A stretch of DNA of 34,341 bases from Bordetella parapertussis (GTDB taxonomy: Bacteria; Pseudomonadota; Gammaproteobacteria; Burkholderiales; Burkholderiaceae_B), in assembly GCA_945883615.1 (NCBI GenBank), contig CAMCYB010000018.1, positions 1 to 34,341 of the forward strand, given 5' to 3'. The notes beneath the pieces are model-generated. The model saw only the letters and a program-made list of their open reading frames with translations, made no database searches and was not told the origin of the DNA. Numbering within the stretch: position 1 is the first letter of the stretch; each line of letters starts with the position of its first letter. Below, piece by piece: positions 1 through 34,341 of the stretch. Position numbers and translations under genes: made by a program.

Positions 1-9
1 CGTGTGATG

Positions 10-702
10 TTAACCATGTTGTAGGCCTGTTTTGCTTGCCCGATCAAACGCGTCAATAAGCGGTTGAAGCTCAGCGTGACGGTTTTTAAGGGCAGCGCGA
101 TTAATGATTAATCTTGATGATATAGGCATGATGTCTTCAACGTCTACCAAGTCATTGGCGCGTAGGGTATTACCCGTTGAGACCAAGTCAACAATTGCGT
201 CCGCCAAACCAATTAAGGGGGCGAGTTCCATCGAGCCATACAGCTTGATTAAATCAACATAAACGCCTTTTTCTGCAAAATGCTCTCGTGCTGCATGCAC
301 GTATTTAGTGGCAACCCGAAGGCGCGCACCTTGCTTAACTGCAGCCTTATAGTCAAAACCGTTTTTTACAGCAACACACAGCTTGCAACGGGCGATATTA
401 AGATCAATCGGTTGATACAACGCGCCTGGGTGCGATGCAGCGTGTTCGATCAAAACGTCTTTACCTGCTATACCAAAATCAGCGGCACCATACTCAACGT
501 AGGTGGGCACATCAGAGGCGCGCACAATAATAATGCGCACATTGGGGTTGCGAGTGGGCAAAATAAGTTTGCGTGAAGTTTCAGGGTCTTCACTGACTTC
601 AATACCCGCCGCCTTCAGCATGGGCATCGTTTCATCAAAAATGCGACCTTTAGACAATGCAAGCGTTATAGGCTTGTTTGACGGCGACGGTACGATGTTC
701 AT
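10..702 (-). CDS. hisG: ATP phosphoribosyltransferase, short form (HisG-S)
   Basis: First step of histidine synthesis: joins ATP and PRPP to give phosphoribosyl-ATP in the cytoplasm. The 230-aa length is that of the short HisG form, which lacks the C-terminal regulatory domain and in known cases works with HisZ; HisZ is not in this window. Family features visible are the N-terminal ALSKGRI segment, the [12 protein letters not shown] segment near residues 73-84 and the PRPP-binding-like [12 protein letters not shown] stretch near 172-183. The ATG at 702 overlaps the murA stop as ATGA, and an AAAAAGG element lies upstream, so translational coupling with murA is likely. It is the last gene of the minus-strand block seen here; the stop is at 10-12 and the window ends 9 bases later. 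Confidence 0.96.
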
Positions 703-1970
703 GACTGAACCTTTTTAGACGAAACACGTTCTATTTGAGCGCCTAATAAGCGTAGCTTGTATTCCATTTTTTCGTAACCGCGGTCAAGATGATAAATACG
801 CTCAATGGTTGTGATGCCTTCAGCGGCTAAACCAGCAATCACCAAACTGGCTGAAGCGCGTAAGTCGGTCGCCATGACTGTTGCACCAGAAAGTTGTGGT
901 ACGCCTCGAACCACGGCAGTGTGGCCATCAATATCAATATCTGCGCCTAAGCGAATTAACTCTTGCACGTGCATAAAGCGATTTTCAAAAATCGTTTCAA
1001 CCATGACTGCAGTTCCCTCAGCCAAGGTGTTAAGCGCCATAAACTGTGCCTGCATATCGGTAGGGAAGCCGGGGTATTCAACGGTACGAATGTCGACAGC
1101 AAGCGGGGGTTTTTTCATGATGGCGCGAATGGTGCTGTCTGACACGGTCATGTGCAAGCCAGCTTGTTCAAGCTTAGCCAAAATAGCACCCATGGTCGAT
1201 GGCTTGGTATGAGTAAGGGTGATGTCGCCACCGGTGGCGGCCACAGCGCACAAAAAGCTGCCTGCCTCAATGCGGTCAGGTACCACTTGGTACGCTGTAC
1301 CGTGCAGGCTTTTAACGCCTTCGATCACAATACGGTCTGTACCCTGGCCTGAGATACGAGCGCCCATTTTGATGAGCATTTCAGCCAGATCAACCACTTC
1401 TGGTTCGCGCGCGGCATTTTCTAGCACGGTCGTGCCTTCTGCTAAGGTGGCGGCCATCATGAGGTTTTCAGTGCCGGTAACAGTCACCATGTCGGTGCGA
1501 ATCACCGCACCTTTTAAGCGTGTTGCCTTAGCTACAACATAACCGTGTTCATTGTGTATATCAGCACCCAGGGCTTGTAAACCCATAATGTGCTGGTCAA
1601 CGGGGCGTTGACCAATAGCACAACCACCTGGCAAGCTCACTCGCGCTTGGCCAAATCGCGCCAATAATGGTCCTAAAACCAAGATAGACGCCCGCATGGT
1701 TTTAACTAGCTCGTAGGGCGCTTCGAGCGAATCAATCGCATCGGCACTGAGCGTCAGGGTATGTTCACTATCGCGTTGGGTTTTTACGCCCAATTGACTC
1801 AGCAAACGAATGGTCGTGCCAATGTCATTTAAAGCAGGTACGTTATGCAACGTAATAGGTTCGGCTGTTAATAAACTGGCGCACAAGATCGGCAGGGCTG
1901 CATTTTTTGCACCTGAAATACGAACCTCGCCTTGCAAAGCGACGCCGCCCGTAATGCGAAGGGTATCCAT
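699..1970 (-). CDS. murA: UDP-N-acetylglucosamine 1-carboxyvinyltransferase (MurA)
   Basis: First committed step of peptidoglycan synthesis: transfers enolpyruvate from PEP to UDP-GlcNAc. The 423-aa length is normal for MurA. The catalytic loop [10 protein letters not shown] is present with its cysteine at residue 117, the residue attacked by fosfomycin, and the substrate-binding lysine sits in the early GAKNAALP segment (Lys22). The two repeated halves of the EPSP-synthase fold are both complete. The ATG at 1970 shares one base with the ibaG stop (TAATG), and the stop overlaps the hisG start by 4 bp. The ibaG-murA pairing is an old and widespread arrangement in proteobacteria, which supports the call. 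The substrate UDP-GlcNAc is made by GlmS and GlmU, encoded at the other end of the window. Confidence 0.98.
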
Positions 1971-2212
1971 TACTTAGGGGCCTCGTACTCGCTCGGAGTG
2001 AGTGTGCGCATAGACAAAGCATGAATTTCTTGTTTCATGCGATCACCTAAAGCTTTGTAGACCAACTGATGACGCGCAATTGAGCGCAAGCCCTCAAAAG
2101 CATCGCTGACAATGATTGCTTCGAAATGCGAACCATCACCGGTCACATCAACATGCTGGCAGACTAAGCTTTCAGTAATATATTGACGAATATTTTCAGG
2201 GGTAGGAAGCAT
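1970..2212 (-). CDS. ibaG: BolA-family protein IbaG
   Basis: An 80-aa single-domain BolA-like protein. The [17 protein letters not shown] stretch and the following [10 protein letters not shown] helix, with its conserved histidine, are the BolA core. IbaG-type proteins bind monothiol glutaredoxins with a shared 2Fe-2S cluster and are linked to iron-sulfur delivery and acid response; that role comes from the family, not from this sequence. The position immediately before murA, with a 1-bp overlap, is the classic ibaG position and separates it from BolA proper. Its ribosome-binding site is weak (TAAGAT). About 63 bp separate it from the upstream ABC permease gene. Confidence 0.92.
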
Positions 2213-2275
2213 AGTTTAATAAATCTTAAAAAAATGAGTTGAAATGAATAGAAAGGTATCTGTAAAAATATTACC

Positions 2276-3088
2276 TTAAGTACGTAATTTATAACCTGAT
2301 GCGAGTAATCGCAACGCGAACCAAGTGAGTACGATAAAAACAATCGAAACCACAATTAAGCTTTTCCAAGGTGACGTGTCAGACAACCCAAAAAAACCAT
2401 AACGAAACCCATCAATCGTATAAAAAATGGGGTTCCAATGAGAAACCATTTGCCAAAAAGGCGGCAGACTATGTATGGAATAAAACACGCCAGACAAAAA
2501 GGTGGCTGGCAAAATTAAAAAGTTTTGAAAGGCGGCCAGTTGGTCAAATTTTTCAGACCAAAGCCCTGCAATTAAACCCAACACACCCATGATGCCAGTC
2601 GCTAAAAAGGCAAAAACTAAAACCCAACCAATGTGTTCAATGGTGAGCGACAAAAAGAAAAATGAAATCAGCCAAACCGCTATGCCGACAACCATACCCC
2701 GAACGACGGCAGCCAGCACGTAGGCTGCAAAAAATTCGCGGTGCGAAATAGGGGTTAATAATACAAACACCAGGTTACCCGTGACTCGACTTTGTATCAG
2801 CGAAGAAGAGGGGTGGGCAAAAGCATTTTGCAACATGCTCATCATCATTAAGCCAGGAATTAAAAAAGCGGTATAGGGTATTTCACCATACACTTGCACG
2901 CGGTCTTGCAACACTTGAGCAAACACCACCAAGTACAACGCAGCCGTTAAAACAGGTGCCGCAATGGTTTGAAAACTGACCTTCCAAAAGCGCAGTAGCT
3001 CTTTGTAAAACAGGGTTAAAAACCCAGAGCCCAACCCGGCTTCGCTAACAGCGGGGCTCACAGGTTTATCGATTGATGAAGTACTCAT
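2276..3088 (-). CDS. ABC-2 type transporter permease (YadH-like)
   Basis: Membrane subunit of an ABC-2 exporter, 270 aa, in the inner membrane. About six hydrophobic segments can be seen, near residues 42-62, 75-90, 122-150, 154-176, 188-205 and 243-263. The ABC-2 signature NPIFYTIDGFRYGFFG lies at 219-234, a form typical of YadH. The substrate is unknown; relatives next to mla genes are usually assumed to serve the envelope, but that is inference. The ATG at 3088 overlaps the stop of the ATPase gene by 4 bp (ATGA), so the two subunits are almost surely co-translated and form one transporter. Confidence 0.93.
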   Translation of the reverse strand: MSTSSIDKPVSPAVSEAGLGSGFLTLFYKELLRFWKVSFQTIAAPVLTAALYLVVFAQVLQDRVQVYGEIPYTAFLIPGLMMMSMLQNAFAHPSSSLIQSRVTGNLVFVLLTPISHREFFAAYVLAAVVRGMVVGIAVWLISFFFLSLTIEHIGWVLVFAFLATGIMGVLGLIAGLWSEKFDQLAAFQNFLILPATFLSGVFYSIHSLPPFWQMVSHWNPIFYTIDGFRYGFFGLSDTSPWKSLIVVSIVFIVLTWFALRLLASGYKLRT

Positions 3089-3885
3089 GCGGGGTTACCT
3101 TGCGCGACTTGGGGTACATCTTTCATGATGTGAATAAATGCCTCTTCAAGACCCGCACCCCCTACTCTCGCTAATAACGCTTGGGTTGTGTCCAGTGCAA
3201 TAATTTGGCCCGCTTTAAGCATGGCAATGCGACCACACAATGTCTCTGCCTCTTCAAGATAATGGGTGGTCAATAAAATAGTGTGCCCTGCTTTATTTAA
3301 GCGCGCAATAAATTCCCATAAACTACGACGTAAATCAACATCAACGCCAGCGGTAGGCTCATCAAGCAAAATGACGGGTGGGCGATGGACGAGCGCTTGT
3401 GCGACCAGTACACGACGCTTCATGCCACCGGATAATGATCGCATATTGGTATTGGCTTTGTCGGTTAACCCGAGGTTGCTGAGAATTTCATCGATCCAGT
3501 CATCATTACGGTTCAGCCCAAAGTAGCCCGATTGAATACGTAAGGTTTCGCGAACAGTAAAAAACGGGTCATAAACCAGCTCTTGTGGCACCACACCCAA
3601 AGTACGGCGCGCTAAGCGGTAATCAGTTAAAACATTGTGGCCATAGACGTAGGCCTGCCCCTTGGTGGGACGACACAAGCCAGCCAATATAGAAATCAAA
3701 GACGTTTTACCCGCCCCGTTGGGACCTAGCAAACCAAAAAATTCACCTTGCTCAATATCAAGTGATACGTCTGAGAGGGCTTGAAAACCAGGTTTTGTTG
3801 TACCAAAAAAACGGTCACGCCACGTTCTATTACTCTGGGCATACGTTTTGCTAACGCGTTCAAAGCGTATTGCTGGGGTTGTCAT
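3085..3885 (-). CDS. ABC transporter ATP-binding protein (YadG-like)
   Basis: ATPase partner of the ABC-2 permease that follows. From the ATG at 3885 it is 266 aa: Walker A GPNGAGKT at residues 54-61, signature LSGGMKRR, Walker B VILLDEPTAGVD with the D-loop, and an H-loop histidine in LLTTHYLEE. The reading frame stays open to a TTG at 3930, but that start would overlap mlaC and has no Shine-Dalgarno. The ATG at 3885 begins MTTPAIRFERVSKTY, as family members do, and lies 13 bp after the mlaC stop. In related genomes an mlaB (STAS) gene normally sits between mlaC and this gene; none fits here. Confidence 0.94.
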   Translation of the reverse strand: MTTPAIRFERVSKTYAQSNRTWRDRFFGTTKPGFQALSDVSLDIEQGEFFGLLGPNGAGKTSLISILAGLCRPTKGQAYVYGHNVLTDYRLARRTLGVVPQELVYDPFFTVRETLRIQSGYFGLNRNDDWIDEILSNLGLTDKANTNMRSLSGGMKRRVLVAQALVHRPPVILLDEPTAGVDVDLRRSLWEFIARLNKAGHTILLTTHYLEEAETLCGRIAMLKAGQIIALDTTQALLARVGGAGLEEAFIHIMKDVPQVAQGNPA

Positions 3886-3898
3886 ATTGAATGATGTC

Positions 3899-4645
3899 TT
3901 ATTGGCTATTACGTTCGTTGAGTGCTGCAATTAAGCCGTTAATACCATTTGCGTTAATTTGTTGAGAAAACTGATTTCGATAGTTTTGTATCAACCAGAT
4001 GTTTTCAATATTTATATCGTAGATTTTCCAGCCAGTCGGCGTTTTTTCTAAACGGTAATCAATACCTATGGCTTGGCTATTTTTGTTTTGTATCACGCGA
4101 GAACTTACCACCAAATCTTTCGCATCTGGCTCGGCGCGCAGGGGTAAGACGTCCATCTTAGTGCCACTATCTGTTCGTGATAGGGCGCCGCTAAGGGTGC
4201 GCGTCAGTGTCTGACGAAACGCTTTAGTAAGTTGTACGCGTTGTTCGGGTGTTGCCTCGCGCCAATATTTACCGGCCGATAAGCGCGTTGTTTTATCGAA
4301 ATCAACGTAGGGCAATACATATATATCAACAATTTCATTAATACGCGTAATATTTTGATTACGTACTTCAGGGTCGTTTTGTAATACCGCCAACGCTTGC
4401 TCAAAAACGGCCTTAACAAACGTGTCGGGTGCCGAATTGGGGTCGGGCTTGGTTTGTGCAAAACCTTGCATTGTTATTAAGCTCATTAACAACAATAATA
4501 AAAAATTTGCCATCATCAAGCGACCCCAAGGGCGAGGTATGACTATGGGTTTGGTTTCGCAGGCTCGCATAACCGCTAAAAGCGCTTGAGATGAGCGCGC
4601 CGCGTAGGGGTCAAACTGGTTAGATGAATGTGTAAATGCTTGCAT
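3899..4645 (-). CDS. mlaC: Phospholipid-binding protein MlaC (periplasmic)
   Basis: Periplasmic shuttle of the Mla pathway, carrying phospholipids between the outer-membrane MlaA complex and the inner-membrane MlaFED complex. The mature part matches MlaC/Ttg2D: an AVFEQALAVLQNDPE helix region, VLPYVDFDKTTRLSAGKYWREATPEQR, and a C-terminal GWKIYDINIENIWL sheet. The start is uncertain. The ATG at 4645 has an AAGG element 7 bases upstream but gives about 60 residues before the likely signal cleavage (GFA|Q). Starts at 4570 or at 4516 (MMANFLLLLL) give more usual signal peptides, and the 4516 start gives about 205 aa, the normal family length. No mlaB gene follows. Confidence 0.9.
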   Translation of the reverse strand: MQAFTHSSNQFDPYAARSSQALLAVMRACETKPIVIPRPWGRLMMANFLLLLLMSLITMQGFAQTKPDPNSAPDTFVKAVFEQALAVLQNDPEVRNQNITRINEIVDIYVLPYVDFDKTTRLSAGKYWREATPEQRVQLTKAFRQTLTRTLSGALSRTDSGTKMDVLPLRAEPDAKDLVVSSRVIQNKNSQAIGIDYRLEKTPTGWKIYDINIENIWLIQNYRNQFSQQINANGINGLIAALNERNSQ

Positions 4646-4707
4646 GTTTAGACCTTAACTCGTGTGTGCACAACCCTCAGCGGTGGGCTGGCAGCGATAT
4701 AAAAAAA

Positions 4708-5499
4708 TTATTTTTGTGGTGATAGGTTTAAGGCTTTTTCATCTGCTTCAACATATTCGACATTTTCGTAGTTGGGTAATGCGTCGGCAGCCGCTTCAGG
4801 CCCCAAAACTTTGGCTTGGCGTTGCTGTAAGTAAGCATCACGTATAAAACTGTAGGGGTCAAGTGCGGTTCGGTCTATTGTTTTTGATACCTGTAAAAGT
4901 GCTTCGCGGCGGGCGACAAATTCAAGGCCCCAAATCGAGTTACGTAAACCCACGTTAGGAATGTAACCAATCGTGTTGATCTGGTTACCCACTAAGTTAC
5001 CGACCGCACCAAACGTGTCACGAACCGAACTTGAACCCACAATAGGCAACACCACGTAGGGCCCAGAGTTAAAGCCCCACACACCCAGTGTTACACCAAA
5101 ATCGTTAGGTATGCGGGGCTGTCCGTTGGCACTCGCTATATCAAAACAGCCGCCTAAGCCCATCGTTGTGTTGAGTAAAAAACGCCCCATTGTATTGATG
5201 GCGTCAAACTGACGTTGCTGTAAAACGCTGTTAATACCTGACCATATTTCACCTAAATTTAGAAAAATATTATTGATACAGGTACGAACCGGTTGCGGCG
5301 TAATAAAAGCATAGGCCTCAGAAACGGGGCGCAATATGACCCGATCAAGCCCATCGTTAAACTCGTAAATGGTTCTGTTTGAACCTTCCCACGGGTCGCT
5401 GGGGTTTGGCGTACCTTGGGTTGCCGCACAACCAACCGTTAGCACACACGTTGCGAGCGCTAAAGGTTTATAAACAAGTCGCGAAACATTCATAAGCAT
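4708..5499 (-). CDS. mlaA: Outer-membrane lipoprotein MlaA (VacJ)
   Basis: Lipoprotein that removes misplaced phospholipids from the outer leaflet of the outer membrane and hands them to MlaC. The signal peptide ends in a lipobox (LTVGC, cysteine 24). Family features follow: DPWEGSNRTIYEFNDGLDR, the PQPVRTCINNIFLNLGE helix, GRFLLNTTMGLGGCFDIA and the NDFGVTLGVWGFNSGPYVVLPIVGSSS-type segment. At 263 aa the size is normal. The ATG at 5499 abuts the mlaD stop directly (TAA then ATG); a second ATG two codons later is equally possible. Placement of mlaA between mlaD and mlaC is the Burkholderiales order and differs from E. coli, where mlaA is elsewhere. Confidence 0.95.
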   Translation of the reverse strand: MLMNVSRLVYKPLALATCVLTVGCAATQGTPNPSDPWEGSNRTIYEFNDGLDRVILRPVSEAYAFITPQPVRTCINNIFLNLGEIWSGINSVLQQRQFDAINTMGRFLLNTTMGLGGCFDIASANGQPRIPNDFGVTLGVWGFNSGPYVVLPIVGSSSVRDTFGAVGNLVGNQINTIGYIPNVGLRNSIWGLEFVARREALLQVSKTIDRTALDPYSFIRDAYLQQRQAKVLGPEAAADALPNYENVEYVEADEKALNLSPQK

Positions 5500-5991
5500 T
5501 TACTGAGCCGGTGTAGGGGGTTTAGAAGAGGCACCTTCTTCATCAGCCTTGTTATACAAAAATTTGCTAATGAGGCTTTCAAGCACTATGGCGCTTTGAG
5601 TCATGGTGATTGTATCGCCGGTTACGAGCATGTTTTCATCGCCACCGGCTTCAAGGCCAATGTATTGCTCGCTCAGTAAACCAGACGTCAAAATTTTAGC
5701 TGATGTGTCTTTTGGAAAAGCGAATTTACTTTCAATATTGAACGTCACAATGGCTTGATAGGTTTTGTCATCAAAGCGAATGCTGCCGACACGGCCTACC
5801 ACCACGCCTGCACTTTTGATGGGGGCACGCACCTTTAAACCACCAATATTTTCAAATTTTCCGCTTACCGCATAAGTTGGCGCGAATGAAACGCTACTCA
5901 TGTTGCCCGCGCGAAGCGCGAGAAACACCAAGGCGACAATGCCGAGCAGAACAAAAAGCCCGACCCAAAAATCTTTTTTATCAGTCGACAC
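5500..5991 (-). CDS. mlaD: MCE-domain protein MlaD
   Basis: Substrate-binding subunit of the inner-membrane MlaFED complex: an N-terminal membrane anchor (about residues 9-27) followed by one MCE domain (about 38-116, with GGLKVRAPIKSAGVVVGRV) and a short polar tail ending in KPPTPAQ. MlaD assembles as a hexameric ring that channels lipid. The start is a GTG at 5991, chosen because a strong AAGAGGGG element lies 5-6 bases upstream and because it gives the usual STDKKDFWVGLFVLLG opening. At 163 aa it is normal for the family. It sits 11 bp after mlaE and directly abuts mlaA. Confidence 0.95.
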   Translation of the reverse strand: MSTDKKDFWVGLFVLLGIVALVFLALRAGNMSSVSFAPTYAVSGKFENIGGLKVRAPIKSAGVVVGRVGSIRFDDKTYQAIVTFNIESKFAFPKDTSAKILTSGLLSEQYIGLEAGGDENMLVTGDTITMTQSAIVLESLISKFLYNKADEEGASSKPPTPAQ

Positions 5992-6002
5992 GCTAGCCCC
6001 TC

Positions 6003-6788
6003 TTATTGACTAAACATTAAAGCAGTTAATACGAAATCGAGGCCTAATACCGCTAAAGACCCCGCCACAACAGTACGGGTGGTGGCGCGTGAAACCCCTT
6101 CGGGGGTGGGGTGACATTTCCAGCCTTCAAATAACGCAATGGCTGTCACCACAAAACCAAACACCACACTTTTAATAACGCCATTCAAAATGTCGTCAAT
6201 AACATCAACACCAGCCTGCATTTGAGACCAAAACGCACCCGAATCAATACCAATTAATAAAACGCCGACAACCCAACCACCGAGTACGCCCACCATAGAG
6301 AATACGGCAGCTAATACCGGCATCGCAATGACGCCCCCCCAAAACCGGGGGGCAATGACGCGGCGCAGGGGGTCAACCGCCATAACGTCCATGGCAGCGA
6401 GCTGTTCGCCCGCTTTCATGAGGCCAATTTCTGCTGTGAGTGAGGTGCCAGCGCGACCGGCAAATAGAAGCGCCGTGACCACCGGCCCTAATTCGCGCGT
6501 TAATGAAAGAGCAACCAAAAGCCCTAAGGCTTCTTCAGAGCCATAACGGTTGAGCGTGTAGTAGCCCTGCAAACCTAACACAAACCCCATAAACAAGCCT
6601 GAAATAACAATAATGATGAGCGAATAATTGCCAATAAAGTGAACTTGCGTGACGACTAGTTGGGTTCGTTTCCAGAGCGCATTAGTACGAAGCAGTATTT
6701 GGCCAAAAAAGAGCGTAAATTGCCCCAGTGTCTGAGTGGCATGACGGACCCAAGTACCGAATTGAGTGACTAGTTTGACCCCGTTCAT
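6003..6788 (-). CDS. mlaE: MlaE permease of the lipid asymmetry ABC system
   Basis: Integral membrane subunit of MlaFED, 261 aa. It carries the MlaE/Ttg2B family segments SGLFMGFVLGLQGYYTL, LTRELGPVVTALLFAGRAGTSLTAEIG and EQLAAMDVMAVDP, then FWGGVIAMPVLA and the C-terminal GFVVTAIALFEGW helix. It works as a dimer with MlaF in the cytoplasm and the MlaD ring on the periplasmic side. The ATG at 6788 overlaps the mlaF stop as ATGA, pointing to translational coupling. No unusual residues were noticed. Confidence 0.96.
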   Translation of the reverse strand: MNGVKLVTQFGTWVRHATQTLGQFTLFFGQILLRTNALWKRTQLVVTQVHFIGNYSLIIIVISGLFMGFVLGLQGYYTLNRYGSEEALGLLVALSLTRELGPVVTALLFAGRAGTSLTAEIGLMKAGEQLAAMDVMAVDPLRRVIAPRFWGGVIAMPVLAAVFSMVGVLGGWVVGVLLIGIDSGAFWSQMQAGVDVIDDILNGVIKSVVFGFVVTAIALFEGWKCHPTPEGVSRATTRTVVAGSLAVLGLDFVLTALMFSQ

Positions 6789-7636
6789 CGGCGACTAGCT
6801 TGGCGGTCAAGCCAACGCTCATATGCTGGCGTAATGGGGTAGTCAAATGCCACAGGGCCGTCAGGTACCCCATCAAGAAATTGCCGCACGTATGGGTCGG
6901 TTGAATCGCTTAACGATGCGGGGCTGCCCTGGGCTTTAAGGGTGCCTTGGCCCACGATGTAGACCGCATCAGCAATGGCAAAAGATTCGGCAATATCGTG
7001 TGTGATAAGTACTGAGGCACAGTCTAAACGATCAGACAATTGGCGAATTAAACGTGCGGTAACACCCAAAGAAATGGGGTCAAGACCGGCAAAAGGTTCG
7101 TCATACAAAATAAGCTCAGGGCTGCGAACAACTGCACGCGCCAAAGCGACACGGCGAGCCATACCGCCAGAAATTTCAGATAACTTTAAATGGGCGGCTG
7201 CTTTTAGCCCGACTGCATCAAGTGTTTCGAGTACCTGTGTAAACAGTTCAGTTTCATTTAATTGAGTGTGTTCACGCAGAGGGAAAGCGACATTTTCGAA
7301 GACATTTAAATCGGTAAATAATGCGCCGTGCTGAAACAATACACCCATGCGTTGCCGTAAAAACTCAAGATTAACGCGATGGCTGACGTCAATTTGCGTA
7401 TTAAAAACCTTAACCTGCCCCGCCATGGGTGCAAGTTGCCCCGTGGCAGCCCGTAAAAGCGTGGTTTTGCCAGAGCCCGACCCACCCATAATCGCCACAA
7501 CTTCACCCGCTTTGACGCTGAGAGATATGTCGCGCAACACCGTGAAATCACCGTACCCGAGCGTGACTTGCTCGAATGCCAACACACATTGTGTCGCATC
7601 AAGCTTAGGCGAGCGGGAGGGTGAAAGGTCAATCAT
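6785..7636 (-). CDS. mlaF: MlaF ATPase of the lipid asymmetry ABC system
   Basis: ATP-binding subunit of MlaFED. From the ATG at 7636 (MIDLSPSRSP) it is 283 aa: Walker A GGSGSGKTT at 51-59, signature EISGGMARR, Walker B ELILYDEPFAGLDP and an H-loop in LITHDIAES. The frame is open upstream to a GTG at 7702, which would overlap gltD by 22 bp; I prefer the ATG because the added residues look unlike the family N-terminus, although neither start has a clear Shine-Dalgarno. In E. coli and relatives MlaF is bound and stabilised by the STAS protein MlaB, whose gene is absent from this operon. The gap to gltD is 43 bp. Confidence 0.94.
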   Translation of the reverse strand: MIDLSPSRSPKLDATQCVLAFEQVTLGYGDFTVLRDISLSVKAGEVVAIMGGSGSGKTTLLRAATGQLAPMAGQVKVFNTQIDVSHRVNLEFLRQRMGVLFQHGALFTDLNVFENVAFPLREHTQLNETELFTQVLETLDAVGLKAAAHLKLSEISGGMARRVALARAVVRSPELILYDEPFAGLDPISLGVTARLIRQLSDRLDCASVLITHDIAESFAIADAVYIVGQGTLKAQGSPASLSDSTDPYVRQFLDGVPDGPVAFDYPITPAYERWLDRQASRR

Positions 7637-7679
7637 AGAGAGATATTGTAAACTGACCCAGCAAAAAAAATTGTATTGC

Positions 7680-9146
7680 TCACCGAGGTAACGCGGTGAC
7701 ACCCATCAAAAATTCATCAACTGAACGAGCGCATTGACGACCTTCACGTATGGCCCAGACAACTAAAGATTGGCCACGACGCATATCACCCGCGGCAAAA
7801 ACCTTAGGCACATTGGTTTGGTAATCGTCAGTATTGGCTTTAATATTGCCCCGGTTGTCGGCTTCGACGCCAAATGCTTTGAGCACGTGATTAATCGGTG
7901 CCACAAAACCCATGGCCAACAAAATTAAGTCTGCCTTAATTTCAAACTCTGAACCGGCCACTTCAACCATTTTCGTTTGTCCAGTGGTTTCGTCTTTGAC
8001 CCATTGAACGCGCGCACCAATCAGTTTTTTAACTTGACCTTTTTCACCCTCTATACGTTTGGTTGTAATGCCCCAATCGCGATCAGCACCCTCTTCGTGT
8101 GAAGACGAGGTGCGAAGTTTGGCGGGCCAGTAAGGCCAAGACATTTCTTTGTTTTCATGCTCGGGGGGTTTAGGCATCAACTCGATTTGCATGACCGACA
8201 CAGCGCCATGGCGGTTGCTGGTGCCGACGCAATCAGAGCCGGTATCACCGCCACCGATCACTACCACGTGCATACCCTTAGCAATGACCTGGTTTGACAC
8301 CTTGTCACCCGCTACAACCTTGTTTTGTGGACGGAGAAAATCCATTGCGTACACGACGCCATTGAGTTCGCGGCCTTCAACAGGTAAGTCGCGTGGGTTT
8401 TCAGACCCGCCTGACAACACGATGGCGTCAAACTCAGCGTTTAAGTCTTCAGGTGTTTTAACTTGCAAACCTTTTGCAGCAGGGTCTTTCGGTGAACCAA
8501 TGTAGGTGCTAGGGCAGAATGTGACACCTTCGGCTTGCATCTGGGTTACACGGTTATCGATCAGATGCTTTTCGAGTTTAAAGTCTGGTATGCCATAACG
8601 TAGTAAGCCACCAATACGGTCTTGCTTTTCAAAAAGCGTCACGTCGTGACCCGCACGAGCTAATTGCTGTGCTGCAGCCATGCCGGCTGGACCTGAGCCG
8701 ACCACCGCAACTTTTTTACCCGTTTTGGCTGCGTGCGTGTCAGGGATCACCCAGCCCTCTTCCCAGCCGCGATCAATAATGGCGTGTTCAATTGATTTGA
8801 TGCCCACGGGTGCAGCGCTAATATTTAACGTGCAGGCTGCCTCGCAGGGTGCAGGGCATATGCGACCCGTAAATTCGGGAAAGTTATTGGTCGAATGCAA
8901 GACTTCAAGTGCTTCGCGCCATTTTTTCTTGTAAACTAAATCATTCCAGTCAGGAATAATATTGTTGACGGGGCAACCTGTATTACAGAAAGGTATGCCG
9001 CAATCCATGCAGCGTGCACCTTGCTTGCTGGCCTCATCTTCGGTGAGGTGTATGACGAACTCACGCCAGTGTTTAACCCGAGTAGTCGGGTCCTCAGCTG
9101 ATTCTTGTAAACGCTCTAGTTCAAGAAAACCGGTTACTTTACCCAT
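7680..9146 (-). CDS. gltD: Glutamate synthase (NADPH) small subunit
   Basis: Beta subunit of glutamate synthase: oxidises NADPH through FAD and passes electrons via iron-sulfur clusters to the large subunit GltB. At 488 aa it is the normal size. N-terminal cluster cysteines are visible at residues 46, 49, 54 and 58 ([13 protein letters not shown]) and at 97, 101 and 105 (CPAPCEAAC). The FAD-binding GSGPAG lies at 150-155, the NADPH-binding GGGDTGSD in the second half, and the FAD-closing [17 protein letters not shown] near the C-terminus. An AAAAAGG element precedes the ATG by 9 bases. A stem-loop sits in the 84-bp gap after gltB. Confidence 0.97.
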
Positions 9147-9170
9147 GATGAAGAACCTTTTTTGTTAATA

Positions 9171-9200
9171 GACGATGCACAAAAGTTTGCGTGCATCGTC
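9171..9200 (-). other. Perfect stem-loop between gltB and gltD
   Basis: Inverted repeat with 10-bp perfect arms (GACGATGCAC at 9171-9180, GTGCATCGTC at 9191-9200) and a 10-nt loop. In the gltB-to-gltD mRNA it stands alone in the 84-bp spacer. No U-run follows on the minus strand (next bases are TATTAAC), so it does not look like a normal terminator. A role in mRNA processing, stability or partial attenuation is inference. Confidence 0.7.
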
Positions 9201-9230
9201 GTCATAATGTTGATGTGAATTAATAAAAAT

Positions 9231-12200
9231 TTAAGCCGCTTTAGTTGATTCTTGGCTGGTTTGCCACATTTCAGCCAGTGCACGACGATAATCAACTGGC
9301 ATTACTTTCACAAAATGCCCACGTGCTGAAGCCCAATTGCCTAAGATGTCACGGGCTCTAAAACTGCCTGTAAATTTAAAGTGATTTTCAATCAATGTTT
9401 TTAAAATAATGTCGTCTGTTTCGCGTGGTGCGTCGCGAGAAACACTGTGCCAAATTTCAATACCTTGAGTGGTTTTTTGGTTTGCACTACTGAGCACGGG
9501 CTCAATGTCAACCATAGTAAGGTTGCAATTCTCAGCGAAGCGACCTTCAGGGTCAAACACATACGCCACGCCCCCAGACATACCCGCTGCAAAGTTACGG
9601 CCGGTTTGCCCAAGCACCACAACTGTACCGCCAGTCATGTATTCGCAGCCATGGTCGCCATTCCCTTCAGCGACTGTGGCTGCACCAGAATTACGAACCG
9701 CAAAGCGTTCACCGGCTACGCCATTAAAGTAGGCTTCGCCACCCGTAGCGCCGTATAACACTGTGTTGCCGACAATAATTTGTTCAGGTCCAAAGCCACG
9801 AAAATCGTTGGGTGAGCGCACAATAATGCGGCCACCGGCCAAACCCTTGCCGACATAATCGTTGCCTTCGCCTACTAAATCAAGTGTGATGCCGTGAGCA
9901 AGAAATGCACCAAAACTTTGACCTGCCACACCATTTAACTGAATATGAATGGCATTTTCGTGCAAGCCTTCTTGGCCATATCGACGTGCCACTTGACCAG
10001 AAAGCATTGCACCCACGCTACGGTTACGGTTACGAACTGGCATAATGAACGAAACATTTTCGCCGCGTTCAATGGCGGCTTTGCTGCGTTCAATGAGTTG
10101 ATGGTCAAGTGCGACGTCAAGACCGTGGTCTTGTACGTCGGTATGACGACGGGCACCTTCAGTCGCAGGATTAAAAAATACTTTGTCAAAGTTTAAGCCG
10201 CGCGATTTCCAGTGGTCACTGCTTTTGCGGGTATCGAGCAAGTCGGTGCGACCAATTAAATCATCAAAGTGTTTAATACCCAGCTGTGCCATGATCTCGC
10301 GCACTTCCTCAGCAATAAAAAAGAAGTAGTTCACAACATGTTCAGGCTTGCCTTGAAACTTTTGGCGTAACACGGGGTCTTGAGTGGCTACACCCACTGG
10401 GCAGGTGTTGAGATGGCATTTACGCATCATGATGCAGCCTTCAACAACTAACGGTGCAGTTGCAAAACCAAATTCGTCAGCACCCAACAGACCGGCTACC
10501 ACCACGTCACGACCCGTTTTCATTTGGCCGTCAGCTTGCACGCGAATGCGACTACGCAGGTTGTTTAAGACCAACGTTTGCTGAGTTTCAGCCAAGCCTA
10601 GTTCCCAAGGCGTACCGGCGTGCTTGATAGATGAAATCGGTGAAGCACCGGTGCCACCGTCGTGACCTGCAATAGTCACGTGGTCAGCTTTGGCTTTCGC
10701 AACGCCAGCTGCAACCGTACCGACGCCTACTTCAGATACCAACTTAACCGATATGGAAGCCCGTTCATTGACGTTTTTAAGATCGTGGATCAGTTGTGCC
10801 AAATCTTCAATTGAGTAAATATCGTGATGGGGCGGTGGTGAAATTAAGCCCACACCGGGTACCGAGCAACGTAATTTAGCGATGTAGTCAGACACCTTGT
10901 GACCAGGCAACTGACCGCCTTCACCTGGTTTGGCGCCTTGTGCCATTTTGATCTGAATTTGATCAGCACTTGATAAGTATTCGGCGCTGACACCAAAACG
11001 ACCTGATGCAACTTGCTTAATGCGTGAACGCAATGAGTCACCGGCTTTAAGGGGAATGTCTGCTGCCACCCGATCAGCACCCAAAATAGAGGCTAGGGTG
11101 TCTTGGTCGGTAATGCCACTGCTACCGGTTTGAATTTCTTTGCGGTAACGTAGGTCGTCTTCGCCACCCTCACCTGTATTTGATTTTCCACCGATGCGGT
11201 TCATAGCAACTGCCAACACGGCATGTGCTTCAGTCGAAATTGAACCCAAAGACATGGCGCCGGTTACAAAGCGCTTCACAATTTCTTTCGCCGGTTCAAC
11301 TTCATCAATTGCGATGGCTTGGGCGGGGTCAACTTTGAACTCAAACAAACCGCGTAATGTCATCTGACGACGACTTTGATCATTAATAAGTTGTGCGTAC
11401 TCTTTGTAAGTGGTGTAGTTATTGCCACGGGTAGCATGCTGTAACTTCGCAATGGAGTCAGGGGTCCACATGTGGTCTTCACCGCGCACTCGAAAAGCGT
11501 ATTCACCACCGGCATCCAGTGCATGCTCTAAAACGGGGTCGTCGCTGAAAGCAGCACGGTGCGTACGCAAGGCTTCTTCAGCGACTTCAAAAATACCAAT
11601 GCCTTCGATGTTGCTGGCTGTACCGGCAAAATATTTCGTTACGAAAACAGACTGCAGGCCAACCGCTTCAAAAATTTGGGCACCACAGTACGACATAAAA
11701 GTCGAAATACCCATTTTTGACATGACTTTGTTCAAGCCTTTGCCAATTGCTTTGATGTAGTTTTTGATGGCTTTAGCGGCGTGTTCTGCATCGTCAGCTG
11801 CAGTTTGAATTGATTCAAACACTAAGTAGGGGTGAATGGCTTCAGCACCAAAGCCACCGAGCAACGCAAAGTGATGCACTTCGCGAGCCGAACCGGTTTC
11901 GACCACTAGACCGGTGTTAGTGCGAATGCCCGCACGAATTAAGTGTTGGTGAATGGCAGAGGTGGCTAACAATGCGGGTATGGCAACTTGGTCTGGCCCC
12001 ACCTGTCGGTCTGACAAAATCAACACGTTAAAGCCGCTGTGCACGGCATCAGTCGCGCTGGCACACAAAGCCGCTAAACGTGCTTCGATGCCTTCCGCAC
12101 CCCAGGCACTGGGGTAGGTGATGTCGACTTCATAGCTGCGAAATTTATTGCCCGTGTACTTTGCCACTGAGCGCAGTTGCGCCATGGCGTCTTGATCTAA

Positions 12201-13955
12201 AACAGGCTGTGTGACTTCGAGTCGTAGAGGCGGGTTAACGTTATTGATATCAAGCAAATTGGGCTTAGGGCCAATAAACGAAACCAAAGACATGACCATT
12301 TGTTCACGAATAGGGTCAATTGGCGGGTTGGTGACCTGTGCAAATAACTGACGAAAATAATTATAGAAAGGTTTTGACCGGCTTGATAACACCGCCAAGG
12401 GTGAGTCGTTACCCATTGAACCGGTGGCTTCCTCGCCGTTTGCCATCATGGGTTCGAGCACAAATTTAAAGTCTTCTTGCGTCCAGCCGAAAGCTTGCTG
12501 TTGGTCGAGCAAGGGAACGACTGAGCGGGTTGCTGCAAGAGTTGGTGCGTCGGGCGTGGGTAGTGATTCAAGCTTGACACGTAAACGATCGATCCATTGG
12601 CGATAAGGACGGCTGTTTGAAAGCTGCGATTTGATTTCTTCGTCTTCAATGATGCGACCCTGTTGCAAGTCGATCAAAAACATTTTGCCAGGCTGCAAGC
12701 GCCATTTCTTAACGATACGATTTTCTGGAATGGGCAAAGTACCGGCTTCAGACGCCATAATGACTAAGTTGTCATCAGTGATTAAATAACGCGCTGGGCG
12801 TAAACCGTTGCGGTCAAGTGTGGCACCAATTTGCTTACCATCAGTAAAAGCCACTGCAGCAGGGCCGTCCCAAGGTTCCATCATGGCGGCATGGTATTCA
12901 TAAAACGCACGACGTGATGAATCCATTTGGGTATGCTGTTCCCACGCTTCGGGAATCATCAACATCATGGCGTGTGCGAGTGAATAACCTGACATCACTA
13001 ATAATTCGAGGCAGTTATCAAATGTGGCTGTGTCAGATTGGCCGGAATACACAATGGGGTAAAGCTTAGCCAGATCGTCGCCCAATACAGCTGATTTCAT
13101 CATGCCCTCGCGGGCACGCAACCAGTTAAAATTACCTTTGACAGTGTTAATTTCACCATTATGCGCAATCATGCGGTAAGGGTGAGCCAGTGGCCACGCT
13201 GGAAAGGTGTTGGTTGAAAAACGTTGGTGCACCAACGCTAAAGCTGATTCAGTGCGGCTGTCAGCCAAGTCAAGATAGTACTGACCCACTTGATTAGCCA
13301 ACAATAAACCTTTGTAAACTACGGTGCGAACAGACGCCGAGGGTACAAAATATTCAGTACCATGTGCTAAATTCATTGCATGAATGGCATGACTTGCCGT
13401 TTTGCGAATCACATATAACTTGCGTTCAAGTGCATCTGGCACTCTGACATCCGCACCGCGACCAACAAACAACTGGCGAATGACCGGTTCGCAGGCGCGA
13501 ACAGTTTCAGACATGGGCATGTTGCGGTCAACGGGCACGTCACGCCAGCCCAACACAATTTGACCTTCAGCCTTGACCGCGCGCTCGAGCGTTTGCTCGC
13601 AGGCTAACCGCGATGCGATTTCTTTAGGCAAAAACACCATGCAGACACCGTATTCGCCAGGGGCGGGCAGTTCAATGCTCTGCTTAGCCATTTCTTCACT
13701 GTACAACGTGTCGGGTATTTGAATCAAAATACCGGCGCCGTCGCCCATAAGTTTGTCGGCACCGACCGCACCCCGATGGTCTAGGTTTTCAAGAATTTTC
13801 AAACCCTGCGACACGATTGAGTGCGCAGCCCTACCTTCAATATGCGCAACGAAACCCACGCCACAGGCATCGTGTTCGTGAACACTTGAGTAAAGGCCTT
13901 GGTCTTTTGGTATACCTGCAGGCTTACTCACAAAATTTAAAGGGAAGGTGGTCAT
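9231..13955 (-). CDS. gltB: Glutamate synthase (NADPH) large subunit
   Basis: Alpha subunit of glutamate synthase: releases ammonia from glutamine and channels it to 2-oxoglutarate. From the ATG at 13955 it is 1574 aa. That start is chosen over the ATG at 13976 because CGGAG lies 7 bases upstream. Order of domains: short propeptide then class-II glutaminase with Cys31 (DACGVGF), central domain, FMN-binding synthase domain ([25 protein letters not shown]), the 3Fe-4S ligands in [12 protein letters not shown], and the C-terminal glycine-rich beta-helix ([21 protein letters not shown]). It heads the 14-kb minus-strand block with gltD next. Confidence 0.97.
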
Positions 13956-14037
13956 CTGTAAACTCCGATCGTGCATATTGCAAAAGGAATATTAGATTAA
14001 CTCACATTATGCTAAATACAAAGGCTTTTTCTAGTAG

Positions 14038-14091
14038 TGCGTCCCCATTAATAAAAATAAACACTTAAGTGCTTATTAAAATAGGGACGCA
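14038..14091. repeat. Nested palindrome after the transposase-like gene (REP-like candidate)
   Basis: A 54-bp imperfect palindrome. The outer arms are perfect 8-mers (TGCGTCCC at 14038-14045 and GGGACGCA at 14084-14091), the middle arms are AT-rich (ATTAATAA against TTATTAAAAT), and the centre is a perfect 10-bp palindrome CACTTAAGTG at 14062-14071. It begins at the base after the stop codon of the gene at 14092-14757. Palindromes next to Y1 transposase genes are the hallmark of REP/RAYT pairs, so this may be the cognate element; only one copy is visible in this window. It could also act as a terminator. Confidence 0.6.
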
Positions 14092-14757
14092 TCATTCTAA
14101 TTTTCTAGGCCGACCTCGTTTAGCCGGTGCGACACGCCTTGATGCAATTTGATTCATGTTTTGTAAAAAGCTCACGCCACCCAGCGCCCATTGACCATGC
14201 AAAGCTGACTCAATATGATCTAAGGACTGCCTGTTTACACCCTCTGCCAAAATCGATTTGTAGTGGGCTTGGCGGGCAAATGGCGTGTTGCCACAGGCCC
14301 AATAATCAGGGTGGTCAACCAACCAAGGGGTTAAACGACCCCCAACCCCAACATGTTGTTGCGCTGAAGACCAGCGCCAGTCTTGGGCGTGTTGCACCAA
14401 ATTCAAACGCACGGGGGCTTGTTCGAGCCAAACCAAAGTAGGTATAACCCATGCGTGAGGTTCAATTAAAGCCGTTTTATAGCGACCCGCAAAGATTGTT
14501 CCCATGTCAACAACCGCGGCTAAATGACGGCCAAGAGCTTGCATCACATGACTCAGTTGCGCAACTGAAGGGGGGGTGCATAAAATATGTAGACCTTGAG
14601 GTGTGATGCACCAACCATGAACAGGTAGATTTTGTTCAATGGCGTATACACCCAACCAGCCAAAAACATCAGCGTAGGGAATTGACGTCACATGCGCTGG
14701 AAATCTTACCCCAGCTAGCGTTGGTGTTTGCGGTGCAAAGAGGCGGGCAAGTCGCAT
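14092..14757 (-). CDS. REP-associated tyrosine transposase-like protein, active site degenerate
   Basis: 221-aa protein related to REP-associated tyrosine transposases (RAYT, Y1/HUH fold). The C-terminal two thirds follow the family: GRYKTALIE, LEQAPVRLNLVQHAQDWRWSSAQ, HPDYWACGNTPFARQAHY, WALGGVSF, RRVAPAKRGRPRK. The catalytic parts differ. The usual MPNHVHLL reads TPQGLHIL (residues 52-59), leaving only His57 of the two histidines, and the usual RYIELNPVR reads VWLEQAPVR, with Trp110 in place of the expected tyrosine. This judgement comes from family recall, not an alignment run. The tail holds an AT-hook-like KRGRPRK. Strand transfer is unlikely; it may be a domesticated DNA-binding protein or a decaying gene, though the frame is intact. 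Divergent from rpoH. Confidence 0.82.
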   Translation of the reverse strand: MRLARLFAPQTPTLAGVRFPAHVTSIPYADVFGWLGVYAIEQNLPVHGWCITPQGLHILCTPPSVAQLSHVMQALGRHLAAVVDMGTIFAGRYKTALIEPHAWVIPTLVWLEQAPVRLNLVQHAQDWRWSSAQQHVGVGGRLTPWLVDHPDYWACGNTPFARQAHYKSILAEGVNRQSLDHIESALHGQWALGGVSFLQNMNQIASRRVAPAKRGRPRKLE

Positions 14758-14805
14758 AAAAGAATCATCAAAAGAGGGAACTAAACCCTAATATTTGGTA
14801 TCTTA

Positions 14806-14832
14806 TTAGCACTCATCTACTGTGAGTGCTAA
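14806..14832. promoter_or_regulatory. CIRCE operator (HrcA site) upstream of rpoH
   Basis: TTAGCACTC at 14806-14814, nine spacer bases, GAGTGCTAA at 14824-14832: an exact match to the CIRCE consensus bound by the heat-shock repressor HrcA. It lies about 80 bp before the rpoH ATG. It also lies in the shared intergenic region with the transposase-like gene on the other strand, 49 bp from that ATG. Confidence 0.95.
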
Positions 14833-14835
14833 TAT
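14806..14835 (+). promoter_or_regulatory. Candidate sigma-70 promoter of rpoH inside the CIRCE
   Basis: A TTAGCA -35-like box (14806-14811, 4 of 6 to consensus) and a TAATAT -10-like box (14830-14835) are 18 bp apart. Both boxes overlap arms of the CIRCE, so HrcA binding would block polymerase directly. The match is by eye and the transcription start is not known. Confidence 0.5.
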
Positions 14836-14911
14836 TTTAAAAATAGACCGAATTTAACTGTTATTCCAAGTAACAACATACTTAAAACCAAGCGAAAAAA
14901 ACAAACAGCCT

Positions 14912-15796
14912 ATGACAACAGCACAGACACTTGCTATAGCACCTCAAACCCTAGCGGCAGCCATTGCCAACCCAGGTTCTTTAGGCTCTATTCAAGCTTA
15001 CATCAGCACGGTAAACCGTCTGCCCATGCTCTCAGCCGAGCAAGAGACAGATTTAGGCCGTCGTCTGCAGCAAGATGGCGACATTGAAGCCGCGCGCGAG
15101 TTGATATTGTCTCATTTGCGCCTAGTGGTGTCTGTCGCACGCCAATACTTGGGCTATGGCTTACCGCATGCTGATCTTATTCAAGAGGGTAATGTCGGTT
15201 TAATGAAGGCCGTTAAACGTTACGACCCTGAGCGTGGCGTGCGCTTAATGACCTTTGCCGTGCACTGGATCAAAGCTGAAATACACGAATTCGTTGTGCG
15301 CAATTGGCGCATGGTAAAAGTGGCCACCACCAAAGCGCAACGCAAACTCTTTTTTAATTTACGCAGCATGCGCGCAGATGGTGAAACCCTTGATACACAG
15401 GGCGTTGAAACCATCGCAAAAAAACTCAACGTTCGCGAATCAGACGTTCGTGAAATGGAAGTCCGTTTATCAGGTCGTGAAATGCCCATCGACGCACCCA
15501 GCGACGATGCCGAAGCGTTTGCACCTATTACTTATTTGTCAGACGAAGGTTACGATGACCCCGTTGAAGTCATTGCACGCCAAGATCAAGCTACGCTTGA
15601 GTCTGAGGGCTTAACTCATGCAATCGCGCAGCTCGACTCCCGTTCACGCCGTATTGTGCAAGCTCGCTGGTTAGCTGAAGATGAAAACTCAACTTTGGCC
15701 GATTTAGCGCAAGAATTTGGGGTGTCGGCTGAACGTATTCGCCAAATCGAAGCAGCCGCCCTTAAAAAAATGCGTTTAAATTTAGCCGCAACCTAA
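14912..15796 (+). CDS. rpoH: RNA polymerase heat-shock sigma factor RpoH (sigma-32)
   Basis: Sigma factor for heat-shock promoters, 294 aa. Region 2 is clear (RLVVSVARQYLGYGLPHADLIQEGN type segment around 70-94, then WIKAEIHEFVVRNWRMVK). The RpoH box QRKLFFNLR at residues 143-151, which sets this family apart from RpoD and RpoS, is present. Region 4 ends in a helix-turn-helix with SAERIRQIEAAALKKMR. No good Shine-Dalgarno precedes the ATG (ACAAACAGCCT), so translation may be weak or controlled by mRNA structure; the latter is inference. A perfect CIRCE lies in the leader, so HrcA probably represses it. A candidate terminator follows at 15847. Confidence 0.97.
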   Translation: MTTAQTLAIAPQTLAAAIANPGSLGSIQAYISTVNRLPMLSAEQETDLGRRLQQDGDIEAARELILSHLRLVVSVARQYLGYGLPHADLIQEGNVGLMKAVKRYDPERGVRLMTFAVHWIKAEIHEFVVRNWRMVKVATTKAQRKLFFNLRSMRADGETLDTQGVETIAKKLNVRESDVREMEVRLSGREMPIDAPSDDAEAFAPITYLSDEGYDDPVEVIARQDQATLESEGLTHAIAQLDSRSRRIVQARWLAEDENSTLADLAQEFGVSAERIRQIEAAALKKMRLNLAAT

Positions 15797-15846
15797 AAAT
15801 TATTCAAAGCATCAAGCGCCAAGCATCAATATTTGTTAAGCACGGT

Positions 15847-15866
15847 TAAGCATGCTTATTTTTTTG
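15847..15866 (+). terminator. Candidate terminator after rpoH
   Basis: TAAGCATGCTTA (15847-15858) can form a short hairpin and runs into a string of seven or more T residues. A longer alternative pairs AAGCA upstream with TGCTT. It lies 50 bp after the rpoH stop and before the antiporter gene. The stem is short, so strength is uncertain. Confidence 0.5.
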
Positions 15867-15922
15867 TCCCATAAAAAAGCCTTCAGCGCGAATCATAACT
15901 AACTCGCGTTACCATTACGATC

Positions 15923-18418
15923 ATGACAATTGAAATGTTCGTGTTTGGTTTAGCTGGCTTGCTGATGTTGGTGTGCTTTTTGCCGCCACTCGCAGGCAAA
16001 GTGCGTTTGCCTTACACGCTTGTGCTCGCCATTAGTGGTTTACTGTTGGGCTATTTTTTCAATTATCACGGGTGGGCGCCCCCCCTCATTAAGCAGCTTC
16101 TTATCTCATTACAAGGTATTGAGGTTTCATCAGAAGTCTTCTTGGTGGTATTTTTACCGGTCTTGCTATTTGAAACGGCGCTCAACATAGACGTCAGGCG
16201 CATGCTTGCCGACATTGCCCCCATTTTGCTAATGGCTGTTGTGGCTGTTGTTGTAAGCACTGCACTGGTGGGTGCGGGCTTGTTTACCTTCACTGAACAA
16301 AGTCTGATCGCGTGTCTATTGTTAGGCTCAATTATTGCCACCACTGACCCGGGTGCGGTGGTTAGCATCTTTAAAGAGGTCGGCGCACCCAAACGTTTGG
16401 TCACTATTGTAGAAGGTGAAAGCCTATTAAATGATGCAGCCGCCATTGCTTTATTTGCAATCTTAATCGGCATTCTCACTCACGAAAGACAGTGGGAATA
16501 CGGCATGGTTATCAAAGACTTTTCCAGACTATTCCTAGGGGGTGCAATAGCCGGTTACTTTATGGGTCGTATCACGTGTTACCTGTTTCGTGCGTTGCGC
16601 GGTTGGCCCACAGCTGAAATCTCGCTTACTTTGGCAGTTGCTTACCTAGCGTACATCGTGTCTGAACATTTCTTGGGTGTGTCAGGCGTGGTGGCAACAG
16701 TAACGGCTGGCTTGGTCATCGGTTCGGTTGGCCGCACACATATCAGCGCAAATACTTTCTCATCGCTTTCGCAATCGTGGCAACAATTTGGTTTTTGGGC
16801 AAACTCATTAATCTTTTTGTTTGCCACCATGATGATACCGAAGCTTTTTAACCAACTCACTATGCAAAGTGTGGTGGTGGTGGGCATTATTTTTTTAGCA
16901 ACACTTTTTGCACGTGCATTGGTGGTTTTTGGTATTTTGCCGGTTCTAACGTGGGCCGTGGGCACGCGTGTCAGTACAAGTTATAAGACCGTCATTTGGT
17001 GGGGTGGTTTACGCGGTGCACTGTCATTAGCGTTAGCCCTGTCAGTCACTGAACACGATGCGGTGCCACCCGCAGTTCGAGAGTTTGTTGCGTTGGGTGT
17101 AACGGGTTATGTATTGGTCACGTTGCTCATAAACGGCGTCACGTTAAGACCCTTAATTAAGTTGCTTAAGCTAGACAAATTGACCCCGACTGAACGTCTT
17201 TTGCGCAATCAAGCTGTGGCGGTGGCGACCACTACTTTACAAAAAGAAACAGAACGTATTGCTTTGAACGAGCAAATTAGCAAAACAGCCCGTGGGCGTA
17301 TTAACGAAGTCTTTGAAGCCAGCATGAACAGCTCGCAAGATACGCATATTGACCAGTTCACCGAGGCAGAACGTGTCAACATTGGCTTAACTATGTTGGC
17401 TCGCCGCGAGTTTGAAGCTTATTTCAATATTTTTAAAGAAAATAATCTCGACCCCAAAGTGGCAGAATACTTGCTTTCGCATGCTGAACGTATGGAAGAT
17501 GCCATCAAAATAAATGGTGTTGAGGGTTTTAAAAAATCAGTTTATGACAGCCTTAAATACCCAAAAATCTTTCGCCTAGCGATACGTTTGCACAATAGTA
17601 TAGGTGTGCATAAAGTGTTGGCGCAAACCCTGACAAACCGGTTTGCACGCTTAGTAGTCATGAGTTGGGTGGTACGCAAATTGACCACTTTTGCAGACGA
17701 GCAAATCAGAGACATGATTGGTGATGAAGCTGCTCAGTCTTTATTAAGCCAAATAAAATGGCGCGCAGGTTTGGTTGAAGAAAGCTTACAAGCTTTGCGC
17801 CTGCAATACCCTATGTACGCTGAATGGTTAGAAGAAAAATATTTGGGCCAAACGGCTCGCTCGCTTGAACGTCGTCGTTATCGCAGCATGCTGGAAGAGT
17901 CGTTAATTGGGGGCGAAGTTTACGATAACTTGATGACACAACTTGAACATCGCTGGCATTTTTTAGACCGTGAGCCATCGCTTGATGTTCAGTTAACCGC
18001 GGCACAATTAATCGCGCGTGTGCCATTACTGAGTGAAATGTCAACTGAATCTGAAGCGCTGATTACCAAGTTATTACGACCGCGATTGGTCATTCCGAAC
18101 GAATTAATTTTAGGTGCTGAAAAATCAAAGGCTTCTATGTATTTTGTCGCTTCTGGAGCTGTAACGGTCTTGCTGCCAGACAACACCCATATTGAATTGG
18201 GTTCAGGCGAGTTTTTTGGCGAATTAGCGTTATTAACTGATGAATCAATAAAATTTGAAGTGCGTTCCTTGGGTTATACCAATTTACTAGAGCTTACTAA
18301 AAAAGACTTTAAATTGCTGTTGTCGCGAGATCAAAAGCTAAGAGAAATCGTTGATAAAGTCGTTGAAGAGCGCATCAAAGCTTTGAATGTTTGGCGCGAT
18401 CAACCGCAATTGACTTAA
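15923..18418 (+). CDS. CPA1-family Na+/H+ antiporter with C-terminal cyclic-nucleotide-binding-like domain
   Basis: 831-aa inner-membrane protein. About the first 400 residues are a CPA1 sodium/proton exchanger core with roughly 12 hydrophobic segments; the ion-site motif GESLLNDAAAIALF and TDPGAVVSIFKEVGAPKR are present, as is WWGGLRGALSLALALS. A helical cytoplasmic region of some 280 residues follows, and then a cNMP-binding fold (from about 710) with the FFGELALL turn. The overall plan resembles large NHE/SOS1-type exchangers. In the phosphate cassette the residues after GELALL read TDESIKFEVRS rather than an RxA-type motif, so cyclic nucleotide binding is doubtful. No clear Shine-Dalgarno is seen. 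It is convergent with the Nudix gene, with 26 bp between stops. Role in ion or pH balance is inferred from the family. Confidence 0.93.
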   Translation: MTIEMFVFGLAGLLMLVCFLPPLAGKVRLPYTLVLAISGLLLGYFFNYHGWAPPLIKQLLISLQGIEVSSEVFLVVFLPVLLFETALNIDVRRMLADIAPILLMAVVAVVVSTALVGAGLFTFTEQSLIACLLLGSIIATTDPGAVVSIFKEVGAPKRLVTIVEGESLLNDAAAIALFAILIGILTHERQWEYGMVIKDFSRLFLGGAIAGYFMGRITCYLFRALRGWPTAEISLTLAVAYLAYIVSEHFLGVSGVVATVTAGLVIGSVGRTHISANTFSSLSQSWQQFGFWANSLIFLFATMMIPKLFNQLTMQSVVVVGIIFLATLFARALVVFGILPVLTWAVGTRVSTSYKTVIWWGGLRGALSLALALSVTEHDAVPPAVREFVALGVTGYVLVTLLINGVTLRPLIKLLKLDKLTPTERLLRNQAVAVATTTLQKETERIALNEQISKTARGRINEVFEASMNSSQDTHIDQFTEAERVNIGLTMLARREFEAYFNIFKENNLDPKVAEYLLSHAERMEDAIKINGVEGFKKSVYDSLKYPKIFRLAIRLHNSIGVHKVLAQTLTNRFARLVVMSWVVRKLTTFADEQIRDMIGDEAAQSLLSQIKWRAGLVEESLQALRLQYPMYAEWLEEKYLGQTARSLERRRYRSMLEESLIGGEVYDNLMTQLEHRWHFLDREPSLDVQLTAAQLIARVPLLSEMSTESEALITKLLRPRLVIPNELILGAEKSKASMYFVASGAVTVLLPDNTHIELGSGEFFGELALLTDESIKFEVRSLGYTNLLELTKKDFKLLLSRDQKLREIVDKVVEERIKALNVWRDQPQLT

Positions 18419-18444
18419 ATAAAAAGCAACAAAGGGTTTTTGCT

Positions 18445-19260
18445 TCACTGACCTCGGCGCACCAAATCTTCAGCAATCACAATCGTAGCCTCAGTCGTAA
18501 AAGCCTTGGCCAGCAACATGTCAAGCACTTCAGCCGGTTTAATGCACTGAATATGCATCACCTCACCATCTTTATTAGCGGGAATGCAGTCGTCTGCTAA
18601 TACACATTCACTGGTTAGTACCCGTTCAATTTGGTAGCCTTCGGGCAACTGCCGTTGCATGACCGCAATTTGCCTAATCGGTGTGCGATCTTTAATTTGT
18701 TCAGGTGACAAACCGGCTTCTTCGTCGGTTTCACGAACCAGAGCTAAATCGTCAGGTTCACCGTAACCGACCAAACCGCCGACCAAAGTGTCCCACAAGC
18801 CAGGGTCAGTGGCTTTGTTTAATGCTCGTCTCGCAACCCACAATGCACCCGCCGTATTGCGCGCATGTAAATGCACTGCTCGTGTCGTTAAGCCCAGGGG
18901 GCGTACGACCCCCCGTTCGATTGCTGCAATAGATACGTCGCCTGCCCACACATCGAGAAGTTCGTTTCGCCAAGTGACGCAGCAACCCGCTTCATTTAGA
19001 CTTAACGCAACGTCAGATAATATTTCATTTAATAGGTGTTGTTTAGCAGGTGCCAATACCTCAACTGACTCGTCATGTATTTGAATACATTTAAGCCCTG
19101 CGAGAGCCAGCGCCGCCTCAGGATGAACCCAGCCACATGCAAAGCCCCCTATTAAGAGCTGCTTTGAACCCAGTTTGGGGGGTAATTTAGTTGCAAGTAG
19201 ATACTGATCAAGCAAAAACTTAACTGAATTTTTCGCTGCAACTGAAAGTGCTAATGACAT
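18445..19260 (-). CDS. DUF4743 / Nudix hydrolase
   Basis: 271-aa protein with an N-terminal DUF4743-like region and a C-terminal Nudix domain. The Nudix box is complete from Gly162 to Leu184: G-x5-E168-x7-R176-E177-x2-E180-E181-x-G183-L184. This arrangement is like the Nudix half of the yeast Tnr3 family, some members of which act on damaged or oxidised thiamine diphosphate; the substrate here cannot be told from sequence. The start at 19260 (MSLALSVAAK) has only a weak ribosome site. It is convergent with the antiporter gene and divergent from coxB, so it is probably transcribed alone. Confidence 0.9.
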   Translation of the reverse strand: MSLALSVAAKNSVKFLLDQYLLATKLPPKLGSKQLLIGGFACGWVHPEAALALAGLKCIQIHDESVEVLAPAKQHLLNEILSDVALSLNEAGCCVTWRNELLDVWAGDVSIAAIERGVVRPLGLTTRAVHLHARNTAGALWVARRALNKATDPGLWDTLVGGLVGYGEPDDLALVRETDEEAGLSPEQIKDRTPIRQIAVMQRQLPEGYQIERVLTSECVLADDCIPANKDGEVMHIQCIKPAEVLDMLLAKAFTTEATIVIAEDLVRRGQ

Positions 19261-19283
19261 GTACGTTATTTCCCACTAGTTGA

Positions 19284-19341
19284 TTGACCTATTGTAAAGT
19301 ATGGGTATACACAATACATAATCATAAAGCTTGGTTATAAT
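19284..19341 (+). promoter_or_regulatory. Candidate promoters of the cox cluster
   Basis: Two sigma-70-like arrangements lie 107-164 bp before coxB. One is TTGACC (19284-19289), 16 bp, TATACA (19306-19311). The other is a perfect TATAAT (19336-19341) with a poorer AATACA box 17 bp upstream. Both are by-eye matches; which is used is unknown. Confidence 0.45.
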
Positions 19342-19447
19342 CTGTGGAAATTAAGTAAAAAATTATTTATTAACTAAGCCTATCATCGGTCATCGGTCTT
19401 TGCTTTGAGAGCAAACTGATCTCTGGTCACTAAGTTTTGAGGTAAGC

Positions 19448-20602
19448 ATGACGAAGTTGAAACACAGTCTTTTGGCCTGTACGCTACTCGCAAGTGGCGC
19501 ATCTTTTGCTCAAGTTAAAGATATGCCGGGCGGCCCTGCAGTAAATCAGCTCAACTTGCCGGTTGGCGTGACGCAAATTGCGCAAGATATTGCATGGTTG
19601 CATTGGCTAATGCTAATTATCTGTTTGGTCATATTTGTTGCCGTATTTGGTGTGATGTTTTACTCAATTTGGGCGCATCGCAAATCAAAAGGCCATAAAG
19701 CAGCCACCTTTCACGAGCATGTTGGGGTTGAAATCGCCTGGACAATCGTTCCGTTTCTTATTGTTATTGGTATGGCCTTGCCCGCTACCCGCACGGTTGT
19801 CGCCATGAAAGACACGTCCGGTTCAGACATGACAATTAAAATCACGGGCTACCAATGGAAATGGGGCTATGAATACGTCGATGGCCCTTCAAAAGGTATC
19901 AATTTTCTTTCAAATATGTCGACCCCATTGGCTCAAATTGAAAACCGCGAGCCCAAGGGTGAGTTTTATTTAATGGAAGTTGATAACCCATTGGTTGTAC
20001 CTGTAGGTAAAAAGATTCGCTTACAAATTACAGCGGGTGACGTGATTCATGCTTGGGCTGTGCAATCGCTTGGTGTCAAGCAAGACGCCATACCGGGCTT
20101 TTTACGCGACACATGGTTTCGTGCAGAGGTACCCGGCACTTACCGCGGTCAGTGCACAGAGTTATGTGGCAAAGAACACGCATTTATGCCAATTGTCGTT
20201 AAAGTCTTGCCAGCAGCCGAATACGCGGCTTGGGTTGACGGCCAACAACAAATTCTCGCCAAAGGCGCAGAAGATCCCAATAAACAATGGACTTCTGCTG
20301 AACTGGTAACTAAAGGTACAAAACTATACGGTTCAATGTGTATGTCATGCCACCAAGCGAATGGTGCAGGCATAACAGGTGCTTTCCCGGCGCTTGATGG
20401 CAGCAAAATAGTGACGGGTCCCAAGGCTGATAACGTTGCCATTATGCTTAAAGGCAAGCCGGGTACAGCGATGCAGTCATTTGCTCAGTTAAGTGATACT
20501 GAGCTCGCCTCACTGATTACTTACTCGCGTCAATCATGGGGTAACGGCGGCAACGGTCAAGACTCAGTTGTGATGCCTGCTGACATTCAGGCAGCCCGTT
20601 AA
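19448..20602 (+). CDS. coxB: Cytochrome c oxidase subunit II with fused cytochrome c domain
   Basis: Accepts electrons for the terminal oxidase. The 384-aa protein has a signal peptide ending SFA|Q, two membrane helices (about 48-74 and 95-115), the CuA domain with ligands His201, Cys236, Glu238, Cys240, His244 and Met247, and a C-terminal cytochrome c domain with heme attachment CMSCH at 298-302 and likely axial Met342. The fused cytochrome c makes this a caa3-type subunit II. GAGG lies 4 bases before the ATG. It is the first gene of the oxidase cluster, with coxA 132 bp downstream. Confidence 0.97.
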   Translation: MTKLKHSLLACTLLASGASFAQVKDMPGGPAVNQLNLPVGVTQIAQDIAWLHWLMLIICLVIFVAVFGVMFYSIWAHRKSKGHKAATFHEHVGVEIAWTIVPFLIVIGMALPATRTVVAMKDTSGSDMTIKITGYQWKWGYEYVDGPSKGINFLSNMSTPLAQIENREPKGEFYLMEVDNPLVVPVGKKIRLQITAGDVIHAWAVQSLGVKQDAIPGFLRDTWFRAEVPGTYRGQCTELCGKEHAFMPIVVKVLPAAEYAAWVDGQQQILAKGAEDPNKQWTSAELVTKGTKLYGSMCMSCHQANGAGITGAFPALDGSKIVTGPKADNVAIMLKGKPGTAMQSFAQLSDTELASLITYSRQSWGNGGNGQDSVVMPADIQAAR

Positions 20603-20734
20603 ATTAATTTTTTTTTCTAAAGCATTGACGCATTACGATTGCCGAATTAAGTTAAATTAAATCAAAGCAAATATAGCAACTGAAAGATGCTCTTTTAAAC
20701 AGGGCACATCCATTTTAGAAGGTTAGGAGTCAAT

Positions 20735-22363
20735 ATGAGCAGCGTAACCGTAGACCAAATTCCGGGAAAGGGCCAAGATATAGCCCACGACCACAGCGGC
20801 CACGACGAACATCACGGCATACCACATGGTTGGCGTCGATGGTTGTTTGCAACCAATCACAAAGATATTGGTACCATGTACCTGCTCTTTTCTTTAATTA
20901 TGCTTTTTGAGGGTGGCATTCTTGCCCTCTTGTTGCGCACAGAACTGTTCATGCCGGGTATTCAGTTTTTCCGCCCAGAGCTATTTAACCAGTTCACCAC
21001 CATGCACGGTTTGATCATGGTGTTTGGCGCCATCATGCCAGCCTTCGTAGGTTTTGCAAACTGGATGGTACCGTTGCAAATTGGCGCATCAGACATGGCC
21101 TTTGCGCGCATGAATAACTTCAGTTTTTGGCTCTTGCCCGTAGCGGCAGTGTTGCTGACGATGTCGTTCTTTGTGCCAGGTGGTGCCACTGCCGCCGGTT
21201 GGACACTTTACGCACCGCTCACCATGCAAATGGGCCCTGGAATGGATCTCGCTATTTTTGCGATTCATATTATGGGGGCGTCATCAATCATGGGTGCCAT
21301 CAATATCGTTGTAACGATTTTGAACATGCGAGCACCTGGCATGACGTTAATGAAAATGCCTTTGTTTTGCTGGACATGGCTCATTACCGCATATCTGCTG
21401 ATTGCTGTGATGCCTGTTTTAGCAGCTGCCATGACAATGGTCTTAACAGACCGTCATTTCGGTACCGGTTTCTTTAATGCCGCAGCTGGTGGTGACCCCG
21501 TGTTGTACCAGCACATTTTCTGGTTTTTTGGTCACCCAGAGGTTTACATTATGATCTTGCCGGCATTCGGCATCATTTCAGCGATTGTTCCTGCCTTTGC
21601 TCGTAAGCCTTTATTTGGTTACGCTTCAATGGTCTATGCCACAGCATCTATTGCAATTTTGTCATTCATTGTGTGGGCACACCATATGTTTACAACGGGT
21701 ATGCCGGTAACGGCCCAGTTGTACTTTATGTATGCCACCATGTTGATTTCTATCCCTACGGGCGTAAAAGTCTTTAACTGGGTCGCCACCATGTGGAAAG
21801 GCTCTATGACTTTTGAAACCCCCATGTTGTGGGCGATTGGTTTCATCTTTGTATTTACCATTGGTGGCTTTACCGGCATGATCTTGTCAATGGCTCCAAT
21901 TGACATTCAGTTGCACGATACCTACTACGTTGTGGCTCACTTCCATTACGTGTTAGTGGCTGGCTCGCTATTTGCCTTGTTTGCAGGCGCCTATTATTGG
22001 CTCCCAAAGTGGACAGGTCGTATGTATGATGAAAACTTAGGTAAGTGGCACTTCTGGACAAGTATGGTTTCCTTCAACATTACTTTCTTCCCCATGCACT
22101 TTTTGGGCCTAGCGGGTATGCCACGTCGTTACGCTGATTACGCTGCACAATTTACTGACTTCCACATGATTGCCACCGTTGGCGCCTTCTTGTTTGGCTT
22201 CTCTCAGTTAATTTTTGTATGGGTTTTGGTTAAAGCATATTCTGGCAAGGGTGCGCAAGCCGCAGCAAAGCCATGGGAAGGTGCTGAAGGCCTAGAATGG
22301 ACCGTGCCTTCACCTGCACCATTCCATACCTTTGAAACACCACCTGTTTTAGCACGTACTTAA
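20735..22363 (+). CDS. coxA: Cytochrome c oxidase subunit I
   Basis: Catalytic subunit of the aa3/caa3 oxidase: reduces oxygen at a heme a3-CuB site and pumps protons. The 542-aa protein keeps all key residues: heme a ligands His91 and His404, heme a3 ligand His402, CuB ligands His267, His316 and His317 with cross-linked Tyr271, Glu269 and Asp120 of the D channel, Lys345 of the K channel. Twelve membrane helices are expected. The first 31 residues are unusually rich in histidine ([14 protein letters not shown]), as is common in related species. A strong TTAGGAG ribosome site precedes the ATG. Confidence 0.98.
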
Positions 22364-22384
22364 GATAAAGCAGAAGCATTAAAA

Positions 22385-22408
22385 GTAAGAGTAAGAGTAA
22401 GAGTAAGA
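22385..22408 (+). repeat. Hexanucleotide tandem repeat (GTAAGA)4
   Basis: Four perfect head-to-tail copies of GTAAGA, flanked by partial copies, in the gap between coxA and the small assembly protein gene. It is a simple sequence repeat able to change length by slippage. It sits 49 bp before the next start codon and could alter spacing or mRNA folding; effect unknown. Confidence 0.9.
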
Positions 22409-22456
22409 AAAGTAGTCGTCGTAAATTAAATTAACTGAAATACTTTTGATATCGAT

Positions 22457-22573
22457 ATGACACCTGAACAACGCCGCAAGAACAAACGAACGGGCCTTAT
22501 ACTTTTAGTGTTTGTTGTTGCGGTGATGATATGGGTGATCTATCGCCAAGTCGAATTAATCTACATGAGTTAA
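22457..22573 (+). CDS. Cytochrome oxidase small assembly protein (38 aa)
   Basis: A 38-aa single-pass membrane protein starting MTPEQRRKNKRTG and followed by a hydrophobic helix (about residues 14-29). The charged MTPEQRR opening and the place just after coxA match the small assembly proteins that Burkholderiales encode between coxA and ctaG. No Shine-Dalgarno is obvious. Its exact role is unknown; family naming links it to oxidase assembly. In related genomes ctaG (cox11) follows directly; here DUF2970 comes next, 68 bp after the stop. Confidence 0.85.
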   Translation: MTPEQRRKNKRTGLILLVFVVAVMIWVIYRQVELIYMS

Positions 22574-22641
22574 TTGATTATTTTTAATTTGATTGTATTG
22601 CTGCCAAATGCTATAAACCGAATGAATGTTTTGAGTTGTTG

Positions 22642-22866
22642 ATGACCGAATCGCAGTCTATTGAACGTAAACTTAACTTCTTGCAAACCCTAAAAGCAGT
22701 CATATGGGCCATGTTTGGAGTGCGTCGTAAAGCGGGTTTGCGAGAAGATATCGGCAAGCTCAACCCTTTTTACTTAGCGCTGACGGGCATTATTTTTGGT
22801 ATCGTATTTGTTACCTCTCTGGTATTGTTAGCCAAATGGGTAGTTACTATGGCGGTGACAGGGTAG
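22642..22866 (+). CDS. DUF2970 membrane protein
   Basis: 74-aa protein with one C-terminal membrane helix (about 45-70) after a charged N-terminal half (LNFLQTLKAVIWAMFGVRRKAGLREDIGKLNP). It matches the DUF2970 family, found almost only in beta- and gammaproteobacterial cox clusters just before coxC. The ATG at 22642 is chosen over upstream TTG codons. Function unknown; conserved position suggests a part in oxidase assembly or stability. Confidence 0.9.
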   Translation: MTESQSIERKLNFLQTLKAVIWAMFGVRRKAGLREDIGKLNPFYLALTGIIFGIVFVTSLVLLAKWVVTMAVTG

Positions 22867-22934
22867 TTTTTTTTTGCATTAACGTATTACTCGTAAGATT
22901 ACATATTCATTAATATCAGTACCAGGAGATCTAC

Positions 22935-23810
22935 ATGAGTGCTGCAGGCCACTCCATTACAAAAGAGGCACCTTATTATTACGTGCCCGCTGATTCAGCC
23001 CACCCTGTCACGGCTAGCGTTTCACTATTAGTCATGATGCTAGGCGCAAGCGCTTGGGTGAATGACTATTCGATGGGTAAATGGGCTGTGTACGCTGGCT
23101 TAATAGCTTTGCTAGCGGTTTTGTATTTTTGGTTTGCTGATGCAATTAGAGAATCACAAAATGGTTTGAATAGTAAGCGTGTCGACTTATCGTACCGCTG
23201 GAGCATGAGCTGGTTTATTTTTTCTGAAGTCATGTTCTTCGCCGCTTTTTTTGGTGCGCTATGGTACATACGTGTCGTAACCACCCCTTGGCTGGGTGAC
23301 CTTGACCATAAAATGTTGTTATGGCCTGAATTTAGCGCAGTATGGCCCAACATGGGCCCTGCGGGCATTATTGAAAACTTTGAAGTGATGGGCCCATTTT
23401 GGTTGCCTACCATCAACACAGCGTTGCTCTTGACTTCAGGCGTCACGCTAACTTTTGCTCACCACGCACTTCGTGCCAATCACCGCCGTAGCACAGTGTT
23501 ATGGTTAGCTGCGACAGTTTTATTAGGTTTTATTTTTGCAGGTGTTCAAGCTTACGAATATGTTTATGCTTATTCTGCTTTAAATCTTCGTTTTGATTCC
23601 GGTGCCTTTGGCTCATTGTTTTACATGTTGACGGGCTTTCACGGCTTTCACGTCATTTTAGGCGCGATCATGTTGACGGTGATTTTGATTCGCGTTTCAA
23701 AAGGTCACTTCACGGCAGATAATCATTTCGGCTTTGAAGGTGCGGCATGGTACTGGCACTTTGTTGACGTTGTATGGCTTGGTTTATATTTATTTGTTTA
23801 TTGGTTTTAA
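22935..23810 (+). CDS. coxC: Cytochrome c oxidase subunit III
   Basis: Third core subunit of the oxidase, 291 aa, seven membrane helices expected. Family segments: YKWG-like N-terminal region, SEVMFFAAFFGALWYI, TINTALLLTSGVTLTFAHHAL, and the C-terminal LTGFHGFHVILGAIML and AAWYWHFVDVVWLGLYLFVYWF. Subunit III binds lipid and keeps the proton-pumping site stable. AGGAG lies 7 bases before the ATG. It is followed by a strong terminator at 23832, so the structural transcription unit probably ends here. Confidence 0.97.
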   Translation: MSAAGHSITKEAPYYYVPADSAHPVTASVSLLVMMLGASAWVNDYSMGKWAVYAGLIALLAVLYFWFADAIRESQNGLNSKRVDLSYRWSMSWFIFSEVMFFAAFFGALWYIRVVTTPWLGDLDHKMLLWPEFSAVWPNMGPAGIIENFEVMGPFWLPTINTALLLTSGVTLTFAHHALRANHRRSTVLWLAATVLLGFIFAGVQAYEYVYAYSALNLRFDSGAFGSLFYMLTGFHGFHVILGAIMLTVILIRVSKGHFTADNHFGFEGAAWYWHFVDVVWLGLYLFVYWF

Positions 23811-23831
23811 TTAAACCTGTTGGCAATACAA

Positions 23832-23860
23832 AAGAGCCGGGCAACCGGCTCTTGTTATTT
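23832..23860 (+). terminator. Intrinsic terminator after coxC, possibly bidirectional
   Basis: Perfect 9-bp stem AAGAGCCGG / CCGGCTCTT (23832-23840 and 23845-23853) closed by a GCAA tetraloop, then GTTATTT. It lies 21 bp after the coxC stop. The minus strand also gives T-rich sequence after the stem, which would serve the convergent twin-transmembrane gene. Confidence 0.88.
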
Positions 23861-23946
23861 GATGTCTAACAAATAGTTTTCTGCGAAATTAAGCCTATGT
23901 GTTTTTGAATGCCCACACTGAGCAATAGCAGGTGAGGCTTACTTTT

Positions 23947-24150
23947 TTAGGGTTTAAAACCTGTTGCACTGATCAAGCCAAAATAATTGGCAGCTAATAG
24001 GCATAAGAAAAGCACCACTGACAAACCTATACGAACAGTCAAAGCGTTTACAGTGCGGTTGCTAGCACCTTTGTCGCGCATTAAGTAAAAAAGCGCTGAA
24101 CCAAGACTACCTAAAATAGTCAAAAAAATGATGATGACAGCAATACGCAT
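23947..24150 (-). CDS. Twin transmembrane protein (DUF2909-like)
   Basis: 67-aa protein with two hydrophobic helices (about 3-23 and 40-60) joined by a charged loop (MRDKGASNRTVNALTVR). This is the small twin-transmembrane protein that sits between coxC and surf1 in many Burkholderiales, often in the opposite direction as here. AGAGG lies 6 bases before the ATG, which supports translation. Function unknown; its place suggests a link to the oxidase. It is divergent from surf1 with only 38 bp between starts, so the two promoters must overlap or lie inside the genes. Confidence 0.85.
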   Translation of the reverse strand: MRIAVIIIFLTILGSLGSALFYLMRDKGASNRTVNALTVRIGLSVVLFLCLLAANYFGLISATGFKP

Positions 24151-24188
24151 ATTTAACCTCTAAAAGATCGATAAATCATAACGCAACC

Positions 24189-25052
24189 ATGACAAAAATT
24201 GTCGCATATCCCTCACAACAAAAGCAATTTTCAGGCAAGAAGCAGCTTGTTGGTGTTGTGTTGTTACTGGCAATGGGGTTGGTCTTTATATCCCTAGGGC
24301 GTTGGCAGTTAAGCCGTGCAGACGAGCGACGTGCAATTGCTGAGTCAATTGAAGTGGGTCGAGCACAACCACCCATACAATTGAATGCGGCCACCCCTGA
24401 AACTGACCTAGTCGATTGGCGCTCAGCTTCAGTGCAAGGCACATGGGCACCACGCTTTACCGTGTTGCTAGATAACCGCAATCTAGACGGTCGCCCTGGC
24501 TATTGGGTGGCAACTCCCTTAATAAATGTAGATGGTAGTGCAGTGTTGGTGCTACGCGGTTGGTTGCCCCGCTTAATTGCCCTAATGCCTGCAGGTACAT
24601 CGACTGTTCAAGTTGTGCCTCAGTTATCAATCAGTACCCCCACTGGTTTGCAGCAGGTGGTGGGTGAGATGACGCCCCATGTACCACGACTTTATGAATT
24701 AAAGGCAGATCAATCGTTACAAATGGCTCCAGCGTCAGCTCTGACAGAGCAACCTTCAACCACATCAAATCAGTTAAGCCCTCAAATAATTGAGGCAGAT
24801 ATTCGGCAATTGCCTACCGTACAAAACCTTCAGCTTGATGTGTTGGCAAAAGTGACAGGCTTAAAACTGCTCCCTATTGTGTTAAAACAAACCTCACCTG
24901 CACCAGATGATCTAGTGAGGCAGTGGGCGGGCCCTTCAATTGATTCCGATACCAATATGGGTTATGCCATGCAATGGTTTGCTTTTGCAGCGATTGCCAT
25001 GACTGCAGCAGGCGTATTAGCTTGGCGAGGCTTAAAGCATGCCAAAATATAA
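24189..25052 (+). CDS. SURF1 family oxidase assembly protein
   Basis: 287-aa inner-membrane protein with a helix at each end (about 20-37 and 262-281) and a periplasmic domain between. The family marks LGRWQLSRADERR near residue 37, the LDNRNLDGRPGYWVATPL stretch, VLRGWLPR, and the C-terminal MGYAMQWFAFA are all present. SURF1 takes part in placing heme a in subunit I. The start ATG at 24189 has no clear ribosome site. It begins the assembly-factor part of the cluster. Confidence 0.93.
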   Translation: MTKIVAYPSQQKQFSGKKQLVGVVLLLAMGLVFISLGRWQLSRADERRAIAESIEVGRAQPPIQLNAATPETDLVDWRSASVQGTWAPRFTVLLDNRNLDGRPGYWVATPLINVDGSAVLVLRGWLPRLIALMPAGTSTVQVVPQLSISTPTGLQQVVGEMTPHVPRLYELKADQSLQMAPASALTEQPSTTSNQLSPQIIEADIRQLPTVQNLQLDVLAKVTGLKLLPIVLKQTSPAPDDLVRQWAGPSIDSDTNMGYAMQWFAFAAIAMTAAGVLAWRGLKHAKI

Positions 25053-25100
25053 ATGTTTGGCAACAAACTTCTTTTTTTTGCAGTAAATTTGCTTTAAAGA

Positions 25101-25136
25101 TCAATAGAAACTTCAATAGAAACTTCAATTGAAACC
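25101..25136 (+). repeat. Three tandem 12-bp repeats before the SCO-like gene
   Basis: Two identical copies of TCAATAGAAACT (25101-25112, 25113-25124) and a third with two changes, TCAATTGAAACC (25125-25136). They lie in the 114-bp gap between surf1 and the next gene, starting 66 bp before its ATG. The third copy holds a TTCAATTGAA palindrome with the base before it. Confidence 0.9.
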
Positions 25137-25166
25137 TCCACAGCACGCATTCAACAACACATAGCC

Positions 25167-25820
25167 ATGACACAATCAGTCGAACACGCCTTACCAGCAT
25201 CATCACAAACGCAGCCTGCTAAAAAGCGTACTTTAAAACCGTTAATTATGGTTTTAGTATTAAGTTTGTCGCCAGTTGTTGCCGCCGTTTTAGTGTATTT
25301 CAACCCTGATTGGCGTCCCGATGGCAATACAAATTATGGTCAACTGGTCGAGCCGCAACGCCCTATGCCCACGGCAAAAGAGTTGCCGCTAACAAGTCTT
25401 GATGGCCAACCATTCGATATCAAAAATCTTAAAGGTCAGTGGTTGTTGGTCACGGCTGACAGTGGTGGTTGTGACGACGAATGCGCCAAAAAACTCTTTA
25501 TCTTGCGCAACACCCACGCCATGAACGGTAAAAATGTTGATCGCATCAGTCGTGTTTGGTTTGTAACAGATGACAAACCCATTCCGCAAAAAGTACTCGA
25601 TGCCTATGTGGGCACAGTGATTGTTAGAGCCGACCCGGCCACTTTAGCGCGCTATTTACCTGTTCCGCTTGGCCAACTTGAAACCGCAGCAGGCTTAGCC
25701 GACAACATGTGGATAATCGACCCCTTGGGTAACCTTATTTTGCAGTATCCGCGTGAAACCGATCCAATTAAGTTACGCAAAGATATTGGTAAATTATTGC
25801 ACTCTTCTAGAATAGGTTAA
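25167..25820 (+). CDS. SCO-like membrane thioredoxin-fold protein (oxidase assembly)
   Basis: 217-aa protein with one N-terminal membrane helix (about 24-45) and a periplasmic thioredoxin-like domain. It has a CxxxC motif (GGCDDECAKK, Cys102 and Cys106) as in SCO proteins. The downstream copper-binding histidine of SCO is not seen: the matching region reads NMWIIDPLGNLIL. It therefore may act as a thiol-disulfide protein rather than a copper carrier; this is inference. Homologues lie between surf1 and ctaA in many betaproteobacteria and are annotated only as cytochrome oxidase assembly or transmembrane proteins. The next gene starts 4 bp after its stop, so they are co-transcribed. Confidence 0.83.
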   Translation: MTQSVEHALPASSQTQPAKKRTLKPLIMVLVLSLSPVVAAVLVYFNPDWRPDGNTNYGQLVEPQRPMPTAKELPLTSLDGQPFDIKNLKGQWLLVTADSGGCDDECAKKLFILRNTHAMNGKNVDRISRVWFVTDDKPIPQKVLDAYVGTVIVRADPATLARYLPVPLGQLETAAGLADNMWIIDPLGNLILQYPRETDPIKLRKDIGKLLHSSRIG

Positions 25821-25824
25821 GACC

Positions 25825-26925
25825 GTGTCAACCTCAGTCACTATGCCCCAAACGATTGAAGAAAAACGCATCGCACGTTATCGCAAAATAGTTTTTCTAA
25901 CGTGGTTTATTACGCTTGATTTAATTATTTTTGGTGCGTTTGTGCGTTTGAGCGACTCGGGTTTAGGTTGCCCTGATTGGCCCGGGTGTTACGGCAAAGT
26001 GACCCCAATTGGTGCCATGTCTGAGATACGTGCAGCGGTTGAAGTGTTACCTGATGGCCCGGTAACCATACCTAAAGCCTGGATCGAAATGGTTCACCGC
26101 TATGTGGGTTCAATATTGGGCTTGCTCATTATGTCGATTGGTTTTATGGCGTGGCGTTGGCGCGACATCTTGGGCCGCACACCAACCCTCGCTTGGGTAA
26201 CCTTTATTGCTGTGTGTATTCAGGGCGCGTTCGGCGCATGGACTGTCACGCTTAAGCTGATGCCTATTATTGTCACAATTCATTTGCTAGGGGGCATGAC
26301 GTTGCTCTCTCTCATGACTTGGCTCGCAGCGCGTGAGAAAACCCATCTACCCATACAGCCTGAAAGTAAAAGCTACGTGGGTTGGGTTGCGGGCGCTGTA
26401 TTTTTGTTGTTTATGCAAATTGGTTTAGGGGGTTGGGTGAGCACAAATTACGCGGCCCTCGCCTGTATGGATTTCCCAACCTGCCACGGCAATTGGGTAC
26501 CCCCTATGGACTTTAAAAATGGCTTCTCTCTGGTGCGGGCTTTAGGTGAAATGCCGAATGGTGAAGCCATCTCACAAAATGCTTTGACCGCTATTCACTG
26601 GGTACATCGTAACTTTGCGTTTGTGATCATGGCATATATGGGTATTTTAACGTGGCGGTTGTGCAAAGACCCTGCCTTACGCGGACCTTCAAACTTAGTT
26701 TGGGCCTTGTTAGCCGCTCAGTTTTTCACAGGGCTTACAACAATATTCTTTCAGTGGCCCTTACTGATCGCTTTGTTACATAATGCAGGTGCCGCGGGCT
26801 TGGTGATTGCAACCATAACGCTCATGGTGCGCACGGCGGGTATTCAGCCTGCAAAGCCCTCTCGAGTGGCTAACGCCTCTGGCGAAAGTCTGAATCAGTC
26901 AGCACGCCAAGCAAAGTACGCTTAA
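25825..26925 (+). CDS. ctaA: Heme A synthase (COX15/CtaA)
   Basis: Oxidises heme O to heme A in the inner membrane. The 366-aa protein has about eight helices in two similar halves. Heme-ligand histidines appear in EMVHRYVGS (His91), VTIHLLGGM, IHWVHRNFAF and LLHNAGAAG; paired cysteines of the periplasmic loops appear in LGCPDWPGC (Cys49, Cys55) and again in ACMDFPTC. The start is a GTG at 25825, 4 bp after the previous stop, with AGG overlapping that stop region; an ATG six codons later has no ribosome site. ctaB follows after 9 bp. Confidence 0.96.
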   Translation: MSTSVTMPQTIEEKRIARYRKIVFLTWFITLDLIIFGAFVRLSDSGLGCPDWPGCYGKVTPIGAMSEIRAAVEVLPDGPVTIPKAWIEMVHRYVGSILGLLIMSIGFMAWRWRDILGRTPTLAWVTFIAVCIQGAFGAWTVTLKLMPIIVTIHLLGGMTLLSLMTWLAAREKTHLPIQPESKSYVGWVAGAVFLLFMQIGLGGWVSTNYAALACMDFPTCHGNWVPPMDFKNGFSLVRALGEMPNGEAISQNALTAIHWVHRNFAFVIMAYMGILTWRLCKDPALRGPSNLVWALLAAQFFTGLTTIFFQWPLLIALLHNAGAAGLVIATITLMVRTAGIQPAKPSRVANASGESLNQSARQAKYA

Positions 26926-26934
26926 AATTAAGAC

Positions 26935-27825
26935 ATGACAACAGCTCTTGCCCCCACAGAAAGTATATGGCGCCAATATTGGGTGCTGACTAAACCGCGC
27001 GTCACACAGTTAGCCGTTTTTTGCGCAGTGATCGGCATGTTTTTAGCCACACCGGGGTTACCTGACTTATCAATCGTGGTGGCCGCCACAATTGGTATTT
27101 GGTTGTTGGCAGCAGCTGCCTTTGCAATGAATTGTTTAATTGAACAGCAAATCGATGCACGCATGACACGCACCGCCCAACGTGCCACCGCTCAAGGCGC
27201 CATTGCTTCACACCACGTCTTTGCGATGTCAAGCTTATTGGGCGGGGCAGGTATGTTTGTGCTGTATACCTGGGTGAATGCACTCACCATGTGGTTGACC
27301 TTTGCCACTTTTGTTGGTTATGCCGTCATCTACACCATGGTGCTAAAACCTCGTACCTCTCAAAACATAGTCATCGGCGGTTTGTCTGGCGCCATGCCTC
27401 CTGCTCTGGGTTGGGCTGCCGTGGCTGACAGTGTGCCCGCCGAAGCGTGGTTATTAGTACTCATTATTTTTGTGTGGACCCCTCCCCATTTTTGGGCTCT
27501 AGCACTTTATCGCAATAAAGATTACGAAAAATCAGGCTTGCCGATGTTACCAGTGACGCATGGTCAGCAATTTACACGCCTACATATTTTGCTCTACAGC
27601 ATTGCTTTGCTAGCAACCACCACTTTACCGTTTGTCATGCGAATGAATGGTTGGCTATACCTCGCCTCAGCCTGGTTGTTGGGTGGCTGGTTTATTTGGT
27701 TGGCGTGGAAGTTATACAAAAACTATAGCGATGCCCTGTCAAAGCAGCTTTTTAAATATACAATTGTTTATTTGTCGTTGTTGTTTGCGGCGTTGTTAAT
27801 TGATCATTGGTTTATTGCGGTATGA
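26935..27825 (+). CDS. ctaB: Protoheme IX farnesyltransferase (heme O synthase, CtaB/COX10)
   Basis: UbiA-family prenyltransferase that adds a farnesyl group to heme B, giving the heme O used by CtaA. The 296-aa protein has about nine helices. The first metal/prenyl-diphosphate site reads N66-CLI-E70-QQI-D74 and then ARMTRT, and the second loop holds [15 protein letters not shown] followed by [11 protein letters not shown]. The stop overlaps the sco1 start as ATGA. Order ctaA-ctaB-sco is usual in Burkholderiales. Confidence 0.97.
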
Positions 27826-28409
27826 AATTGACTCAGTTTGTAAAAGGCCTTTTTGTTTTTATGGCCGTCGTTTTGTTATCAGCCTGCGAACCCGCTCAAA
27901 CTAAATTCATGGGCAGTGACATCACTGGCACCAACTTGGGTCAAGATTGGTCCATGCCCGATACCTCAGCCGTGATGCGCGATGCCAAAAGCTTTCCTAA
28001 GCAAGTGCAACTTGTTTTTTTCGGGTTTACCCAGTGTCCCGATATTTGCCCCACCGCCTTGTCTGAAGTCAATGAAGCCATGCGGCTTTTAGGTTCACAA
28101 GCTAAAGATGTACAGGTGTTGATGGTTACAGTTGACCCCGAGCGCGACAGCCCCGTGGTACTGAGCAACTATATGGCAGCATTTAACCCTGACTTTAAAG
28201 GTTTAGTTGGTAGCCCCGAGCAGCTTAAAAAAACCGCTTCCTCATTCAAAGCGTTTTACGCCAAATCGCCTCTGCCAAATGGCAATTACTCGATGGACCA
28301 CAGCACGTCGTTTTACCTGCTTGATCAAAACGGTAAAGCCCGTGTGTTGATCAGTAATCAAGCAGGCGCTAACGCAATCGCACATGATGTTAAGGCGTTG
28401 TTAGATTAA
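27822..28409 (+). CDS. SCO1/SenC copper chaperone, lipoprotein
   Basis: Copper-binding thiol protein that helps build the CuA site of subunit II. From the ATG at 27822, which overlaps the ctaB stop by 4 bp, it is 195 aa; an in-frame TTG 15 bp upstream is less likely. The signal ends in a lipobox LLSAC (Cys22). Copper ligands are Cys72 and Cys76 (QCPDICP) and His160 (SMDHSTSF). DPERDSP and [10 protein letters not shown] complete the SCO pattern. This is the complete SCO of the cluster, in contrast to the protein encoded at 25167-25820. Confidence 0.95.
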
Positions 28410-28439
28410 AAATGAGCGCTCTAAGACAACAGGTGCTTT

Positions 28440-29156
28440 ATGACTATTTTTCTGAATACATTCTTAGCAATGGGTTTGTTCACATTCGTATCGATTGGCC
28501 ATGCGCAGCCTGTCAAAACAGTCATAGGCCAAGGCACTGAAGCCTTTTCAATTGACCAAACTGAAGTCACCGTAGAATCTTTTGCACAATATGCAAAGCA
28601 GGTAGGTTTGGTCACACAAGCAGAAAATAATGGTGGTGGGTTCGAGTACCGATTTGGTTGGGAACGCCGCCCCGGGTGGACATTTCGCACACCTCTGGGT
28701 CGCCCCGCCACTCTCAAAGAACCCGCCGTGCATATTGCTTGGGCCGAGGCTCAAGCCTATTGCAAGCATCAGGGGGGTGAGCTGCCTACCCAAGCGCAAT
28801 GGTCAAAAGCTGCCTACACTGAGCAGCGCCAAGCGCCACCCGCACCGTTTATAAACGGGCAAACCTATGCCTACCCCACAGGCCAAAAAGGCGAAGGCGC
28901 CAACACGGTCGGTACTCAAGATGGTTGGGCAGAACATGCGCCAGTTGGCAGCATGCCAGCAGGTGTAAATGGGTTGTATGACATGGGCGCTAACGTATGG
29001 GAATGGTTAGCCGATGCAAAGGGTAACGATCGATTAACGGCAGGTGGCTCATGGTGGTACGGGCCCGATAAAATGAAGGCTGATGGCATGCAGTATAAAG
29101 ATGCAGATTTTTATGCCGTCTACGTGGGTTTTCGTTGTGTGTACCCACTAAATTGA
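28440..29156 (+). CDS. Secreted SUMF1/FGE-fold protein lacking the catalytic cysteines
   Basis: 238-aa protein with a signal peptide (cleavage near GHA|QP) and a formylglycine-generating-enzyme-type (SUMF1/DUF323) domain: DQTEVTVESFAQYAK at the start, AVHIAWAEAQAYCKHQGGELPTQAQW in the middle, then GLYDMGANVWEWLAD, GGSWWYGPDK and GFRCV. True FGE has two cysteines shortly after GGS; here that stretch has none, so sulfatase activation is not expected. The only cysteines are in AYCKHQ and GFRC. AGGTG lies upstream of the ATG. It follows sco1 by 30 bp and may share its transcript. Function unknown. Confidence 0.87.
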   Translation: MTIFLNTFLAMGLFTFVSIGHAQPVKTVIGQGTEAFSIDQTEVTVESFAQYAKQVGLVTQAENNGGGFEYRFGWERRPGWTFRTPLGRPATLKEPAVHIAWAEAQAYCKHQGGELPTQAQWSKAAYTEQRQAPPAPFINGQTYAYPTGQKGEGANTVGTQDGWAEHAPVGSMPAGVNGLYDMGANVWEWLADAKGNDRLTAGGSWWYGPDKMKADGMQYKDADFYAVYVGFRCVYPLN

Positions 29157-29226
29157 CACGACAGGCCTAGTTCGTTGTTGAGTTCAAAATTGAAGCGCAA
29201 CGGTGCTGTTTAAACACCATTAAAAA

Positions 29227-29466
29227 TCAAATTTTCTGAATGTCTGTGTGCCAAGCAACCAAAGCTGCTTGGGCTGTTTCAGATAAGCTGTCAACAACAA
29301 CAGCATGTTGGCGCCCCAAAATCATCAAGGCATAAGGTGTAGCCAGTGCCGAAGCTTCGGCACAGAGACGGCACTCTTCGCCAACTGACGGCTTTTTAGC
29401 GCGCCAATAATTAATGGCAGATTCAAGGTCGTTTAAGGGTATAGATGCAGATAGTGCTTTTTTCAT
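29227..29466 (-). CDS. DUF3717 protein
   Basis: 79-aa cytoplasmic protein, MKKALSASIPLNDLESAINYWRAKKPS and then a CRLCAEASALATPYALMI stretch. The NDLESAINYWRAK opening and following cysteine-containing part match DUF3717, a small family of Burkholderiales. No signal or membrane helix. Two cysteines (EECRLC) might bind metal or redox partners, but nothing shows that. No clear ribosome site. It is convergent with the SUMF1-fold gene (70 bp between) and divergent from phaM. Confidence 0.8.
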   Translation of the reverse strand: MKKALSASIPLNDLESAINYWRAKKPSVGEECRLCAEASALATPYALMILGRQHAVVVDSLSETAQAALVAWHTDIQKI

Positions 29467-29642
29467 ATGACTATTTTCGCAGATTATCTCGTATGATCGA
29501 AATATTAATAAATCATTTTCATCATAGATTGCTCATAAGCAAACAATCGTTAAACACTTTGTGTGCAAAGATGTATTAATTTAAAACTTAAATAGCCATC
29601 ATAAACCCGAGCTGAATTTTAAAAAACCAAGTGAGTCCCAAC

Positions 29643-30614
29643 ATGACAAACAATGCCTTTAACCCATTCATGATGCCAAACTTTGGTCAAGGTGCGTCAG
29701 AGTCAGCCACCAACCCGTTGATTGCAAGTATGGAAATGATGCGCCATGCGATGGCGGGTATGTCGGCGCAGTCGCCAGGTGACTCGACGGGCGGTGGCAT
29801 GGGTGCAGGCCTTAACTTTGCTCAAGCCCTAAACCCAGAAGACATTGAGCGCCGAATTAGTGAACTTAGAGTGGTTGAAAACTGGTTGAAATTAAACCTT
29901 TCAATGCTAACCAGCACCATACAAGGCCTTGAGGTGCAATTGGCCACCATACAAACGTTGAAATCATTTGCCGCGATGGGTGCGCAAGCTAACGAAGCGA
30001 CACAAAATATACAAAAGGCTTGGTCTGACAGTGCGAACGCAGCGAATACGACAGGGCATGTCAACACAGCGTCGACGGCACGTACTGTAAACACCACTGC
30101 AAACACCGCTGCAGACACCACTTCTGACACCACTTCTGACACATCAAGCAGCGCGCACAGCGTTCACCCAGTTGATGGCCAATCACCCCTTGAGGCAGCT
30201 TTGGGTATGCAACCACATACCCAAACAGCAGCACCAGCGAAACCGAAAGAAGCAGCAGCTAGCCAAGCTGAAGAAACCAAGCAAACAGAGATACCCCCCG
30301 CGGGCCAAGCTTGGTGGAACATGCTTGAAAAACAATTTTCAAACATCGCAACTGCGACACAAGAGGCCACACAAGTGGCTAACGATGCCGGTGCTAAGCT
30401 GGCCAAAGAGGCTGTCGCTAACCTTGCGGCGTCAACCAAACCCCAAGTCAAAGCGAAATCTAGGCCTGTAGCAAAGGCTAAAGTGCCAAGCAAAACGCCC
30501 ACCAAGGCTTCAGCTAGGCCATCAGCTAAGCCCAGCAAACCTTTGGTCGCGAAAGTAGCTGTGGCGCGCCGCGCCACAAATCGCAGCTCAGCAAAGCCCG
30601 GCACGAACGATTAA
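29643..30614 (+). CDS. PhaM-type polyhydroxyalkanoate granule / nucleoid-linking protein
   Basis: 323-aa protein from the ATG at 29643, which has GTGAG 7 bases upstream; a GTG at 29631 lacks a ribosome site. The N-terminal part holds the PhaM core (NPEDIERRISELRVVENWLKL, then MLTSTIQGLEVQLATIQTL). The middle is a low-complexity Thr/Ala/Asp/Ser region containing a DTTS repeat. The tail is rich in Lys, Ala, Pro and Arg, like histone H1, as in PhaM of Ralstonia eutropha, where it binds DNA and PHB synthase and ties granules to the nucleoid. This suggests the organism makes PHB; no pha synthesis genes are in the window. glmU begins 48 bp after the stop. Confidence 0.85.
   Translation: MTNNAFNPFMMPNFGQGASESATNPLIASMEMMRHAMAGMSAQSPGDSTGGGMGAGLNFAQALNPEDIERRISELRVVENWLKLNLSMLTSTIQGLEVQLATIQTLKSFAAMGAQANEATQNIQKAWSDSANAANTTGHVNTASTARTVNTTANTAADTTSDTTSDTSSSAHSVHPVDGQSPLEAALGMQPHTQTAAPAKPKEAAASQAEETKQTEIPPAGQAWWNMLEKQFSNIATATQEATQVANDAGAKLAKEAVANLAASTKPQVKAKSRPVAKAKVPSKTPTKASARPSAKPSKPLVAKVAVARRATNRSSAKPGTND
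30114..30137 (+). repeat. 12-bp direct repeat inside the PhaM-type gene
   Basis: Two perfect copies of GACACCACTTCT followed by GACAC of a third. The unit is in frame and encodes Asp-Thr-Thr-Ser, so length change would alter only the linker between the PhaM core and the basic tail. Confidence 0.88.
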
Positions 30615-30662
30615 ACTAAACGATTATCTATCTGACGACCGATTGGTCGACTTGATCACGCC

Positions 30663-32039
30663 ATGTTAAACATCGTTATTTTGGCCGCAGGTATGGGCAA
30701 ACGCATGCAATCAACCTTACCCAAGGTTTTGCATAAAATTGCGGGTCAACCGATGTTGACGCACTTACTACGCACCGCCCAAAGCTTGTCGCCAGACCGC
30801 CTGATGGTGGTGATTGGTCATGGTGCTGACACGATTCGACAGGCCTACGCGGGTACGCCTACCACGGGCACACATTTCGTATTGCAAACTGAACAACTGG
30901 GCACGGGTCACGCTGTGCGCCAAACCAGCGATCAACTTTTAGGTGACGACAAAAACAGCCTAACCATGGTGCTTTACGGCGATGTACCGTTGGTGCAGGC
31001 CGATACCTTACGCGGCCTTCAAACCGCTGCAAACCAAGGCTTAGCCTTACTGACCGAAACCTTAAGCGACCCGACCGGTTACGGCCGTATTGTGCGTGAC
31101 GAGCAAGGTTATGTCACCGCAATTGTTGAACAAAAAGACGCCACTGACGCACAACGCCTCATACAAGAAGTCAATACGGGCATGCTCGTTGCTCAAACGG
31201 CTTACTTAAAAAAGTGGCTTCAAGCACTTAACAATCAAAACGCGCAAGGCGAGTATTACTTAACTGACATCGTCGCCATGGCCGTCGCGCAAGGCATCAC
31301 CATTCAAACCGTACAACCCCAAGCGCATTTTGAAACCCTCGGTGTCAACAGTCGCGCGCAGCAAGCCACCCTAGAGCGCTTGTGGCAGACTGAGTTAGCC
31401 CGTCGCCAGCTAGAACTAGGCGTTACCCTCATTGACCCCAGTCGCTTTGACTTACGTGGCACCCTAGTTTGTGGGCGCGATGTATCAATTGATGTGGGTT
31501 GTGTGTTTGAAGGTGACGTGCAGTTGGCAGACGGTGTTTCAGTGGGCCCGCATTGCGTCTTACAAGACGTCTTAATTGGCCCGGGCGCACGTATTGAGGC
31601 TTTCAGTCACCTTTCTAACGCACAGGTTGGTGCAGACGCTCGAATTGGTCCCTACGCTCGCATTAGACCGGGTTCGGTTTTGGGTGATCGTAGCCACGTC
31701 GGTAATTTTGTGGAAATCAAAAACACACATTTGGGCGAAGACAGTAAAGCCAACCATCTAGCCTACGTAGGCGACGCTGATATTGGTCAACGCGTCAACA
31801 TCGGTGCCGGCACCATCACGTGTAATTATGATGGCGTCAATAAGTATCGCACCACGATTGAAGACGATGCTTTTATTGGCTCAGACACTCAGCTTGTCGC
31901 GCCCGTTCGCGTCGGGGCAGGCGCCACCATCGGGGCCGGCACAACCTTAACAAATGATGCGGCACCCAATAGCTTGACACTGTCTCGCACAAAGCAAGTT
32001 ACCCTCTCAAACTGGCAACGGCCGGTCAAGAAAACATAA
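30663..32039 (+). CDS. glmU: Bifunctional GlmU: glucosamine-1-P acetyltransferase and GlcNAc-1-P uridyltransferase
   Basis: Makes UDP-GlcNAc from glucosamine-1-phosphate in two steps. The 458-aa protein has the N-terminal pyrophosphorylase domain with LAAGMGKRM (residues 7-15) and LPKVLHK, YGDVPL and the EQKDA segment, then a left-handed beta-helix from about 250 with hexapeptide repeats and the acetyltransferase segment [12 protein letters not shown]. The full length is normal. Gene order glmU then glmS is usual in Burkholderiales. The product feeds MurA at the left end of this window. Confidence 0.97.
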
Positions 32040-32068
32040 CACCCAGCACATGCGATCACTCATCACTT

Positions 32069-32108
32069 TGATAAGGTTATCATTGTGAATGTTTGATGAG
32101 TCATCAAA
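32069..32108. promoter_or_regulatory. Two adjacent palindromes in the glmS leader
   Basis: TGATAA-GG-TTATCA at 32069-32082 and the perfect 17-bp dyad TTTGATGAGTCATCAAA at 32092-32108. Both lie in the 139-bp glmU-glmS gap, 71-110 bp before the glmS ATG. They look like operator sites for a dimeric repressor, or could form mRNA hairpins; no T-run follows, so termination is unlikely. No known regulator is assigned. Confidence 0.55.
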
Positions 32109-32178
32109 TGAATTTTGAAAATATTTAAAGCATTTAAAGTGTTTAAGAATTTAACTTAACGCCCTGAGGGTTAAAGCA

Positions 32179-34041
32179 ATGTGTGGAATAGTTGGTGGTG
32201 TCGCGCAACGTGACGTGGTGTCGGTTTTATTAGAAGGTTTGCGTCGCCTTGAGTACCGCGGTTACGATTCGTGCGGCGTGGCGGTTATTTTGCCCGAAGT
32301 TGGTACACAACCTGTCACAGCCCACGGCACACTTAAACGCGCCCGTAGTACCCACCGCGTGGCCGAGCTCATTGACCAAGTGCAAAAAGAGCATTTGACC
32401 GGTTTGACAGGCATTGCACATACTCGTTGGGCTACTCATGGCGCACCGGTTACTCATAATGCTCACCCACACTTTTCTGGTCTTGACCCCAAGCAGCCCC
32501 GCATTGCCTTAGTGCACAACGGCATCATAGAAAACCATGAGTCCCTGCACGAAATGTTGACCGAAGCCGGTTACGTGTTTGAAAGTCAAACCGATACCGA
32601 GGTCATCGCACATTTAATTAATCATCTTTATCAAGGTGATTTGTTTGAAGCCGTTCAAAAAGCATCACGCCATTTAAAAGGTGCTTATGCAATTGCCGTG
32701 TTTTGTCGTGATGAACCCCATCGTTTGGTAGCGGCACGCCATGGTTCACCGCTCGTGATTGGGCGTGGCGAACATGAAAATTTTCTCGCCTCAGACGCCT
32801 TAGCGCTAGCCGGTACCACTGATCAAATTATGTATTTGGAAGACGGTGACGTGGCTGACTTGCAAATTAATCATGTGGCTGTGGTTGATGCCCTAGGTCA
32901 TGCCGTTGAGCGCCCAACCCAAACCGTTCACGTTCACACCGGTGCAGCCGAACTCGGGCCTTATCGGCACTACATGCAAAAAGAAATTTTTGAACAACCG
33001 CGTGCTGTCGCCGACACCCTTGATGACATTAAAGCAATCACCCCAGATTTGTTCGGTGAAGGTGCCGAGCAAGTATTTAAAGACATAGACCAAGTATTAA
33101 TTTTGGCTTGTGGTACCAGTTATTATGCCGGCTTGACGGCTAAATATTGGGTCGAGTCTATCGCCCAAATACCCGTTGCAGTCGAAGTTGCCAGCGAATA
33201 CCGTTACCGCGATAGTGTTCCCAACCCACGTACTTTAGTGGTCACCATTTCGCAATCAGGCGAAACGGCCGATACGCTGGCTGCACTCAAGCACGCCCAA
33301 TCGTTGGGTATGACCCAAACTCTGACCATTTGTAACGTTTCAACCAGCGCCATGGTTAGAGAATGCAAGCTTAAATTCATTACCCACGCGGGTGTCGAAA
33401 TTGGTGTGGCCTCAACCAAAGCCTTCACCACCCAGTTGACCGCCTTGTTTATGTTGGCATTAACGTTAGCCCAAGCCAAAGGGCGTTTAACTTTGAAACA
33501 AGCGCAAAGCCATATTGAAAGGTTGCGGCATTTGCCCGTCGCCATTTCAGCTGTGTTGGCCTTAGAGCCACAAATCATTGCCTGGTCACAGTATTTTGCA
33601 AAAAGAGAAAACGCTTTGTTTTTAGGGCGGGGTATGCATTACCCCATTGCTTTAGAGGGTGCTTTAAAGCTGAAAGAAATCAGCTACATACACGCTGAAG
33701 CCTACCCGGCCGGTGAGCTTAAACATGGCCCTTTAGCGCTTGTCACCGAGCACATGCCCGTGGTCATTGTTGCCCCGCATGACGCTTTGTTAGAAAAACT
33801 TAAATCAAACATGCAAGAAGTGCGTGCTCGCGGTGGCGAGCTTTATGTCTTTGCCGATGCCGAAACCCGCATCGCCGCTGCAGAAGGCATGCACGTCATA
33901 CGTATGCCAGACAACAGTGGCATGCTCTCACCAATATTACACACCATACCCTTGCAGCTACTGGCCTATCACACCGCTTGCGCGCGCGGTACAGACGTTG
34001 ATAAACCGAGGAACTTGGCTAAGAGTGTGACGGTGGAGTAG
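32179..34041 (+). CDS. glmS: Glutamine-fructose-6-phosphate aminotransferase (GlmS)
   Basis: Makes glucosamine-6-phosphate from fructose-6-phosphate and glutamine, the entry to amino-sugar synthesis. The 620-aa protein has the class-II glutaminase with nucleophile Cys2 (MCGIVGG), the [12 protein letters not shown] segment and the HTRWATHG loop, then two SIS sugar-binding domains ([42 protein letters not shown] type segments) and the C-terminal [11 protein letters not shown]. It is about 10 residues longer than the E. coli enzyme. GAGGG lies 8 bases before the ATG. The last codons form the conserved sequence that TnsD proteins of Tn7 recognise. Confidence 0.97.
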
Positions 34042-34114
34042 TTTTCGAAATATAAATTTGCAGAAAACTTACTACTCCATTGACTTAACCTTGACAACAC
34101 AGTGTTTAACATTG

Positions 34115-34136
34115 CCTGATTTGCCGCAGAATCAGG
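34115..34136 (+). terminator. Candidate terminator after glmS
   Basis: A 7-bp stem CCTGATT / AATCAGG (34115-34121 and 34130-34136) with an 8-nt loop, followed by TAGTTAGATTATT. It is 74 bp after the glmS stop. The U-tract is interrupted, so this is tentative. Confidence 0.35.
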
Positions 34137-34235
34137 TAGTTAGATTATTGCAGATTAGAAAACTAATCGATCAAGGGTACACGTCTAAGCAAGGTAAGCG
34201 TCTAGGGAACACATATTGTCCCTGAGCGGTTTTTA

Positions 34236-34280
34236 AGTGAACATATCTCCACTTAAAAAATAGGTGGAGATATGTTCACT
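34236..34280 (+). promoter_or_regulatory. Hairpin covering the ribosome site and start codon of the IS gene
   Basis: Perfect 17-bp inverted repeat: AGTGAACATATCTCCAC (34236-34252) and GTGGAGATATGTTCACT (34264-34280) with an 11-nt loop. The right arm contains the GTGGAG ribosome site and the ATG at 34272. In a transcript entering from outside the IS, both would be paired and translation blocked. Confidence 0.88.
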
Positions 34281-34341
34281 AATGACCCTTCAAGTTCACC
34301 CCCCGTGCTGACAAGGCAACAGCACAGCCGAGAATTCAAAT
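34272..34341 (+). CDS. IS66-type TnpA (accessory transposition protein), start only
   Basis: First 23 residues of an open frame cut by the window edge, MFTNDPSSSPPVL then TRQQHSREFK. The RxxHSxEFK pattern is typical at the start of IS66 orf1/TnpA and of IS3-type OrfA helix-turn-helix proteins; the GTAA terminal repeat favours IS66. An AGGTGGAG ribosome site lies immediately upstream, inside a hairpin arm. Too short for a firm family call. Confidence 0.65.
   Translation, partial: MFTNDPSSSPPVLTRQQHSREFK

Follow-up and report, generated by a model that had tools for sequence, protein, structure and literature searches.

Between gltB of Bordetella parapertussis and an adjoining gene for a catalytically dead RAYT/TnpAREP-derived protein, we found a new paired motif that co-occurs with that gene in the host family. 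The locus lies in a stretch of 34,341 nucleotides, referred to here as the window; its features are collected in Table 1. We consider it probable that a RAYT settled by gltB early in the Burkholderiales and was converted, in several lineages, to a non-cutting protein that binds the paired motif and controls gltB transcription. Underlying this reading are the modelled fold of the protein, its catalytic loss, purifying selection, linkage to gltB, a near-fixed motif that tracks the gene, the resemblance of the motif arms to terminal repeats, and a repeated loss of catalysis concentrated at this site.

Table 1. Features of the window at the gltB-rpoH locus (nt positions within the window).
Feature	Positions	Strand	Basis
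Catalytically dead RAYT/TnpAREP-derived protein, 221 aa	14092..14757	-	family searches, modelled fold, residue alignment
Codons 55-57, Gly-Leu-His, at the former HUH position	14587..14595	-	codon positions and alignment
Trp110 codon TGG, replacing the catalytic tyrosine	14428..14430	-	W in 117/117
Ala114 codon GCC, replacing the Asn metal ligand	14416..14418	-	Asn in 0/117
Paired inverted motif (operator candidate), arms 14038-14049 and 14080-14091	14038..14091		12 bp arms, 92% complementary
Inner palindrome of the paired motif	14056..14077		repeat search and alignment; visible in part of the relatives only
Inferred gltB promoter TTGTAT, 16 nt, TAATCT	13994..14021	-	spacing seen in relatives
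Glutamate synthase large subunit, which we take to be gltB from its sequence; downstream of the gene, same strand	9231..13976	-	sequence, synteny
Heat-shock sigma factor, presumably rpoH; divergent from the gene	14912..15796	+	sequence, synteny
Perfect CIRCE-type inverted repeat TTAGCACTC-N9-GAGTGCTAA between the gene and rpoH, presumed HrcA site	14806..14832	+	0 mismatches; expected 0.01

The window protein has, as modelled, the Y1 transposase fold (match 4er8), which is also that of the RAYT/TnpAREP proteins (class 2 of the TnpA-Y1 superfamily), and its C-terminal blocks recur in intact relatives, in which NH.H and YIELNP are present. Unlike RAYT/TnpAREP proteins, it lacks the HUH motif, the tyrosine and the Asn ligand, and it sits fixed beside gltB. 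A protein search returned 316 homologues, the best 120 of which were examined, and residues were counted over the window protein and the first 116 of these. Results showed no HxH pair in any of the 117 sequences (four gapped at position 55), with His at 55 in none and at 57 in 4. The catalytic tyrosine is Trp throughout, and Y---NP has become Ala114-Pro115 in the window protein, its Asn being absent from the whole set; in TnpAREP, the Asn four residues past the Tyr is a metal ligand (PMC6006769). PF01797 is present in homologues 117-120, with Tyr kept in all four and HUH in three. Alignment and codons confirm what the preliminary description had read from the sequence, i.e., a RAYT relative with an intact 221-codon frame, Gly55 and His57 for HUH and Trp110 for the tyrosine. 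His57, rare as it is among the homologues, is not a typical inherited half of HUH.

NCBIfam NF047646 gave the window protein 21.4 bits, below its cut-off of 80, and at E <= 1 this model matches 18 of the 23 members of set A1. No regulator family was detected in the protein by Pfam or NCBIfam, and its C-terminal part, where an HTH/DnaA-C-like extension was looked for, is present and conserved with no Pfam HTH match. Solved structures searched by sequence with the protein yielded nothing meaningful, and Rfam at gathering cut-offs had no match anywhere in the window. Since the defining catalytic features are missing, we do not class the window protein as a RAYT transposase. It comes closest to RAYT subclass 2.1 ('TIRYT'), by length (subclass median 238 aa; PMC6006769 Table 1), an apparent C-terminal extension, and the Y motif of its intact relatives; unlike that subclass, however, the window gene is not flanked by terminal repeats on both sides.

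A genome scan, comprising the best 80 loci of 196 relatives with locus titles mostly from Alcaligenaceae genera, showed the frame to be stop-free through the homologous match in 81/81 sources (the 80 loci plus the window). Trp occupies position 110 in all 79 copies recovered with their start (two loci begin inside the gene), a residue check that covers part of the 217 gene-bearing family genomes. RGRP, which we take to be an AT-hook-like core, lies near the C-terminus in 78 of these 79. Many residues besides Trp110 are invariant among the relatives, and positions 55 and 57 vary freely in the alignment. Nei-Gojobori omega was 0.047 for the window versus L002 (159 codons) and 0.089 for L003-L029, with medians of 0.020 in the Achromobacter group (190 pairs), 0.079 in the Bordetella group (61 usable of 66 pairs), and 0.100 in the Pigmentiphaga group (15 pairs). 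The one usable pair of 78 in the Zwartia/Sheuella group gave 0.118, and the highest value for any single pair was 0.187; many wider pairs, saturated at synonymous sites, were left out. Medians for gltB and rpoH in the same groups were 0.018-0.104. The dN/dS check proposed in the preliminary description thus came out in favour of selection for a non-transposing role, e.g., palindrome binding, as does the motif that tracks the gene, and regulation would be such a role. A second, diverged clade in the host family (L146, L147, L148, L150, L151) has lost HUH and changed Tyr to Phe, save for L147, which keeps Tyr; four of the five have gltB immediately downstream together with a motif whose right arm is GGGTCAGACCCC.

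We found gltB in 76 of the 80 loci, and in 75 of them it is on the same strand, starting 59-1175 nt downstream of the gene. This makes the gene the neighbour of gltB on its upstream side, and the orthologues beside gltB with the same loss that the preliminary description had called for are at hand. L073 is the exception, with gltB located on the opposite side. In 65/80 loci, rpoH is divergent upstream, 192-5888 nt from the gene. A CIRCE match (<=3 substitutions) occurs within 1.5 kb upstream of the gene in 24/81 sources, which, together with the window's repeat, suggests HrcA control of rpoH and perhaps also of the divergent dead-RAYT gene.

Read on the minus strand, the stop codon of the gene is followed immediately by the left arm of the paired motif, TGCGTCCC. 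The pair TGCGTCCC...GGGACGCACCC, measured between the outer edges of its arms, spans 47-49 bp and lies a short way upstream of the inferred gltB promoter. In the window this promoter is weakly defined, and a consensus scan lists other weak sites and not this one. Among relatives (n = 74), the span is 47 bp in 55, 48 in 12, and 49 in 7, and the sequence inside is AT-rich and poorly conserved. A PWM trained on 36 sources found its best site 113-267 bp before gltB in 74/81 sources (score 42.5-82.1), 38 of the 74 lying outside the training set, and the highest second-best score across sources was 3.4. The window motif scores 46.0 with the PWM and 39.8 bits with R1, a sequence-only model built from an alignment of 51 motifs; the window is within both training sets, and the training loci of both models are also among those counted. 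As for the seven PWM exceptions, L002 has Ns at the site, L064 (7.0) and L069 (31.4) have drifted and are still before gltB, and no gltB was found in L005, L044, L053, and L055. In L073, whose gene is 8.2 kb away, the motif is still located at gltB. Part of the per-position information of the motif stems from the choice of training set; at positions not used for that choice, ACCC carries 1.4-1.6 bits, the promoter TTGC 1.1-1.7, and the inside of the motif 0.0-0.2. The right arm in the window has ACTA where most relatives have ACCC. The preliminary description had suggested an action on the gltB or rpoH promoter. A palindromic, terminal-repeat-like motif before the inferred gltB promoter argues for the former, where the protein would act as a regulator; the latter gained no support, as those 74 sources have no strong motif site other than the one before gltB, and rpoH has a CIRCE-type repeat instead.

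In silico, the window motif folds as a DNA hairpin on the minus strand (z -4.70). An intrinsic terminator for the gene was considered and rejected, as the hairpin has no T run and the terminator scan lists none there. Of the three GCGTCCC occurrences in the window, only the two in the motif arms form a pair. CGTC-type REP repeats, considered for these arms, were rejected because the terminal inverted repeat (TIR) consensus, to which the arms are close, fits better. PMC3733652 describes CGTC repeats as lacking an association with transposase genes, and a term search of its main text returned none of the three arm strings. Pigmentiphaga-type loci (L006, L010, L016, L038, L062) have an extra GATGCGTCCC arm right at the start codon of the gene, perhaps a site of self-control.

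Across 268 genomes of the host family, the gene was detected in 217, the motif in 215, and gltB in 233. Within the 233 that have gltB, the motif occurs in 212 of the 215 with the gene versus 1 of the 18 without it. Genomes not listed were counted here as the complement of G001-G268, and the comparison leaves out G216 (gene and motif, no gltB match), G224 (gene only), and G137 (motif at E 0.009 only). The one genome that has the motif but no detectable gene is G217, whose locus L164 carries it in full, and the genomes with gene and gltB and no motif match are G071 (Ns at the place), G229 (gene and gltB on different contigs), and G244 (fragmentary). None of the six gene-less gltB loci with an upstream region (L158-L163) has the motif, and in L157, likewise gene-less, the only trace is a site like the left arm (score 0.0). 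Of the 18 genomes without the gene, nine carry adjacent identifiers and look like members of a single clade, and in several others gltB is partial; co-loss of gene and motif therefore rests on few independent events. The upstream regions of gltB in L158-L163 carry other sequences, which may mean that gltB has come under different control in these genomes.

A search of 250 Burkholderiales genomes with the catalytically intact relative P0121 gave matches in 118, the best being listed. As counted from the fetched loci, not across all 250 genomes, a RAYT gene lies 72-530 nt before gltB on the same strand in 35 loci outside the host family and in four of the diverged clade inside it (L146, L147, L150, L151); L203, a near copy of L202, and L241-L243, repeats of loci already in the set, were dropped. 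HUH and Tyr are intact in 18 of these 39 linked copies and lost in 21, where Trp, Phe, Ala, Ser, Val, or Leu replaces the Tyr and Arg, Glu, Gln, Ala, Ser, or Gly the first His. Tyr is kept in six of the 21 (L207, L209, L211, L215, L231, L147), which might retain some activity. In one clade outside the family (L212, L215, L216, L219, L221, L222, L229), the first His is Glu and the second is mostly kept, a different route of loss. The preliminary description had named active orthologues as grounds against its reading, and outside the family the 18 intact linked copies literally are such; within it, Trp110 holds throughout the copies recovered with their start. We take the intact copies to display the ancestry of the protein and not to refute the reading.

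Loss is concentrated at the gltB site. Outside the host family, 17 of the 35 linked copies are catalytically lost versus 2 of 48 unlinked ones (18 intact and 17 lost vs 46 and 2; Fisher p 2e-6, kinship ignored). The unlinked set consists of eight earlier copies and 40 further ones (39 intact), hand-picked with gltB lying elsewhere; for nine of the 40 the place of gltB is unlisted, there being no gltB within the 7-12.5 kb fetched, and one of the nine (L258/L292) ends near a contig edge. One unlinked lost copy, L178, is 3.8 kb from gltB, and the gltB of its genome keeps the motif (L237); the second is L264 in G341. In a tree of 74 copies, built without the columns around the catalytic residues, explaining the catalytic states takes nine changes (7-9 across bootstraps, five or more of them forced by well-supported branches), and since a regain of HUH and Tyr is unlikely, we read most of them as losses. 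A single clade holding all lost copies was rejected (AU p 3.8e-48).

Terminal repeats are frequent in the intact linked copies, e.g., a perfect 23-bp pair in L174, whose 3' copy is the right arm of the paired motif. These repeats fit GGGGWSAS, the TIR consensus (PMC3733652), as does the motif GGGGACAG of L003 and L029, and the GGGGACGC of the window is off at one position. A 5' terminal repeat is present in 15/25 intact versus 4/49 lost copies. Matches to it inside the family proper (L010, L077) look like chance. The 220 bp preceding the gene in the window yielded no such repeat, whereas the paired motif is present on the 3' side of that gene. On the gltB side, a looser regex matched the motif in 16/18 intact linked copies, 17/21 lost linked copies, and 3/22 gltB loci without a linked RAYT (shuffles predict 0.1, 0.3, and 0.9, respectively), missing L175 and L185, which the strict regex caught. 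The strict regex gave 15/18, 11/21, and 2/22, the motifs it missed being visible by eye, and its matches have an arm offset of 46-51 bp and a distance to TTG of mostly 12-13 nt. Neither pattern found the motif in the linked lost copies L184, L209, and L211. The matches without a linked RAYT (L208, L220, L237) are from G479, G341, and G322, all with a RAYT elsewhere in the genome, as is the case for 11 of the 22 such loci; the L220 match looks like chance.

A bolder statement, to which we give a little better than an even chance, is that at this one site before gltB a RAYT has become a transcription factor repeatedly and independently across the Burkholderiales, catalysis dying there and rarely elsewhere, with the distal repeat dropped, the gltB-side repeats at near-fixed spacing serving as operator, and the intact copies being living intermediates that already regulate gltBD ahead of any loss of catalysis. 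As to mechanism, a RAYT would have settled beside gltB early in the order, which would make the linkage old, and in several lineages, the host family among them, the protein would still bind DNA and have lost cutting. Most economically, it would keep the DNA recognition of the ancestral transposase, and the two arms would be old terminal repeats, now paired before the gltB promoter. Binding to both arms, presumably as double-stranded DNA, may then control gltBD transcription. With a spacing of ~48 bp the arms would lie nearly on one helix face, as for a dimer, which could recognise and bridge them. Because the motif is directly upstream of the -35 box, we lean slightly towards activation of gltB over repression. 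That position also keeps the motif out of gltB mRNA from this promoter and thus makes a leader-RNA role from it unlikely; read-through RNA from the gene would contain the motif. Half of the linked copies outside the host family retain HUH and Tyr, so regulation may be compatible with cutting.

The paired motif could serve another regulator. It might be the operator of a different nitrogen regulator and the dead RAYT have another job, such as binding single-stranded hairpins in replication, the two travelling together via gltB only; linkage of neighbours alone yields co-occurrence, and G217 has the motif without the gene. We think this unlikely, since the motif stays at gltB in L073 though the gene is elsewhere, yet is missing in the gene-less L158-L163, and since its arms resemble the terminal repeats of the same transposase class. 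That the genomes of L208, L220, and L237 all have a RAYT elsewhere also speaks against it, albeit weakly given how common this is and the chance-like L220 match. With classical operator-binding regulators of gltBD the window protein has in common a candidate operator beside a -35 box; it differs in that Pfam and NCBIfam show no regulator family in it. We think it improbable that the motif survives as a fossil transposon end, with the protein retained for some function unconnected with gltB. The arms do look like former terminal repeats, but a fossil would be expected to decay evenly, and here ACCC and the promoter TTGC are conserved around a variable inside, the spacing is nearly fixed, and most lost copies no longer have the 5' repeat.

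Dead transposases can inhibit in other systems, and the dead copy could be an antagonist that occupies ends against active RAYTs. This would surprise us greatly, as PF01797 was found in none of five family genomes tested (a search that dead copies themselves also escape) and genomes mostly have one or two motif matches, as for one palindrome read on both strands, some having three or four. That the protein still cuts DNA via a rearranged active site is barely credible to us: Trp110 and many other residues are invariant, but neither Tyr nor Asn is kept, there is no HUH, and residues 55 and 57 differ freely among relatives. A recently decayed pseudogene in which stops have yet to appear would also have lost key residues; we reject it, in line with the preliminary description, because omega is far below 1, the match is free of stops in every source, and the loss is common to distant relatives.

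What RAYTs do for their hosts is, to our knowledge, an open question. Our literature search, with Bertels et al. 2017 outside its coverage, returned no paper evidently on a dead RAYT or a RAYT at gltB; that paper reportedly concerns domesticated RAYTs and would be the most likely to touch on either subject. TldR proteins have lost nuclease activity. They are described as RNA-guided transcription factors related to TnpB (PMC13418256), and as IS200/IS605-type transposon proteins turned transcription regulators they are the nearest published parallel in mode of action that we found; however, they are TnpB-related and RNA-guided, whereas the window protein is TnpA/RAYT-derived. Of 924 sequences, a 2018 survey retained the 722 with HuH and Y, considering them the ones most likely to be active, and took absence of the core motifs to suggest non-functional proteins (PMC6006769). 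Discarding RAYTs without HUH and Tyr as non-functional drops a family that is under purifying selection. One locus offers a natural series, from a transposase whose catalytic residues are intact and which has repeats on both sides to a dead protein with the promoter-side pair only, and several independent losses at the gltB site are available for comparison. Gene regulation by a RAYT through its repeats thereby becomes directly testable at a central nitrogen-assimilation gene.
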